Notes under the pieces: model-generated
Told to the model about the DNA's origin: nothing
Databases searched by the model: none
What the model saw: only the letters and a program-made list of their open reading frames with translations
Position numbers and translations under genes: made by a program
Part shown: positions 1-64,000 of the stretch, piece after piece
Layout: every line of letters starts with the position of its first letter
Position numbering within the stretch: position 1 is the first letter of the stretch
Origin: Lentisphaera profundi
Lineage (GTDB): Bacteria; Verrucomicrobiota; Lentisphaeria; Lentisphaerales; Lentisphaeraceae
DNA length: 64,000 nt
Assembly (NCBI RefSeq): GCF_028728065.1
Contig: NZ_CP117811.1
Span: 186,001 to 250,000 of the forward strand
Reading direction: 5' to 3'

Positions 1-1082
1 ATCTTGGTTCCTGCCTTAATAGTCTTTGGGTAACGAATGATGAGGGGCATTTTTACGGCCGGATTGAGTCCGAGGCGTTTATCAAAGAAGCCGTGCTCGC
101 CGATATACATACCTTGATCTGAGGTGTAGATAATGATGGTATTATCGAGCTCGCCTTCGGCTTCTAAGTAATCGAGTAGACGGCCAATACCTTCGTCAAT
201 TCCTTTGACACAACGCATGTAATCTTTGATATACTTTTGGTAAGTCTGCTTCGCGATTTCCACTTTTGTACCGGTGAATTTTTCGGTACCGGTGGGCCAT
301 TCGCCACTTTGGCCCTTCTTGCCATTTCCAAACCAAAAGGAGAGCGACATCTTGCTGCCTTCATTATGGATACGTGATTGTTTCTTGGGAACGCCGTTGG
401 GATCGCGGGTCGCGTAGTCATCAAAGAGGGTGGTGGGCTCAGGGATTGTTACATCTTTGAATAAATCCTTGTGCCGGGGAGCAAATTCCCAGGGACCATG
501 AGCGGCTTTGTAATGAGTCATCAGTATGAAAGGCTTGGTTTTATCGCGCTGCTTGAGCCAATCAAGTGATATATCAGTGTAAACATCGCTGGAGTAACCC
601 TTATAAGATTTTTTGCCTTCGGAAGTACCTAAGCCGGGGTTAAAATAACTGCCTTGAGAAGTTGTGATCTCGTAGTGATCGAAGCCGTACATATTATCAC
701 CATGAATATGCCATTTACCAATGACTGAAGTAGCATAACCCGCTTTTTTGAGTTGGCCGGGAACGGTGGGCATATCTTTGGTATTGAGATCTTCGCGCAG
801 GGTGACGACGCCGTTTTTGTGGCCGTACATGCCGGTGAGGATTGCGGAACGACTAGGCGCGCAGAGTGAGTTGGTGCAATGAACGTTGGTGAATAAGGCT
901 CCTTCATTTGCGAGCCTATCCATGTTGGGAGTATCAATAAATCCCTTCAGAGTCGTGGAGTAGGCACCGATTGCGGCCGCACTATGGTCATCCGACATAA
1001 TATAGAGGATGTTGGGCTTTTTGTTCTGAGCCATGAGTGAGCCGATTCCGAGACAGAGAGTGAGAGCAAATTTCTTATACAT
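1..1082 (-). CDS. Secreted sulfatase, C-terminus cut by window edge
   Basis: N-terminal 360 residues of a family S1 (formylglycine-dependent) sulfatase, read by translating the minus strand from ATG at 1082; no stop occurs before base 1. A signal peptide (about residues 1-19, ending LMAQN) points to export. The metal-site segment NILYIMSDDH follows, and the maturation motif CAPSR starts at Cys74, the residue converted to formylglycine. A later SDQG segment supplies further metal ligands. It hydrolyses a sulfate ester; the substrate cannot be read. It most resembles the sulfatase half of the fusion at 56434-59493 (shared GEH..DKR segment and similar PFI/PLIIRYPK stretch), so the two are probably the same S1 subfamily. 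No copy of the window's ECF-type promoter was found upstream. Confidence 0.93.
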   Translation of the reverse strand, partial: MYKKFALTLCLGIGSLMAQNKKPNILYIMSDDHSAAAIGAYSTTLKGFIDTPNMDRLANEGALFTNVHCTNSLCAPSRSAILTGMYGHKNGVVTLREDLNTKDMPTVPGQLKKAGYATSVIGKWHIHGDNMYGFDHYEITTSQGSYFNPGLGTSEGKKSYKGYSSDVYTDISLDWLKQRDKTKPFILMTHYKAAHGPWEFAPRHKDLFKDVTIPEPTTLFDDYATRDPNGVPKKQSRIHNEGSKMSLSFWFGNGKKGQSGEWPTGTEKFTGTKVEIAKQTYQKYIKDYMRCVKGIDEGIGRLLDYLEAEGELDNTIIIYTSDQGMYIGEHGFFDKRLGLNPAVKMPLIIRYPKTIKAGTK

Positions 1083-1220
1083 AAATAGTTTTTCCTAAAG
1101 TAAAATTAAGATGAATTCTTATTTATCTATTACAGAACTAAAGGGCCTGATTAGACTAGAAACTAATCTTTTATGGTTTAAAAACAGGAAGTGGGGCGCG
1201 GTCGTAGGAGTGATATTTTG

Positions 1221-1243
1221 GGTACGCCAAGCACTAGCTTGGC
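1221..1243 (-). repeat. GCCAAGC hairpin repeat, copy 1
   Basis: GGTAC followed by the palindrome GCCAAGCACTAGCTTGGC. On the minus strand it reads hairpin + GTACC, the same order as the other copies, and it is an uninterrupted version of the site occupied by the intron. Confidence 0.75.
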
Positions 1244-1372
1244 CGAAGTGTCGAAAAATTTAATACTATCATTATCTAATGCCGAGTAAGCCCTTGGCGG
1301 GAGTGATATAGATACTCGGGGTCGGCCCCGAAGCCCGTGAGGTTTGCCACCCTCAATGGTCGGTAAAAAAAA

Positions 1373-1394
1373 GCCAAGCTGGTGCTTGGCGTAC
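1373..1394 (+). repeat. GCCAAGC hairpin repeat, copy 2 (intron 5' exon)
   Basis: Hairpin GCCAAGCTGGTGCTTGGC plus GTAC, ending exactly where the group II intron starts. The continuation CCAGAAC is found at 3277, after the intron. Confidence 0.8.
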
Positions 1395-1849
1395 GTGCGC
1401 CTGAGAGCGCACACAATCAGTGAGGTGAAAGTCCTCATCAACAAAGGCTGATTATGTTGTAGTCGAACCAAACTGCGTTGTCGTGAGGCGGGGTGGGGAG
1501 CAAGGTAAGGCGAAACAGCAGTCCGTAGGATGACGAACTCGATTCGGCTTTATAGTACTGGCGAGCCTGCGTACGCTTGGCGAAGCTTGGAACAGAATGA
1601 AAAAAAAAAAAGTAGTTCTGAAAATCCTCTATGCTGAATATCAGCGAGTAGCAAAGCAGTAGAGGAAGTCTATAGGGTGGTTGGAGACGGAATGCCGTGA
1701 AGGTTGTGTGACGTTAATCAGGGAGATCTGCATGTGCAGTGCAATAAGGCATGCAGAAGTCAGAGCTCTCATAGTAGCGTAGAAGGCGGTGAAAGCCGTT
1801 AGAGCGAAGGGGAGTAGGAAGATGAAACTGAAAAGGAAAGACTGAAGGA

Positions 1850-3196
1850 ATGAAACAACTGTCAGAGACGACTAAACATTTATGGGAGCAGTTAGGGCGT
1901 GCCGAAGAAATTCGTGCGTGGGCCTCGACTTCAGTCTGGACGGATCAGATGCTGGGAACTCTTGAAACAAGAGTTGAAGGTAGAAAATGGTATAGCTTAA
2001 TCGATAAAGTAATGAAAAAAGTAAATCTTATGGAAGCCTGGGAATCAGTTCGTGTAAACGGGGGGAGTCACGGGGTGGATATGGTGAGCTTGGATCGTTA
2101 CGAATCAGAGCTAGAGCACAATATTGAACACTTGATGGAGCAGTTGCAGGCGGGGACGTACCTGCCGCAATGCGTTCGCAGGGTAGAAATTCCGAAAGCA
2201 GACGGTAAAACGCGTGCTTTGGGGATACCGACCGTGCGAGATAGGCTTGTTCAGACTGCGCTAAAGAATGTTATTGAACCGATATATGATGTGGATTTCT
2301 CTGCACAGAGTTTTGGCTTTCGTCCGCAACGGGGATGCAAAGATGCGCTTCGGCGGGTTCATCACCTACTTGCACAGGGTCAGCTCTATGTCGTTGATGC
2401 GGATATTCAAAGTTACTTTGATATGATACCGCACGACAAACTCATGGAACGAGTTAAAGAGAAAATAAGCGATGGCAGGATCCTAGATCTTATAGAAGCA
2501 TTCCTCAAAGCAGGGATATTCGACGGAATCAAGGAATGGGAACCCGAGAAAGGGACTCCGCAAGGAGGCGTAATTAGCCCACTGCTCGCCAATATTTATC
2601 TCGATGAATTCGACCATAGGATGACAGAGGCTGGTTTTGAAATAGTGAGGTATGCGGATGACTTTCTGGTGATGTGTGATAATGCAAAATCGGCCAAGCG
2701 GGGCTTACGCAAGATCAAGCGTTGGATGAAGGCCCATGGTCTGAATCTCCACCCCGATAAAACCCGAATTGCCGACATGAGTCAACAGGATGAGTACTTT
2801 GAATTTCTAGGCTATCACTTTGAACGCTCGAAAAGAACGGGCAGGATAAATAGGTGGCCACGAAAACAGAGTATGGCTAAAATTAAAGAAACCGTGCGAA
2901 AGCGTACGAGGCGATGCAACTGGCAGTCTATAGAAGAAATCATTAAAGATCTCAGGCCCAGCCTCAGAGGCTGGTATGAGTACTTCAAACATTCCAATCG
3001 TTGGGCGATGCTCGAAGTTGATGCTTTCTTTCGAAGAAGGTTGCGTAGTATAATCGCTAAGTATAACCGCAAGAAAGGGACACATCGGATTATCGATAAC
3101 AGGAAATATACCAAGAAATACTTTGTAGAGCTAGGGTTCTTTTCACTGGAAGAGGCCTGGCTACTGGAATCTCAGTCTCTTCGGAGTAAACATTGA
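1850..3196 (+). CDS. ltrA: Group II intron reverse transcriptase/maturase
   Basis: A 448-residue intron-encoded protein with a full reverse transcriptase domain: DADIQSYFD (about 183-191), GTPQGGVISPLLANI (about 235-249) and the catalytic YADD at 268-271. The maturase X domain follows (GWYEYF near 364). The protein ends about 80 residues later with no recognisable HNH endonuclease, as in introns that target hairpins or single-stranded DNA. It should bind its own intron RNA, assist splicing and reverse-transcribe the intron into new sites. An AAGGA-like ribosome binding site precedes the ATG. It lies in domain IV of the surrounding intron, and the reading frame is intact, so the element may still be active. 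Confidence 0.95.
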   Translation: MKQLSETTKHLWEQLGRAEEIRAWASTSVWTDQMLGTLETRVEGRKWYSLIDKVMKKVNLMEAWESVRVNGGSHGVDMVSLDRYESELEHNIEHLMEQLQAGTYLPQCVRRVEIPKADGKTRALGIPTVRDRLVQTALKNVIEPIYDVDFSAQSFGFRPQRGCKDALRRVHHLLAQGQLYVVDADIQSYFDMIPHDKLMERVKEKISDGRILDLIEAFLKAGIFDGIKEWEPEKGTPQGGVISPLLANIYLDEFDHRMTEAGFEIVRYADDFLVMCDNAKSAKRGLRKIKRWMKAHGLNLHPDKTRIADMSQQDEYFEFLGYHFERSKRTGRINRWPRKQSMAKIKETVRKRTRRCNWQSIEEIIKDLRPSLRGWYEYFKHSNRWAMLEVDAFFRRRLRSIIAKYNRKKGTHRIIDNRKYTKKYFVELGFFSLEEAWLLESQSLRSKH

Positions 3197-3201
3197 CCGG
3201 A

Positions 3202-3234
3202 GAGCCGTATGCGGGAGATCCGCACGTGCGGTTC
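3202..3234 (+). ncRNA. Group II intron domain V
   Basis: A 33-base hairpin beginning GAGCCGTATGCGGGAG, with lower-stem pairing to CGTGCGGTTC. This is the catalytic core of group II introns, six bases after the maturase stop codon. Confidence 0.85.
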
Positions 3235-3287
3235 GGAAGGAGGGGAGGCTCCGCAAGGAGCTTTCCCTACCCTTATCCAGAACAAAA

Positions 3288-3311
3288 CCAAGCTGGTACT
3301 TGGAGTACCCA
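3288..3311 (+). repeat. GCCAAGC hairpin repeat, degenerate copy 3
   Basis: CCAAGCTGGTACTTGG followed by AGTACCC. One stem pair is weakened relative to the other copies. It lies 12 bases downstream of the intron 3' end. Confidence 0.6.
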
Positions 3312-3333
3312 GGGAGGAGTAGCTCATGGTGGC

Positions 3334-3363
3334 AAAAAAAATCCCGCAGCAAGGCTGCGGGAT
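3334..3363 (-). terminator. Rho-independent terminator after sulfatase
   Basis: Perfect 10-bp stem ATCCCGCAGC / GCTGCGGGAT with an AAG loop. On the minus strand it is followed by a run of eight T. It lies about 95 bases past the stop codon of the minus-strand sulfatase at 3457-4977. Confidence 0.8.
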
Positions 3364-3418
3364 AGAACTCTAGATAGAAAGATTGGTGTACCCAGAACAT
3401 TGCTGTATTCAGAAGAAG

Positions 3419-3441
3419 AAAAAGCCAAGCAGGTGCTTGGC
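3419..3441 (-). terminator. GCCAAGC hairpin repeat acting as terminator
   Basis: Repeat hairpin GCCAAGCAGGTGCTTGGC (3424-3441) preceded by five A. On the minus strand this is stem-loop plus T-run, 16 bases past the sulfatase stop at 3457. It suggests the repeat can double as a terminator. Confidence 0.7.
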
Positions 3442-3456
3442 TTTCCCAGAATCTAT

Positions 3457-4977
3457 TTAATCTTCTTCGTCGTAGATCCTGTAGTCAGGATGGTTGTAGA
3501 GTTGTTTTCTAGCGAGCTCTTCGATGCTATTATTTGCGGTCCATTTTTTGCCATACTTAGATGAGAAAAAGGGGTGGTCCGGTTCTAAATGATTCGGAAG
3601 CTGAGTGATGAGATCTTGAAATTTTTTCTTCGCAGTGCTGTGTTCAGGGTTATTGTCTACGCGTTTGTAAGCTTCACCAAAACGTTTGTCAGCAGTGTAG
3701 TAGAGGCGACCATCGGGCTTGCCGTAAAGAGCTGAGCGAGCTTCGAGTAAATGAGTTTTTGTACGGAAGATTTGCACTGGTCCGGTATAGGCATAAATCC
3801 ATTCACGGTGAGTATCGCTCTTGCCAGTTAAGAATGAAACTTGGCTTTTACCGTCAAAAGGGACATCTTTTGGAAAAGGAACTCCAGCCATTTCGAGGAG
3901 AGTAGGAGCTACGTCAGAAAAGTCAGTGAGTTCTTCGCTCATGCCACGTTGTTTAACACCAGGGCCACATACGAGAAAGGGAACGTGAACGCCACGCTCA
4001 ACCGCTCTATCTTTTGCGGTTGATGCGGTGCCATTATCGGCACAGAAAATGAAGTAGGTATTATCATAGATATCGAGATCTTTAGCTTTCTGTACGACTT
4101 TTCCCACGAGCTTATCCATATATTGGATGAGATTGACAAAACGTTGTTTTTGCTTCTTGCTATATTCCCCCAAGATTCGTTCTTTATCTTCCTTGCTCAT
4201 ACCTTTGACATCGGGCTTCTTGAGCTCGATATCCATGGCAAGGCCGTTATCAGGAGTCGTTGAGTAGGGACCGTGAGGAATGACGATGGGCCAGTAAGCC
4301 ATGAAGGGCTGATTATTTTTGGCTTTGCGTTCCATGAAATCCATGATGAATTCGCAGCGTTGATCGGGGCCGAAATCTTTTTCAGTAGCATCAAGGTATT
4401 TGCCATTTTGTACTGTTGACGGGTACCAATAACGGTTGTCGGCTAGTTTTACATCCTTGCGGCGTCCTTGAGCTACGACGTCGATATCAAAGTGCTGCTT
4501 GATTTTATCCGGGCCTTCATAGATGCAGTACTCGTCAAAACCAACTTCTTGTTCATAGGGTTCGCGAGCACTACAATGCCATTTACCTGCAACGGCAGTT
4601 TTGTATCCGCCTTCCGAGAGTAATTTGGCCCAGCTATGTTGCTTGGTAAAGAGTGTGCCACGTGAATCAAAGGCCCACATATCATTGCGGAAAGCTCCCG
4701 TTCGATTGGCGTAAACACCAGTCATAATCAGGGCACGTGAAGGTCCACAAATGGCGGGTGCGAAGCAGGTTTTAAACTGCACGCCGTCGGCGCCAATTTT
4801 ATCGATATTGGGGGTTTGGGCTGAATGTGATTGGCCGTATGAAGAGAACATATCGGCACCGACATCATCGGCGAGAATAAGGACGATATTGGGTTTCTTA
4901 TCAGCGGCTTTCGCAAGGGGTGTTAATGTACTTGCGAAGCCAGCAAGTGCCGTGAGGATGATGGAGTTTATTTTCAT
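3457..4977 (-). CDS. Secreted sulfatase
   Basis: A 506-residue family S1 sulfatase with a signal peptide (about 1-24, ending AKAA). The metal-binding LADDVGAD segment is near residue 36 and the formylglycine motif CGPSR starts at Cys77. A second metal-binding segment, CADNGT, and the RGVHVPFLV stretch complete the catalytic domain. It should cleave sulfate esters from a polysaccharide outside the cytoplasm. It is closest to the two tandem sulfatases at 38074-39561 and 40850-42337 (shared DDVG, ICGxSRA and TDFSDxxPT segments), so all three are probably one subfamily. The ATG at 4977 has an AAAGG ribosome binding site. Two terminators follow the stop. Confidence 0.95.
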   Translation of the reverse strand: MKINSIILTALAGFASTLTPLAKAADKKPNIVLILADDVGADMFSSYGQSHSAQTPNIDKIGADGVQFKTCFAPAICGPSRALIMTGVYANRTGAFRNDMWAFDSRGTLFTKQHSWAKLLSEGGYKTAVAGKWHCSAREPYEQEVGFDEYCIYEGPDKIKQHFDIDVVAQGRRKDVKLADNRYWYPSTVQNGKYLDATEKDFGPDQRCEFIMDFMERKAKNNQPFMAYWPIVIPHGPYSTTPDNGLAMDIELKKPDVKGMSKEDKERILGEYSKKQKQRFVNLIQYMDKLVGKVVQKAKDLDIYDNTYFIFCADNGTASTAKDRAVERGVHVPFLVCGPGVKQRGMSEELTDFSDVAPTLLEMAGVPFPKDVPFDGKSQVSFLTGKSDTHREWIYAYTGPVQIFRTKTHLLEARSALYGKPDGRLYYTADKRFGEAYKRVDNNPEHSTAKKKFQDLITQLPNHLEPDHPFFSSKYGKKWTANNSIEELARKQLYNHPDYRIYDEED

Positions 4978-4988
4978 ATTAGACCTTT

Positions 4989-5103
4989 AATTTATAGAGA
5001 TTTATTTGTGCCAAGCAGGTGCTTGGCGATCCCAGTGTTGATTTATAGAGTTTTGTTTGTGCCAAGCAGGTGCTTGGCGATTCCAGTTTTAATTTATAGA
5101 GTT
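4989..5103 (+). repeat. 51-bp tandem repeat carrying GCCAAGC hairpins
   Basis: Two full units and a partial third of an AT-rich sequence (TTTATAGAG...TTTGTGCCAAGCAGG...). Each full unit holds the palindrome GCCAAGCAGGTGCTTGGC (5010-5027 and 5061-5078) followed by GATYCCAG. It fills the gap between a sulfatase and a prepilin-type gene, both on the minus strand. Confidence 0.85.
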
Positions 5104-5104
5104 A

Positions 5105-5809
5105 TTAGCGCAAGCTATCCCACATTGTGTTGAACATTGATGCATTGCTCCAAGGGTCTACACCGCTACCAGCATAGGTGGTGGCGTGTGGTATAGCTCG
5201 AACTGAACCATCGGGAAATATATGGTTGAATTTAAACTTGCCATGACTCCAGGGATAATCTCCATTCACGGTGCCTCTTTGAATGACATTCATTTTCATC
5301 ATGGCGGAGTTCCATTTTCCAATTGTATTGCCTGGATTGTGCCGCTCAGTGATGATAATTGTATCAGAAGGGTAAGTGAAATCGCTAAGTGTTAGGCTTT
5401 CGCCCGAGCCTTCATCGATGGCTCCGCGTTTACTGCTTTGTCTGCCACTGAGTATACCCTGAATAGCGCTGTAGGAGCGGTTACGGTTGGTGCCAGTATC
5501 AGTTTCATCAGTAGGACATGAGTAGAGTTTTCCATCGGTGTTGGATGTGCGGCCGTCATAACCTGTGCCGAGGAATTTATCGTAGGTGATGCGATTGAAG
5601 TGTCCAGGCAGGTGGCCTTTGTTATCTTCTGCGTACATGAAAATTGCAGTAATTATTTGTTTTTGGTTATTTTTGCATACGGTGATTTTGGCGCGCTTAC
5701 GTGCTTTACTTAGGCTTGGTAAAAGAAGGCTCGCGAGTATGCCGATGATGGCAACGATTACGAGTAGCTCGATTAAGGAAAAATTCTGTTTCTTTTTGTT
5801 ACTTGTCAT
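5105..5809 (-). CDS. Prepilin-type N-terminal cleavage/methylation protein
   Basis: A 234-residue protein starting with a basic leader and a class III signal ([20 protein letters not shown]) cleaved by prepilin peptidase, with the Glu5-type residue and a long hydrophobic helix. The rest is a soluble domain with CPTDE, a WSHGKFKFNHIFPDGS segment and a C-terminal MWDSLR. These are pseudopilin-like exported proteins that are abundant in Lentisphaerae; individual roles are unknown. The product is likely anchored in the inner membrane and could assemble with a type II secretion or pilus machine. It is paralogous to the truncated gene at 5961-6533 and the broken gene at 15082-15828. Confidence 0.9.
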   Translation of the reverse strand: MTSNKKKQNFSLIELLVIVAIIGILASLLLPSLSKARKRAKITVCKNNQKQIITAIFMYAEDNKGHLPGHFNRITYDKFLGTGYDGRTSNTDGKLYSCPTDETDTGTNRNRSYSAIQGILSGRQSSKRGAIDEGSGESLTLSDFTYPSDTIIITERHNPGNTIGKWNSAMMKMNVIQRGTVNGDYPWSHGKFKFNHIFPDGSVRAIPHATTYAGSGVDPWSNASMFNTMWDSLR

Positions 5810-5960
5810 ATGCGCTCTCTCATAAAGGTTTATCTAGCATTTTTTTTTAAGCTATATAAAAGGCTACAGAATGAAAAAGATGATTTGGATCTGTGGAGAA
5901 TTTTTTTATATAAAAAAGATAATTAAATTGTATTTCTTAGTCTTAATTAAGAAATTGCTT

Positions 5961-6533
5961 TTAGCGTTGGGCATCCCACATGGTGTTATTGTTGCTCCAA
6001 GGATCTTTGCCTGTATCTAAATATGTGGACATATAGTGAGTTCCTTTAGCCGAGCCATCGGCAAAAAGATAATTAAATTTAAATTGCTCATGACTCCAAG
6101 TGAGGTTGCCGTTGCTTGTGAATGTCTGTACGTCTTGTGCTCGCATAACGCCAAAGCTCTGGCGCCCGAGGCGGTTCTTCCAGTAATGAAATTCTCCCGT
6201 CATAATCGTTGTTGTAGGGAATTTGACATTGCTTAATGGCATAGTCGCTCCACTACCTTCGACAACCATGCCACGTTTAGAGGCTTGGTTTCCATTTAAA
6301 ACTCCCTGAATCATACTGTAAGAGCGGAGTATATTTGGATCATTTTTGTTACTTTTGTCGGTCGGGCATTGATAGAGAGGTGCAGGTGAACCTGGGTAAT
6401 TATTCTTCATTTGAGTATCAGTTAGGTTTCTACCATCGTAGCCATTTCCTAAAAAATCATCAAAAGTTCTAGCGTAACGTTGACCAGGAACGTAATTATA
6501 TTTACAGTGAGTGTGGCCGTTTTTGGATATCAT
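5961..6533 (-). pseudogene. Prepilin-like protein lacking its N-terminus
   Basis: A 190-residue ORF that aligns along its length with residues from about 55 to the end of the neighbour at 5105-5809 (FLGNGYDGR, CPTDKSN, RSYSMIQGVL, WSHEQFKFNYLFADGS, MWDAQR). The class III signal and hydrophobic helix are absent. An in-frame stop lies seven codons before the ATG, and the region upstream is the leader of the divergent sigma factor gene. Without the helix the product could not be exported by the prepilin route, so it is probably a remnant. A cytosolic product cannot be excluded because the remaining frame is clean. Confidence 0.7.
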
Positions 6534-6620
6534 TAGTGTATGGGAAAGACTTATTTCTCCTATTATCAGTTAAAAAAAGTTTTGGAGAATGTAGTATTTA
6601 ATAACTGACTACCGAGGACA

Positions 6621-7226
6621 ATGATTATGACTGATCCCTATGTGACCCGCCAAACACTGCTTCAACGAGTACAGAACCCCGATGATGAACGAGCCTGGGA
6701 AGACTTTGTGGCTTACTACGAAAACTTCATCTATATGGTTTTGCGCCGCATGTGTTATAATCATGAAGATCATCCAGATTTAGTACAAGATATCCTGCTA
6801 AAACTTTGGGAAAAGTTAAAGACTTATGATGTCGAGAAAAGTAAATTTCGTACTTGGTTGGGTACGGTCATACGCAATACCTTCATCAATTATTTAGATA
6901 AAAAATCTCGTCGTCAAAAACGTGAAGATTTGATTTCGGATCCCTCAATGCGTGAAATGCTTTATGCGGAGAATGGAGATGAATTAGATCTTTTTATTCA
7001 TCGTGAGTGGGAGCTTTACGCGAGGACATTAGCGATGGAACGTATAAAAGATCACTTTTCAGAGAAAGCACTTATGGTTTTTGATCGCATGTTAGATAAT
7101 ATCCCTGTGGGTCAGATTGCCGAAGAACTGGACCTCGGCTCTAGCAGTGTCTACAAAATGGGCGAAAGAGTAAAAAATCGCCTGCGAGAAGAAATTAAAT
7201 TGATTCGTAAGGAATTGGAATTTTAA
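6621..7226 (+). CDS. ECF-type RNA polymerase sigma factor
   Basis: A 201-residue sigma-70 family protein with only regions 2 and 4. Region 2 contains DLVQDILLKLWEKL and FRTWLGTVIRNTFINYL (core binding and -10 recognition). Region 4 is the C-terminal helix-turn-helix (VGQIAEELDLGSSSVYKMGERVKNRL). A TTG-initiated transmembrane kinase follows with no gap, so the two are translationally coupled. That pairing suggests phosphorylation rather than a classical anti-sigma factor controls it. It opens a plus-strand cluster that includes DUF1552/DUF1592 genes and a zinc-ribbon pseudo-sulfatase. Two ATGs (6621, 6627) are possible starts. Confidence 0.93.
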   Translation: MIMTDPYVTRQTLLQRVQNPDDERAWEDFVAYYENFIYMVLRRMCYNHEDHPDLVQDILLKLWEKLKTYDVEKSKFRTWLGTVIRNTFINYLDKKSRRQKREDLISDPSMREMLYAENGDELDLFIHREWELYARTLAMERIKDHFSEKALMVFDRMLDNIPVGQIAEELDLGSSSVYKMGERVKNRLREEIKLIRKELEF

Positions 7227-9344
7227 TTGGATAAACGCCGCCAGATTAGTGAGCTTAGTCAGAAAGCAGTCGATCGACGTGATGAACGCTTGATGAACTT
7301 ATTTGAAGATGACGAAGAAGAAGTTCATGAAGGGATTATTTTTTCTGAATTGCGTAATTTAGCGGAAGATTACACTCAGAAATCAGATTTAGCCCGTGGT
7401 GGGATGAAGCAGATTAGTCGTGTGTTTGATCAGCGAGCGAATCGTTTTGTCGCCATTGCAGAATTGCTTAAAAAGCAAGATTCACGACTGTATGAAGATT
7501 TTTTAAGAGAAGCCAGATTAACCGCATTGCTCGATCACCCAAATATCATGAATATACATGAAATTGGCTTAGATGAGCATAATCACCCCTATTTCACTAT
7601 GGATTTAAAACAGGGGGATAATTTAGAAGTTATTCTCAAAAAAAGAGAAGCGGGTGATGCACTCTACTTGGAGAAGTATGGGCTCAATGAGCTTTTGGAT
7701 ATTTTCCAAAAAGTCTGTAACGCAATTGATTATGCCCATTCTAAAGCAGTGGTTCATTTAGATTTGAAACCAGATAATATTCAAGTCGGTGATTTTGGTG
7801 AAGTCTTGCTTTGTGATTGGGGACTCAGTAAAATTCTGGGTCAGAAAAATGATCTTGCGGTGGATAATTTATTAGATCCTGATGTGCTCAATAATATGAC
7901 CCTGCATGGTGTGATAAAAGGCACGCCGGGTTACATGGCACCAGAGCAAATCACCGGGGAGGCAAAAACACAGCAGACCGATATCTTTGCTCTTGGCTGT
8001 ATTCTTTATAGGATATGTGCGGGTAGGGAAGCATTTCGAGGCGAGGTTGAATTTCTTTTGAAGAAAACGGTGAAAGGGATTTACACTCCGGTAACAGAAC
8101 TTAATAAGTCTTTGGCTCATGGCTTAGGGGCGATTGTGGATAAAGCGATGAAAGCCATTCCTGAAGAGCGCTATTTTTCGGTTGATCAGTTGCTTTGCGA
8201 TTTGCGCAAATATCGAGAGGGCTTTGCAACTGAAGCGGAAAAAGCGGGTGCCTTACGTCTCTTAGCACTACTTTTTAAAAGACATAAGACGCTTTGTTAT
8301 TTTCTGGTATGCTTTTGTGTGTTGAGTGTTTCGGGACTTTATGTTTTTGTTGATCGAATTGCTCAAGAGCGAGCAATTGCCTTGGAAGAGCGTGATAATG
8401 CGCAATTGGCAAAAGAAAAAGAGGGCTTAGCAAGGGCAGAGGCGGAGCAGAATTTCCTCGTTGCGGAATCCGCAAAAAAGCAGTCTGAAAAAGATGCGCA
8501 ATTACTGATCGAGGAAAAAAAACAGCTCGAAAAATTGAATATAGAGTATGTCAATGATCTCGTTAGCCAGAGTGTATTTATTAGTGATAATATGAATTTT
8601 TGGGAATTGCACAATGATCGTTTACATAGGGAGACACTACTCTATCTCGATCGTGCTATAAGTTTAAATAGCAATGCAAAAATGGCCTGGAAGCAGAAAG
8701 CGCATTTATTATTTATCATGCAGCGCTATCGCGATGCAATGACTTGTTTCGACCATATAAAAGATGTCGATAAACTCAAAAAAATCTGTCGTGAATCGCT
8801 CGGGAAAGAGCGCAAAAGCTCTATTAATAATTTCTTAAAAGTACTGAAGGACTTGGGGCAACTGCAACCAAGGACTCATTATCGTAGTTTGATGGATCAG
8901 ATGGTGAGCTACGATCATCATGCGAACGCAAGGACCGAAGAAGATAAGATTGCGATCACTAGACTTTTGGTAGAAATGTGGCACCCGAATAAAAAAATTG
9001 GTTTTAAATTTAATGCTGAATTGCGCGAATTAGAGCTATCGGGTCGAATTAATTATCTTCGTTTTGAAAGAAATCCGAGTGGTAAGCGCCGTTCAATTTT
9101 ATGGTTATTGGAACCCAAAGTTTTAGTATTTAAAGATACGGAATTTAAGCAATTGAGTCAGCTCTTTGATTTACCCTTGGTTAAACTAGACCTGCGGGGA
9201 ACGAAAGCCAAAGACTTGAAAGCCTTGGCACAATTCAAAACACTTGAGCGTTTGATCGTTGAGGAAGGACAGTTTATAAAAGCTGAGCTCAAGGCTTTGC
9301 CTCAGTGGATTAAATGGACACAAAAAGAGCTCGGTGAGCCTTAA
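7227..9344 (+). CDS. Transmembrane serine/threonine kinase, WNK-like lysine placement
   Basis: 705 residues, starting at a TTG directly after the sigma factor stop. The kinase domain spans about 50-330: glycine-rich loop ARGGMK (Lys61), VAIA (75-78) where the usual beta-3 lysine is Ala78, alpha-C Glu95, catalytic HLDLKPDN (Asp179, Asn184), DWG (197-199) instead of DFG, and APE (238-240). One membrane helix (about 355-375) follows, then a coiled coil, a helical TPR-like region and a short leucine-rich C-terminus (VKLDLRGTKAKDL). The kinase faces the cytoplasm and the C-terminal region probably the periplasm, so it likely senses an external cue and acts on the sigma factor. The paralog at 44719-46773 has the same layout. 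Confidence 0.92.
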   Translation: MDKRRQISELSQKAVDRRDERLMNLFEDDEEEVHEGIIFSELRNLAEDYTQKSDLARGGMKQISRVFDQRANRFVAIAELLKKQDSRLYEDFLREARLTALLDHPNIMNIHEIGLDEHNHPYFTMDLKQGDNLEVILKKREAGDALYLEKYGLNELLDIFQKVCNAIDYAHSKAVVHLDLKPDNIQVGDFGEVLLCDWGLSKILGQKNDLAVDNLLDPDVLNNMTLHGVIKGTPGYMAPEQITGEAKTQQTDIFALGCILYRICAGREAFRGEVEFLLKKTVKGIYTPVTELNKSLAHGLGAIVDKAMKAIPEERYFSVDQLLCDLRKYREGFATEAEKAGALRLLALLFKRHKTLCYFLVCFCVLSVSGLYVFVDRIAQERAIALEERDNAQLAKEKEGLARAEAEQNFLVAESAKKQSEKDAQLLIEEKKQLEKLNIEYVNDLVSQSVFISDNMNFWELHNDRLHRETLLYLDRAISLNSNAKMAWKQKAHLLFIMQRYRDAMTCFDHIKDVDKLKKICRESLGKERKSSINNFLKVLKDLGQLQPRTHYRSLMDQMVSYDHHANARTEEDKIAITRLLVEMWHPNKKIGFKFNAELRELELSGRINYLRFERNPSGKRRSILWLLEPKVLVFKDTEFKQLSQLFDLPLVKLDLRGTKAKDLKALAQFKTLERLIVEEGQFIKAELKALPQWIKWTQKELGEP

Positions 9345-9464
9345 AAAAATCAAAAGTACATAAATTTCCGGTTTATTTGAATTAAAAGCTAAGGACGGGT
9401 CCAAAGACCTGGTTTCGATCTGTAGCTACTTTTAGGTCTTAAGGCTTTTAAATAAGGAATATTT

Positions 9465-10742
9465 ATGTATAACCGTACTCATGAAATTAACCGTCGTCGT
9501 TTTTTAGCGGGATCAGGAGCTTTAATTCCTTTGCCTTTTATGGCTTCATTAGAATGTGCAGCGGGCAAAAAGAAAGCAAGTTCTGCGGTGACCAAGCGTT
9601 TTGTCTGCATCGCCCCTGAATACGGCATTCATCGTTCCAGTCTTATTCCAGAGAAAACAGGCCCTTTGAGCCAACTTCCCAAATATGCTCAGTGCTTAAA
9701 TGCGCACCGCAGGGAGTTTTCTATCTTTTCCGGTATCGATCACCCGATGGTGGGTGGAGGACATGCGGCAACGTCTACTTTATTAAATGGCATGAAAAAA
9801 AGTTTGTGTGGAGGCGACCTTAAAAAGATGCTGACTTTGGATATGTATCTAGCAGATAAATTTGGGAGGGATACTCGCTTTCCACTGCTCACAGTGGGAA
9901 ATGGCTCACCGGTAACTTTCAACAATAAGGGTGTGGCAGTACCCACGATAACGAGTCCTGAGAAGTTATTCGCCCAAGTTTTTCAACAGGATAATCCCAA
10001 AGAAATAAAAAAACGTGAGCAGTCTCTCAATCAAGATTTGAGTATTTTAGATGACTTAGTCGATGATGCAAAATTTCTTGGAAAGGGCCTAGATAAAACT
10101 GACCGTGAAAAATTTGAAGAATACCTGACGAGTTTAAGAGAGACGGAAAAACGTCTTCACCAGGAAAAACAATGGTTGTACAAAGATAAGCCAAAGACGG
10201 AGTATAAGCCTTTTGAACAAGCACAAGAGATGGATGAGCCACCGCATCGCAATGATTTATTTTTGGATATCATGGCTTTGGCACTGCAAACAGATTCGAC
10301 GCGTTTTATTACTTTCCAGATGCCGGGGGGCAATGGTTTTTTACCCGTAGAGGGTGTGAATACGGCCTACCACACCCTGACGCATCATGGGCACCGCCCT
10401 GAACGGGTGGATCAACTCAGCCTTATTGATCAATGGCGCTATCAGCAAATGGCTAAGTTTATAGATAAATTGAAAAAGATGAAAGATGGCGAAGGACGTC
10501 CTTTACTCGATACAACCTTGCTGATGTTTGGCAGTGGCATGTCTGATGCCAGTAATCATTCAAGTAAAAATAATTCTATACTTTTTGCAGGCGGTCGTCT
10601 TAAGCATGGAAAGCATCATGCACTCAAAGGAACAAAAGATGGTGTAATTAGCAATCTTTATGTGACTTGTCTGAATTATTTTGGGATACGCGAAAATTCA
10701 TTTGCCACCAGTCGTGGCAATCTAAATCATTTGCTGAGCTAA
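9465..10742 (+). CDS. DUF1552 (HXXSHH motif) protein
   Basis: A 425-residue exported protein with a twin-arginine-like signal (NRRRFLAGSGALIPLPFMAS). The family-defining motif is visible as HTLTHHG. DUF1552 proteins occur in Planctomycetes, Verrucomicrobia and Lentisphaerae almost always next to DUF1592 cytochrome-like proteins. The fold is thought to belong to the alkaline phosphatase/sulfatase superfamily, but no reaction is established. It lies 120 bases after the kinase and 2 bases before the DUF1592 gene, so it is probably in one operon with the latter. It is one of three such pairs in this window. Confidence 0.93.
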   Translation: MYNRTHEINRRRFLAGSGALIPLPFMASLECAAGKKKASSAVTKRFVCIAPEYGIHRSSLIPEKTGPLSQLPKYAQCLNAHRREFSIFSGIDHPMVGGGHAATSTLLNGMKKSLCGGDLKKMLTLDMYLADKFGRDTRFPLLTVGNGSPVTFNNKGVAVPTITSPEKLFAQVFQQDNPKEIKKREQSLNQDLSILDDLVDDAKFLGKGLDKTDREKFEEYLTSLRETEKRLHQEKQWLYKDKPKTEYKPFEQAQEMDEPPHRNDLFLDIMALALQTDSTRFITFQMPGGNGFLPVEGVNTAYHTLTHHGHRPERVDQLSLIDQWRYQQMAKFIDKLKKMKDGEGRPLLDTTLLMFGSGMSDASNHSSKNNSILFAGGRLKHGKHHALKGTKDGVISNLYVTCLNYFGIRENSFATSRGNLNHLLS

Positions 10743-10744
10743 AA

Positions 10745-13138
10745 ATGAAGTTAAAATTATTTTTATTCGCGCTCATATGCAGCAGTTCAGCCTTAGCAGA
10801 TTTTCGCTCATTTATGAGATCTTATTGCCTGGAATGCCATAATGCTTCTAAACAAAAGGGGGATCGTCGCTTTGATCGTTTGAGGATAGACTTTAGTAAT
10901 GCCCATAGTGCAGAATCATTGCAAGAAATTTTGGATATTTTAAATTTATCTGAAATGCCTCCTAAAAAAGCAGATAAGCAACCTTCTGAAAAGGAATTAA
11001 AGCAGGTTATCGTTTGGCTCACAAACAATTTGCAGAAAGCTAAAGAGAAAGTCAATAAGAGTGCCAATGGGCGTGTGGTGATTCGTCGTTTAAATAAGAC
11101 TGAATACCGCAATAGTATTAGAGATATATTTGATATAAATACAGAATTATATGATCCTGCAATGGGCTTTCCCGATGAAAATGAAGAGGAGGGGTTTGAT
11201 AATATTGGTGGAGCATTGATCATGAGTGAATATTTAATGAGTGAAGCTTTATTGGCAGGGGAAGTTATAGCGGAACGCGTCATTCAACCAGGGCCTCGAC
11301 CTGAAGTCCAGCGCTTGAGCCTGACTCCTGAACTCCGAGCTGAGGCCTCGAAAGAATTAGGGAAATACTTTTATATAAATTTCATACAAAATGGTAGCCT
11401 AATTATAAGAAGCGGGAAACGTCACTGGGAAGCTTCAAATGACGGACGTTATAATATTAAAATTAAAGCCCTGATGCTCAATCGCTTGAAAAATTTAATT
11501 CCTTCAAAAGATTTGCGTTATAATTCATCTGAGCCTGCACGACTCGCCGTGACCGCCTATAAAATGACGGGCAGTTCACCCTTCACACAAAAATTAGGTG
11601 AATTTGATATTTCCGATGAAAAACTTGGGGAAATTAATATCACAACCGAATTACGCCGTGGCAGTAAAATCAAAATTCAATGGCTCAATGGACCCAATGG
11701 ATCCGTGAAAAGAATCACTCGCAAGGTCCTCCACAAATATCACCCAGAGGCACTAGCGGGACATAAAAATCCCACGCAAATGTATTTCGGTGCAGGACCG
11801 GAAATGCAGATTAAAGAATTTCATATAGAGGGCCCTTTTTACGATGAATGGCCTTTGCCCGTTTTTGATAAGTATTTTGGCTCCTTGAGTACAAACTCGA
11901 CTTATCCATCCCTTGAAAAGAGTTTAAATAACTTGGCTTATAAAGTCTACCGAGCTGATAAGGCCAATAAAAATCCTGCCTACTTACGCAGGGCAAAAAA
12001 AGAGTTGGAAAATGGAGCTAATATTTGGGCTGCAGCCAAAGCGGGTATTAAAACAATGTTGAGTTCGCCGCAGTTTCTCTATATGGCAGAGGCTCCTGCA
12101 AGCAGCTCGAAATCACGCCTTAGTGGACGTGAACTCGCCGTGAGGATGGCATACTTCCTGTGGAAATCGTCTCCTGATGAGGAATTGTTGAAGCTTGCTG
12201 AGAACGGCAAGCTTCGAGATCCGAAAGTTCGTTTAACTGAATTGGAGCGCATGCTCAAAGACCCACGTGCTAAGGGCTTCCTAGAAGATTTTTTAGCTCA
12301 GTGGTTATGGTTAGAAACTTTGGGCGATATGCCCCCGAGTCATAAAAAAGATAAGATATATTATCAGTATGATTTAGAGCAAGCTATGGCAGAGGAAACT
12401 TACTTATTCACTAAGGATCTTCTTGATAAAAATGGTCCTCTACAAAATTTACTTGATGCAGATTATACTTTTCTTAATGAGGGCCTTGCTAAACTTTATG
12501 GTGTGCCTGGAGTGATAGGAAATGAATTTCGAAAAGTACAACTAAATGAGCACCCAGAAAGGGGTGGGCTCATGGGGCAGGCGAGTGTTTTAACTGTGAC
12601 GGGCAATGGAGTCGAATCTTTACCCGTAACTCGCGGCGTATGGATTTTGGAAAATATTATGGGTACGCCGCCACCGCCACCGCCTCCAGATGTACCGGAA
12701 ATTGCCCCGGATACTTCGGGTACTCAAACAGTAAGAGATTTACTGGCTAAACATAGAGAAAATTTTAGCTGCAATGAATGTCACAAAAAGATGGACCCCT
12801 TTGGGCTCGCAATGGAAGGCTATGATTACTTAGGTCGCTATCGCGAATCTTACGGTCATAAGTCAAAGAATAAAAATAAAATAAATCTTACTGTGGAGAG
12901 CCATGATGGGGTGAACTTTGAAGGCCTTGCAGGCGTAAAAGAATATATAAAATCTAAACCCGATATGTTCACGCGTTGCCTAACGGAAAAGCTTTTAACT
13001 TACGCCGTGGGGCGCAAGATGGTCTTTACCGATCGCAAGAGTATAGATGCGATTGTTCTGAGGGCGAAAAAAGAGGATTTTGGATTGAGAGATTTGCTTA
13101 AATTAATTATTTTGAGTGAGGTTTTCCTGAGCAAATGA
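10745..13138 (+). CDS. DUF1592 domain cytochrome-like protein
   Basis: 797 residues from the ATG at 10745, chosen because it gives a signal peptide (MKLKLFLFALICSSSALA) right after the DUF1552 stop; the frame is open further upstream. Two heme c motifs are visible, CLECH near residue 29 and CNECH in the C-terminal third (followed by KKMDPFGLAMEGYD). Between them are the DUF1587 (IRRLNKTEYRNSIRDIFDI), DUF1595/DUF1592 (LSSPQFLYMAE, GRELAVRMAYFLW) and DUF1588 (DADYTFLNEGLAKLYG, RGGLMGQASVLT) regions, ending in DUF1585. It is probably a periplasmic c-type cytochrome-like protein working with the DUF1552 partner; the electron donor, acceptor and substrate are unknown. The stop overlaps the next ATG (ATGA). 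Confidence 0.92.
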   Translation: MKLKLFLFALICSSSALADFRSFMRSYCLECHNASKQKGDRRFDRLRIDFSNAHSAESLQEILDILNLSEMPPKKADKQPSEKELKQVIVWLTNNLQKAKEKVNKSANGRVVIRRLNKTEYRNSIRDIFDINTELYDPAMGFPDENEEEGFDNIGGALIMSEYLMSEALLAGEVIAERVIQPGPRPEVQRLSLTPELRAEASKELGKYFYINFIQNGSLIIRSGKRHWEASNDGRYNIKIKALMLNRLKNLIPSKDLRYNSSEPARLAVTAYKMTGSSPFTQKLGEFDISDEKLGEINITTELRRGSKIKIQWLNGPNGSVKRITRKVLHKYHPEALAGHKNPTQMYFGAGPEMQIKEFHIEGPFYDEWPLPVFDKYFGSLSTNSTYPSLEKSLNNLAYKVYRADKANKNPAYLRRAKKELENGANIWAAAKAGIKTMLSSPQFLYMAEAPASSSKSRLSGRELAVRMAYFLWKSSPDEELLKLAENGKLRDPKVRLTELERMLKDPRAKGFLEDFLAQWLWLETLGDMPPSHKKDKIYYQYDLEQAMAEETYLFTKDLLDKNGPLQNLLDADYTFLNEGLAKLYGVPGVIGNEFRKVQLNEHPERGGLMGQASVLTVTGNGVESLPVTRGVWILENIMGTPPPPPPPDVPEIAPDTSGTQTVRDLLAKHRENFSCNECHKKMDPFGLAMEGYDYLGRYRESYGHKSKNKNKINLTVESHDGVNFEGLAGVKEYIKSKPDMFTRCLTEKLLTYAVGRKMVFTDRKSIDAIVLRAKKEDFGLRDLLKLIILSEVFLSK

Positions 13139-14834
13139 GTGAGCTAATTGCATATGATGAAGCGGCCAATCGCATTTTACTTAAATGTCGTGAATGCGAA
13201 AGTAAACTGCGCATTGAGTATCAGCCTTTGGGGGAGAACTCAGCTGTCCTTATTGCTTCGCAGTAAATGAAGTTCCCCATCAGGATATGTTAAATCAGCT
13301 CTTGGGAAAAGGAGAAACGGGCTGCGTAGCAGAGTCAGAGCAGGACCCAGATGGTGATACACCATCTTTGGAAGATGTTTTTTCAGCAGGGAACTCAGAA
13401 GAGCTAGAACTTGCTGAGCCAGATTATGAGCCCGTCAATGAGCCAGTAAAAAAAGCCCCGAAAAAAGCGCGAATCAAATCCAAAAAAGTGAAGAGTCGTA
13501 GCACGAGAGTGGTTCGACAGCAAAAGAAAAGCTCCAAATCGATCCCTATTATAGCGACAATACTTTTGCTAGGATTAGGACTAGGTGGCTGGTTTATTTG
13601 GCAAAACTATTCCAGTTTTCAAAAGCAAGGACTGAGTGAAAATGCGGGTACTTCAAATGAGCAGGATTCATCTAAAACAGAGTCTAAAAAATCACTTAGT
13701 GAAAGTGTGAATGAAGCGGAGATGGTGTCTTCTCAAGCACTTATTCCCCGTTTAGAGACTCCCGCCTATATCCCTAAAGTGGCTCGTCCCAATATAGTTT
13801 TTGTTTGTGCAGAAGGAATAAGTACAGATTGGCTCAGAGCCTACAAGGGTAAAGAGGCGACTCCGAATATCGAGCGCCTCGCTGAAAATGGACTTTTATT
13901 TAAAACAGCTTGGATGCAGCCTGAAGCCGCATCGACACATGCCAGTATTTTAAGTGGTCAATATCCTTTCAGACATGGTATTTATAATCAAGCTTCAAGT
14001 ACGGGCGATTTTACTCCCGAGAAGACTTGGACAGCACGCCTTGCGGCCAAAGGTTGGCAGTGTGCATTTTTTGGACGCTGGCCCTTTGATAATCGTTTAA
14101 GTTCTGAGTCCTTTGGTTTTAAAGTACAGGAGAATCAGCCAAGTTCATTTATGAATTTCCTCAGTGACAACTCTGCAAAGCCATTGGTGATGTATGTCAA
14201 TTATCCCCTCAATATGACTAAGGGTTTTGCGGCTTCGGTGAAAGATCTCGATACTTTTGTGGGACAACTGCAGTTAAATTTAATCAATAAACGCCTTTAT
14301 AAGAAAACCATTTTTATTTTTACTGCTGATGGTGCTTCACATCAGCCTGGGGAGTTTAATTTTGTTAGTTCTAAGCGTCCAAGTGGAGTGAAAGCCCCCG
14401 GAGAGGTCAGGAACAATAGCAAGCGAGTTAGTAATTTGGGAGTTGCCGCACCGCTTATTATTTCGGCACCATTTTTAATCCCCAAAAATGGTTTTTATAC
14501 ACGTGACTTAGTTGATTCAAGTGACTTTTTCTCGACCATGAAAGATCTTTGCGGACTTCGCATTTCTAATCATAAAATAGATGGACGTTCCTTTGTTCAA
14601 ACTCTGAGTGGAGATTTAAATCCTCTTGAAAAGCGTAGCTGGATTTTTAGCCAGAGTCGAAATGAAAAGATGATTCGTGACTGGAGCTATATTTATTACA
14701 ACGATAAAAAGTATTACGGGCTCAAATACGATCCGCTTCAGAGCCACAATCTGGATAAGATACGCCACAATGACAAAGTGGCACCAGGAGCTAAAGATCG
14801 TTTGAAAATGCTAATGAAGAGGATAGGGAGCTAA
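13135..14834 (+). CDS. Zinc-ribbon / TM / pseudo-sulfatase protein, frameshifted
   Basis: The ATG at 13135 overlaps the DUF1592 stop. The first frame encodes CREC and then runs into TAA at 13264. A -1 shift at TTTGGGG (13227-13233) gives ...QPLGGELSCPYCFAVNEV and joins the long ORF (open to 14834), completing a four-cysteine zinc ribbon. After it come an acidic stretch, a Lys/Arg-rich stretch, one membrane helix (SIPIIATILLLGLGLGGWF) and an external sulfatase fold (ARPNIVFVCAEG, TPNIERLAENG). The catalytic motif is AASTH instead of CxPSR and the DD pair is lost, so it cannot form formylglycine. It may bind sulfated ligands and signal inward. Either one G was lost from a G run (mutation or assembly error) or frameshifting is programmed. 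Without the shift, translation could begin near 13287. Confidence 0.8.
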
Positions 14835-15081
14835 AGTTTGTAATGGTAATCTATCGCATATCAGCGGGATGCGGGGAGCCCCTGCGGGCGCTTATTAATT
14901 TAACACGATTAGGTAGATGGCGCCGCAAAATATTTTATTGGTGCTCCGCACACGAGAGGACTCTGTCCTCTCGAGCTCTCCAGCAAGGACTTGCCAGTCC
15001 TGGACCAGGCGACTTTAGTGCTTCGCACTCACTTCACGGCGTAAGGTGGATCAATCAGTGAAATTTGGAAAAAGAGTATTC
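14835..15081 (+). repeat. Intergenic copy of a dispersed palindromic repeat
   Basis: No gene. At about 14941-15020 it contains CACACGAGAGGACTCTGTCC, CTCTCGAGCTCTCC, AGCAAGGACTTGCCAGTCC and CCAGGCGACT, each with internal palindromes. The same modules occur inverted at 21279-21349 and, in part, in the 91-bp array at 24000-24410, so this is one dispersed family. Confidence 0.6.
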
Positions 15082-15828
15082 TTAATCCTGGCAATCCCAC
15101 ATGGTGCCTTTTTGGTTTCCATTAGCTGAAGCATCACGCAATCCAAGATAGGTTTGCTGAAGAGACATGAAATTAGTAGAACCACTGATGGTCCCGAAAT
15201 TGAGTTTGGCATAATCGTGAGCCCAAAATTTAGTATTGCCGTATTGGTCTTTGATGAAGTTGTTGTTGGTATGGCCGTTATTACCAACACTGAGGTAATT
15301 ACCCTCTTTGTGGTTTTCAGTGATCATTATGGTATTGCCAGAATTATCGATTTCAGTGATCTTCATGGACCAAGCATCGCCATTCATAAAGCCTCGGAAT
15401 TTGCCCTTGCTATTACCATTTTTCCCATAGTTTAAAGAATAAGAACGCAATGAACGACTCGCGTTTTGTAATGTGACTTCAGTGGCTGAGCAACCATAGA
15501 TGCTGGAACTATTTGAAGACTCAGAACCAAAGGCAGACTCATCTAGGCCGCGACCATCATAATCGTAGACTCCTAGCTTGTCATCCTAGGAGGAGTTGCC
15601 ATTGGTGACGTTATGAGAGTAAGGTAAATAACTATCATTATCAGTGGTGTACATATAAAGGGCCGTGCTGATTTGCCTGATATTTGAAGTACATAAGGCA
15701 AGCTTTGATTTTTTACGTGCTTGACCAAGTGCGGGTAAGAGTAGACTCGCAAGGATGCCAATAATGGCGACGACTACGAGTATCTCTATTAGCGTAAAAT
15801 AGTTATTTTTTACAAGTTTTGTATTCAT
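15082..15828 (-). pseudogene. Prepilin-type protein interrupted by an amber codon
   Basis: The N-terminal part (15586-15828) has a standard class III signal ([20 protein letters not shown]) and ends after NGNSS at TAG (15586-15588). The same frame stays open beyond it (DDKLGVYDYDGRGLDESAFG... RSLRSYSLNYGKNG ... MWDCQD) down to 15082 and aligns with the intact paralog at 5105-5809. One base change would restore a protein of about 248 residues. This is most simply a recent nonsense mutation; amber readthrough or a sequencing error are alternatives. Confidence 0.85.
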
Positions 15829-16062
15829 TTGTCATCCTCTATATGGTTATTTAGAGAGGAGAACATCTAGTAATAGGAGATCTTTGGAGGCTTTTAAAAA
15901 AATCATGACCAAAGTTTAAAACTTATAATATATGATGTTTATATTTATGAAGTCTGGATAAAAACATTTCACACAAATTTTGAGGAAATTCAAACTTTGC
16001 TCAAAGAATTCTGATTTAGCTTTGTATTACTTTTACTTAGAGACGTAAAAAAAGGGTTTGAT

Positions 16063-17289
16063 GTGGATTTTAATAGACGAAGTTTTTTGAAAGCAGCAGG
16101 GGTGAGCCTCCTGCTTCCGCGACTTGAGAGTGAGGCCGGGGAAAACGATCATAGGATAAAAAATCTTTTTTGTGTATCATTAAATTTTGGTGTTCATCCA
16201 GGGCATTTTTTTCCGCAAGATAATGATCCTTGCTCAAGTAAAGTTTTGGCTGCTTTAAAAGATAATGAAGCTGATATTAGCGTGCTATTAAATACGCAGC
16301 ACCCCTACAAGGGAGGCCATGGTGCCGTGCATGGTTTTTTGAGTGGCAATATGGTGGGGAAAGCTAAAGACTTACGTGACAAAAATATTTCCATTGATCA
16401 AAAATTCGTGAATGAAACGAATCCCAATACCCGCTTTCAGTCTCTACAATTAGCCATGGGTGGAGCGGGAGGCATGTCGCAATCTTGGAATCAAAAGGGC
16501 GAACCCTTACGGAATAATTATAAATTAGAGAGCATTTACGAAAGCCTCTTTGTTGAACCCAGTAAGAAGGGTCGTGAATTAAGAAGAAAAATTCTAGCAA
16601 ATAAAAGCTCAGTCATGGATTTTGTCTTTCAGCAGGCGGGTACAATGAAGCGCTTTGGAACCAAGCGAGATGCTGAGATCATCGATGAATATATGGATGG
16701 CGTGCGCGGCGTTGAAAAGAGAATCACAACTTCAAAAAGTTGGATAGATGTGCCCAAGCCTAAAGTAGATTATAAGATCCCTAGGGATCCGATAAGCAAT
16801 GCCACTAATTTAAAAGAGTATTATGAGTTGATCCGTTTGGCCTTCATGACGGACCAAACGCGTGTGATTACCCTAGGTATACCTGCGAACCCTTCCGCGG
16901 TGCCCATTGATGGAGTGAATATTGGTTATCACAGTTTAACGCATCACGGCAATCAGCCTGAGCGGCTTAATCAGTTGTATCTAATTGATAGCCATAATAT
17001 GAAGTGCTTTAACGATTTTATGAGCAAGATGAAAAACACTAAGGCGGCTGATGGTTCTAGTCTTTATGAGCGCAGTGCCATGATTTATGGCAGTGGCATG
17101 GGCGATGCCAATAATCACAGTAATCGACGTCTTCCCGTGATTTTATCGGGTGGACTCTTGAAACCTGCGGGCGTTTTGGATCTGAAAGATCGCAATCTTT
17201 CAGATGTATACGTGAGTATACTCAATAAGCTCGACGTGAATGTGGATAAATTTGGAAGTAGCAAGGGGAATATTAATGATCTTATTTAG
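16063..17289 (+). CDS. DUF1552 (HXXSHH motif) protein
   Basis: 408 residues from a GTG start preceded by AAAAAAGGG. A twin-arginine-type leader (NRRSFLKAAGVSLLLP) directs export, and the family motif appears as HSLTHHG. It is the second DUF1552 copy in the window, shorter than the others at its N-terminus. Its last 14 bases overlap the start of the DUF1592 gene, indicating translational coupling. No clear copy of the shared ECF-type promoter was seen upstream, unlike the third pair at 51814. Confidence 0.92.
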   Translation: MDFNRRSFLKAAGVSLLLPRLESEAGENDHRIKNLFCVSLNFGVHPGHFFPQDNDPCSSKVLAALKDNEADISVLLNTQHPYKGGHGAVHGFLSGNMVGKAKDLRDKNISIDQKFVNETNPNTRFQSLQLAMGGAGGMSQSWNQKGEPLRNNYKLESIYESLFVEPSKKGRELRRKILANKSSVMDFVFQQAGTMKRFGTKRDAEIIDEYMDGVRGVEKRITTSKSWIDVPKPKVDYKIPRDPISNATNLKEYYELIRLAFMTDQTRVITLGIPANPSAVPIDGVNIGYHSLTHHGNQPERLNQLYLIDSHNMKCFNDFMSKMKNTKAADGSSLYERSAMIYGSGMGDANNHSNRRLPVILSGGLLKPAGVLDLKDRNLSDVYVSILNKLDVNVDKFGSSKGNINDLI

Positions 17290-19651
17290 ATTTATTTTAT
17301 TCTTTAGCTTATCCAGTTTCGCGATGGATAGTCGCATTCAAGGGATATTCAAAAAATCGTGTATTGAGTGCCATAATGCCAAAAAAACGAAAGGTGACCT
17401 TCGTTTAGATAATATTCAATGGCCCATCAGTAGTGAAGCAGAGGCCGAGAAATGGTATGAGATCTTAGATGCGGTGCACTTAGAAGAAATGCCGCCAGAA
17501 GAAGAACCCGCTTTGGGGCTTGAGGATCGTGATTACTTACTCACTTATTTGAATCAGCAACTGGCGCGTTTAAAGTTTAAAATGCTCAAGCCTCAGCCGC
17601 GTTTAATGACTGGCGAAGAGTTTAAGCTCACAGTTAGTGACCTGCTTGATATCAATAATAAGTTTTTAGATCCGGGTCGTTACATCCCCAAATTAGCCGT
17701 AGCCACAAAATATGATACTCATTCAAAGGATCAAATCTTTTCTGTGGAGGCAATCAACGAATTTGTAGATGGGGCATTGGGGGCGGTTTATTATAGGATT
17801 GATCCCGGCGAGAAGCCAGAGCTGAAGACTCATGATTTTACTATGGATAAAATAAAAATGGGAGGTCATCAGGGCATAAGAGAAGGCGAGCAATGGTTGG
17901 AACTTCGCTACCGCTGGCATAGCTCTATAGCACAGGTGAAATGGACTGTGGAAAAGGATGGTTATTATGAGTTTGAGGTGGATGCCGAAGCCAAGGGAAT
18001 TAAACCGACGGGCATAAAGGCATTTGATAAAATCACTGAAAAATATAGACAAAATAATTATCATGAGCTTCACTTTTTGGGGCATAAGACTGAAGTCCTA
18101 CCGGGCTTAAATCCTTCATATTTCTCTATTGATCACATCGCCATAGGAGCTAAAAGAAAAACTTACAGAAAAAAAATCTATCTAGAGAAAGGTCATAGAA
18201 TACATTTTGAATTTGGTTCAGGTCCTAACTTTGGAACGATAAAGCGAGCTTTTTCACAAAATTTAGTGAAAAATGATAGGGGTTATCCCGGTCCGGGTAT
18301 TCGTCTGCACGGTATAAAAATTAAAGGTCCCATACTAGATAAGTGGCCGACTCCAACGATTAATCATTACTTTGGAGGCGATTACTCACTCAAAGATGAT
18401 GAGAAAAGTAAGGAAGTAATCAAGAGATTTATGATTCGCGCTTATCGGGGCCGAGCAAGCAAAGAGCAGTTTAGCAAGTTCTCGACTTATTATGATCAAA
18501 TGATTCAGCAGGGCAGTGATCGCTTGGAAGCTTTGCGCATGACTTTAGTCACCATTTTAGTTTCCCCAAGGTTCTTATTCATCAATCAACCTCCCACCGA
18601 AGCGGGGCGCAACCCGCAGCTCGCGGAACGCTTGGCTTACTTTATGTGGAGCTCCAATCCGACTTCCAATATGATAAAGCTTTCTAGTTCTCTCGAGAAA
18701 AATCCCACGAGTCTTGCCAAGGGGATTTACTGGATGATGCAGCAGCCTCAGTTTGAGCGCTTTGTACGTCGTTTCACCATTCAGTGGATGGATTTGGAAA
18801 ACATGGATGAGATGGCACCAGATCCGACGCGTTATAAGAAGTATTATGAAAAAAATATGAGGGACCTTTACCAAAAGCAGACTTTCCTATTTATGTCCCA
18901 TCTACTCAAGGAGAATCGACCCGTTTCCGATTTAGTCGATACGGATTATACTTTTTTAAATAAGAACCTAGCGGAAATTTACTCTTTGCCGAGCGAGGAC
19001 TTGGGAGAAAAGTTTCAAAAAGTAAAGCTTCCTTCCGATTCTGAAAGGGGTGGTTTAATTGGACAGGGGACTTTACTGACCACCACTTCTAATGGAGTCG
19101 AAACTTCACCGATCATGCGCGGTATTTGGTTGCTCGATAAATTTTTGGGTGATCGACCTCCGCCTGCTCCAGATGATGTCATGGCTTTAGATAATGATAC
19201 TCGAGGTGCGAGTACAGTGAAAGATATTCTACTCAAGCATAGTCTGAATCCTGACTGTAATTCTTGTCACCGCAAGATTGACCCCCTAGGCTTAAGTCTC
19301 GAGCACTTCGACCCCATTGGCTTGTATCGTAAGGATTATGGCTCGGGTATTTCGAGAAAAATCCGCAAGAGTATGGGAAAACAAAATTTCGATATTCAAG
19401 ATCATGGAAAAAATTATGATGGTCAAGAAATTGAAGGTATGAGGGGCTTGAAAACTTACTTGAAATCAAAAGAGCAAGATTTAGCGAAAAGCTTTTGTAG
19501 TGAACTCATGTCCTTTGCACTCGGGCGGGAACTGACGCGTGCCGACCGCCAGGCAGTTGATGCGATCATCGCAAAAACAGCTAAGCACGGTTGGTTGATG
19601 CGCGATATATTGATTGAGCTTCTGCGTTCGAAATCCTTTGCATTGAAATAG
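17276..19651 (+). CDS. DUF1592 domain cytochrome-like protein
   Basis: 791 residues from the ATG at 17276, inside the end of the DUF1552 gene and after a GGGGAA ribosome binding site. This start gives a short signal peptide (MILFRFILFFSLSSFA). Heme c motifs are CIECH near residue 28 and CNSCH followed by RKIDPLGLSLEHFDPIG. The DUF1592/DUF1588 regions are recognisable (SPRFLFINQPP, DTDYTFLNKNLAEIYS, RGGLIGQGTLLTTTSNGVE). It is probably periplasmic and redox-active, paired with DUF1552; the reaction is unknown. It is clearly diverged from the copies at 10745 and 53103, so the pairs are old paralogs rather than a recent duplication. Confidence 0.92.
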   Translation: MILFRFILFFSLSSFAMDSRIQGIFKKSCIECHNAKKTKGDLRLDNIQWPISSEAEAEKWYEILDAVHLEEMPPEEEPALGLEDRDYLLTYLNQQLARLKFKMLKPQPRLMTGEEFKLTVSDLLDINNKFLDPGRYIPKLAVATKYDTHSKDQIFSVEAINEFVDGALGAVYYRIDPGEKPELKTHDFTMDKIKMGGHQGIREGEQWLELRYRWHSSIAQVKWTVEKDGYYEFEVDAEAKGIKPTGIKAFDKITEKYRQNNYHELHFLGHKTEVLPGLNPSYFSIDHIAIGAKRKTYRKKIYLEKGHRIHFEFGSGPNFGTIKRAFSQNLVKNDRGYPGPGIRLHGIKIKGPILDKWPTPTINHYFGGDYSLKDDEKSKEVIKRFMIRAYRGRASKEQFSKFSTYYDQMIQQGSDRLEALRMTLVTILVSPRFLFINQPPTEAGRNPQLAERLAYFMWSSNPTSNMIKLSSSLEKNPTSLAKGIYWMMQQPQFERFVRRFTIQWMDLENMDEMAPDPTRYKKYYEKNMRDLYQKQTFLFMSHLLKENRPVSDLVDTDYTFLNKNLAEIYSLPSEDLGEKFQKVKLPSDSERGGLIGQGTLLTTTSNGVETSPIMRGIWLLDKFLGDRPPPAPDDVMALDNDTRGASTVKDILLKHSLNPDCNSCHRKIDPLGLSLEHFDPIGLYRKDYGSGISRKIRKSMGKQNFDIQDHGKNYDGQEIEGMRGLKTYLKSKEQDLAKSFCSELMSFALGRELTRADRQAVDAIIAKTAKHGWLMRDILIELLRSKSFALK

Positions 19652-19747
19652 TTTTACTTACGGTTTCAGATATGAGCTTATTATCTACTTCATGAAAAAG
19701 TGATTTTCTGGCTACTTCTAAGTGTGTATGAGTAATTTCATACTGAC

Positions 19748-19775
19748 TGTCTAAAACAAGTGATTGGTATCATCT
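19748..19775 (+). promoter_or_regulatory. ECF-type promoter motif, site 1 (GH117)
   Basis: TGTCTAA (19748) and CATCT (19771), 23 bases between first bases. It lies 84 bases before the start of the GH117 gene at 19855. Confidence 0.65.
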
Positions 19776-19854
19776 AGTAGATTAAATAAAGCACAAAGTG
19801 CTCAAGTATTTCACTCTTAGAAATAATCATCAACTCTAATTCAGGAGCTAAAAA

Positions 19855-21108
19855 TTGATCAAAATTTTTTCAAAAATTATTACACTCGGATTACTCTCAG
19901 GCTTAGTACAAGCCGATGAAAATGTATTTCCTGCACTCATCCCCACAGAGAAGCCGACTGATAGACCTATAAGCCGAGCAGTAGAGCGCCTCTATGAGCA
20001 ATGGAATCCACTTGAAGATCGCGATAATGACTTGTACTCGAATTTTAAATATACTCGCCTCAAAGGCCTAGAGATCAGTGATAATATATCTCGACGTGAT
20101 CCCACTAAGATTATTAAAGTCGATGGGGTTTATCACGTTTGGTATACGGGACGTCGCAGCAAAGAAGCCCCAGAGGGATTAAAGAAAGCGACAGCTACAA
20201 AGCCAGGTACTGATTGGGATCTAGCAGATATCTGGCATGCGACAAGTAAAGATGGTTGGACATGGGAAGAGGATAAAATTCCCGCGGTAAAAAGGCCACC
20301 AAAGCCAGAGCAGGGCTTTCGATCGATTTGCACCCCCGGTATTCTCATGTGGAAGGGCAAGTACTACCTCTATTTTCAGGCTTATAGTCCGATGGTTGGA
20401 GGCCAAGCTTATTGCCCAGTACGAGTCGCTTATGCCGATTCTCCCACGGGGCCATGGACTCACCATCCCGAGCCAGTGATTTTGCCTGGTCCAAAGGGCT
20501 CTTGGAATAATATAAAAATAAATGATCCTTGCCCGATAGTGCATAATGGCAAAATTCTTGTGTACTACAAAGGTGCCCCCATTGAGCGTGGAGATGAGTA
20601 CGTCCTAAGAGTTCAGGGAGTATCATTTGCCGATGACCCACTCGGACCTTTTATTCCTTCACCTAAAAACCCCGTGATCAATTCTGGCCATGAAACGTGT
20701 ATGTTCCCCTTCAAAGATGGCGTCGCAGCACTGATTGCACTCGATGGACCAGAAAAGAATACAATTCAGTTTTCAAAAGATGGCGAAGATTTTGAAATTA
20801 AATCTTTGATTCAAGTCCCACCGGTGGCACCAGGTCCTTTTTGCCCAGGCGCATTTTCAGATGATAAGAAAAATACAGGCTTTACTTGGGGTCTATGCCA
20901 TATCAATATCGATGGTGGCGGCGCTCAAAAATCATCGATATTGGCACGCTTTGATTGCGACCTTTCTCCCGATGTAGATATACCTTACTTCAAGCATAAT
21001 AATCTGCGTTTTAATGAAGAGACTTATTTTCAGAAGAATATTGGCCTCAATCCCAATATGACGAAAATGATGAAGCGCATCAGCAAGAAAGAAAAAGATA
21101 TGAATTGA
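19855..21108 (+). CDS. GH117-type exo-glycosidase (3,6-anhydro-L-galactosidase-like)
   Basis: 417 residues with a signal peptide (about 1-20, ending VQA). The N-terminal NDLYSNFKYTRLKGL and SRRDPTKIIKVDGVYHVWYT segments, WDLADIWHATS and SGHETCMFP match the five-bladed propeller family GH117, which releases 3,6-anhydro-L-galactose from agar or porphyran oligosaccharides. Residues in the positions of the family's acidic and histidine active-site groups appear present (Asp82 in SRRDP, Asp in NDPCP, His in SGHE). The start is TTG at 19855 after GGAGC. A paralog lies at 26276-27565, also upstream of a sulfatase. Some GH117 members act on other galactans or anhydro-sugars, so the exact substrate is inferred. 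Confidence 0.85.
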   Translation: MIKIFSKIITLGLLSGLVQADENVFPALIPTEKPTDRPISRAVERLYEQWNPLEDRDNDLYSNFKYTRLKGLEISDNISRRDPTKIIKVDGVYHVWYTGRRSKEAPEGLKKATATKPGTDWDLADIWHATSKDGWTWEEDKIPAVKRPPKPEQGFRSICTPGILMWKGKYYLYFQAYSPMVGGQAYCPVRVAYADSPTGPWTHHPEPVILPGPKGSWNNIKINDPCPIVHNGKILVYYKGAPIERGDEYVLRVQGVSFADDPLGPFIPSPKNPVINSGHETCMFPFKDGVAALIALDGPEKNTIQFSKDGEDFEIKSLIQVPPVAPGPFCPGAFSDDKKNTGFTWGLCHINIDGGGAQKSSILARFDCDLSPDVDIPYFKHNNLRFNEETYFQKNIGLNPNMTKMMKRISKKEKDMN

Positions 21109-21495
21109 GGCGCATGCCGATATCATTAACCATCGGGGATGGTTTTAAGATTAAGCGCCGGCGCGCAGCGACTAGCGTTGGGGTTCTTAAGGGTGCTAGC
21201 ACCCTTGATTAGTGCTAGGGACAAAGTCCTTATATCTTAAAATCTATACGATTACCCATTAAGAGGGGCAAAGCCCCTTAGTCGCCTGGTCAAGGATTGG
21301 CAAATCCTTGCTGGGAGAGCTCGAGAGGGACAGCGTCACTCTCGTATGTAAAGCATAACTCCCTTTATTATGGCTAATCTATAAATGCCTCTGCGGGAGG
21401 GTTAGCTTCGCGAAAATTCATCTGATAGCCCTTAATATCCCTAGCATTACCCCTCCTTCGAAAGCGATTGAATTTTACAGGCGAGGACGATTCAT
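21109..21495. repeat. Intergenic cluster of small palindromes and a dispersed repeat
   Basis: No gene. Short perfect hairpins occur in series: GGGTGCTAGCACCC (about 21199), GGACAAAGTCC (about 21219) and GGGGCAAAGCCCC (about 21266). From 21279 to 21349 there is an inverted copy of the repeat seen at 14941-15020. It separates convergent genes (GH117 on plus, sulfatase on minus), so some hairpins may end transcription. Confidence 0.6.
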
Positions 21496-22947
21496 CTATT
21501 GTGAAGCGAGGGGCATGTGGAATTTTTCACTTTCATTGCGATTTGCCATCATCGCTTTATGGATGCGATCAACCATTTCAGGCATTTGCTTGGCAAGATC
21601 ATTTTTTTCAAAAGAATCTTTGTTTAAATCATAAAGCTCCCACTGGGGGACGCGACTAGTTTTTTTCTTTCCTCTTGGGAGTAAATTTTGGCGAACGCCC
21701 TTCCAGCGACCATCGAGAATAATCGCTTGTTGACCGCCGTAACCTTGGAATTCCCAAGCAAGAACGGGCTGAGGCTTTTGTTTTCCACCTAGAAGCTCGG
21801 GTAGGAAGCTGACTCCATCACTGCTTTCGGGTACGTCACTATTTAATAATTCACACATAGTTGCCATTACATCGACAAATCCACTCACATGCGAACTGAC
21901 CTGCCCCGCTTTGATTTTTTTAGGCCAGTGAGCAATCATCGGCACGCGCAATCCACCCTCATAGACGGAGCCTTTTAAGCCGCGAAGTCCTTTGTTGCTA
22001 TTAAAAAATTTATGATCCACTTCAATGCAATGACTGGCGCCATTATCGCTACTAAAGATCACGAGAGTTTTTTCATCAAGCTTGAGTTCTTTTAGTAAGG
22101 ACATGATGGAACCGACATGTTCATCAAGATCGGAAATCATTGCCGCGTAGCCTGCTCTGGGACGTAGATGGGGCAAGTAGTTAGCGTTGTAACTTTTCTT
22201 GGGCTGATCCCATTCTTTCGGATAAAAATCTACCCAGCTATGCGGTGGATGCATTGCGAGGTGAGGCTCAACAAAAGGCACATAAGCAAAAAAGGGCTTG
22301 TCCTTGTTATCACTAATAAATTTCAGGGCTTGTTCGAGAATGAGATCAGGTGCGTAATTTTTTGCGTAGAATTGAGAAAAATCAAAATCGGGACCGACGG
22401 CCTTTTTCCAATGACCAGGCACGGGCTTTTCATTGATAATAATTTTTTCATCATTACTCCACATGTGTGGGGGATAAAATGAATGGGCCACGCGCTGGCA
22501 GTTATAGCCATAGAAGGTATCAAAACTCAAAGCTTTGGGATCACTCGATGATCCAGGGTAACCGAGTCCCCATTTGCCGAAAGCCCCAGTAGCATAACCC
22601 TGGTCTTTGAAAATTTTTGCGAGGGTGATACCTGCTTCGGGAATAGGTGCTTGGCCTTCGGGTTTGTGTTCCCGGTTATTGCGCACAAAAGCTTTTGAAA
22701 GTTGCTTGCCAGTGAGTAGCACTCCACGGGATGGGGCACATACGGGGGCACCAGAATAATGTCGCGTAAAACGCATGCCCCCGGCGGAGAGTTGGTCAAT
22801 ATTGGGTGTCTTAATTTTAGTTTGACCATAGCAACCCAATTCGCCGTAGCCTAAATCATCGGCCAAAATATAGATCACATTGGGTTTTGCGGAGTCAGCA
22901 AAAAGTAAAGAAGATAAACAAAAAAGAGTGGGAATCAGGAGTTTCAT
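21496..22947 (-). CDS. Secreted sulfatase
   Basis: A 483-residue family S1 sulfatase. A signal peptide (1-17, ending LLFA) is followed by NVIYILADDLGYGELGCYG and the formylglycine motif CAPSR at Cys70. Further active-site segments are GKWGLG, FVEPHLAMH and SSDNGASH. It resembles arylsulfatase A-like enzymes that desulfate polysaccharides. It is convergent with the GH117 gene at 19855 across a palindrome-rich gap. The shared ECF-type promoter was not found upstream, so it may be controlled differently from its neighbours. Confidence 0.94.
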   Translation of the reverse strand: MKLLIPTLFCLSSLLFADSAKPNVIYILADDLGYGELGCYGQTKIKTPNIDQLSAGGMRFTRHYSGAPVCAPSRGVLLTGKQLSKAFVRNNREHKPEGQAPIPEAGITLAKIFKDQGYATGAFGKWGLGYPGSSSDPKALSFDTFYGYNCQRVAHSFYPPHMWSNDEKIIINEKPVPGHWKKAVGPDFDFSQFYAKNYAPDLILEQALKFISDNKDKPFFAYVPFVEPHLAMHPPHSWVDFYPKEWDQPKKSYNANYLPHLRPRAGYAAMISDLDEHVGSIMSLLKELKLDEKTLVIFSSDNGASHCIEVDHKFFNSNKGLRGLKGSVYEGGLRVPMIAHWPKKIKAGQVSSHVSGFVDVMATMCELLNSDVPESSDGVSFLPELLGGKQKPQPVLAWEFQGYGGQQAIILDGRWKGVRQNLLPRGKKKTSRVPQWELYDLNKDSFEKNDLAKQMPEMVDRIHKAMMANRNESEKFHMPLASQ

Positions 22948-23023
22948 AAAGTCTCATTTTAAATTAAAGTACAATTTTATAAGTATAGATAATACATTGA
23001 GTATCTAAAAAATACAAATTAAT

Positions 23024-23361
23024 TTTCCGCATCTCAAGGTGGCCGTAGTGACGACTGTGGGTAGGTGTTTTATATTGCCTCTCAAGGTGGGCACAGCTTG
23101 CAGGGAAGGGGACGGAGTCCCTTGAAGGAGGTGGATTGAATGTTTTCCGCCTCTCAAGGTGGCCGTAGTGACGACTGTGGGTAGGTGTTTTATATTGCCT
23201 CTCAAGGTGGGCACACCTTGCAGGGAAGGGGACGGAGTACCTTGAAAGAGGAGGATTGAATATTTTCAGTCTCTCACGGTGGCTTCATTACCGTCTGCGA
23301 GTAGGTGTTTTATATTGCCTCTCAAGGTGGGCACAGCTTGCAGGGAAGGGGACGGCGTCCC
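23024..23361 (-). repeat. 120-bp tandem repeat, three units
   Basis: Units at 23024-23143, 23144-23263 and a partial 23264-23361, with exact 120-base spacing. Each holds CTCAAGGTGGGCACASCTTG and GGGGACGGAGTCCC-like palindromes. Read on the minus strand these are the GGGACTCCGTCCCC ... CACCTTGAGAGGC modules that recur at 50560-51560 and 59690-59860. The third unit is interrupted by the element at 23362-23590. Confidence 0.88.
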
Positions 23362-23590
23362 TAATGGTAGGGAACTTAAGAGATATTTGAGCTCGAAGAG
23401 CTTAGGAATGTAGCCATGGACGTAAGTCCGTGGTGTTTGAATAAGAGCATCGTGCGTGCCGAAGGTACGCTGCAGAGCGTTTTCTTCATACCTTCGGCAT
23501 GAATATCATTTTTTTAACAATACCCACCGGATAAATCCGGTGGCTACCATACTACATACCTTCGGCATGTGCTTAAGTTCCCTACCATTA
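23362..23590. mobile_element. MITE-like element with 19-bp perfect inverted ends
   Basis: Ends TAATGGTAGGGAACTTAAG (23362-23380) and its exact reverse complement (23572-23590) bound 229 bases without a gene. The flanks are ACGGCGTCCC on the left and ACGGAGTCCC on the right, a near-perfect 10-base duplication of a site inside the 120-bp repeat. The interior has hairpins and shares about 45 bases (CATACCTTCGGCATGAATAT and onward) with 50651-50695. Confidence 0.75.
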
Positions 23591-23703
23591 ACGGAGTCCC
23601 TTGGTATCTTATCAAGTAGATTTTTACCGTCAGATCAGTGGCGCCTTGCGAGAAGAGACTTAGGCTTTATTTTAGGTGATATATTATATAAAATAGAGTA
23701 GAT

Positions 23704-23961
23704 ATGGATTCCCTACAGCAAGATAAAAATAAAAAAGATCAGCCGGATACGGCGTCGCTGAGTGAGAAAAAAGCTCAAATTAGCCAAGACTTCAAGAAAT
23801 TGAGCAGTGCTCAGCAGGCCAAAATTTTGAAGCAGCAGAATCCAGAAGCTTTCGCAAAACTTAATAAGGAGATAGTCGCGCGCACAGCAATATTTCGCAA
23901 AATCATGCATGGCGTTACTATTATCTTAGGCGCGGGTATCGTTTATTATCTATTTTTTTAG
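23704..23961 (+). CDS. Small tail-anchored membrane protein, hypothetical
   Basis: 85 residues: a hydrophilic, Lys/Gln-rich helical N-terminus (about 1-64) and one C-terminal membrane helix (HGVTIILGAGIVYYLFF) ending at the last residue. Composition and the typical tail anchor argue for a real gene. No family is recognised. The ribosome binding site is weak (GAGTAG). It stands alone between the MITE-like element and a tandem repeat array. Confidence 0.55.
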   Translation: MDSLQQDKNKKDQPDTASLSEKKAQISQDFKKLSSAQQAKILKQQNPEAFAKLNKEIVARTAIFRKIMHGVTIILGAGIVYYLFF

Positions 23962-23989
23962 CTAAGAAAACTTATTGATGCTTTACACA

Positions 23990-24417
23990 GGAGAGCGTGT
24001 CGCCTCGAGCTCTCCATGAGGGATGCCTCCCTCAACGGGCGAATTAAATATTCTCTTCGAGAATTAGGTGCTACGCACACGAGAGCGTTTCGCCTGGAGC
24101 TCTCCATGAGGGATGCCTCCCTCAACGGGCGAATTAAAATATTCTCTTCGAGAATTAGGTGCTACGCACACGAGAGCGTTTCGCCTGGAGCTCTCCATGA
24201 GGGATGCCTCCCTCAACGGGCGAATTAAAATATTCTCTTCGAGAATTAGGTGCTACGCACACGAGAGCGTTTCGCCTGGAGCTCTCCATGAGGGATGCCT
24301 CCCTCAACGGGCAGATTAAAATATTCTCTTCGAGAAGTAGGTGCTACGCACACGAGAGCGTATCGCCTCGAGCTTTCCATGAGGGATACCTCCCTCAACG
24401 GGCAGATTTAAGATCTA
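23990..24417 (+). repeat. 91-bp tandem repeat array, about 4.6 units
   Basis: Unit starts, measured at GAGCTCTCC, are 24007, 24097, 24188, 24279 and 24370. Each unit contains the hairpins GAGGGATGCCTCCCTC and ATTCTCTTCGAGAAT. Units are nearly identical; the first is one base shorter and the last has scattered changes. The ORFs through it change frame from unit to unit because 91 is not divisible by three, so it is not a coding repeat. It ends just before the stop codon of a minus-strand sulfatase. Confidence 0.88.
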
Positions 24418-24425
24418 TTTGAGCT

Positions 24426-26279
24426 TTAGCGTTTTCTTACATACATGTAGTAAGCGCCGATGATATCACCATTCGCGAGTTCACAAAAACTTTGGAAGCG
24501 GTAATCGCCTTTTTTGAGTTTTATTTTAAAGGTGATATGACAATCTGTTGCACGGACTTTCTGTGAATGAGAGAAGATTTCTTGGGTTCCATCAATACTT
24601 TGAACCACGAAACGTATTGACTTTATATCGAGGGCTTTCCCGGCAGGAAGATCGGTGACGTAGGGTACGTTTGTACGAGCGGGAAGTGCTGCGCGTATGG
24701 GTAAGTTGACTTCACGGGGCCAACGACGCAGCTCAATTTCATAATCGCCCTCGGAAGCGGCTTTGATGGTCCAGAAGCCGTTGCCGGGATTCGCCTCACG
24801 AATATGTTTTTGATTATAGACTTTGCCCTCGCCATGCCAAGCGTGAGAGGTAATGAGCACGGGGTTTTCGAATTGGCTACCAATGAAAATGGGCGAGTAA
24901 TCCCGAAAAACGTCGGAGAGGCTAGACCACCACTGATTATAGCTTTCATGCAGGCGTTTTTGAACTTCGGGAAATTGCTTAGCAACGTCGATGTTTTGAC
25001 CGGGATCATTTTTTAGATTGAAGAGCATCTCGCCTGAGTCCGCACCACGCCAGGAAGTACGCACGAGGCGCCAGTCGCCATCCATGACCGCAAATTCTTT
25101 GAATTTCTGAGGGGTATCAAGCTGCATGTTATGTACAATGAGACTGCGCGAAGGCTGAGTCTTTCCCTGTAAGTTGGGCAGAATGGAACGTCCGTCAAAC
25201 TGAATATCGCTTGAGTTTTGAACTCCGGCCATATCCATCAGCGTGGGCATGAGATCGAGCTGGGCAGTGAGAGCATGAATTTCTTTGCCTCCAGTAAGCT
25301 TTCCCGCTGGCCAGTAGATGGAACAAGCATTGCGATGACCGCCCTCATAAGCAAGGCATTTGGCTCCGCGCATGCCCGCGTTGTAGCCATTGATTAATAA
25401 AGATTTTTTATTATTGCTAACACCTCCCGCAGTGCCGTTATCTCCGAAGTAGAGCAGGATAGTATTTTCGGAGAGGTTTTTCTCTTTTAAGAACTGGCGT
25501 AGTTTACCGACGTTCTCATCGATATTTGCAATCATGCCATAAAAGTTGGCACGTTTTTTTATGGTTTTCTCAAGTTGTGTGCCCTTGAGTTTACCGATGC
25601 CATGTTGCTTGAAGTAATCGAGGTAGGGTTTGGAGTACTTTTCGTGAACATCCATGGGGCCGTGGGGCGCGTTAGTGGGGATGTAGCAGAGGAAGGGCTT
25701 ATCGCCTGAGGCTCTGATAAATTCTTTAGCGGAATCAAAGAGGAAATCGGTGCAGTACTGATTTACCTTAAGTGGCTTGCCATTGTGAGAATAAGTGGTG
25801 GTGAAATAATCGTTATTCCAAGCGTCGGGAGCCTCACCAATGACGCCTCCGCCAAAAGTGATAGCCTCTTGGAAACCACGATCGTGGGCACGGTAGGGGT
25901 AGGAATCACCCAAATGCCATTTGCCGAAGATACCAGTACGATATCCAGCGTTGGAAAAGATATCGGCAATGGTGGTTTCATCTGCACGCATGTAGTAACG
26001 ACCATAAAGTGTTGACCAAACACCGGTGCGGGCGGAGTAACGTCCCGTCATGAGTCCAGCACGGGTCGGAGCACACATGGGATCAGTATGAAAACCTTCT
26101 AGTTGTAGTCCTTCAGAGAAAAGTTTATCAATAGCAGGAGTCTTGAGGATAGGGTTACCCTTGCAACTGAGGTCGCCATAACCTTGATCATCAGTCATGA
26201 TGATAATAATATTGGGACGCTCATTTGAAAATAGTGCAAAAGTCCATAAAACTGAAATTAGAATAAAAAGCTTATTCAC
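24426..26279 (-). CDS. Secreted sulfatase with C-terminal beta-sandwich domain
   Basis: 617 residues starting at GTG 26279, overlapping the TGA of the upstream GH117 gene (GTGA), so the two are translationally coupled. A signal peptide (about 1-18) precedes NIIIIMTDDQGYGDLSC and the formylglycine motif CAPTR at Cys69. GKWHLGD, APHGP and FGDNGT complete the active site. Beyond about residue 480 an extra domain (GNGFWTIKAASEGDYEIELRRWP ...) looks like an all-beta accessory or carbohydrate-binding region. The same architecture occurs at 33504-35237. Coupling with GH117 suggests the sulfatase removes a sulfate that blocks the glycosidase. Confidence 0.94.
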   Translation of the reverse strand: MNKLFILISVLWTFALFSNERPNIIIIMTDDQGYGDLSCKGNPILKTPAIDKLFSEGLQLEGFHTDPMCAPTRAGLMTGRYSARTGVWSTLYGRYYMRADETTIADIFSNAGYRTGIFGKWHLGDSYPYRAHDRGFQEAITFGGGVIGEAPDAWNNDYFTTTYSHNGKPLKVNQYCTDFLFDSAKEFIRASGDKPFLCYIPTNAPHGPMDVHEKYSKPYLDYFKQHGIGKLKGTQLEKTIKKRANFYGMIANIDENVGKLRQFLKEKNLSENTILLYFGDNGTAGGVSNNKKSLLINGYNAGMRGAKCLAYEGGHRNACSIYWPAGKLTGGKEIHALTAQLDLMPTLMDMAGVQNSSDIQFDGRSILPNLQGKTQPSRSLIVHNMQLDTPQKFKEFAVMDGDWRLVRTSWRGADSGEMLFNLKNDPGQNIDVAKQFPEVQKRLHESYNQWWSSLSDVFRDYSPIFIGSQFENPVLITSHAWHGEGKVYNQKHIREANPGNGFWTIKAASEGDYEIELRRWPREVNLPIRAALPARTNVPYVTDLPAGKALDIKSIRFVVQSIDGTQEIFSHSQKVRATDCHITFKIKLKKGDYRFQSFCELANGDIIGAYYMYVRKR

Positions 26280-27565
26280 GGTGTGATGGTGTCTTTATCG
26301 ACTGCCTGCTGTTCTTTTTTAATTTTGTTTTGTAGATACTTGGGTAGGGCGACGCCATTTTGTAGATAAGTTTCAATATTGAAGCGCAGATTATTGCGTT
26401 TAAAAATCTCGCGATCTACGTCGAGTGAGAGGTCACAATCAAAGCGCAGTAGGCCACAGTTGTTTTGCACGCCACTACCCTTGAAGTTAACGTGACTGAG
26501 GCCCCAAGTAATGCCACGGCCATCACCATTATTGGCATAAGCATCGGGGATGAATGAGCCTGGTGCCACGGGAGGCATTTGGATATTGGATACGACGTGA
26601 AAGTTTTCGCCGTCGGGTGAGTATTGGATAGTGTTTTTTTCGGGTCCATCAATACTGACAATTGCTGCAACACCATCTTTCCAAGGAAATACAGCGGCTT
26701 CGTGACCAGAATTGATCACTGGATTGAGTTTTGATTTCACGAAGGGACCGAGTGGATTGGTGCCACGTGCTAAACCCTGCGCACGTATAATATTACCTTC
26801 TTTGCGTTTACCGGGTGAGCCCTTGTAGTAGATGTGGATTTGGTCTTTATAGACGATGGGGTAGGGGTCGTGAATAGCTGCCGAGTCCCATTCGCCTTCT
26901 TTGCCGAAATCAATGACTGGGGTGTGATGCATTGTCCAAGGACCATCGGGTGAATCAGAAGATGCTACTGCAACGGCAGCGCGATCGCTACGCAATCCGG
27001 GAGTCTCATTAAAAGCTTGGTAATAGAGGTAGTACTTGCCCTGCCAGATGAGGATGTCAGTTGTGGTGACAGACCGCCAGCCATAGGTGGGTTTCTCGGG
27101 GCGCTTGAGTGCAGGACCTTGTTCTTCCCAAGTATAACCATCCTTACTCGTAGCATACCAGATATCACTCAAATCCCAGTCAAAGGAAGGTATAGTATCG
27201 GTGGCTTTTTGTGGGCCCACAGGAGGCGCGGTATTACGGTGGGTGTACCAGACATAGTACTTGCCATTCACTCGAATGATCTTGGAGGGATCACGACGAC
27301 TTATATTAGGGCTACGCTCGAGTCCTTTGAGGTCGGTGTATTTGAAATTCGAGTAAAGTTCGTTGCCATGATCTTCATGAGGATTCCACTGATCATACAT
27401 GCGGTGCATTGCTGCACTGAGTGGTCGGTCAGGTTTCTCCATGGGAATCTGTGCAGGAAAGGCTCCTTGGTCATCAGCTATTAAACTTAGGCTAGAACTT
27501 AAAGCAAGGGTGATTCCAAGTATGGGAAGATTTAAAAATGATTTCTTTAGAAAGATAGATAACAA
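26276..27565 (-). CDS. GH117-type exo-glycosidase (3,6-anhydro-L-galactosidase-like)
   Basis: 429 residues with a signal peptide (about 1-29). It carries the same GH117 signature as the gene at 19855: NELYSNFKYTDLKGL, SRRDPSKIIRVNGKYYVWYTH, WDLSDIWYATSKDGYTWEEQG and NSGHEAAVFPWKDG. It should act on unsaturated or anhydro-galactose-terminated oligosaccharides of the agar/porphyran type. It heads a two-gene operon with the sulfatase at 24426. An ECF-type promoter motif lies about 55 bases upstream of the start, with the same CATC variant as the other GH117 gene. Confidence 0.85.
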   Translation of the reverse strand: MLSIFLKKSFLNLPILGITLALSSSLSLIADDQGAFPAQIPMEKPDRPLSAAMHRMYDQWNPHEDHGNELYSNFKYTDLKGLERSPNISRRDPSKIIRVNGKYYVWYTHRNTAPPVGPQKATDTIPSFDWDLSDIWYATSKDGYTWEEQGPALKRPEKPTYGWRSVTTTDILIWQGKYYLYYQAFNETPGLRSDRAAVAVASSDSPDGPWTMHHTPVIDFGKEGEWDSAAIHDPYPIVYKDQIHIYYKGSPGKRKEGNIIRAQGLARGTNPLGPFVKSKLNPVINSGHEAAVFPWKDGVAAIVSIDGPEKNTIQYSPDGENFHVVSNIQMPPVAPGSFIPDAYANNGDGRGITWGLSHVNFKGSGVQNNCGLLRFDCDLSLDVDREIFKRNNLRFNIETYLQNGVALPKYLQNKIKKEQQAVDKDTITP

Positions 27566-27620
27566 AATAGGACTCCTTAAGGCGGCTAATGAATGCTAAT
27601 AATAATTGACTTACTTAAGA

Positions 27621-27648
27621 CGATGGTGCAAAAGGACGTTTTTAGACA
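27621..27648 (-). promoter_or_regulatory. ECF-type promoter motif, site 2 (GH117-sulfatase operon)
   Basis: On the minus strand TGTCTAA (27648-27642) and CATCG (from 27625), spaced 23. It lies upstream of the start codon at 27565. Confidence 0.65.
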
Positions 27649-28060
27649 AAAGGAGGGGCAAAATAGGTGATTTTACTGGCCCAGACAGAAAAACTAGCTG
27701 TAGCGCATGAAGATGCCTTTTTTATCCGCCCACGGTGGCAGCCGTGCCTGACTGGCAAGTCCTCCCCGCTGGAGAGAAGCGGTAAACCCCTTTTTTTACT
27801 TTTATCCATGTATATGATTTATATGCACAGTCCAGTCATGATGGACCCTCTCTCTCGGGTGAATATTTCTTTTTCTAAGCTGCTTTTTATAATCTGTCTG
27901 AGACGCGCGTAAAATATTGTTATTATAATCTGTCTGAGACGCGCGTAAAATATTGTTATAAGCTTTGTTTTTAGTGACTTATATAAAAAGAATAGGTCTT
28001 GATTTGACCTATAAATTTGCGCTTATAAAAAATAGCATGTTTATTATCCCTAATGAAAGG
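27649..28060. repeat. Intergenic region with REP-like module and 36-bp tandem repeat
   Basis: No gene. At 27725-27782 there is a GC-rich module (TCCGCCCACGGTGGCAGCC ... CTCCCCGCTGGAGAGAAGCGG) of the same family as the repeats at 50985-51560 and 59550-59660. At 27887-27958 a 36-base sequence (starts TTATAATCTGTCTGAGACGC) occurs twice in tandem. The downstream gene is a REP-type transposase. Confidence 0.7.
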
Positions 28061-28068
28061 AGATGAAT

Positions 28069-28917
28069 ATGAAACGCCATTTTGATTTAGAAAGCGATGT
28101 GAGTTTTTATCATGTCGTTATCAAGGTTCCTGATAATACTTTTGGGAATAAGGCTTATGCTTTTAATCGCGAGCACAAGACAAAGCTCAGGGATATCTTT
28201 TTCTGGCTAGAAAGCATCTATGAAGTCGAGTGTGTGAATTACTGTATCATGAGTACACACGCTCATTTTGTTATTCGGCGCAATCGTGACTCAAAACTTA
28301 GTCTCAAGCAGGCAGCTTATCGTTACAAGAAATATAAATCATTAAAAGAGCTAAAGGATGCGAGGAGTTGCGAGATTCGCAAATTTAAGGGTCGTTTAAA
28401 TGATTTGAGCGATTTCATGGCTAACCTCCAAAAGCGTTTTACATCCTGGTATAATCAACAATTTGATAAGCGTAGAAGAGGACAATTATTTAATCATTGT
28501 TACAAAGCTATTCAGTTGAAAAATACTAAGGCATTGATCCGTTGTATGCAATACGTGGAACTGAACCCATTACGTGCTCAGATGGTTAATAATTCAGCTG
28601 ATTATGAGTATAATTCATGGTCGGAGATAAAACGAAAAACAGCGCGTGGCATGAGTATAAAAAGGACAGTTATCAATGCACTGCGAGCTTTTGGAATTGC
28701 AGGAAAAAGCAATAAAAAGGTCTTTGATACTTATGCACAGGAGCTTCTTATGATCAGCAAGGAGGGCTCAAAAGAAATAATAAATACTCATTTGAAGTAT
28801 CTTTTAATGAAGCAAAATTCGATTTGGTCAAGTGGTCGATCGATATGCTTTTTGGATCATGAAATAATTTTAGAGAAAGAGAATTCAAGTCAAATTATAA
28901 ATGAAGACTTTTGGTGA
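28069..28917 (+). CDS. REP-associated tyrosine transposase (Y1, HUH)
   Basis: 282 residues from the ATG at 28069, which sits six bases after AAAGGAG; an ATG at 28063 is too close to that site. The HUH motif appears as MSTHAHFVI, and the catalytic tyrosine is probably in FTSWYNQQF, followed by GQLFNHCYKAI and YVELNPLRA, as in the IS200-like TnpA_REP family. These single-copy enzymes cut single-stranded DNA at REP hairpins and are thought to spread them. A GC-rich REP-like module lies about 290 bases upstream and many more are in this window. Residues 215-282 are an extension without a recognised domain. Confidence 0.88.
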   Translation: MKRHFDLESDVSFYHVVIKVPDNTFGNKAYAFNREHKTKLRDIFFWLESIYEVECVNYCIMSTHAHFVIRRNRDSKLSLKQAAYRYKKYKSLKELKDARSCEIRKFKGRLNDLSDFMANLQKRFTSWYNQQFDKRRRGQLFNHCYKAIQLKNTKALIRCMQYVELNPLRAQMVNNSADYEYNSWSEIKRKTARGMSIKRTVINALRAFGIAGKSNKKVFDTYAQELLMISKEGSKEIINTHLKYLLMKQNSIWSSGRSICFLDHEIILEKENSSQIINEDFW

Positions 28918-29024
28918 AAGCAGATCACTGTAACTAAGAACTCAATATAAAAATGGCTCAGTTATTGACAGATCCAAGATGAGTGAATAAGCTTTGATAT
29001 ACTCATTTAAAATAGGTTAATCAC

Positions 29025-30083
29025 ATGAAGGTTTCTATTATTCTAGGCTTAGTGATTTTATTAAGTCTTGTTAGCATTCAAGTAACTAGTGCGAGTGAAA
29101 AAATACCTGTGGCTTTGCTGAATGATTTCGATATCAATAAAGATGGAAATCTAGACAAAAGTGAGCGGGTTAATATCCTTAAGAAATTTGATGCAGACAA
29201 GAATGGTAAATTGGATAAAAATGAACGAGCCGTCCTAGCAAAAAAATATAAAAAGCAATCAGTCGCCAAAGCGAGTGGCGCTCCCGAAGGTGGCGAGAAG
29301 AGGATTTATAAAAAGGTGTCGTCTATAGACTTGCCCTTATATATTTATAAACCTATCAATCATACCGAGAACTCTAAAGCTCCCGCGATTGTTTTCTTTT
29401 TCGGAGGCGGTTGGAAAAGTGGTTCGCCAAATCAATTTGAAAAACAATGCAAACACCTCGCGTCGAAAGGCATGGTGGCCATTACAGTGGAATATCGCGT
29501 TTCCTCACGTCATGATGTAAAGATAGAAGATTGTGTAGAAGATGCTAAATCCGCAATGCGTTGGGTGAGAAAGCATGCCAACGAACTTGGTATAGATCCA
29601 GAAAGAATTGCTACTAGTGGAGGATCTGCAGGCGGTCACTTGGCAGCTTGTGTATCAGTCATAGAGGGATTTAATGCTGAGTCCGATGATCTAAAGGTAA
29701 GTGCTCAGCCAAATGCGATGGTGCTATTTAATCCAGCGATGGTGATCGCCGATCATGAAAAATTACCGAAGAAATACAAAGAGCTATTAGAAAAGACTTT
29801 GAAAGATAGATCTGCCGTGGATAGAACGCTCATTTCGCCCCTTCATCACGCCCATAAAAAACAGCCTCCCTGTATTATGTTTTTTGGTACAGCGGACAGG
29901 CTAATTGAGGGTGCTAAAATCTATTGCGAGATATCCAAAGAAGCCGGCAATCAATGCCAAATTCTTAGCTATGAGGGTCAGGGGCATGGTTTTTTTAATG
30001 CAAAAAGAACTCCCGATAAATACTATCAACTGACCCTAAAAGAGATGGATAAGTTTTTCATGGACTTAGACTGGATTAAGTAA
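29025..30083 (+). CDS. Secreted alpha/beta-hydrolase (esterase) with EF-hand pair
   Basis: 352 residues with a signal peptide (1-23). Two EF-hand calcium loops follow (DINKDGNLDKSE and DADKNGKLDKNE, about residues 39-71). The hydrolase domain starts near 90 with an oxyanion FFFGGGWKSG (the HGGGW position of hormone-sensitive-lipase-like esterases), the nucleophile elbow GGSAGGH, an acid in FGTADRLI and a histidine in GQGHGFF. It probably deacylates a carbohydrate or related ester, with calcium binding outside the cell. It is followed at about 100 bases by a sulfatase in the same orientation. Confidence 0.9.
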   Translation: MKVSIILGLVILLSLVSIQVTSASEKIPVALLNDFDINKDGNLDKSERVNILKKFDADKNGKLDKNERAVLAKKYKKQSVAKASGAPEGGEKRIYKKVSSIDLPLYIYKPINHTENSKAPAIVFFFGGGWKSGSPNQFEKQCKHLASKGMVAITVEYRVSSRHDVKIEDCVEDAKSAMRWVRKHANELGIDPERIATSGGSAGGHLAACVSVIEGFNAESDDLKVSAQPNAMVLFNPAMVIADHEKLPKKYKELLEKTLKDRSAVDRTLISPLHHAHKKQPPCIMFFGTADRLIEGAKIYCEISKEAGNQCQILSYEGQGHGFFNAKRTPDKYYQLTLKEMDKFFMDLDWIK

Positions 30084-30188
30084 GGCCACTACTGTGGGGA
30101 TTACAGATGAATATCGCTCAAATGAACATAATAAACTCAGAGTTCAGATATTTACAAATTTAGCTTTTAATTCTAATTTAAGGACTAC

Positions 30189-31700
30189 ATGTTCATGAAA
30201 TATATCTTCTTAATTCTGATGGCTTTGCCCTTTTGCATCCGTGCTACTGATGGTCGGCCCAATATCGTTTGGATCTTCACGGAAGATATGAATGACTGGA
30301 TGGGTTGCTATGGTGATAATACGGTGCCGACGCCAAATATTGATGCCTTAGCAGCACGAGGTATGCTTTTTGAGCGTGCTTACATGCCTGCAGGTGTTTG
30401 TTCGGCAACTCGTTCGGCTATTGCCATGGGAACGATGCAAACGAGCTTAGGGATTCATAATCACCGCAGCTCACGTCAACGTGTAACAGGAGAAGAAACG
30501 AAACTCCCTAAAAAATATCGCACCGTGTACCAGCTCCTGCGTGATAATGGTTACTACGTTGTCAACGATGGACGCAAGAGTGATTTTAACTTCATCTGGC
30601 CTATCGAAAAAGGTACTGAAGGCACAGCAAAACAAATGAAACGTTTCCAAACTGGCTATGGTACTGGCGCAGTTATAACGGAAGACAAAAGTGAAATTCT
30701 CTACGACGTGAATACCGAAGCTTGGCCCAAATTCAAATCCGTGTGGAGCACCATGCCAAAAGACAAACCGCTCTTTCTTCAAATTCAGCTTAAGGGTGGT
30801 AAAAATCACGGTAATTATGCAGGCGTCAAAGCACTCAGTAGAAAAAGTTCAAAAACTCATACAGACCAGTCTAAGATAAGAGTTATGCCTTATTATCCCG
30901 ACCTACCTTCAATTCGCAAAGAGATTGCTCACCACTACGATAACGTGCGTCTCACTGACAATGAGATAGGGAGTATTATTGCTAAGCTCAAAAAAGATGG
31001 TCTATACGAGAATACGATTTTCTTTTTCTGGACTGACCACGGCATGAAACTCTATCGTCACAAGCAATGGCTCTACGAAGGCGGAATACGTGTGCCTATG
31101 ATCATGGCGGGACCTGGTATCGGCGAAGGCGTGGTTCGTTCCGACTTAGTGAGTGGCATTGATATCACGGCGACGACTTTGGCTCTCAGTCAAACAGCGA
31201 TTCCTACTTGGATGGAAGGTAAAAATCTTTTAGCGAAAGATTATAAACGCGAATATGTTGTTTCTGCTCGCGATCGTTGTGATTACACAATTGCTCGCTC
31301 ACGTGCAATCACAACTCAAGGTTTCAAGTACATTAGAAACTTCAAAACGGACCGTTCATTCATGCAACCTCAATATCGCGATGGCGACGACGTAAATATT
31401 GATGCGCATGCGCACTATACAGCCGGAAAAATGACTGAGCAGCAGGCCATCCTCTTTGCTCCAAATCATGTAGCTGAAGAACTCTACGACCTTAATAAAG
31501 ATCAGCACGAGGTAAACAACCTCGCAAAAGATCCAGAATACGCGTCTACCCTTAGAGAACACCAGCTGATTCTAACCAAATGGATTCAGGAAACTGATGA
31601 TAAAGGCCAGTACGACGAAACAATATCTTCTTTGAAAGGTGTTTTATCCCAATGGGGTGAGACGGCGGTTAATCCCGAATTCGACAAGGCAAGGAAGTAA
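30189..31700 (+). CDS. Secreted sulfatase (CSATR type)
   Basis: 503 residues with a signal peptide (about 1-19). NIVWIFTEDMNDWMGCYGD carries the metal-site acids and the formylglycine motif is CSATR (Cys71). Alanine replaces the usual proline at the third position, a variant accepted by the anaerobic maturase (C/S-x-A/P-x-R). TDHGMKLYRHKQWLYEGGIRVPMI marks the later active-site region. It resembles heparan/N-sulfoglucosamine-type S1_8-like sulfatases more than the arylsulfatase-like neighbours. The substrate is unknown. Starts at 30189 (near AAGGA) or 30195 are both possible. Confidence 0.94.
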   Translation: MFMKYIFLILMALPFCIRATDGRPNIVWIFTEDMNDWMGCYGDNTVPTPNIDALAARGMLFERAYMPAGVCSATRSAIAMGTMQTSLGIHNHRSSRQRVTGEETKLPKKYRTVYQLLRDNGYYVVNDGRKSDFNFIWPIEKGTEGTAKQMKRFQTGYGTGAVITEDKSEILYDVNTEAWPKFKSVWSTMPKDKPLFLQIQLKGGKNHGNYAGVKALSRKSSKTHTDQSKIRVMPYYPDLPSIRKEIAHHYDNVRLTDNEIGSIIAKLKKDGLYENTIFFFWTDHGMKLYRHKQWLYEGGIRVPMIMAGPGIGEGVVRSDLVSGIDITATTLALSQTAIPTWMEGKNLLAKDYKREYVVSARDRCDYTIARSRAITTQGFKYIRNFKTDRSFMQPQYRDGDDVNIDAHAHYTAGKMTEQQAILFAPNHVAEELYDLNKDQHEVNNLAKDPEYASTLREHQLILTKWIQETDDKGQYDETISSLKGVLSQWGETAVNPEFDKARK

Positions 31701-32031
31701 AGGTTCTACTCTATTTTTATCCTTATCTTTTGGCTGAGCGGCGAGACTGTCCCGTCCAGTGAAAAATAAATCATAAATAAACTACATAAAAAGTATTGAC
31801 GCTCAAGATGGCGGTGATTTTTTCGTTATTAGAGGGTGTAAATGAATGCAGAAATCCAATTTTCTTTTAGCTGCTATCGTGGCAATAATTCTTCCTGATT
31901 TTTTAGCCGATTGAGTACAAAATCAGCTAAAAAACGAAGAGATCAAGACGGTTTAAATCATCTTGATTTCAAATTCAGTCTTTGTATAATTCCGAGTTTA
32001 TTAGGCTTAGAGGCATAATCTTGCATACGTT
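31701..32031. other. Intergenic region with possible decayed gene start
   Basis: No full gene. A 22-codon ORF at 31846-31914 (MQKSNFLLAAIVAIILPDFL...) looks like an isolated signal peptide and may be the remnant of a lost secreted-protein gene. An inverted repeat TTTTTTAGC ... GCTAAAAAA (about 31899-31937) follows and could end transcription. It separates convergent sulfatase genes. Confidence 0.4.
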
Positions 32032-33486
32032 TTACTTGGTCCAAAGAGCTGATTTTTCACTCCAGGGAATATTGCGATCAAAGAGTTTACCAAAGCGTTG
32101 ATAATCATTCTCGGGATGGGCTTCGTTTTTCCAGGCTTTTAAATGCTGATCATAGTTCTTACGCATTTGCTTGACTTGCTTAGCGTATTCAGGGTTTAAG
32201 GCCTCATTTTTGAGTTCAAGTGAATCTTTTTGCATATTGAAAAGAGATTCTGTTTTCTTCATGCCCTTGCCTTCGTAAGCCCAATTGATGTATTTCCAAT
32301 CCTTTGAGACCGCACCGAGGAAGTGAGTCGCAGGGGGACCCCAAACATTGATGAGGGGAAGTGATTTGTGTAAAGTGATTTTATGATCAATGAGTGCAGG
32401 AAGAAGACTGATGCCATCAATATTATTGGGGATAGATAAGCCTGCAAGCTCGAGGATAGTGGGGGCAATATCACAATTCCCACTCAATGACGAAATGCGT
32501 TTTCCTTGACTGGACGGATCGAGGCGGGGATCATAAATCATCAAGGGCACACGCATGGATTCTTCGTAGGGAAGAACTTTGGAACCATAACCATGTGAAC
32601 CGCAGAGGAAGCCGTTGTCAGAGCTATAGATAATGACAGTGTTTTTATCGAGTTTGAGTTCTTTAAGCTGAGAGCGTATTTGTCCGAGGACAATATCTAT
32701 AGCGTAAATTTGTTGATGATAAATGCGCATCACTTCTTGATATTTATCTGAATAATTCCAAGTCTCAAAACGTTCATACTGACGACCTTGGCGACTTTGC
32801 TCAGAGAGGTGTTGACCATGTTCATAGCCATAGTTAGCAGGCTTTTCGAAATGAGTATCTTTGTATATAGAATCAAAGTTTGGATCAGGGGTGGCGGGCT
32901 TATGTGGAGCCTTGAAACTAATGGAGAGGCAAAAGGGCTTATTGAGTTTTTGAGCCTCCTTGATGAAATCAATAGCAAAGGCGCCATAAGAGAGCGTGGA
33001 ATGAGGATACTTGGCAGCATATTTTTTCATGCTTTTATTGCGTTCAGTTATGTAGGAGGTTTGGCCTGGACCACCGCCCCAACGGTCAAAATGAGTTTCG
33101 GGATGTTCAATGCCATCGATACCGAATTTACCTGCGAAGCCAGTGAAGTAGCCGGATTTTTGAAGCAATAGGGGATAAGAGAGTGAAAAGGCAGATGAAC
33201 TCAGTTCACCATGAGTGAAATTACAGCCGGTTTTATATTCAAACATGCCGGTCATAATGGTGGCGCGACTGGCCATGCAAATCGCCGTGGTGGCATAGTG
33301 ACGATCAAAAATGATACCATCGCGACCGAGCTTATCCATTTCTGGGGTTCGAACGTCTTTGTTGCCGTAAATTCCCATGGAGTCAAAACTTTGATCATCA
33401 GACAAAAGAAAAATAATATTAACTTTCTCAGATGATATAAGTTGAGTACTAAAAAGTAAAAAGAGAGAGGCGAGTAGCTTTTTCAA
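32032..33486 (-). CDS. Secreted sulfatase
   Basis: 484 residues from a TTG at 33486, chosen because it gives a compact signal peptide (MKKLLASLFLLFSTQLISS). The frame is open to another TTG at 33525 that would overlap the upstream gene by 22 bases. NIIFLLSDDQSFDSMGIYG and the formylglycine motif CMASR (Cys70) are present, with Ala at the third position. SFKAPHKPA and SSDNGFLCGSHGYGSK complete the site. It is second in an operon with the sulfatase at 33504-35237, which has an ECF-type promoter. Confidence 0.93.
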   Translation of the reverse strand: MKKLLASLFLLFSTQLISSEKVNIIFLLSDDQSFDSMGIYGNKDVRTPEMDKLGRDGIIFDRHYATTAICMASRATIMTGMFEYKTGCNFTHGELSSSAFSLSYPLLLQKSGYFTGFAGKFGIDGIEHPETHFDRWGGGPGQTSYITERNKSMKKYAAKYPHSTLSYGAFAIDFIKEAQKLNKPFCLSISFKAPHKPATPDPNFDSIYKDTHFEKPANYGYEHGQHLSEQSRQGRQYERFETWNYSDKYQEVMRIYHQQIYAIDIVLGQIRSQLKELKLDKNTVIIYSSDNGFLCGSHGYGSKVLPYEESMRVPLMIYDPRLDPSSQGKRISSLSGNCDIAPTILELAGLSIPNNIDGISLLPALIDHKITLHKSLPLINVWGPPATHFLGAVSKDWKYINWAYEGKGMKKTESLFNMQKDSLELKNEALNPEYAKQVKQMRKNYDQHLKAWKNEAHPENDYQRFGKLFDRNIPWSEKSALWTK

Positions 33487-33503
33487 TTGAGGGCCGTTCA
33501 ATT

Positions 33504-35237
33504 TTAAAGTTTTTCTACGTAGCAATAATACGCTGACATGAAGCTACCATCTGCCAATTGGAATTCACTGATTAGCTCCGCATCACCAGCCTCGAGTTGC
33601 ACCGTAAATGAAATGGATTTATCTGTTGTATTTACGTCTAGGATACGTGAGTTATTTTGTATTTTTAAGTGAGCTGATTTTGCGGCGATGATTTTTCCTT
33701 TTACGCCACCATCGGAGTTAATTGTTTTATCTGTCTCGGAGGGCCAGCGACTGAAAGTTATTTTGTATTCTCCCGCATCTTTTACGGTGAGCATCCATTT
33801 GCCTCGAGTTTTCATTCCAGCTTCAACTTGGCGATGATTCCAAGGAGTCTTTGAGCTCAGTAAATCGTGACTGGTGAGGATGAGTGGGTTCTCGTGAGAA
33901 GAGCCAATCATGATACGACTATTGAGGTGATGATCTGCGGAAGTACTAGCCCAGAAGTCTTCGTAACTAGCGCGTAAACGAGCGACGATTTCGGGGTGTG
34001 AGGCAGCAATATCTTTTTGCTGTTCGGGATCGGAGGATAGATTATAGAGCTGTTTACCATCAAGCAAGCGCCATGATTGATTCATTACAGAGCAACGACG
34101 CCATTTTTCGGGAGTGACGATGCGTTGATTCTCGACAACTAGGGTACGATCATCAAGTGTATTACTTTGATTATAAATAAGGTTTTTAAGAGAAGAGCCA
34201 TCGAGTTTTGGTGTTTGACTCTTGAGTTCGAGTAAATCTACTAGAGTAGGGAGGATATCGATATGAGCGCTGAGCGTGTTGATATCTCTGCCACCGCCAA
34301 TTTGTCCTGCAGGCCAACGCATAAAGAAGGGGACGCGGTGACCACCTTCATACTGAGAACCCTTTTGACCGCGCATGGAAGCCGTGAAGCCAAGTTTCTT
34401 TTTTGTCTTTTTATTAAAAACGATACCTTTGGCCGAGCCATTATCCGTGGTGAAGATAAGGATGGTGTTTTCGTAGAGCTTATTAGCCTTGAGATACTTT
34501 TCGAGCTTGGCGAAGTTATCATCGATATTTGTCACCATGCCATAGAATGCGGGTTCCGCAATATTGGGATTATTTTCGTAGGGTTTTTGGTACTCATCGG
34601 GGCAATTAAGAGGTGTATGAGGTGCGTTGGGTGATATATAGGCAAAGAAAGGCTGGTGCTTATTTTTGTCGATGAATTCAATGGCTTGATCAAACCAGAC
34701 GTCAGTGCAATAACCTTCGAATTTCTGCCATTTTCCATTCACCATATAAGTATCATCGAAGTAATCGTTGCCAAAGTAATCGGGAGTTTGATGAACGCCA
34801 CCGGCGCCATGCATCACAACTTGATCAAAACCGCGATCTTGGGGGCGGAAGGGGTAGGAATCCCCCAAATGCCATTTGCCAAATAAGCCTGTGGCATAGC
34901 CATTTTCTTTCAAGACAGAAGCCATAGTTTTTTCACGAGTCCTGAGCATATTCCTGCCATTGACTGTATGCCAAACACCATTGCGACCTGAGTAGCGACC
35001 CGTCATAAGGGCTGAGCGCGTGGGTGCACAGGTAGGATCCACATGATAGTTATTAAGACGTAGGCTTTCACTATGGAATTCATCTAGATGGGGAGTTTTT
35101 ATCCAAGGGTTACCATGGCAGGCTAAATCACCGTAGCCTTGATCATCGGTTATAACTATAATAATATTGGGTTTATCTGCGGCGGAAATAAATGAACTGA
35201 AAAGTACTAGGCTCAAAAAGTAGAGTGGTTTAATCAT
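33504..35237 (-). CDS. Secreted sulfatase with C-terminal beta-sandwich domain
   Basis: 577 residues from the ATG at 35237 (signal peptide MIKPLYFLSLVLFSSFISAA); the frame is open further upstream but an ECF-type promoter motif lies in that stretch. NIIIVITDDQGYGDLACHG, CAPTR at Cys70, GKWHLGDSYPF, NAPHTPLN and TTDNGS form the active site. The last 130 residues are a beta-rich domain (MKTRGKWMLTVKDAGEYKITFSR ...), like the sulfatase at 24426. It is first gene of a two-sulfatase operon with 32032-33486. Confidence 0.94.
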   Translation of the reverse strand: MIKPLYFLSLVLFSSFISAADKPNIIIVITDDQGYGDLACHGNPWIKTPHLDEFHSESLRLNNYHVDPTCAPTRSALMTGRYSGRNGVWHTVNGRNMLRTREKTMASVLKENGYATGLFGKWHLGDSYPFRPQDRGFDQVVMHGAGGVHQTPDYFGNDYFDDTYMVNGKWQKFEGYCTDVWFDQAIEFIDKNKHQPFFAYISPNAPHTPLNCPDEYQKPYENNPNIAEPAFYGMVTNIDDNFAKLEKYLKANKLYENTILIFTTDNGSAKGIVFNKKTKKKLGFTASMRGQKGSQYEGGHRVPFFMRWPAGQIGGGRDINTLSAHIDILPTLVDLLELKSQTPKLDGSSLKNLIYNQSNTLDDRTLVVENQRIVTPEKWRRCSVMNQSWRLLDGKQLYNLSSDPEQQKDIAASHPEIVARLRASYEDFWASTSADHHLNSRIMIGSSHENPLILTSHDLLSSKTPWNHRQVEAGMKTRGKWMLTVKDAGEYKITFSRWPSETDKTINSDGGVKGKIIAAKSAHLKIQNNSRILDVNTTDKSISFTVQLEAGDAELISEFQLADGSFMSAYYCYVEKL

Positions 35238-35301
35238 AGAGGTCTCGAAGTTTACGTTTTTGGAAGGCGAGAAGTTTAGCATTCTCATATCATGTCAGTC
35301 A

Positions 35302-35329
35302 AGACGTAGGAAAGCAAGTTGTTTAGACA
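35302..35329 (-). promoter_or_regulatory. ECF-type promoter motif, site 3 (sulfatase operon)
   Basis: On the minus strand TGTCTAA (35329-35323) and CGTCT (35306-35302), spaced 23. It is 65 bases upstream of the ATG at 35237 and divergent from site 4. Confidence 0.75.
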
Positions 35330-35372
35330 GGGCGGGAATATTTTCCTAAAACTCACGTAAGATTCAGGTGAA

Positions 35373-35400
35373 TGTCTAAAAATAAATTAATTCTTCGTCA
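35373..35400 (+). promoter_or_regulatory. ECF-type promoter motif, site 4 (beta-helix lipoprotein)
   Basis: TGTCTAA (35373) and CGTCA (35396), spaced 23. It faces the beta-helix gene at 35522 and lies back to back with site 3. Confidence 0.72.
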
Positions 35401-35521
35401 TTTACTCAGAATAGTATTCATTAGCCTTGTATTAGAGGTATAAACCTGAATCCTTGCGTAATCATGATAAAGCCAGCTCACGGATTCAGGGTGTAAAGTA
35501 ACATTAACCGATGGACTTAGT

Positions 35522-37990
35522 ATGATTTTTAGAAAAACCTTTCTTTCTTTTTTATTGTCAGCAATGATCTTCACTTCTTGTCAACCAGGCACTGTAGATT
35601 CCCAAAATCTTAAGAGGAGTGTTGAGGCAGAAGGCAAAGACTTAGAAAAGAGCTCGCCAGTCAAACTTGCCCCAGCAATAAAAAAGGCTTACGTCTTTCC
35701 CGAAAAAGCGATATTTGTTTCTTTAACAGGAAATGATGAAAATAGCGGAGAGAATGGAGCACCTTTAAAGAACTTGGAAGAAGCACTGAGACGCTGCCAG
35801 GGTGGGGAAACGATTTTTTTACGAGGAGGGAATTACCGTATTAATTTAAAACTAAATCGTTATGGGCGGGATCTTAAGCAAGCCGTAGAGATCCGTAATT
35901 ATCCTAATGAAGAAGTGGTTTTTGATGGCACCGAAAAAATCACTCAAAAATGGAGTTCTTGGAAAAAAGGGATTTATCGTGCCCAGCTAGATCGGGAATG
36001 CTGGCAGCTTTTTAGTGATAATGAATTGGTTTACGTGGCTCGCTGGCCTGATGCCTCTTTTGAGGATGGCAGTATTTGGCGAATGGCGCAGAGTATGAAG
36101 AGTATTGATGGCGGTTTTCGCAAAGGGAAATTCAATGGACGTAGTCGTTTGGGCATGGTTTATGATAAGATGTTTGCCGCTAATACAAACAAAGGATTTC
36201 ACGAAGGAGATAGTCGCTATGAGGAGGGAACTCAGCCAGGATCTCTAGCAGATTCGGGTATGGATATAAGTGGCCAAGTTGCCGTGTTAAATATCGGTCA
36301 TTGGTTAACGTGGACACGCCCAGTACTAAAGCATCAAGCGGGGAGTGATAATTTTCGCTATTCGACTCAGGGCATTCATCAGAATGATCTAAAAGCGTAT
36401 GGGGCCTATTATGTATTGGGTTTAAAGGCACTTGATCGAGCGAATGAGTGGTGGTTTGATAAAGATAAAAAAGTAATTTACTACATGCCACCAGCAGGGA
36501 AAAAGCCTTCGGAAATGAACTTGCGTATACGAACTCAGCATCATGCCTTAGATCTTCAGAAATCGACTAAGTTAAAATTTACGGGGATCAACTTTTTTGC
36601 TACGGGCGTAAATGTCAGTGAATGCAAAGACATGAATTTTGAAGATTGCCGTTTTGATTATCCCTCCACAAATCAGTTTATCTTAGGTAAATACGATTGG
36701 TTCAAACTTAGAAACCAAGGCACGGCGACCCAAGCCTTATCTTTCAATGGTGGAAGTGGCACAAAGCTTATCAATTGTGAGTTTCGCCGTAGTAATGCGC
36801 CGGTGTTTTTGGTGGATGAAAATATGCTAGTCGATAACTGCCTTTTTGAGGATATTGAATGGGATCTTAATTCGAATGGTGGAAGTGGTTCCGTGATTTT
36901 GGGTAAAGATTCCGTGATAACTCGCTGTACGGTGCGACGCGGAGGAAATAGCGAGGGCATTCGTCCAGCTGAGCCGGGTTGCACAATCCAACTCAACGAT
37001 CTAGAAGATATGGGGAATTTACAACATGATGGCGCAGCTATTAATATAGGCACAAGCAAACAGAAGGGCGTGCTAGTGGAGAAAAATTGGGTTCATGATA
37101 GTAATCGCCAAGGAGTGCGTTTCGATTATCATGGAACGCGAGTACTTCAAAAAGATGGCAGTGTTTATGGCGATGGTATTTATCGAAATAATGTAACGTG
37201 GAATACGCAGGCGAACCAGGCAAAAGGTGATCGTCATTTAATTCTAAATAACACGGTGGTGAATATTAACCGCTACAAAAACCCTGAAGAAGAAGAGTTT
37301 AATATGTCGATTCAGGGTTTCAGAGCCATGCACGAAATAGAAGGCAATGGGAATAGCGTCATCCGGAATAATATAGCGAATATTACACACCGCAGTTGGC
37401 AGTTGAATATAGGGAAGAAAAAATTCACTATTCGCCCGGATGGTTACAAGGCTCCTCATGCCTACGTGATACCTGGTGTGGAAGATCACAATATGAAAGA
37501 GCGAGGAGCGGCCTACAAGTATTTGCGCGATCCGCAGAATAGAGATTTTCGACCCAAAGAAAATTCTCCATTAGTGGATGGCGGAGCCTTAGTTAAGCCA
37601 GCTGAAATCAAAAGTAAATTCATCAATTACCATGCTCAAACTTATCTAGGAGACGCACCTGATATAGGGGCCTATGAATTTGGGGATAAAGAATATTGGA
37701 TACCGGGTAGAAAAGGCGAACAAAGCTCGATGCCTGTGCCTGTAAACAAAGCAGTTGCAGTGCCACTTGATGCCGAGCTAATGTTTCTTGGTGCCTACAA
37801 AGCAGAGAAGCATTATATCTACTTTGGTGAGAGTGCAGATAGCTTGGCTTTGAGTGCCGAAATTGTCAGTGGAAATATTTTTCAACCGGGGAAACTCGAA
37901 GCTGGAAAACAGTATTTTTGGCGTGTCGATGGCTATAGAGATGGTCAGTTTAGCACGGGTGAAATTTGGTCTTTTACAACAAAAAAATAA
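35522..37990 (+). CDS. Right-handed beta-helix lipoprotein
   Basis: 822 residues with a lipoprotein signal (lipobox FTSC, Cys20), so it is probably attached to a membrane on the outer side. IFVSLTGNDENSGENGAPLKNLEEAL is the typical entry to the parallel beta-helix of secreted polysaccharide lyases and glycosidases (DUF1565/pectate-lyase-like). Repeated helix turns (INCEFRRS, VDNCLFEDI, ITRCTVRRGG) run to about residue 620. A C-terminal Fn3-like domain (AEKHYIYFGESADSL, YFWRVDGYRDG) follows. It is a likely carbohydrate-active enzyme for the same glycan as the neighbouring sulfatases; the reaction is not known. Confidence 0.88.
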   Translation: MIFRKTFLSFLLSAMIFTSCQPGTVDSQNLKRSVEAEGKDLEKSSPVKLAPAIKKAYVFPEKAIFVSLTGNDENSGENGAPLKNLEEALRRCQGGETIFLRGGNYRINLKLNRYGRDLKQAVEIRNYPNEEVVFDGTEKITQKWSSWKKGIYRAQLDRECWQLFSDNELVYVARWPDASFEDGSIWRMAQSMKSIDGGFRKGKFNGRSRLGMVYDKMFAANTNKGFHEGDSRYEEGTQPGSLADSGMDISGQVAVLNIGHWLTWTRPVLKHQAGSDNFRYSTQGIHQNDLKAYGAYYVLGLKALDRANEWWFDKDKKVIYYMPPAGKKPSEMNLRIRTQHHALDLQKSTKLKFTGINFFATGVNVSECKDMNFEDCRFDYPSTNQFILGKYDWFKLRNQGTATQALSFNGGSGTKLINCEFRRSNAPVFLVDENMLVDNCLFEDIEWDLNSNGGSGSVILGKDSVITRCTVRRGGNSEGIRPAEPGCTIQLNDLEDMGNLQHDGAAINIGTSKQKGVLVEKNWVHDSNRQGVRFDYHGTRVLQKDGSVYGDGIYRNNVTWNTQANQAKGDRHLILNNTVVNINRYKNPEEEEFNMSIQGFRAMHEIEGNGNSVIRNNIANITHRSWQLNIGKKKFTIRPDGYKAPHAYVIPGVEDHNMKERGAAYKYLRDPQNRDFRPKENSPLVDGGALVKPAEIKSKFINYHAQTYLGDAPDIGAYEFGDKEYWIPGRKGEQSSMPVPVNKAVAVPLDAELMFLGAYKAEKHYIYFGESADSLALSAEIVSGNIFQPGKLEAGKQYFWRVDGYRDGQFSTGEIWSFTTKK

Positions 37991-38011
37991 ATGTCTAAAT
38001 AATCGCGAAAG

Positions 38012-38039
38012 TGTCTAAGCAAGATGATGCGCTGGGTCA
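38012..38039 (+). promoter_or_regulatory. ECF-type promoter motif, site 5 (sulfatase)
   Basis: TGTCTAA (38012) and GGTCA (38035), spaced 23. The first base of the -10 element deviates. It is 39 bases upstream of the ATG at 38074. Confidence 0.6.
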
Positions 38040-38073
38040 TGTGATTAAGTGAATCATAAATAAGGAAAATTTA

Positions 38074-39561
38074 ATGAGATTTCTAAGTCTACTTTTGTTA
38101 TTTAGCCTCTGTGTTACGGCAAGTGAAAAACCCAATATAGTCATCATTTTAGCCGATGATGTGGGCTTTGAAGAATACGGTATTTATGGCGTGCAAAAGG
38201 GAGCCAGTAATACGCCGAATATTGATCGCCTAGGTCTTGAAGGCGTGACCTTTCAAACCTGTTGGGCACAGTCAATCTGTGGGGCTTCAAGAGCATTGTT
38301 GTACAGTGGTAATTACGCGATCCATAATGGTCGCTATGATAATAAGCTCAATTATATTCCGGGTGACGATCTCAAAGAAAATAACTTACCTCAGTTTACC
38401 AAAATCCTTCATGATGGCGGATATAGCGTGGGCTTCGCAGGCAAGTGGCACAATACCTTGGCGGGGAAAATGGGTTTGGAAAACGATAAGCTAGGCATTG
38501 ATGAATATATTCATTGGGGCAAAGCTGAGACCCTTGAAGAAATCAGTGGCGCGACACTCACTCCAGATGAGAACTGGGAGATTGCTGCTATTAGTAAAGA
38601 CCAAATCACCTCTCGTTTTTGGAAGCCCCACTTAGTGGAAAACGGGAAATTGCTCAATACGACTATGAATGACTATGGGCCTGATATGTTTACAGATTTC
38701 ATCTGTGATTTCATGGAAGATAAAGTAAAAAAAGAGCAGACTTTCCTTGCGATTTACGCAATGGTCTTGGCTCACTCTTCACATACGGTGACTCCTTATG
38801 AAGTAGCCGGAGGTGCAAAACCCTCGAACTTTCATTATCGCAAAGGCACTGAACAAGGGACGAAAATGTTTAAGAGTCAGGTGCGCTATATGGATAAGCT
38901 CACCGGAAAAATTCTCAAGAAGATCAAAGATCTGGGCATAGACGATAATACTATCATTATTTGTGGTTCTGATAACGGGACCACTTCTTCATCAAAAAGT
39001 CGTGGTGTTGAGTATGGGGTTCACGTACCTTTCATTGTCGCCGGCGCGGGGATCGAAAAACGCGGCATGGTTTCGCAATTAACTGATTTTAGTGATCTCC
39101 TTCCGACAATTGTAGATTTTGCGGGACTCGCAATCCCAGAGGATAAAAGTGTTGATGGCATCAGTATTAAAGCTTTTCTTACGGGAGCATCCGAAAAAAC
39201 TAAGCCGGTAATTTATGCCTTTCCTGGAGTCGCGACTTTAGTGAGGACAGAAGAATTTATGCTGGAAGCCGTTTCACCACTTTATGATCATCCATTAGGA
39301 CGTTTTTATAAAACCCATGGCTCGTTTGATGGGCGTGCTTATGAAAATATTACTCATAATCCAGAATGTTTAGTCCAGCGCAAAGAATTTGAAGGCTTGC
39401 TCACCGCTTTCCCAAATCCTATGCCCAAAAGTTTTGATGACCCCCAATGGAAATCGTACAAAGGTTTGGATAAGGCTTACAAACATTTCAATAGCAAGGG
39501 TCAGAGAAAGAATCATTTAGCCTTGCCTCAGGCGTACAAATTTTATGATCCATCCTTTTAA
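38074..39561 (+). CDS. Secreted sulfatase, tandem copy 1
   Basis: 495 residues. The signal peptide (MRFLSLLLLFSLCVTAS) is followed by NIVIILADDVGFEEYGIYG and the formylglycine motif CGASR (Cys69). GKWHNT, CGSDNGTTSSSKSRG and YGVHVPFIVAGAG mark the active site. It is a close paralog of the gene at 40850-42337; upstream promoter, leader and downstream prepilin gene are duplicated with it. The copies differ at the maturation motif (CGASR here, CGPSR there). It is likely exported and removes sulfate from a polysaccharide. Confidence 0.95.
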   Translation: MRFLSLLLLFSLCVTASEKPNIVIILADDVGFEEYGIYGVQKGASNTPNIDRLGLEGVTFQTCWAQSICGASRALLYSGNYAIHNGRYDNKLNYIPGDDLKENNLPQFTKILHDGGYSVGFAGKWHNTLAGKMGLENDKLGIDEYIHWGKAETLEEISGATLTPDENWEIAAISKDQITSRFWKPHLVENGKLLNTTMNDYGPDMFTDFICDFMEDKVKKEQTFLAIYAMVLAHSSHTVTPYEVAGGAKPSNFHYRKGTEQGTKMFKSQVRYMDKLTGKILKKIKDLGIDDNTIIICGSDNGTTSSSKSRGVEYGVHVPFIVAGAGIEKRGMVSQLTDFSDLLPTIVDFAGLAIPEDKSVDGISIKAFLTGASEKTKPVIYAFPGVATLVRTEEFMLEAVSPLYDHPLGRFYKTHGSFDGRAYENITHNPECLVQRKEFEGLLTAFPNPMPKSFDDPQWKSYKGLDKAYKHFNSKGQRKNHLALPQAYKFYDPSF

Positions 39562-40013
39562 TAATTCTCCTCGATTACCGAGTTGATGCGACCCATGTAA
39601 ATGGGGAGTATCTAGTAATCCGGCACTAAAATAGAGATAAAAAATCTTAATCGAAAATGCTGTAAGCATGACTCAATTAAGCCCAATGGCGTAAGCCTTG
39701 GGAAGTATTATAGAATAGTGTTATGAATGCTGTAAGCATGGATTAGAGCTTTAATACGTTCCTACAGAACTCACTAATTCTTCATGTACTCATTTTCCCT
39801 AGCTCTGACGAACTAGGCTAAGTTAATACGTGCTTTCAGCACTAAAAAATAAATCTAATTCCTTGCCTGATTAATAGTACCAATACTTCCTTTTATGATC
39901 CACAGATTCATCGCTTGCTCATGGATGAGTTGTGATTTTTTTATACTTTATCTGTCTAAAGTTGTTTTTTTTGGACGTCTCCAAATATAGATTAAACTAA
40001 TTTGAGAGATAAG
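39562..40013. other. Intergenic region with small palindromes and a promoter
   Basis: No gene. ATGCTGTAAGCAT occurs twice (about 39657 and 39728) and TGCTTTCAGCA once (about 39830), all short hairpins. The ECF-type promoter for the prepilin gene is near the right end. Confidence 0.5.
39953..39980 (+). promoter_or_regulatory. ECF-type promoter motif, site 6 (prepilin-type gene)
   Basis: TGTCTAA (39953) and CGTCT (39976), spaced 23, 38 bases before the ATG at 40014. Confidence 0.75.
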
Positions 40014-40649
40014 ATGAAAAAGTTTACACTTATAGAATTATTAGTCGTGGTAGCCATTATAGGTATTTTGGCATCAATGCTTTTACCTGCCTTAGGAAAA
40101 GCGAGAGAGCAATCAAAAAGCACTGTTTGCCTCAATAAACTTAAACAGATATCAATAGCAGCTTTTATGTATGCGGAGGGCGAGGATAATTACGCTCCCA
40201 TAAATGAGGAGAGTCATCCATGGAGCAAAAAGCTTTCAGAGAATGATTTTCTTCCCGAATTAAACACGAGTGATAACAATGGTATTTATAGTTGCCCCAA
40301 TGGTGCTGAAATAACGAATTACTGGGCTATTAATTATGCCATGAACTGGCGTTTAGGTTGGGATAATGGTAGCGATACTCAAGAGGGGTATCATGCCAAT
40401 TTAAGTTTGGATTCTACTCATGCTTCATCAATAATATTTTTTCTAGATGCTTATAATAATAATGCAATTCTGTGGAAGAATAGCCTCTCAGAGAATGGGA
40501 TTTTTAATATAGACAAAACTTTACGTGTGGCCCGTCATCAGAATAAAGGCAATGTCATTTTTGTCGATGGACATGCAGAGAATACCTCTGGTCAACAACT
40601 CTTGTATATGGGCTCGGTTCCCTATGAAGAAGATCTTTGGACGCCATAA
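40014..40649 (+). CDS. Prepilin-type protein, tandem copy 1
   Basis: 211 residues from the ATG at 40014; TTG at 40002 is an alternative. The leader is very short (MKK) and the class III motif is [20 protein letters not shown]. The soluble domain has [24 protein letters not shown] and [17 protein letters not shown] and ends in LWTP. It differs from the MWD-ending type at 5105. It carries its own ECF-type promoter, so it is probably produced together with the sulfatases. The function of these pseudopilin-like proteins is not established; they may present or assemble extracellular enzymes, or belong to a type II secretion system. Confidence 0.92.
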
Positions 40650-40718
40650 TTTTAATAACAATTAAAATAAACCTGAGCAAGCCCTAAGAATCTGGATGGC
40701 GAAGCCGTAGTAAATCTA

Positions 40719-40774
40719 CATAGATGGTCAGTTTAGCACTGGAAAGAGCTGGTATTTCACAATGTTTTTTTGTC
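40719..40774 (+). pseudogene. Remnant of the beta-helix gene 3' end
   Basis: ATAGATGGTCAGTTTAGCAC and the bases after it match the last codons of the beta-helix lipoprotein (37937-37985), with changes and no open frame. It marks the left edge of the second copy of the duplicated sulfatase/prepilin unit. Confidence 0.75.
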
Positions 40775-40788
40775 AAAAAACGAAAAAA

Positions 40789-40816
40789 TGTCTAAGTGTG
40801 CTAATTCTCCACGTCA
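40789..40816 (+). promoter_or_regulatory. ECF-type promoter motif, site 7 (sulfatase)
   Basis: TGTCTAA (40789) and CGTCA (40812), spaced 23, 38 bases before the ATG at 40850. It is the duplicate of site 5. Confidence 0.72.
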
Positions 40817-40849
40817 TGTGATTAAATTAATCATAAATAAGGAAATTCC

Positions 40850-42337
40850 ATGAGATTTCTAAGTCTACTTTTATTATTTAGCCTCTGTACTACGGCAAGT
40901 GATAAGCCCAATATAATTGTCATCTTGAGCGACGATGTAGGTTTTGAAGAATTTGGTGTTTATGGTGTTCGTAAGGAAGCCTCAAAGACACCGAATATTG
41001 ATCGCTTAGCGGAGCGCGGTGTAGCCTTTCAAACTTGCTGGGGGCAGGCGATTTGCGGTCCCTCACGAGCGGTGTTCTTTAGCGGTAATTATGCGCTTCA
41101 TACTGGACGTTACGATAATAAGCTCAATTTCATTCCTAATGGTGATGTAAGAAAAAATAAGCTCCCTCAATTCACCAAGATTCTCCATGATGGTGGCTAC
41201 CGAGTTGGCTTCGCAGGGAAATGGCATAATGATCTCGGGGGTAAGTTAGGCTTGGAAAACGATAAGTTGGGAATAGATGAATACGTTTATTACGCAAGTG
41301 CCAATACCTTAGAGAAAATTACTGGAGAAACGTTGGTGCCAGATGAGAACTGGGAAGTAGGTGCGCTTTCTAAAGAAGTGATAACTTCGCGATACTGGAA
41401 GCCCCACCTCGCTAAAAATGGCAAGCTTATGAAAACGACGATGAATGATTATGGTCCCGATATCTATACAGATTTTATCTGCGATTTCATAAAACGCAAT
41501 GCGCAAGCCAAGCAGCCTTTTTTAGCTGTTTATCCGATGGCCTTGGCACATACGGCTCATACAGTCACTCCCATAGAAGTCGCCGCGGGTGCCAAACCCT
41601 CCAATAAGCATTACCGCAAGGGCAGTCCCGAGGGCCGCAAGTGCTTCGAAAATCAAATTCGCTATATGGATAAGCTCGTTGGGAAGATCGTGGAGCAAGT
41701 GGAAAAATCTGGAGTCGCAGAGAATACGATTATTATTTATAGCTCGGATAATGGTACGACATCTTCATCCAAGGGCAGAGGAGTCGAGTATGGTATACAC
41801 GTACCCATGATCGTCGCTGGCGCGGGTATTAAGCAGCGTGGCATGGTCAGTCAGCTAACTGATTTTACTGATGTCTTGCCCACGCTTGTTGATTTTGCAG
41901 GCTTGAGTCTTCCTAAAGACAAAAATGTTGATGGTAACAGTCTCAAATTATTTCTCACGGGTAACAGTGAAAAAACCAAGCCAGTTATTTATGCCTTCCC
42001 AGGAATATCTCGTTTAGTGCGCACTGAAGATTTCATGCTCGAGGCCGTCGCACCACTCTACGATAAGCCAAGAGGACGTTTTTATAAAACTCATGGCTCT
42101 TTTGATGGTCGCGGCTATGAAAATGTGACTCATAATGCCGAGTATGCAATTAAGCGCAAAGAGTTTGATCAACTGATGAATGATTATCCAAGTACTTTGC
42201 CCACAGATTTTAAAGATCCTTTATGGAAAAGTTATAAGGGAATGGATAAAGGACTTAAACATTTTCAAAGCAAAGGGCAAATAAAAAATCACTTGAGTCA
42301 TCCTGAAGAATATAAATTTTATGACTCGTCATTTTAA
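40850..42337 (+). CDS. Secreted sulfatase, tandem copy 2
   Basis: 495 residues, the same length as copy 1. Signal peptide MRFLSLLLLFSLCTTAS, NIIVILSDDVGFEEFGVYG, formylglycine motif CGPSR (Cys69), GKWHND and SSDNGTTSSSKGRG. It is alignable with 38074-39561 from the promoter to the stop without gaps. Differences cluster in the middle and C-terminal third, so the copies may have begun to diverge in specificity. It is followed by its own prepilin-type gene, as copy 1 is. Confidence 0.95.
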   Translation: MRFLSLLLLFSLCTTASDKPNIIVILSDDVGFEEFGVYGVRKEASKTPNIDRLAERGVAFQTCWGQAICGPSRAVFFSGNYALHTGRYDNKLNFIPNGDVRKNKLPQFTKILHDGGYRVGFAGKWHNDLGGKLGLENDKLGIDEYVYYASANTLEKITGETLVPDENWEVGALSKEVITSRYWKPHLAKNGKLMKTTMNDYGPDIYTDFICDFIKRNAQAKQPFLAVYPMALAHTAHTVTPIEVAAGAKPSNKHYRKGSPEGRKCFENQIRYMDKLVGKIVEQVEKSGVAENTIIIYSSDNGTTSSSKGRGVEYGIHVPMIVAGAGIKQRGMVSQLTDFTDVLPTLVDFAGLSLPKDKNVDGNSLKLFLTGNSEKTKPVIYAFPGISRLVRTEDFMLEAVAPLYDKPRGRFYKTHGSFDGRGYENVTHNAEYAIKRKEFDQLMNDYPSTLPTDFKDPLWKSYKGMDKGLKHFQSKGQIKNHLSHPEEYKFYDSSF

Positions 42338-42450
42338 TTATATTAAGCTTAGATCTTACGATGCCTGGGAGCGCTGAGCACCTACTCAGCACTAATAACG
42401 AGTCGACTAAGTAATTAAAACCGTTCTTTCTATATAAAATGTGAGAGTCT

Positions 42451-42478
42451 TGTCTAAAAGAATTTTTTGAGTTCGTCT
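42451..42478 (+). promoter_or_regulatory. ECF-type promoter motif, site 8 (prepilin-type gene)
   Basis: TGTCTAA (42451) and CGTCT (42474), spaced 23, 40 bases before the ATG at 42514. The spacer sequence has largely changed relative to the duplicate at 39953 while both boxes are kept. Confidence 0.76.
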
Positions 42479-42513
42479 AATTTTTTATATATTAAGATAA
42501 ATTGAGATGCATA

Positions 42514-43152
42514 ATGAAAAAATTCACTTTGATTGAATTACTCGTGGTAATCGCCATAATCGGGATTTTGGCTTCTTTGTTACTGCCTGTTTTAGGGAAG
42601 GCGCGTAAAAAAGCTCAGGCCAGTGTTTGTAAGAACAAACTCAAACAAATCTCAATGGCAGCATTTATGTATTCAGAAGATTTTGATGACTATGGCCCAT
42701 TGACCGAGAACTTTGATCCTTGGGCAAAAAAACTTTCTACACAGGCTTACTTGCCTGAGTTAAATACAAGTAATAAAAATGGTATATATCGTTGTCCTAA
42801 TGGCGCCGACATGACTAATTACTCAACGAATAATTATTCCATGAATTGGCGTCTCGGTCACGATAATGGTTCTAGTGTTCAAGAGGGCTATCACGCCAAT
42901 TTAAAATTAAGTTCTAACCATGCGGCAGATACGATTTTTTTTATCGATTCCTATAATAACTCTAGCACTATCTGGTACGCAAACTTGGCTGATGAAAGCA
43001 AAGTTTACTACTCAGACGAGAGTCTGCGTATTGCACGCCACCAAGGAAAAGCTAACTTAGTTTTTATCGATGGTCATGTGGAAAGTAAATCAGGTGCTCA
43101 GCTACTTAATATGGGAGCTGAACCCTGGGCCAGTGATCTGTGGACACCCTAG
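42514..43152 (+). CDS. Prepilin-type protein, tandem copy 2
   Basis: 212 residues from the ATG at 42514; TTG at 42502 is an alternative. Leader MKK, class III motif [20 protein letters not shown], then [40 protein letters not shown] and the LWTP end. It is a clear duplicate of the gene at 40014-40649. It should be processed by prepilin peptidase and anchored in the inner membrane or assembled into a pseudopilus. Retention of the two promoter boxes in both copies suggests both are expressed. Confidence 0.92.
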
Positions 43153-43180
43153 ACCTTAACTATGCAGTACGCACTTTTTT

Positions 43181-43221
43181 ATACCATGTAAGCACGGACT
43201 GAAGTCCGTGTTGCATGGTAT
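43181..43221. terminator. Large palindrome between convergent genes
   Basis: ATACCATGtaaGCACGGACT / AGTCCGTGttGCATGGTAT forms a long stem with one small internal mismatch and a two-base loop. It lies 29 bases past the prepilin stop and 33 bases from the stop of the opposing pseudogene, so it could end transcription both ways. A related sequence is inside the MITE-like element near 23413-23436. Confidence 0.6.
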
Positions 43222-43253
43222 AAGCTCTTTGAAATTGACTTAATCTTTGATGA

Positions 43254-44569
43254 TTAATTCACAGGGATGAGGCGTACTTGACGGATATTGAGTCCCGCAC
43301 GTTTTTTGTTAATGACTTTTAAGGGTCGAAGATCGAGAGTGTAATTTCCTGATTGAGTAATGGTGACTTCCCCGATTTCGCTGACTTTAAAAGTGTTGTA
43401 CATATCACGTGGTGCGGATTTTTCGTGCCAGGCCATGCGTTTGTAACCAGTTGTGATGACTTCGACTTTGTACTTACCTGGCGGTATCATTTTAAAGTCC
43501 CAGCTCAGCTTTCCTCCTGGACGAAAGAGTCTATTGGTAGCGCCGAAATGAATACGTGAATTCGTGGTGTTAGTAGCGGAGGCAGCCTCTAGCGCTAAAG
43601 CGCCTTGGTATGCTTGGACAAGTGAATCATCTACCTCAATATCACCTTCGAAATCGATAATAATTACCGATATCAACTTATCAATTTCTTGGCGACGATC
43701 ATTACTGATATCATAGAAAAATTTATCACCGAGCTGGCGCCAGTTTTTATAAATAACACAGGCTTTTTTACGATCTTCGGGTTTGCGAGTCATGAAATAA
43801 TAGAAAAATACAATGCGTTCATCCATTTCTGGATTTAAAGGAGAGTTGAGATAGGCTTTGAATGAGCGTTCGTAAAGTATAGCTAATTTTGGGTCGATTC
43901 CTTTCGTAACATGAGGCTGAGAGTACTTGTCAGCAACATTGAGGGAAGGTGGGGAATATTGGGAGCCAAGTAAATAAAGAAGGGCTCATTTTTTTGTTCT
44001 GAGATGAAACGTATGGTTTGATCAAAAAAAACATTTGTACAATAACCTTTATATTTCTTGTGAGTTCCATTGCGGTAATAGGTATCATCGAAATAATCAT
44101 TGCCCCAATAATCGGCAATTTGGCCAATGGCGCCGCAACGTAGGCCGAGAACTTCATCAAAACCTTGTCCTTGCGGATTACTTGGCCATTGATCACCTAG
44201 ATGCCATTTGTCGAAGTGAGCTGTTTTGTATCCTTGGTCTTTGAATACTTCCGCGAGGGTGATGTTATCACCACGCATCATTGTACGTCCGAGACTAGTG
44301 CGCCAGGCTCCCGTTTGCTCAGCATATTTACCCGTCATCAGTGCCGCACGAGAAGCGGTACACATCGGCATTTGATGGAAATTACTTAAACGTAGAGAAG
44401 TTTTGGCAAAGTTATCAATATTTGGCGTTTTGATAAAGGGATGTCCATGACAGCCGAGGTCGCCATAACCTTGGTCGTAGGTCATGATGATAATGACATT
44501 GGGGCGCGGGGTTTCGGCTCCTAACAGAGAGAGGCCGAGCAAAAAACTTGAAAGTAGGAGCTTAGTCAT
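43254..44569 (-). pseudogene. Chimeric, frameshifted sulfatase
   Basis: The N-terminal frame (from ATG 44569; ATG 44605 also open) encodes a signal peptide, NVIIIMTYDQGYGDLGC, CTASR at Cys70 and HFDKWHLGD, then stops at 43883. A frameshift near 43930-43940 restores LNVADKYSQPHVTKGIDPKLAILY, which still aligns with the sulfatase at 33504. From there the sequence changes to an unrelated segment (ERSFKAYLNSPLNPEMDERI...) that ends in a beta-rich domain at 43254. The DNG active-site region is missing, and one metal-site Asp has become Tyr (TYD for TDD). It is a decayed gene formed by a deletion that fused two genes plus a frameshift. Confidence 0.82.
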
Positions 44570-44718
44570 GGGGGGGAGTCCTTTTTTTGACGGGTTTAAT
44601 GACATGAACAGTTAAAAGCCTCTTATCTTTGGTGTATCATAAAAAAAGGGCCAATTGTTTGGCTAGCAATGAACTCAGTTTATATTTTATGAAAGCTTGG
44701 ATTTATAGAAGATGAAAA

Positions 44719-46773
44719 ATGGATCTATCTAAAAAACTACAGAATCTAGACGAGCTGGAGAATGACTTCAGCGAACAATTGGATTTACATGACTTATATA
44801 ATTTTTCAGAGCTAAATGCAGAAGAATTAAGTGAAGTGACTCCTTTGTTGAATTCTTTGTGTATTGATAGAAAGCGATATGGCGAAGTGCTTGAGTCATT
44901 CACTGGGGGAGAAAAACGAGTTGACCGAGTTCACGACTTTTGTGCGGGTCGCGATGTAGCGTTGGCGACACCACTGAAAAACGAAAATGAACTTGATTAT
45001 GAAGATTTTTTGCGTGAAGCACGCATCACCTCACGTCTCCAGCATCCAAATATCATGTCGATTCACGATATCGGACTCGATGAAAATAAGTCTCCTTATT
45101 TCACCATGGATTTTATTTCGGGTCAAAGCTTAGCTTTGCTACTGAAGGATAGGGGCAATAATAAAAATTTACTTAATGAGCGACTGGGACTTTTTCAAAA
45201 AGTCTGCGATGCCATTGCCTATGCCCATTCTCGAGGTGTTATTCATCTGGATCTAAAACCGGAAAATATCAATGTCGGTAGTTTTGGGGAAGTGGTTGTT
45301 TATGATTGGGGCTTGGCCAAAATTATTGATCAAAGAATCAAAGTTCCAGAGCAAAATGAAAGTTCTGAGGAGCTCGATATGCTCAATGATGTAACCCTGT
45401 CAGGCCAAGTGAAGGGGACGCCGGGCTACTTAGCTCCCGAGCAAATTGGAGATGATTGTGAAAAGAGTAAGAGAAGCGATGTTTATGCTTTAGGAGCAAT
45501 ACTTTACGCTATTCTGACGGGGCATCCGCCCATTTCTGCCGATAATATGGAAGACTTAATAAGAAAGACGAAGCAGGGCATTATTTCAGGGGCGAAAGAA
45601 ACTTATCCCGATCAGTTTATTCCCTCGAGTTTGAGTGCGGTGTGCATGAAGGCACTATCACGAGATCCAGAAGAGCGTTATACTTCTGTAGAAGAGCTTC
45701 AAAACGAAATTGTAAAATATCAGCATGGTTTTGCGACTGAAGCCGAACACGCCTCAACATGGATGCAGCTGAAGCTTTTAATGAAGAGACACCAGAAAAC
45801 TTTTTCAATCACAATGACCTTCCTCTTGGTGTTGATTTGTTTTGGGGCTTTTTCTTTTGTTCGAATTAGCCATGAAAAGAATCAAGCCTTGGCCGCTCAG
45901 AGCGACGCGGAAGAAAATTTTTTCTTGTATAAGACAGAAAATGAATTGAAGCAGAAGTTGGATAAAGATTTACGCTCCTTGGTGCATCAGAGTTCCCTGG
46001 GGGGGCATTATGAAACGACGCGAATTATGATTGAATCGGTAGATAAAGCCTTGTTAGATCCTGAGAGTCAATTGGATAAGAATCAGCTTTTGAGCTTTAA
46101 AGGTGACTTGCATTTTACGCTCCAAGAATTTAATAAAGCGGCAGCCGCTTATAGTGAATCGAATCCGATTTTATATGAAATTTCCAGTGAATATGCTCGG
46201 ATTAAAGTCGATGATGCGACTTTACTCAGTAATCGCCAACTAGGGGATTTATTGGAATCGTTTATTACTTCTAAATATAAGTATGTGGCCTATCAAACTT
46301 TTTACTATCATGTTTTACGCAGTGAAAATTCTGATCCTCAGTCCTATACAAAGGCGGTGAAAAATCTACTTGATTTACTCAATAATAAAGCGCATTGGCT
46401 TTTTGCTGAGCTTACTTTATCTCGTGGCAATGAGTTTAATCATTTAGATCTGAGTGAAGCCCCTTATCAGATTTTCATTTTGCCAATTGCTACCGAGGAA
46501 CCCTATAATGTACTTGCATGCCTGGATATAAATTCCATTGATTTTCATGGCAGTGATTTTTCTGATTTTGAGCGTCTTTTAGGTTTGCGCCTAGAGGTCT
46601 TGGATATTCGTCAAACCAAGTTAGGGCATGAAAAAATTAAGTTAATGAATGAGAAATTGGGCCTTAAAAAATTGATTATTGAAGAGGGGCAATTTGAAAA
46701 CGATCGGATTAAACAGCTTGCCAAATATGTTGAGATCGAAATTGTTCTCGCAGGAAAGCGGATCCAAGAGTGA
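44719..46773 (+). CDS. Transmembrane serine/threonine kinase, WNK-like lysine placement
   Basis: 684 residues. The kinase domain spans about 55-335: TGGEK loop (Lys66), VALA (80-83) with Ala83 at the usual lysine position, alpha-C Glu100, HLDLKPEN (Asp178, Asn183), DWG (196-198) and GTPGYLAPE. A membrane helix lies near 360-380 (ITMTFLLVLICFGAFSF). The C-terminal region is helical and ends in a short leucine-rich stretch (LEVLDIRQTKLGHEKI, KKLIIEEGQFEND), as in the paralog at 7227-9344. Unlike that one it has no sigma factor beside it; the nearest is at 55661-56272. It is probably a membrane sensor kinase of the polysaccharide response. Confidence 0.92.
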   Translation: MDLSKKLQNLDELENDFSEQLDLHDLYNFSELNAEELSEVTPLLNSLCIDRKRYGEVLESFTGGEKRVDRVHDFCAGRDVALATPLKNENELDYEDFLREARITSRLQHPNIMSIHDIGLDENKSPYFTMDFISGQSLALLLKDRGNNKNLLNERLGLFQKVCDAIAYAHSRGVIHLDLKPENINVGSFGEVVVYDWGLAKIIDQRIKVPEQNESSEELDMLNDVTLSGQVKGTPGYLAPEQIGDDCEKSKRSDVYALGAILYAILTGHPPISADNMEDLIRKTKQGIISGAKETYPDQFIPSSLSAVCMKALSRDPEERYTSVEELQNEIVKYQHGFATEAEHASTWMQLKLLMKRHQKTFSITMTFLLVLICFGAFSFVRISHEKNQALAAQSDAEENFFLYKTENELKQKLDKDLRSLVHQSSLGGHYETTRIMIESVDKALLDPESQLDKNQLLSFKGDLHFTLQEFNKAAAAYSESNPILYEISSEYARIKVDDATLLSNRQLGDLLESFITSKYKYVAYQTFYYHVLRSENSDPQSYTKAVKNLLDLLNNKAHWLFAELTLSRGNEFNHLDLSEAPYQIFILPIATEEPYNVLACLDINSIDFHGSDFSDFERLLGLRLEVLDIRQTKLGHEKIKLMNEKLGLKKLIIEEGQFENDRIKQLAKYVEIEIVLAGKRIQE

Positions 46774-46836
46774 GGGGATTAGAGCTGATTAAAAAGAATT
46801 AATCAACTCTCATCCCGACAGATGTTTTTCTCGTGT

Positions 46837-47256
46837 TTAGATTTGTGCTTTCTGTTTGGCTTCCCAGATACGCTTGCCCTGTTCGCGAAGTTTTGGCTCT
46901 AATTCACTGAGCAATTCTCCCATTTGTACAAATAGCTGGCGTCGTTTTTCAATGGCATTTTTGAACTTAGTACTTTTTTCAATTAAGCTTGCTTGGTTTT
47001 TGACAAGCTCTTTCCAGCGTGCATCTACTTCGGCATTCGCAATATTTGAATTTAGATTGATGGCTAAGTTCATGAGTTCTTCATTGAGTACATTTACGCT
47101 CGCATGCAATTCTTGTAGCTTGACGTTTTGAGGCATGTATTTCTTCATGGCTTCTTTACGAATCTTGGTATACTTCGCTTGTTCTGTGGCGATATCATCA
47201 GCATAAACTGAGGGAAATAGACAGAGACAAAAGAGGCTTAAGAGAATTTTTTTCAT
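46837..47256 (-). CDS. Small secreted coiled-coil protein, hypothetical
   Basis: 139 residues with a clean signal peptide (MKKILLSLFCLCLFPSVYA). The mature part is almost entirely helical, rich in Lys, Glu and Leu, with heptad-like spacing, as in periplasmic Skp-like or lysozyme-inhibitor-like helical proteins, but no family is recognised. An ECF-type promoter motif lies about 50 bases upstream, placing it in the same predicted regulon as the sulfatases. It may be a periplasmic chaperone for the exported enzymes; this is a guess from size, location and regulation only. Confidence 0.75.
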   Translation of the reverse strand: MKKILLSLFCLCLFPSVYADDIATEQAKYTKIRKEAMKKYMPQNVKLQELHASVNVLNEELMNLAINLNSNIANAEVDARWKELVKNQASLIEKSTKFKNAIEKRRQLFVQMGELLSELEPKLREQGKRIWEAKQKAQI

Positions 47257-47308
47257 TGAGGGTATTCCTTATTTTTTTGTTAATGCCAAATGCTGGCAGT
47301 TAAAATAA

Positions 47309-47337
47309 GAGACTGAGCCATGTATTAGATTTAGACA
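47309..47337 (-). promoter_or_regulatory. ECF-type promoter motif, site 9 (coiled-coil protein)
   Basis: On the minus strand TGTCTAA (47337-47331) and AGTCT (47314-47310), spaced 23. It faces the gene at 46837-47256. The first -10 base deviates. Confidence 0.6.
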
Positions 47338-47491
47338 GGGAAATAAGCGTTTTCAAAAGTTTTGAGTATTGCTAAAGCGAGCTCAGGGATTCAGTTAGGA
47401 GAAAAAGAGGCATTAATTTTTGTTGCGAGGTCCAATCGTAAAATTTTTAGAAGTACTTAGATTTAACTGACTAAAAACACAGGAGTAGATT

Positions 47492-48958
47492 TTGAATAAA
47501 TTATATACCGCATTGGCGATGATGAGCGCGATCGTTCCCTTTAGTTCTCAAGCAGAAAATTCTTTAAAGGATTCTAAACCCAATATTATTTTGGTGATGA
47601 CCGATGATCAAGGTTATGGCGACCTCGGCTGTCATGGACACCCCTTTATCAAAACACCAAATTTAGATAAGCTCTATGGCCAAAGCCAACGCTTCACTAA
47701 TTTCCACGCGAGCCCCACTTGCGCACCCACACGTGCGGCTTTGATGTCGGGTAGAGCACCTTATAAGAATGGAATTACACACACTATTTTAGAGCGTGAA
47801 CGCATGACTTTGGAAGCAACCACGGTGGCAGAAGTTCTGAAAAGTGCGGGTTACACAACGGGGATTTTCGGAAAATGGCATTTGGGGGATGCGGATGAGT
47901 ATCAACCCGATCAACGTGGCTTCGATGAAGTCTTTATTCATGGAGCAGGTGGCATCGGTCAAAATTATCCAGGAACACAAGGCGCCGTGCCGGGAACCAG
48001 TTATTTTAATCCAATCATAAAACACAATAAAAAGTTTGTTCAGACTGAGGGTTATTGTACAGATGTCTTTTTTAAGCAGGCCTTAGGCTGGATAAAAGAG
48101 CAGAAAGACAAGCCCTTTTTTGCGTACATCGCAAGCAATGCCCCCCATGGACCTTTTATTGTTGCGGACAATTATAAGAAAATGTATGCCGATCATACCA
48201 AAGTAGATAAGCAGCAAGCCTTCTTTGGGATGATCACTAATATTGATGAAAATATGGGTCTGCTGATGACGAAACTCGATGAGTGGGACTTAGCGGATAA
48301 TACACTGCTTATTTTCATGACGGATAATGGTAGCTCGGTGGGATCAAGGATTTTTAACGCGGGCATGAAAGGCGCGAAAGCAAGTGCCAATGAAGGTGGT
48401 TCTCGCGTTCCTTTATTCATGCGTTTACCAGGGAAAATTAATGCCGGAGTAGACGTCAAAAAATTGACGCGCCATTATGATTTAATGCCGACTTTTGCGG
48501 AACTCGCAGGTGCGGAACTTTCCGATGATCTTGATTTAGATGGTCGTAGTCTGCTTACTTTAATCAATAAACCAGAAGCTCAATGGGCCGATAGGAATCT
48601 CTTCTTTCATGGGGCTCGCTGGAATAAGAAAGGTGCAGGTGATCGTTGGGGTAAAGGCAATACTGATCCCGAAGGCGCCAAATATACTCGCTTTGCAGTA
48701 CGTACTGAAAAATGGCGCTTAGTGGGAAAAGCACTTTATAATATCGAAAAAGATCCGGGCGAAAAAAAGGATGTCAGCCAAGAATACCCCGAGATTGCAG
48801 CGGAAATGCTCAAATCATTTGATGCGTGGTGGTTAGAAGTTCGTCCACTTATGGTGAATGAAGATGCGCCACTCGATACGGGCAAGCCCTTCATTGAACA
48901 ATTTGATAAGCAGAAAGCTCAGAGTGGCATCCCTGCGTGGAAGGAACCCAAGCTTTAA
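47492..48958 (+). CDS. Secreted sulfatase
   Basis: 488 residues from a TTG with an AGGAG site eight bases upstream. A signal peptide (about 1-21) is followed by NIILVMTDDQGYGDLGCHG, the formylglycine motif CAPTR (Cys77), GKWHLGD, SNAPHGPF and MTDNGSSVGS. It belongs to the same broad group as 24426 and 33504 but lacks their C-terminal beta domain. Its last codons and stop are repeated 57 bases further on as part of a tandem duplication. No ECF-type promoter motif was found directly upstream. Confidence 0.94.
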   Translation: MNKLYTALAMMSAIVPFSSQAENSLKDSKPNIILVMTDDQGYGDLGCHGHPFIKTPNLDKLYGQSQRFTNFHASPTCAPTRAALMSGRAPYKNGITHTILERERMTLEATTVAEVLKSAGYTTGIFGKWHLGDADEYQPDQRGFDEVFIHGAGGIGQNYPGTQGAVPGTSYFNPIIKHNKKFVQTEGYCTDVFFKQALGWIKEQKDKPFFAYIASNAPHGPFIVADNYKKMYADHTKVDKQQAFFGMITNIDENMGLLMTKLDEWDLADNTLLIFMTDNGSSVGSRIFNAGMKGAKASANEGGSRVPLFMRLPGKINAGVDVKKLTRHYDLMPTFAELAGAELSDDLDLDGRSLLTLINKPEAQWADRNLFFHGARWNKKGAGDRWGKGNTDPEGAKYTRFAVRTEKWRLVGKALYNIEKDPGEKKDVSQEYPEIAAEMLKSFDAWWLEVRPLMVNEDAPLDTGKPFIEQFDKQKAQSGIPAWKEPKL

Positions 48959-49058
48959 GTTCGATAAATTCATTTGTCTTTTCATCCGCCCGTGTGGCAG
49001 CAACCCAAGCTTTAAGTTCGATAAATTCATTTGTCTTTTCATCCGCCTGCGGTGGCAG
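48945..49058 (+). repeat. 57-bp tandem duplication including a gene end
   Basis: AACCCAAGCTTTAAGTTCG and the following bases (to TTTTCATCCGCC) occur at 48945 and again at 49002. The first copy contains the last codons and stop of the sulfatase. The duplicated block includes the edge of a GC-rich REP-like module (GTGGCAGC). Confidence 0.85.
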
Positions 49059-49468
49059 CCGTAACCCGCTGTTAAGCGTTTGGGTCCGCAGTATCGGGAC
49101 TCCGTCCCCATCCCTGCAAGTCCGCTTGCCACCAATAGGAATGATCATTTTTTACTAAGCCGTCTTGAGTTCTTCGTTTTTATTTTAGTCGCCTTTGTAC
49201 TCAGTCGGCTAAGAATTTGATTAGTTTTCTTAGCTCTCTAGCAACTAAAAGAAAAAGTGGATTTCAGCATTCATTTTGACCCTCTTAATACTAAAAAAGA
49301 GCCTCGTTTAGAGACTCTTTTTGAATCAGCTTTTTATAAAGGCCTGTCCCTTAATTTCGCTCCCTTAATTTCATAACTTCGAATAAAAGGGGCAAGCGTG
49401 ATACTATTTTGGCCAGTCTTGTATAAATCGTATTACTTAATAACTTAGCGACATGTGGCCAAAAGATT
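49059..49468. other. Intergenic region with repeat module and terminator
   Basis: No gene. The left part carries the CCGTAACCCGCTGTTAAGCG and GGGACTCCGTCCCC modules also found at 50515-50570. A terminator-like hairpin is at 49295-49322. The rest is AT-rich and without visible structure. Confidence 0.55.
49295..49322. terminator. Bidirectional terminator-like hairpin
   Basis: AAAAGAGcCTC - GTTTA - GAGaCTCTTTT with an A-run on the left and a T-run on the right, between the plus-strand sulfatase and the minus-strand prepilin-type gene. Confidence 0.65.
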
Positions 49469-50137
49469 TCACGGAGCATTTTCTAAGGTATACTGAGCGG
49501 TGGTTTTTAGAGATATGGGGACATAAATATTTGCGGAAACATGACCATCAACAAAACCTAAATTAAGTCTACCCCAATCGCTATGAGTAGCCTTTACTGT
49601 TGATATGTTATTACTGCTATTTTTAGCTCTCCAGTAGTATGATTGCTCTCCTATACTTACCTGGTAGGACGGATTGATAACATCTGTTAGTGTTTCGGCG
49701 TGGACTTTGCCTCCCCTGCTCCCTTTCCCAATAGCACCATTTATATAGCCGTTGTTCTGTTCATAAGATGATCCATGCAAATCGGCTATAGTTTTACCGT
49801 AGTCACTGGGGCATTCCGCGACAGCTGTCGAATTACCTAAATATTGATTTAAAGGACGCCCAGCGATAGGGGTATTGTATAAGGTGCCATTTTCACCCAT
49901 CCACCACGTTGTCCAATAACTGCCGTTGGGTGTATAGGTAAGTCTAGGAAAATAACCATCATTATCCTCGGTGAACATATTCAACGCATAATTCAATTGC
50001 TTAATCTGTGAAATACACACTTCCCCTCGGGCTTTTTTTCGAGCTTTACTTAATACCGGTAAGAGCAATGATACTAGGATTCCAATAATAGCTACCGCTA
50101 CCAATAATTCTATTAAGGTAAAGGATTTCTTGTTCAT
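49469..50137 (-). CDS. Prepilin-type protein
   Basis: 222 residues from the ATG at 50137, six bases after a GGAG site; a TTG at 50149 is an alternative. The leader MNKKS precedes the class III motif [20 protein letters not shown]. The soluble part is Tyr/Trp/Gly-rich (YWTTWWMGENGTLYN), with AECPSDYG and LGFVDGHVSANIY near the end. It is distinct from both the MWD-ending and LWTP-ending types in this window. It should be anchored by its N-terminal helix after cleavage by prepilin peptidase; its role is unknown. No copy of the ECF-type motif was found upstream. Confidence 0.9.
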   Translation of the reverse strand: MNKKSFTLIELLVAVAIIGILVSLLLPVLSKARKKARGEVCISQIKQLNYALNMFTEDNDGYFPRLTYTPNGSYWTTWWMGENGTLYNTPIAGRPLNQYLGNSTAVAECPSDYGKTIADLHGSSYEQNNGYINGAIGKGSRGGKVHAETLTDVINPSYQVSIGEQSYYWRAKNSSNNISTVKATHSDWGRLNLGFVDGHVSANIYVPISLKTTAQYTLENAP

Positions 50138-51703
50138 CTTATTCTCCAAGTTGTAGTGGTGATCTAGATTAAATGTACATGATCATATATTTTATAATAT
50201 AGGTGATAATATACGTAAAGAATATTATACATATTGAACATAGATTCATATATATGAAACATAGATTCATATATATGAAAGCAATGCTATAAATCCTCGA
50301 TAGGGGGATTTTGCTGTCTAGGTTTTGCTGTCTCAGACAGGAAAATAATATATATAAATCACTAATTATAAATAATTTATAGAAAAAGTATTTCGCCTAA
50401 AAACTGAAGTACTTTGCCTCAGTTTTAACTGATGGGACTAATGCTGGCATCGCAAATTAAATAGATTTCGCTGTCTCAAACGGAATTAGTTTTTTTATCT
50501 GCCTGCGGTGGCAGCCGTAACCCGCTGTTAAGCGTTTGGTTCAACAGTATCGGGACTCCGTCCCCATCCCTGCAAGGTGTGCCCACCTTGAGAGGCGATT
50601 GAAAAACTAAGATCCCTACACTCGGAGCTTCGCTCCAACGCTTTACCGTCATACCTTCGGCATGAATATTATTTTTTAACAATACCCACCGGATCGATTT
50701 CGCTGTCTCAGACAGGAAAATAATATATATAAATCACTAATTATAAATAATTTATAGAAAAAGTATTTCGCCTAAAAACTGAAGTACTTTGCCTCAGTTT
50801 TAACTGATGGGACTAATGCTGGCATCGCAAATTAAGTAGATTTCGCTGACCCATTACAGGGACTCCGTCCCCATCTCTGCAGGTCCGGTTGCCACTGGGG
50901 GCAGAAGAAAAGCTAAACACCTTGGGAGGCGGTAAAAATTTAAAAAACTATTTAATTAAATTATCTGCCTACGGTGGCAGCCGGGCCGGTGTGGCAGCAC
51001 CTCCCCGCTGGAGTGAGGCGGAATAATCTCTCTTTTGTGTTTTGATTACAGTATCGGGACTCCGTCCCCATCCCTGCAAGGTGTGCCCACCTTGAGAGGC
51101 AGTAAACCCAAGGTTATTTCATCCGCCCGTGTGGCAGCACCTCCCCGCCGGAGTGAGGCGGAATAATCCCCTTTTGTTTTTATTTTCACGCAACCTTGGG
51201 ACTCCGTCCCCATCCCTGCAGGTCCGCTTGCCACCGGGGGCAGAAGAAAAGCTAAACACCCTGGGAGGCGGTAAATTTAAGGTTATTTTATCCGCCTGTG
51301 TGGCAGCACCTCCCCGCTGGAGTGAGGCGGAATAATCTCTCTTTTGTGTTTTGATTACAGCCCTGGGACTCCGTCCCCATCCCTGCAGGGTGTGCCCACC
51401 CTGGGAGGCGATAAATTTAAGGTTATTTCATCAGCCTGTGTGGCAGCACCTCCCCGCTGGAGTGAGGCGGAATAACCCCCTTTTGTGTTTTGATTACAGC
51501 CCTGGGACTCTGTCCCCATCCCTGCAGGGTGTGCCCACCCTGGGAGGCGATAAAAAGTATTGCCACACGGGCGGATGAGGGTGCATCGCTGGATACAGAC
51601 TTTTCATGAGTGCTACGCACTCACTGTATTATGAGGTAGATCATCGAATTTTTGCTAAGATGATTTGTAACAATCATAATTTTTGTGCGCTAAACTTATG
51701 TAG
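50138..51703. repeat. Repeat field without genes
   Basis: 1.6 kb with no credible gene. It contains an AT-rich direct repeat of about 147 bases (50327-50473 and 50702-50848, offset 375), a segment shared with the MITE-like element (50651-50695), and four irregular units of a GC-rich module at 50985-51560 (GTGGCAGCACCTCCCCG at about 50991, 51131, 51300 and 51440) alternating with GGGACTCCGTCCCC and CACCYTGRGAGGC palindromes. The ORFs through it are by-products of the repeats. Confidence 0.85.
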
Positions 51704-51731
51704 TGTCCAAAATTAATGATTGGTGACGTCT
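51704..51731 (+). promoter_or_regulatory. ECF-type promoter motif, site 10 (DUF1552 operon)
   Basis: TGTCCAA (51704) and CGTCT (51727), spaced 23, 87 bases upstream of the ATG at 51814. Confidence 0.73.
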
Positions 51732-51813
51732 AATAATAAAACCTTTTAATTATGGATATGTGTAAGAAAGTCTTACCTTTCTCTGTAAAGTAAATAAAGA
51801 ACGAGAGATTTTT

Positions 51814-53106
51814 ATGTACGTGAAAAAATTTAAAGCATTAGATCGAAGAACCTTTTTGAAAGGCGCAGGTGGGGCTTTAATGGCCTTGCCGATGCTCGAA
51901 TCAATGGCGAACTCAAATGATCCATCGAAGTCACCCAAAAGAATGGTTTGCGCGGCGGTTTTCTATGGTTTGATGCCTAAATATTTCACTCCAGAAAAGA
52001 CTGGCTTTGATTACGAGCTGAGTCCCTTACTTGAACCTTTGGCCCAGCATAAAAAAGATTTTTCAGTGTTCTCGGGCTTAGATCATAATATCGGAGGAGG
52101 GCATCAGTCCACGCGCTATTTTTTAAATGGCATCCCCGTGACTCAAGCAAGGGGCTACGCAGAAGGGAATATTTCTGTAGACCAAAAAGCAGCTCAATTT
52201 GTAGGGAGTGAAACGCGTTATCCCTCTTTAGTACTGGGAGCGACAAGCAATACCATGAACTATATATCGTGGTCAGAAAATAGTATTGCGAAAGCTCAAA
52301 TCACAAAAGTTTCTCATTTATACAATATTTTATTTTTGAATAAAGGAAAAAAACAAAAAATACAATTTGAGCAAGGCTTAAAAGATAAATCATCCATTTT
52401 AGATCTCGTACGTGAGGATGCTAAAAAATATAAAAATAAATTCAGTCAATCGGATAAAGATAAACTCGATCAATATTTCACTTCAATCAGAGAACTAGAG
52501 AAACGCGCTGAACAGTCGCGCACTTGGTTGCATCGTCCCAAAGCCAAAAGTAACTACACTTTAAATCCAGATGTGGATCAATTGGATATTGCCCAACGGA
52601 TGAATTATTATTACGACCTAATGGCACTCGCGCTGCAAACCGACTCAACTCGAGTGATTTCATTAAGTTTCTCTGGCTTGGGACCTAATTATGGTGGATT
52701 TGAAGGTGTGAGCCATGATATGCATACCCTCTCTCATCATGGCAATGTGGAATCGACAATGAAAGAATTACTACTCATAGAAAAAAGTCAGATGGCGGGA
52801 TTTTCATACTTTTTGGATAAACTAAAAGCGATTAAAGAGCCTTCAGGAAAAACACTCTTCGATTCCACTATGTCGCTTTTTGGTTGTGGCATGAGTAGTG
52901 GGAATTCCCATAGTAATCGCAATCTACCCGTGGTATTAGCGGGCGGTGGTTTTAAGCATGGAGAGCATAAGAAATACCAACGAAAAAATAATGAATCGGT
53001 TGAACTTAGCAACCTATATCTTTCGATGTTGCAGAATTTTGGTTTGGAAATTGATAGCTTTAATAAATCTCAAGGGCCGCTAAAAAACTTGGAACGAATT
53101 TCATGA
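51814..53106 (+). CDS. DUF1552 (HXXSHH motif) protein
   Basis: 430 residues with a twin-arginine signal (DRRTFLKGAGGALMALPMLES). The family motif is HTLSHHG. It is the third DUF1552 copy and the only one with a clear ECF-type promoter. Its TGA overlaps the ATG of the DUF1592 gene (ATGA), so the pair is translationally coupled. The exported protein probably has an alkaline-phosphatase-like fold; no substrate is known. Its placement in the same predicted regulon as the sulfatases and GH117 genes suggests a part in polysaccharide use. Confidence 0.93.
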   Translation: MYVKKFKALDRRTFLKGAGGALMALPMLESMANSNDPSKSPKRMVCAAVFYGLMPKYFTPEKTGFDYELSPLLEPLAQHKKDFSVFSGLDHNIGGGHQSTRYFLNGIPVTQARGYAEGNISVDQKAAQFVGSETRYPSLVLGATSNTMNYISWSENSIAKAQITKVSHLYNILFLNKGKKQKIQFEQGLKDKSSILDLVREDAKKYKNKFSQSDKDKLDQYFTSIRELEKRAEQSRTWLHRPKAKSNYTLNPDVDQLDIAQRMNYYYDLMALALQTDSTRVISLSFSGLGPNYGGFEGVSHDMHTLSHHGNVESTMKELLLIEKSQMAGFSYFLDKLKAIKEPSGKTLFDSTMSLFGCGMSSGNSHSNRNLPVVLAGGGFKHGEHKKYQRKNNESVELSNLYLSMLQNFGLEIDSFNKSQGPLKNLERIS

Positions 53107-55655
53107 AAAAGTTTATTTTCTTGAGCTTAGTACTCTTTGCTTTCGCGGCAATAAACGCAGATGAGAGTTATGAAATTGATGGTAGAATCCTGAAGCCGTT
53201 CCTCGATAATTACTGCGTGAAATGTCATGGTGCGGAAAAACAAAAAGGTGATGTGAGGCTCGATAATATTTTTGCAGAGGGCGCAAAACTAGATCTAAAT
53301 TCTGAAGATACAGTTTTTCATTTAAGTGATATTTTGGATCAGCTTCACCTAGGGGAGATGCCTCCTAAAAAAGCTGAGCATCAACCATCAAGTGAGGCAT
53401 TAAAACAAATCACTAGCTTTCTGAGTACAAGCCTGCTGGAATTGGAAAAGAGCCGAAGAACTTCGGGAACAGTGATGCGTCGGCTGACAATTCAAGAGTA
53501 TAAAAATACCGTCCGGGATCTCTTGGACATAGATACAGAATATTTGGATTTCACTACTGGCTTCCCTGCAGATGATAATGATCACGGCTTTGTGAATATT
53601 GGTGAAAGTCAAATTATGTCGGAAGCGCATTTAGATAGCTATCTTGATGCGGCTCAAAAATATCTACAAAGGGCCTTTCAATTTGGGCCTCAACGAACAA
53701 GTGAAATCAGGACGATCAAGCCAAGTGATTGGGGTTTAGATGCCAAGACGAATGGTGATTGGGTTTTTCGCTTTAATAATCAAGATAAATACATAGATAT
53801 TGGTTCAGGACAAAGAGATTTGTCAACGCACAATTCTTTAGCCAGTGTACCTAAAAAATTACTTGTGCAGCGCAATAATTTAAAAGCTGGTTATTACAAA
53901 ATACGCATCAGTGCCGGAGCCGTGAATCGCCTGACTCATCCCTATGATGCCAGTATGATTCCTTGTGACTTAAGCGTGCCAATGCAGTTGGGGCTCTATA
54001 TTTCCGACTCATTTATGGGTATGACACCTTCGGGAGGAAGCAATAGGAACTTATTGGCTGTCTATGATTTAAAAGATAATAATGAAGAGGAATATGAGTG
54101 TACGGTTTGGCTCGATAAAGGTGAATTTCCTTTCGTCAATTGGCACAATGGACCAGGAGTTTCGGACAAATGGATGCGTTATGTCGTCGCCAAATACCAC
54201 GATGATATTACTTACTCAGCCAAAGAGGGCGCTCATCGTTATACAATTACAGGGAAAAATGCGATTCCGGGAAGAATGGTTTCAGAGTCTTGGAAAGGGC
54301 CTGTGATTCGAATTCACAACTTGGAATTAGAGGGGCCACTAGATGATTTGCCTATTGCCAACGATTTGTATATGCAGGGCGAAAGAGTGGCAATTAGTCT
54401 GCACAAGGTGATTAATGCTTTTGCGGAGAAAGCTTATCGACGACCAATAAAAGCTGGGGAAATGCAGGCTTATATCAAAATGGCGCAAGAGCTAGTGATA
54501 AGTAAGAAAAAGAGCAAGCGTCAAGCCCTTTTGATGGCCTTGCAGGCGGTAATGGTATCGCGCGACTTTTTGTTTATTCCCGAAAGAAATGAGTTTGGAA
54601 TTCAGTTGAGTTCCTACGAAATTGCTAGTCGTTTGTCTTATGCCCTCTGGGGGTCAATGCCTGATAAAGCATTGATGGATCTTGCGAAAAATGATTTCTT
54701 ACAAGAGCGAAAAATTGTACGAACTCAAGTAGAAAGAATGTTGAGTGATCCTAAAGCAGCGTATTTGACCAAGAGTTTCACGGATAGTTGGTTACATTTA
54801 TCTAAGCTGGGTGAGATGCCTCCTGACAAGAGGAAATTCCACAATTATTACCGTGATAATTTAGAAGCTTTCATGCAGGAAGAAACGCGTAGATTTTTTG
54901 ATTATATTCTTTATAATAATCGTCCAATTACAGATTTTATTGATGCGGATTATTCATTTGTGAATAAGCAATTGGCGGAACTTTATGGGCTCGAAGGTGT
55001 GGTTAGTCCACGTTTTTCAAAGATAACATGGCCTGCGGGCACGCCACGTGGTGGCTTACTGGGGCAAGCAAGTGTTTTAACCGTGAGTGCGAATGGTGTG
55101 GAAACCTCACCCGTGATTCGTGGAGCCTGGATCTTGGAAAATATTTTGGGAACTCCGCCCGCACCACCTCCCCCAGATGTTGAAGCTCTTGAGCCCGATA
55201 TACGTGGAGCCAAAACTCTAAAAGAAAGGCTATCGAAACACCGTGATGTGGAAACATGTGCTGATTGTCATTCCAAGATCGATCCCTATGGCTTTCCCTT
55301 AGAGTTTTATGATCCCATAGGAGAATTTCGTCCGAATTATAATAGGTCTTTTTGGGATGTACGGAAAAATATAAAAATTAAGCGGAAGGGAATTAAAGTC
55401 GATGGTAGTTCAGAACTTGCGTCGAGTGAAAAATTTCACGATCTAGCGAGTCTCAAGCAGGTATTGATGAAACGAAAGGATCTTTTTGCAAGAAATCTAG
55501 CATCGAAATTACTGAAACACGGGGTGGGTCGTCACCTTACGGTGACAGACAAAGATGAGATCACAAAGATTTTGGCAAAAAGTCAGCAAGGCAACTACCT
55601 CTTCAAAGATTTGCTGATCGATGTCATCAGCTCCCAAGCTTTTATCAGTAAATAA
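53103..55655 (+). CDS. DUF1592 domain cytochrome-like protein
   Basis: 850 residues, the longest of the three copies. Signal peptide MKKFIFLSLVLFAFAAINA, heme c motif CVKCH near residue 38, then RRLTIQEYKNTVRDLLDIDTEY (DUF1587), SRDFLFIPERN and SYEIASRLSYALWGSMPD (DUF1592), DADYSFVNKQLAELYG and RGGLLGQASVLTVSANGVE (DUF1588), and a second CADCH followed by SKIDPYGFPLEFYDPIG. It is probably a periplasmic heme protein acting with its DUF1552 partner. It ends five bases before the convergent sigma factor stop, leaving no room for a separate terminator. Confidence 0.93.
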   Translation: MKKFIFLSLVLFAFAAINADESYEIDGRILKPFLDNYCVKCHGAEKQKGDVRLDNIFAEGAKLDLNSEDTVFHLSDILDQLHLGEMPPKKAEHQPSSEALKQITSFLSTSLLELEKSRRTSGTVMRRLTIQEYKNTVRDLLDIDTEYLDFTTGFPADDNDHGFVNIGESQIMSEAHLDSYLDAAQKYLQRAFQFGPQRTSEIRTIKPSDWGLDAKTNGDWVFRFNNQDKYIDIGSGQRDLSTHNSLASVPKKLLVQRNNLKAGYYKIRISAGAVNRLTHPYDASMIPCDLSVPMQLGLYISDSFMGMTPSGGSNRNLLAVYDLKDNNEEEYECTVWLDKGEFPFVNWHNGPGVSDKWMRYVVAKYHDDITYSAKEGAHRYTITGKNAIPGRMVSESWKGPVIRIHNLELEGPLDDLPIANDLYMQGERVAISLHKVINAFAEKAYRRPIKAGEMQAYIKMAQELVISKKKSKRQALLMALQAVMVSRDFLFIPERNEFGIQLSSYEIASRLSYALWGSMPDKALMDLAKNDFLQERKIVRTQVERMLSDPKAAYLTKSFTDSWLHLSKLGEMPPDKRKFHNYYRDNLEAFMQEETRRFFDYILYNNRPITDFIDADYSFVNKQLAELYGLEGVVSPRFSKITWPAGTPRGGLLGQASVLTVSANGVETSPVIRGAWILENILGTPPAPPPPDVEALEPDIRGAKTLKERLSKHRDVETCADCHSKIDPYGFPLEFYDPIGEFRPNYNRSFWDVRKNIKIKRKGIKVDGSSELASSEKFHDLASLKQVLMKRKDLFARNLASKLLKHGVGRHLTVTDKDEITKILAKSQQGNYLFKDLLIDVISSQAFISK

Positions 55656-55660
55656 AGGGG

Positions 55661-56254
55661 CTATTCAAGTTCTTTGCGGAGGCGAGCAACTTCTTCAATG
55701 AGCTTGGCTTTAACGCGGCCGCGTAAGCGGTAAACTGATTGAGCTTGGATATCTAAGAGTTCAGCAATTTCATCGAGTTCCTTGCCCTGAACCGTAAGCT
55801 TAAAGGCTTCAATTGCCTTGCCTGAAAAAGCATTAGAAATATTTTTCAGTGCCTGATTAGTTAAGTAGTTCTCCCATTCACGCCTCGCAATCGTATCAAT
55901 CTCTGGGAGCTCAGAACTGTGGAGGTCGAGACCTGTTTCTGCCACGTGCTCAAGCTTTCCTTTGTGACGCATTTTTTTGCGTAGGAAGTCAGTGATACAG
56001 TTTTTTGTAATGGTGGCTAAATAGCTTCGAAAGCGTCTGATTTCACCTTCATCCATTTGCGGAAGTCGATTCCAAAGACGTAGCAGAATATCCTGCATGA
56101 TATCTCCGGCATCATTTTTACAGATGCCAGATCCCCTAATAATCGCAAAAATATATTTATGATAGACCTGCAGAAATTCTTCCCAGGCATTTTCATCATG
56201 TTGATTTTTGACTTTTTGAATAAGAGTCTGACGAGTTTTGTAAACGTCTTCCAT
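55661..56254 (-). CDS. ECF-type RNA polymerase sigma factor
   Basis: 197 residues from the second Met (MEDVYKTRQTLIQKV), matching the start of the paralog at 6621; an ATG at 56272 is an alternative. Region 2 is DAGDIMQDILLRLWNRL and FRSYLATITKNCITDFL; region 4 is the helix-turn-helix LDEIAELLDIQAQSVYRLRGRVKAKL. No anti-sigma factor or kinase is adjacent, so control must come from elsewhere, possibly from the kinase at 44719. It lies between two transcription units that carry the TGTCYAA-N16-CGTCT promoter and is one of two candidates to read it. Confidence 0.92.
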   Translation of the reverse strand: MEDVYKTRQTLIQKVKNQHDENAWEEFLQVYHKYIFAIIRGSGICKNDAGDIMQDILLRLWNRLPQMDEGEIRRFRSYLATITKNCITDFLRKKMRHKGKLEHVAETGLDLHSSELPEIDTIARREWENYLTNQALKNISNAFSGKAIEAFKLTVQGKELDEIAELLDIQAQSVYRLRGRVKAKLIEEVARLRKELE

Positions 56255-56363
56255 GGTTGATCCCAAAAACATTAAATAATGCTCTTACTATACTTAATTA
56301 AGGGAATAAATGCCAAGGTCGATAAGCATTAAATACCCGTTCAGAGAAAGAAAATCCTAATGC

Positions 56364-56391
56364 TGTCCAAAAAATTCATAGGCCGACGTCT
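56364..56391 (+). promoter_or_regulatory. ECF-type promoter motif, site 11 (sulfatase-fucosidase)
   Basis: TGTCCAA (56364) and CGTCT (56387), spaced 23, 47 bases upstream of the ATG at 56434. Confidence 0.75.
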
Positions 56392-56433
56392 CCTACTTGA
56401 ATCATGTTTAAATTAATCATAACGGAGAAAAAA

Positions 56434-59400
56434 ATGAATATTAAAAAATCTATCTATAGCTTTGGACTTATGGCGGCGAGCCTCAGTTCTTGGGCATTAG
56501 AATCCCCCAATATACTTTTTGTGATGGCAGATGATCACACGACCCAAGGCATTGGTGCTTATGGAGGTCGTTTAGCGCAATTTAATATAAGTCCGACAAT
56601 TGATACGCTGGCGAAAGAAGGAGCCTTATTGAGCAATACTTTTTGTACCAATGCCATTTGTACTCCGAGTCGTGCGAGCATAATGACGGGTCAATATAGC
56701 GCGGTCAATGGGGCGCCGATTTTAGCCGATCCACTGCCAGTTGAAAAACAGTATTTAGCCCATGAAATGAAAAAAGCGGGTTATAGCACTGCGGTAATAG
56801 GGAAATGGCATCTGCATGATCGTCCTGACGCCTTTGATTATTATAAAGTTCTGAAGGGGCAGGGAAAATACTTTAACCCAACTTTTTTTGAGAAGGGGAA
56901 AAAATCCATGGTGAAAATGGAGGGGCATAGTTCCGATTGTATCACTGACTCAGTTTTGGATTATTTGGGTAAGCGCGATAAGACCAAGCCCTTCTTCTTG
57001 AAGTACCACTTCAAAGCGCCTCACGATATGTTCGAAAATGCTCCGCGTTATGATTCTTACCTCGAGGATGTGACCATTCCTGAACCCGCAAGCATGTGGG
57101 AGCAGGGGAATCATGGCTCTATTGCTACGAGAGGTATAAATGATGACTTGCGCGACAAGATTGGAACCTCAGTGGGCAAACGCAATCCACGCCGTAATAT
57201 GGGCCTTGATTTGGCTAAAGCCTTTCCCGATGAAGCCATTAGTCAGGATCTTTCTGATAAGGAATATAAAAAGCAGGCTTACCAGAAGTATATCAAAAAA
57301 TATTTGCGCTGTGTGAAAGGCGTCGATGATAACTTGAAACGTGTCATTGATTACCTCAAGGCTGAAGGGCTCTATGATAATACCGTGATTATCTATACTG
57401 GTGACCAAGGCTTTATGCTTGGTGAGCACGATTATATCGATAAACGCTGGGCCTATGAAGAAACCATGCGCATGCCTTTTATTATTCGTTACCCTAAGAG
57501 TATCAAAGCAGGTTTGAAACTTGACGCTATTACTGAGAACGTGGATTTTGCGCCGACAATGTTAGATTTTGCGGGAGTCGCAACACCTAACTATATGCAG
57601 GGACGCAGTTTTAAAGATGAGCTTGAAACGGGTAAAGAAAATAGCACGAGTAAAACCGCCGCTTATTATCATTACTGGATGAATATGTTCCACCACGATA
57701 ACCCTGCACATATAGCGATTCGCACAAAGACTCATAAACTAATTATGTTTTACGGATCATCATGGGCCAATGAACCGAGTACTCCGCCTGCCTGGGAACT
57801 CTATGACTTAGTTAATGATCCAAAGGAAATGAATAATGTTTACGATAAGCCAGAAAATGAGCTTCTCGTGAAAGAACTGAAAGTCCAGCTCAAGCAATTG
57901 CGTGCCGATTACAAAGAAGATGATAAAAAATTCCCCTTTAATGAAATTATTGAAGATTACTGGGATTATGATGAAGAAGACCGTCAAAAAGCGATTGCGA
58001 TTGCAAAAGCGATGGCGGCTGAGCCAATGAAAAAACGCTATACTGCTGATTGGGAATCCTTAGATTCACGTCCCGTTCCGGCTTGGTATAATAAAGCGAA
58101 GTTTGGTATCTTCATTCACTGGGGACTTTATTCGGTGCCGTCTTTTGCTCCGCATGGAACTTATGCTGAATGGTACTGGAATGCACTCAAAGTGAAACCC
58201 GTCGGACAGAAAGAAATTAAGATGTCTCGCCATTTGAAAGTGAATGAATTTCATAATCGCGTCTACGGAGAAGATTTTGACTACGAAGATTTTCGTGATA
58301 AATTCACCTGTGAAATGTTTGATCCAAATCAATGGGCCGATATCTTTAAGAAATCCGGTGCTAAGTATGTAGTTTTAACTGCCAAACATCATGATGGTTA
58401 TACCCTTTGGCCCAATAAAGAAGCGAGTAAATCTTTTGGCATGCCCTGGAATTCAGTTGACTCGGGTCCGGGTCGCGATCTCTGCCAGGAACTTGGTGAT
58501 GCGGTACGTTCTGCGGGCGGAATGAAAATGGGCTTATACTACTCAATCTGGGATTGGTTCAACCCTTATGACGATCGCATTGACCTCAAAAAGAAAGCCA
58601 AAAATATTGATATGAAGAAGCATAATAAGTACGTGAAAGAAGTTATGTATCCTCAATTCCGTGAATTGGTGAGCAAGTATAAACCCGCACTCATTTTCTC
58701 TGATGGCGATTGGTGGGCAGATGATAATTACTGGCAGACAAAACCTTTGTTAGCGCAGCTTTTTAATGGCGCAATGAATCGCGATGAAGTGGTGATTAAC
58801 GATCGTTGGGGTAAAGGACGCGGCAAGCATGGTGGCTACTTCACAACGGAATATGGTTCAGGTTTTGAAAATATTGATAAACCCTGGGAAGAAAATCGCG
58901 GTATGGGCCACTCATTTGGTTTTAATCGTAACGAGGATTACACGCAATATAATAGCACGCGTAAACTCGTCTTTATGTTAGTGGACCTCGTGAGTCGTGG
59001 GGGTAATCTCTTACTCAATATTGGTCCAACAGGTGATGGCCGTATTCCAGTTGTTATGCAAAATCGTTTGATTGACATGGGTAAATGGATGAATGTGAAT
59101 GGTGAAGCCATCTACGATACCGTGGTATGGAAAAAAGCTTGTCAATGGAGCGAGGGCAATATTCCTCAATTCACCGCATCTGATTTCAAATCGGGTTTCC
59201 CCATCTTTGAAATGACCTTAGAACCCCAAGTAGGAAATGCTCATAAGCAACTCTATTTCACTAAGAAAGCTGATGTCATATACGGACTCCTTCCGGTATG
59301 GCCTGATAGCGGAAAAATTGAGATTCGTGATATTGAAGTGAGCGATGATTCACAAGTCACAATGCTCGGTGTAGAAGGTCAACTTCAATTTGTGAAAACC

Positions 59401-59493
59401 GCCAAGGGAATTGAAATTACTTTACCAAAACTCAATCCGACAAAACTTCCTTGTAAGGATATTTTTACACTGAAGATAACGCAAGCTAAGTAA
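56434..59493 (+). CDS. Sulfatase-GH29 alpha-L-fucosidase fusion
   Basis: 1019 residues from the ATG at 56434, seven bases after GGAG; the ATG at 56404 lacks such a site. Signal peptide about 1-21. Sulfatase domain about 22-510: NILFVMADDHTTQGIGAYGG, formylglycine motif CTPSR (Cys76), GKWHLHD, TGDQGFMLGEHDYIDKR. After an acidic linker, GH29 runs from about 540: AWYNKAKFGIFIHWGLYSVP, AKYVVLTAKHHDGYTLW, the nucleophile region LIFSDGDWW and SRGGNLLLNIGPTGDGRIP. It probably removes sulfate and then fucose (or the reverse) from fucoidan-like glycans. There is no stop or frameshift between the domains. The upstream ECF-type promoter places it in the regulon. Confidence 0.94.
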   Translation: MNIKKSIYSFGLMAASLSSWALESPNILFVMADDHTTQGIGAYGGRLAQFNISPTIDTLAKEGALLSNTFCTNAICTPSRASIMTGQYSAVNGAPILADPLPVEKQYLAHEMKKAGYSTAVIGKWHLHDRPDAFDYYKVLKGQGKYFNPTFFEKGKKSMVKMEGHSSDCITDSVLDYLGKRDKTKPFFLKYHFKAPHDMFENAPRYDSYLEDVTIPEPASMWEQGNHGSIATRGINDDLRDKIGTSVGKRNPRRNMGLDLAKAFPDEAISQDLSDKEYKKQAYQKYIKKYLRCVKGVDDNLKRVIDYLKAEGLYDNTVIIYTGDQGFMLGEHDYIDKRWAYEETMRMPFIIRYPKSIKAGLKLDAITENVDFAPTMLDFAGVATPNYMQGRSFKDELETGKENSTSKTAAYYHYWMNMFHHDNPAHIAIRTKTHKLIMFYGSSWANEPSTPPAWELYDLVNDPKEMNNVYDKPENELLVKELKVQLKQLRADYKEDDKKFPFNEIIEDYWDYDEEDRQKAIAIAKAMAAEPMKKRYTADWESLDSRPVPAWYNKAKFGIFIHWGLYSVPSFAPHGTYAEWYWNALKVKPVGQKEIKMSRHLKVNEFHNRVYGEDFDYEDFRDKFTCEMFDPNQWADIFKKSGAKYVVLTAKHHDGYTLWPNKEASKSFGMPWNSVDSGPGRDLCQELGDAVRSAGGMKMGLYYSIWDWFNPYDDRIDLKKKAKNIDMKKHNKYVKEVMYPQFRELVSKYKPALIFSDGDWWADDNYWQTKPLLAQLFNGAMNRDEVVINDRWGKGRGKHGGYFTTEYGSGFENIDKPWEENRGMGHSFGFNRNEDYTQYNSTRKLVFMLVDLVSRGGNLLLNIGPTGDGRIPVVMQNRLIDMGKWMNVNGEAIYDTVVWKKACQWSEGNIPQFTASDFKSGFPIFEMTLEPQVGNAHKQLYFTKKADVIYGLLPVWPDSGKIEIRDIEVSDDSQVTMLGVEGQLQFVKTAKGIEITLPKLNPTKLPCKDIFTLKITQAK

Positions 59494-59515
59494 GCGTCAT
59501 TAACTAAGACAAAAA

Positions 59516-59541
59516 GCCTCGGCCAATGCCGGGGCTTTTTT
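59516..59541 (+). terminator. Rho-independent terminator after the fusion gene
   Basis: Stem GCCTCGGC / GCCGGGGC with a CAAT loop, followed by six T, 23 bases past the stop codon. Confidence 0.85.
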
Positions 59542-60190
59542 GTTTTTCATCCGCCCGTGTGGCAGCACCTCCCCGCCGGAGTGAGGCGGTGTAAACCTCA
59601 AGCTTATTTAATGTTTTTCATCCGCCTGTGTGGCAGCACCTCCCCGCCGGAGTGAGGCGGAATACGTCCCTTTATTTTACCGCAGAGTAGGGACTCGGTC
59701 CCCCTCCCTGCAAGTCCGGTTGCCACCGGGGGCAGAAGAAAAGCTAAACACCTTGAGAGGCAATAAAATATTTACCGCAGAGTAGGGACTCCGTCCCCCT
59801 CCCAGCAAGTCCGGTTGCCACCGGGGGCAGAAGAAAAGCTAAACACCTTGAGAGGCAATAAAATAATTATAAATGACGAATAAAGTTTGTGAATAAGTCA
59901 TTTAGCAAGTTTGAGTGCTGTTTGAGATATATGATGATTTACGAGAAGAGGTTTTCTTGACAATAAATGATTTATTAAATGAAGTGCTAGATCTCCTAGG
60001 GGTGAATCATTCAAATAATTTATTGAACTTGATCAAATTAATAGTCTTGGAGTCGTGAGTGAATTGTGGTTTTTTTATGAGTCTTATATAAGGATAATAA
60101 AAATAATTGTAAAAAAAGCAATTGCTAAAACAATATAAAGTAATCTAGTACGTTATTAGTGTAGTTTTTAATTTTAATTAAGGTTTAGGT
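59542..60190. repeat. Intergenic region with REP-like modules
   Basis: No gene. Two copies of TCCGCCYGTGTGGCAGCACC ... GTGAGGCGG (about 59550-59590 and 59625-59660) are followed by two copies of a block of about 84 bases with GCAGAGTAGGGACTC, CCGGTTGCCACCGGGGGCAG and CACCTTGAGAGGC (about 59682-59765 and 59766-59862). The AT-rich stretch from 59870 to 60190 shows no structure beyond the upstream region of the MoxR gene. Confidence 0.75.
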
Positions 60191-61204
60191 ATGAGTGAAG
60201 TTTTGACAAGCACAAGTAATGATATTGAATTAGTCGAAGAAATTGGTCATGCTTATGCGCGAATGAAAAAAGAGATTCATAAAAAGATTGTCGGCCAGGA
60301 TGAAGTGGTGAATAATTTACTCGTTTCTATTTTTGCGGGTGGTCACGTTTTGCTCGTCGGCGTGCCAGGTCTAGCCAAAACGCTCTTAGTTACGTCACTC
60401 TGTGAGGCATTAGATCTAGATTTTAAACGGATTCAGTTTACCCCCGACCTTATGCCATCCGATATTGTGGGTACTGAGGTGATTCAAGATGATCCCGTGA
60501 CTAAAGAACGAATGTTTAAATTTATGGCAGGCCCGATTTTTTCTAATATTATTCTTGCGGATGAGATCAACCGTACACCACCCAAGACTCAGGCAGCCTT
60601 ACTTGAAGCAATGCAAGAGAAGCAGGTGTCTATAGGTGGAAAAGTTTATCCACTCGCAAAACCATTTTTTGTTATAGCAACTCAGAATCCGATTGATCAA
60701 GAGGGAACTTACCCCTTGCCTGAAGCTCAGCAGGACCGCTTCTTATTTAATCTCTTTGTGGATTATCCCGAAGATGAAGAAGAGATGGAAATTGTACGCA
60801 TGGTGACATCCGGAACTTTTGAAGAGATTGAATCGGCAATCAGTGGCGAAGATATTTTGCGCTATCAGCAAATCATCAAAAAGGCCCCAGTAGCGGAACA
60901 CGTTTTGCGTTATGCCATTAATTTAGTGAGAGCCACGCGTCATACTAAGCCTGAAGCCACTGATTTTGTACGTAAATGGATGGCTTTTGGTGCAGGACCA
61001 CGTGCCTCACTTTCCTTAATTTCAGCAGCGAAATCCCGCGCTATTCTCAATGGTAATTACCATGTGTCCACCGAAGATGTAGCGGCAGTGGCGATTCCCG
61101 TTTTACGCCATCGAATTGCACCTAACTTTGCAGCTATGGCCGAGGGTATTAATTCCGTAGATATTATCAATCACCTTCTGGAAACGATTCCGCAGAACGC
61201 TTAA
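60191..61204 (+). CDS. MoxR-type AAA+ ATPase
   Basis: 337 residues, cytoplasmic. Walker A is GVPGLAKT (about residue 57), Walker B LADEINRTPPKTQAALLEAM, and sensor 1 ATQNPIDQEGTYPLPEAQQDRF. These are hallmarks of the MoxR family of chaperone-like ATPases that act with VWA-domain proteins. The DUF58 gene starts three bases after its stop and a BatA-type membrane protein follows, the usual order of the Bat (aerotolerance-type) operon. It looks like a core housekeeping gene rather than part of the polysaccharide island. Confidence 0.96.
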   Translation: MSEVLTSTSNDIELVEEIGHAYARMKKEIHKKIVGQDEVVNNLLVSIFAGGHVLLVGVPGLAKTLLVTSLCEALDLDFKRIQFTPDLMPSDIVGTEVIQDDPVTKERMFKFMAGPIFSNIILADEINRTPPKTQAALLEAMQEKQVSIGGKVYPLAKPFFVIATQNPIDQEGTYPLPEAQQDRFLFNLFVDYPEDEEEMEIVRMVTSGTFEEIESAISGEDILRYQQIIKKAPVAEHVLRYAINLVRATRHTKPEATDFVRKWMAFGAGPRASLSLISAAKSRAILNGNYHVSTEDVAAVAIPVLRHRIAPNFAAMAEGINSVDIINHLLETIPQNA

Positions 61205-61207
61205 TCG

Positions 61208-62107
61208 ATGAAAGTACTAGCTAAATATTTAAACCCTCGGGTTATTTCTCGTGTGGGAGCCTACGGCATTGACCCCAAGGGCATTGTCGAAGGCAATATT
61301 GCGGGAGCCCATAAATCGCCTTTCCATGGATTTTCGGTGGAATTTGCCGGTCACCGTGAATATATGCCTGGGGATGACCCGAAGCATATTGACTGGAACG
61401 TCTACTACAAGCGAGATAAGTACTTTTGTAAGCAGTACGAAGCAGAAACCAACCTTATATCTCAAATTTTTCTCGATGCTTCTGAGTCGATGCGTTTTCA
61501 ATCCGGAGACTTAAGTAAATTGGATTATGCGGCCTACTTAGCGGTTTCATTGACTTACCTGGTGACAAGTGCGAGAGATAGCGTCGGCATTGGAGTCTTT
61601 AATGACAAGATAGTGGATTATCTACCACCGAGTAATTCGATGCAGGCGGTTTATAAAATCAGTGAGCTGATTGAAAAACGTGAACCGGCCAAAAAAACAG
61701 CGATGGGAACGAGTCTGATGGATTTTGCTCAGCGCATTGGCAGGCGTCAAATCGTTGTGGTGATTTCTGATTGCCTACTGGAGCCAGATGAATTGAATGA
61801 TGGCCTTTCCCGCTTGCGTTATGATCATCATGAATTGGTTCTTTTTCATGTGGCCGATCCCATGGAATTGGATTTTGACCTCAAGGGCATGGTAAAATTC
61901 AAGGGGATGGAGAATAAGGGTGATATCAAACTGGATGCGCAGCGTGTACGCAAAGCCTACAAGGAAAAGTTCAAAGCGCACAAAAGAAGCATTATGGAAG
62001 TCTGCGAAAAAAACCGCTGCGAGTACGTTCCTGCCAATACAGGACTTCCGTTAGAAGAACTTTTAATGTCGTACTTGAGTTCAAGAATGACTCATATAAA
62101 TAGGTAG
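61208..62107 (+). CDS. DUF58 domain protein
   Basis: 299 residues. The DUF58 signature is GHREYMPGDDPKHIDWNVYY, and a von Willebrand-type metal site is seen as FLDASESM (DxSxS, near residue 95). These proteins are thought to be clients or adaptors of MoxR ATPases and to link them to membrane VWA proteins. It lies between MoxR and the BatA-type gene with gaps of three bases on both sides, so all three are probably one transcript. Confidence 0.95.
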   Translation: MKVLAKYLNPRVISRVGAYGIDPKGIVEGNIAGAHKSPFHGFSVEFAGHREYMPGDDPKHIDWNVYYKRDKYFCKQYEAETNLISQIFLDASESMRFQSGDLSKLDYAAYLAVSLTYLVTSARDSVGIGVFNDKIVDYLPPSNSMQAVYKISELIEKREPAKKTAMGTSLMDFAQRIGRRQIVVVISDCLLEPDELNDGLSRLRYDHHELVLFHVADPMELDFDLKGMVKFKGMENKGDIKLDAQRVRKAYKEKFKAHKRSIMEVCEKNRCEYVPANTGLPLEELLMSYLSSRMTHINR

Positions 62108-62110
62108 GCG

Positions 62111-64000
62111 ATGACTTTTTTAAATCCATTTTTACTTTGGGGACTACCTTTAATATCTGTGCCGGTGATTATTCACCTCCTGCGCAAAAATAAAGTTATT
62201 GAGATTGAATGGGCCGCAATGGATTTTCTGATGGACGCCGTTCAGGAACAAAAAAAGCGTTTCAAAATGGAAGACCTACTCTTACTTCTCTTACGAACAT
62301 TAGTCATTTTATTCATCATTCTCGCTTTGGCTCGTCCTATTATCAATAGCAGTATTGCTGGAGGAAGTTCAAGCAATTTAATTGCTCTGGATGATTCTTT
62401 ATCAATGGCTACAAACGAAGGGGGGCGAAGTCGCTTTGCTCGTGGCTTGGAAGCGAGTGAAACTATCATTTCTAGTGTTAAGAGTCGAAATGCACTGATA
62501 CTAGTTCGGTCGCAGCCACAGAATGTGATTGCCAACTTCACGCCAGATAGGGGCTTACTAAGTGAAACATTTAAACAGCTTAAACCAGCTTCTTATGATG
62601 GCGATACGCTTCAGAGCCTGAAGGCATGTGGTGATTTAATCGATAAACAGGCGGATACAAAACCGGTACTTTACTTCATTTCTGATTTTCAGCAGAGTGA
62701 TTGGTTAAACGCTCAGAGTTCGATTAATGAAGAACTCCAAATTTTAAAGGACAAAGCGGAAGTGGTTTTTATTCATGTGGGAGATGAGAATCAAGAAAAT
62801 AGATCTATTACGGAAATTAAAACCTTACAAGACGCGGCGAAAATTGGCCAAGAAGCGTGGTTTGCGGTGAAGGTGAAAAATCATGGTGCAGAAGATGCCT
62901 CAGATCTAGAAGTTAAATTTTTCCTGGATGATGACTTACGTGAAAGTCGCATGGCATCAGTCCCCGCGGGTCAAACATTAGACTTGATATTCAAAGTAGA
63001 AATAGAGGAAGAGGGCTATCATGCTGCCCTTGCAGAAATTTCTGCAGATAGCAACCTCGCAGATAATCGAGCTTACACACATTTTGAAGCGATTGAGCAG
63101 AAGAAAGTCTTGATTGTGCAAAACTTTAAGCCAAGCAATGCTTATGAAAAACGGAGTTTATTTTTTGATTTTGCCCTTAATCCTTTTGCCAATGCCTCGG
63201 CCTCGGATAAAGCCTTATATAAATTTTCGTGGCAGGATCTAGCAATACTGGAAACGGCAGAACTCAGTGAATATGCTTTCGTCATTTTAGATAATGTTCA
63301 GGCATTTACCTCTTCAGAAATGGATGCAGTGGAACAGTACATCGCCAGTGGTGGAGGCTTATTGATTAACCTGGGGCCAGATAGCGATATAGAAAATTTT
63401 AATCAAAGTTTTGTGGATAGTGAAATTATAAGTGAAGCCCTTTTTGATGAAAGATTTGAAATGAAAAAAGATGGCGATTTTCTCAATACTCGAATTAGTA
63501 ATAGCACTAGTCAGCTATGGAGTTTTACCTCTAAAGCCGAAGATTTAGAATCTTTTCGAGTGAAAAAAACTTATGGATTCAAAAAAGAAGATGGTAGTCT
63601 GATGCGCTCTTATATGGATCTAAAAAATGAGCGAGGGATTTTTAGTATCATGTCATCCTTTGATTATAAACAGGGCAAGATCTTTGTATTTGGGAGCGGG
63701 TTTTCACTTGATTGGAATAATTTTGCGACTCGTCCCAATTTCCTTCCCTTGAGTCGTCAATTGAGTCGTGAACTATTAAGAAAAGAAGATAAAAATGAGT
63801 CTTTCAAAGTTGGTCAAGCCTATGTCGTTCAAGTAGATGATGACAAAAGCCGTTCAAGTTATGAACTTCAAAAACCGACTGGAGATAAGCAGAATTATAA
63901 TGTAGAAATTCGCAAAGATCTCTCCTACTTAAATATACCTCAGCTCAATAATGTGGGCATCTATAAAATACAGGAAAGTGGAGAAAGTACTTTTAAGTTG
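62111..64000 (+). CDS. BatA-type membrane protein with VWA-like domain, partial
   Basis: 630 codons from the ATG at 62111, open through the window end. The N-terminus (FLLWGLPLISVPVIIHLLRK ... ), with a second helix at LLLLLLRTLVILFIILALARP, is the double-helix module of the BatA/aerotolerance family (TIGR02226). A VWA-like domain follows with DDSLSMA (DxSxS). After a beta-rich domain (about 215-310), a glutamine-amidotransferase-like segment (ILDNVQAFTSSEMDAVEQYIASGGGLLINLG) follows, as in family members. It is probably an inner-membrane protein working with MoxR and DUF58. The C-terminus is missing. Confidence 0.9.
   Translation, partial: MTFLNPFLLWGLPLISVPVIIHLLRKNKVIEIEWAAMDFLMDAVQEQKKRFKMEDLLLLLLRTLVILFIILALARPIINSSIAGGSSSNLIALDDSLSMATNEGGRSRFARGLEASETIISSVKSRNALILVRSQPQNVIANFTPDRGLLSETFKQLKPASYDGDTLQSLKACGDLIDKQADTKPVLYFISDFQQSDWLNAQSSINEELQILKDKAEVVFIHVGDENQENRSITEIKTLQDAAKIGQEAWFAVKVKNHGAEDASDLEVKFFLDDDLRESRMASVPAGQTLDLIFKVEIEEEGYHAALAEISADSNLADNRAYTHFEAIEQKKVLIVQNFKPSNAYEKRSLFFDFALNPFANASASDKALYKFSWQDLAILETAELSEYAFVILDNVQAFTSSEMDAVEQYIASGGGLLINLGPDSDIENFNQSFVDSEIISEALFDERFEMKKDGDFLNTRISNSTSQLWSFTSKAEDLESFRVKKTYGFKKEDGSLMRSYMDLKNERGIFSIMSSFDYKQGKIFVFGSGFSLDWNNFATRPNFLPLSRQLSRELLRKEDKNESFKVGQAYVVQVDDDKSRSSYELQKPTGDKQNYNVEIRKDLSYLNIPQLNNVGIYKIQESGESTFKL

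Follow-up and report, generated by a model that had tools for sequence, protein, structure and literature searches.

Kannan et al. 2007 (PMC1821047) described Wnk as unique among functional ePK families in its lack of K72, the beta-3 lysine, and the lysine of WNK kinases is located in beta-2 (PMC12599244). A displaced charge has also been described for the small-molecule kinase subfamily CAK-chloro, where it is shifted to position 55 (Kannan et al. 2007, PMC1821047); CAK-chloro differs from the kinases considered here in that it has Arg rather than Lys, carries Phe in place of the alpha-C Glu, and is of the choline/aminoglycoside-kinase type rather than ePK-like (PMC1821047). A 2025 review of bacterial pseudokinase families (PMC12599244) contains no family with such a loop lysine and does not mention Lentisphaerae, and we found no report of a bacterial WNK-like family, or of the clade described below, in the open-access full-text literature. 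On the regulatory side, the precedents for activation of an ECF sigma factor by an adjacent kinase are the ECF43 pairs EcfP/PknT and EcfK/PknS (PMC8999054, PMC13147305), where the sigma gene lies beside that of a transmembrane Ser/Thr kinase; neither PknT nor PknS is described in these studies as having a relocated lysine. The planctomycete groups ECF59, 61, 62, and 217, which we compared by their description, likewise come from PVC bacteria, have a sigma factor beside a Ser/Thr kinase and keep the acidic motif, and no lysine swap is reported for their kinases (PMC8999054).

The window, i.e., the whole stretch of 64,000 nucleotides of the Lentisphaera profundi genome that was analysed, encodes a 705 residue membrane Ser/Thr kinase (7227-9344, + strand, TTG start) in which a lysine stands in the glycine loop and none in beta-3, the arrangement of WNK kinases. 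Its membership of the Hanks-type family is shown by a Pfam Pkinase match over residues 49-315 (E 3.3e-35, 122 bits vs. a cut-off of 31.7) and by the fold, as PknB is the best PDB structural match to an AlphaFold2 model of the protein (TM 0.87 by target length); the best NCBIfam match, PRK13184 (chlamydial PknD, E 6e-56), is below cut-off. A sequence-only reading of this ORF had pointed to RGGMK with Lys61, VAIA with Ala78, Glu95, Asp179, Asn184 and DWG with Asp197, and all were found exactly where it had put them, including the Hanks-type catalytic residues Asp179, Asn184 and the metal-binding Asp197. Lys61 occupies the third-Gly position (that of WNK K233) of the glycine loop RGGMKQ (residues 57-62; 7395-7412, +), and Ala78 replaces the catalytic lysine in the beta-3 segment AIAEL (residues 76-80; 7452-7466, +). 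An alignment to PknB places Lys61 on the Ser of GGMS, again the third-Gly position, and matches Ala78 to the Lys of VAVKVL in beta-3, which is in register through position 78 inclusive; in a WNK1 fragment matching PDB 4pwn letter for letter (GSFK...AWC), the counterparts of Lys61 and Ala78 are Lys and Cys. In the AlphaFold2 model, which was built on an alignment of 41 proteins from the window and related loci (mean pLDDT 84.8; mostly 84-98 in the kinase domain, activation segment excepted), beta-2 (strand 61-68) begins with Lys61, and Ala78 lies within beta-3 (strand 73-80). Two resemblances to WNK1 that the sequence-only reading had stressed carry less weight: the 17-residue offset between Lys61 and Ala78 is indeed common to this kinase and WNK1 but is nothing special, the spacing in PknB being identical, and the parallel between VAIAEL and VAWCEL breaks down at Glu79, the residue after Ala78, which is Glu in just 8% of the family.

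The remaining landmarks of the kinase domain are Glu95 of alpha-C (7509-7511, +), likely, to judge from WNK1, to be the salt-bridge partner of Lys61; the catalytic loop HLDLKPDN (residues 177-184; 7755-7778, +), in which the Arg of HRD has become Leu, a change that the earlier reading had passed over; and the DWG motif (residues 197-199; 7815-7823, +). Beyond the domain is a transmembrane segment at about residues 357-375 (8295-8351, +; hydropathy peak 2.3), and of the 126 kinases over 400 residues that share the lysine swap, 125 have a hydrophobic segment C-terminal to the kinase domain. The C-terminal part (8451-9341, +), modelled over residues 409-700 as a long helix, a helical stretch and LRR-like strand-helix repeats, presumably sits outside the membrane and is probably the part that senses a signal.

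An unbiased Pfam kinase search of the 5.46 Mb, two-contig L. profundi genome gave 105 kinase matches, nearly all of which were examined. After duplicate removal, 58 of these kinases were swapped (Lys in the loop, none in beta-3), 32 were canonical (29 by alignment column and three shifted by one column) and none had both lysines. Three candidates for kinases with neither lysine (L012, L026 and L028) were rejected, as they read AMKVV, AVKVL and AALKVL, which makes them canonical kinases displaced by a single alignment column. A further 78 swapped kinases and 35 canonical ones, none of them with both lysines, came from relatives in named genomes and in the phylum, a set in which the swapped share is biased because the phylum search profile was made from swapped kinases, but the mutual exclusion of the lysines is not; thus, among all kinases with readable positions, none carries both. 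In the 136 non-redundant swapped kinases Lys61, Glu95 and Asn184 are invariant, Asp179 and Lys181 are each present in 135 and Asp197 in 134, and position 78 is Ala in 133, Val in two and Gly in one, while Trp198 is found in all 136 and Leu178 in 130, the latter two frequencies being biased outside the L. profundi genome as the contig scan used peptide patterns with HLD and DWG (positions 61 and 78 were absent from these patterns). The P+1 segment GTPGYMAPE and the catalytic-loop Lys are retained as well, and Lys61 is the sole conserved lysine of the N-lobe. Such reciprocal conservation, far beyond chance in extent, together with the single origin on the tree described below, gives strong support to the proposed WNK-like relocation. 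A second basic change tells the two classes apart: just before GTPGYMAPE, position 231 (7917-7919) is Lys or Arg in 115 of the 136 swapped kinases and Leu or Ser in canonical relatives.

Near-invariant catalytic residues, combined with the lack of any other conserved N-lobe lysine, fit relocation of the catalytic lysine rather than decay into a pseudokinase, and we consider it probable that the window protein is an active membrane Ser/Thr kinase whose lysine moved once from beta-3 to the glycine loop and which probably controls the ECF sigma factor encoded upstream. By analogy with K233 of WNK1, Lys61 would hold the ATP phosphates and pair with Glu95. The best surviving alternative, to which we would give a minor but real chance, is a domain without phosphotransfer that regulates the sigma factor by binding a ligand or serving as a scaffold, with Lys61 kept solely to bind ATP or for structural reasons. 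A missing beta-3 Lys is among the standard grounds for calling a pseudokinase (PMC12599244), and the window kinase does miss one of the three residues used for such calls (beta-3 Lys, HRD Asp and DFG Asp), but this is not decisive, as active WNK misses the beta-3 Lys too. It is also true that HRD has turned into HLD, and that a kinase fold could keep its catalytic residues for ATP binding without phosphotransfer; however, HLD is seen as well where the beta-3 Lys is retained, in some cases beside ECF-like genes, and the relaxation expected of the remaining catalytic residues is not seen, each being kept in at least 134 of 136 swapped kinases, with Asp179, Lys181, Asn184, Asp197 and GTPGYMAPE all near-invariant. 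Given an active kinase, control by activation-loop phosphorylation acting through the HRD Arg is unlikely since that Arg is Leu here, and pipelines that take a missing beta-3 Lys as the mark of a pseudokinase may misjudge about two thirds of the kinases of this genome. One swapped paralogue (L106:2084-3982, +) has degraded catalytic residues (HNT, GWK) and is probably a true pseudokinase.

The origin of the swap was examined in a tree of 64 rows from which columns 61 and 78 had been removed and in which canonical kinases of Planctomycetota were included; all 33 swapped kinases fell in one clade (SH-aLRT 97), with one change. Two origins had been suggested by an earlier tree, with 203 rows and none of these Planctomycetota kinases, where the canonical kinase L041 lay inside the swapped clade (two changes), but the added rows moved L041 out. 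The swapped clade extends over Lentisphaeria, Kiritimatiellales, other Verrucomicrobiota and two genomes classed as Planctomycetota. When 199 genomes from the phylum that includes Rhodopirellula rubra were searched, 20 loci came up, and every one encoded a DWG kinase. Eighteen of these kinases were canonical (loop Gly, beta-3 Lys and HRD, with one HCD), without a match to a sigma factor in the flanking DNA examined, and two (Rhodopirellula rubra and the MAG nwagbin3) were swapped and had HLD and a sigma gene. As the canonical neighbours carry DWG too, this motif is older than the swap, and the canonical DWG kinases of Planctomycetota differ from the window kinase by their beta-3 Lys, loop Gly and, almost always, HRD. 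By comparison, HLD is found in both swapped and canonical classes and requires at least 10 changes on the 203-row tree; L043:2042-3298 (-) and L162:3905-5050 (+) have a canonical lysine with HLD and DWG, L043 being also near a sigma gene, which indicates that HLD does not require the swap. The nwagbin3 MAG, titled Planctomycetota (L128, genome G200), encodes several kinases very near the Lentisphaera swapped profile, possibly as a chimeric bin or through transfer, and the best profile match in the contig scan came from a MAG titled Akkermansia muciniphila (L109), a title that may be wrong. Phage records gave distant kinases only, the best at about 28% identity.

WNK was not among the 60 best sequence or the 50 best fold matches of the window kinase, and the closest solved structures were PknB and other bacterial kinases. 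From these comparisons, and from a tree without WNK that places the origin of the swap among canonical kinases of bacteria, we take the window kinase not to be a WNK homologue; in bacteria the swap would seem to have a single origin, from canonical ancestors of the DWG type and independent of eukaryotic WNK. The two groups would share a third-Gly ATP lysine, a small beta-3 residue (Cys in WNK, Ala here) and otherwise retained catalytic residues, but the bacterial kinases are of separate, PknB-like origin, have DWG rather than DLG and HLD rather than HRD, and are membrane-bound with a C-terminal sensor-like part. If this is true, a separately derived bacterial clade shows that the lysine rearrangement is a repeatable evolutionary path.

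The swapped kinases also lack a conserved counterpart of the WNK chloride pocket. In WNK1, chloride is bound at the G370/L371 backbone and surrounded by F283, L299, L369 and L371 (PMC7606576), and the sequence-only reading had raised the prospect of chloride sensing by the window kinase; under this proposal chloride would occupy the space vacated in beta-3 and inhibit the kinase. The proposal draws on the shared relocation, the small beta-3 residue, the marine relatives and the suggestion that the relocated Lys of WNK1 may be what lets chloride bind (PMC7606576), and Leu200, the counterpart of L371, is Leu in 108 of the 136 swapped kinases (mostly L/I by motif alignment). The other pocket positions differ, however, F283 corresponding to V/I/L110, L299 to F/Y123 and L369, at DFG+1, to the invariant Trp198, and the change L369F raises autophosphorylation of WNK1 and activates it (PMC7606576). 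In addition, the HRD Arg to which the alpha-C Glu binds in inactive WNK1 (PMC1821047) is Leu in nearly all swapped kinases, and the DWG motif predates the swap and is present in canonical relatives. We therefore regard a WNK-type chloride switch as very unlikely on these alignments, and the swapped clade as natural material for asking why the lysine moves, here without a chloride site. Least probable of all, and hardly to be credited, is a canonical-style site reached by Lys82 or Lys83, a fallback named in the sequence-only reading, for although these lie four and five residues past Ala78 in the window protein, swapped kinases have Lys at position 82 in 9%, at 83 in 7% and at 77 in 6%, only Lys61 being invariant, and beta-3 is in register with PknB through position 78.

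Returning to the favoured reading of an active kinase acting on a sigma factor, its probable partner is the ECF sigma factor of 201 residues plus stop encoded at 6621-7226 (+), which matches Sigma70_r2 (E 2.5e-19) and scores above the cut-off of the NCBIfam sigma70-ECF model. The TTG start of the kinase directly abuts the TAA stop of the sigma gene (7224-7226), with zero bases between the two genes, and the sigma factor is thus of the kinase-linked kind, standing beside a Ser/Thr kinase. The coupling that had been proposed from this one locus gained statistical support from the L. profundi genome as a whole, where 44 of the 58 swapped kinases vs. four of the 32 canonical ones have a sigma gene no more than 600 bp away, 14 of the 58 swapped kinases having none at that distance; most often the sigma gene is upstream in the same orientation, almost without a gap. 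Distances between kinase domains and between their sigmas are correlated (Mantel r = 0.68, with 0 of 5000 permutations as high), which is what pairs duplicated together should give. The ECF43 systems resemble these loci in gene arrangement, but in ECF43 sigmas region 2.2 has Thr in place of the acidic DAED motif; the window sigma has an acidic DHPD (D50-H-P-D53) where ECFs have DAED, and acidic residues stand at the DAED positions in most of 90 partner sigmas. Activation of the ECF43 type by a phospho-Thr in region 2.2 is consequently not supported, and the ECF43 scheme, in which the phospho-Thr supplies the missing charge, is not directly transferable because the partner sigmas keep the acidic motif. 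No conserved phosphosite was identified; control of the upstream-encoded sigma by the kinase would probably be by phosphorylation.

We are inclined, by a narrower balance than for the window kinase itself, to a broader view in which these proteins form a second, independent bacterial family of active WNK-type kinases, derived from one lysine move that became fixed as the family grew to about 60 copies in a Lentisphaera-type genome; each of these kinases, without the HRD Arg, would control its partner sigma in a one-to-one circuit of sensor, kinase and sigma. The kinase complement of Lentisphaera marina, with 77 kinase profile matches, resembles that of the window genome. A set of kinase-sigma pairs of this size would be useful for studies of signalling specificity among paralogues and of the regulation of sulfatase clusters. 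The window itself contains a second swapped kinase at 44977-45705 (+) (locus L067), with a GGEK loop and VALA in beta-3 and with no sigma gene within 600 bp.

The surroundings of these loci suggest what the sigma factors may drive. Within flanks of about 2 kb, a pseudopilin-like gene is present at 24 of the 58 swapped vs. none of the 32 canonical loci (p 3e-6), and a sulfatase at 18 of the 58 vs. one of the 32 (p 0.002). The sigma factors would then drive nearby genes, often those for sulfatases and pseudopilin-like proteins, and the loci may represent local circuits controlling sulfated-polysaccharide use. Divergently upstream of the window sigma gene, at 5105-5809 (-) and 5961-6533 (-), are the genes for two pseudopilin-like proteins that are related to each other, the former carrying a prepilin-type motif at its N-terminus. 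The L. profundi genome has at least 151 sulfatase matches, and the window has many sulfatase genes, located at 3457-4977 (-), 21841-22884 (-), 25221-26216 (-), 34230-35171 (-), 47579-48514 (+) and 56506-57579 (+).
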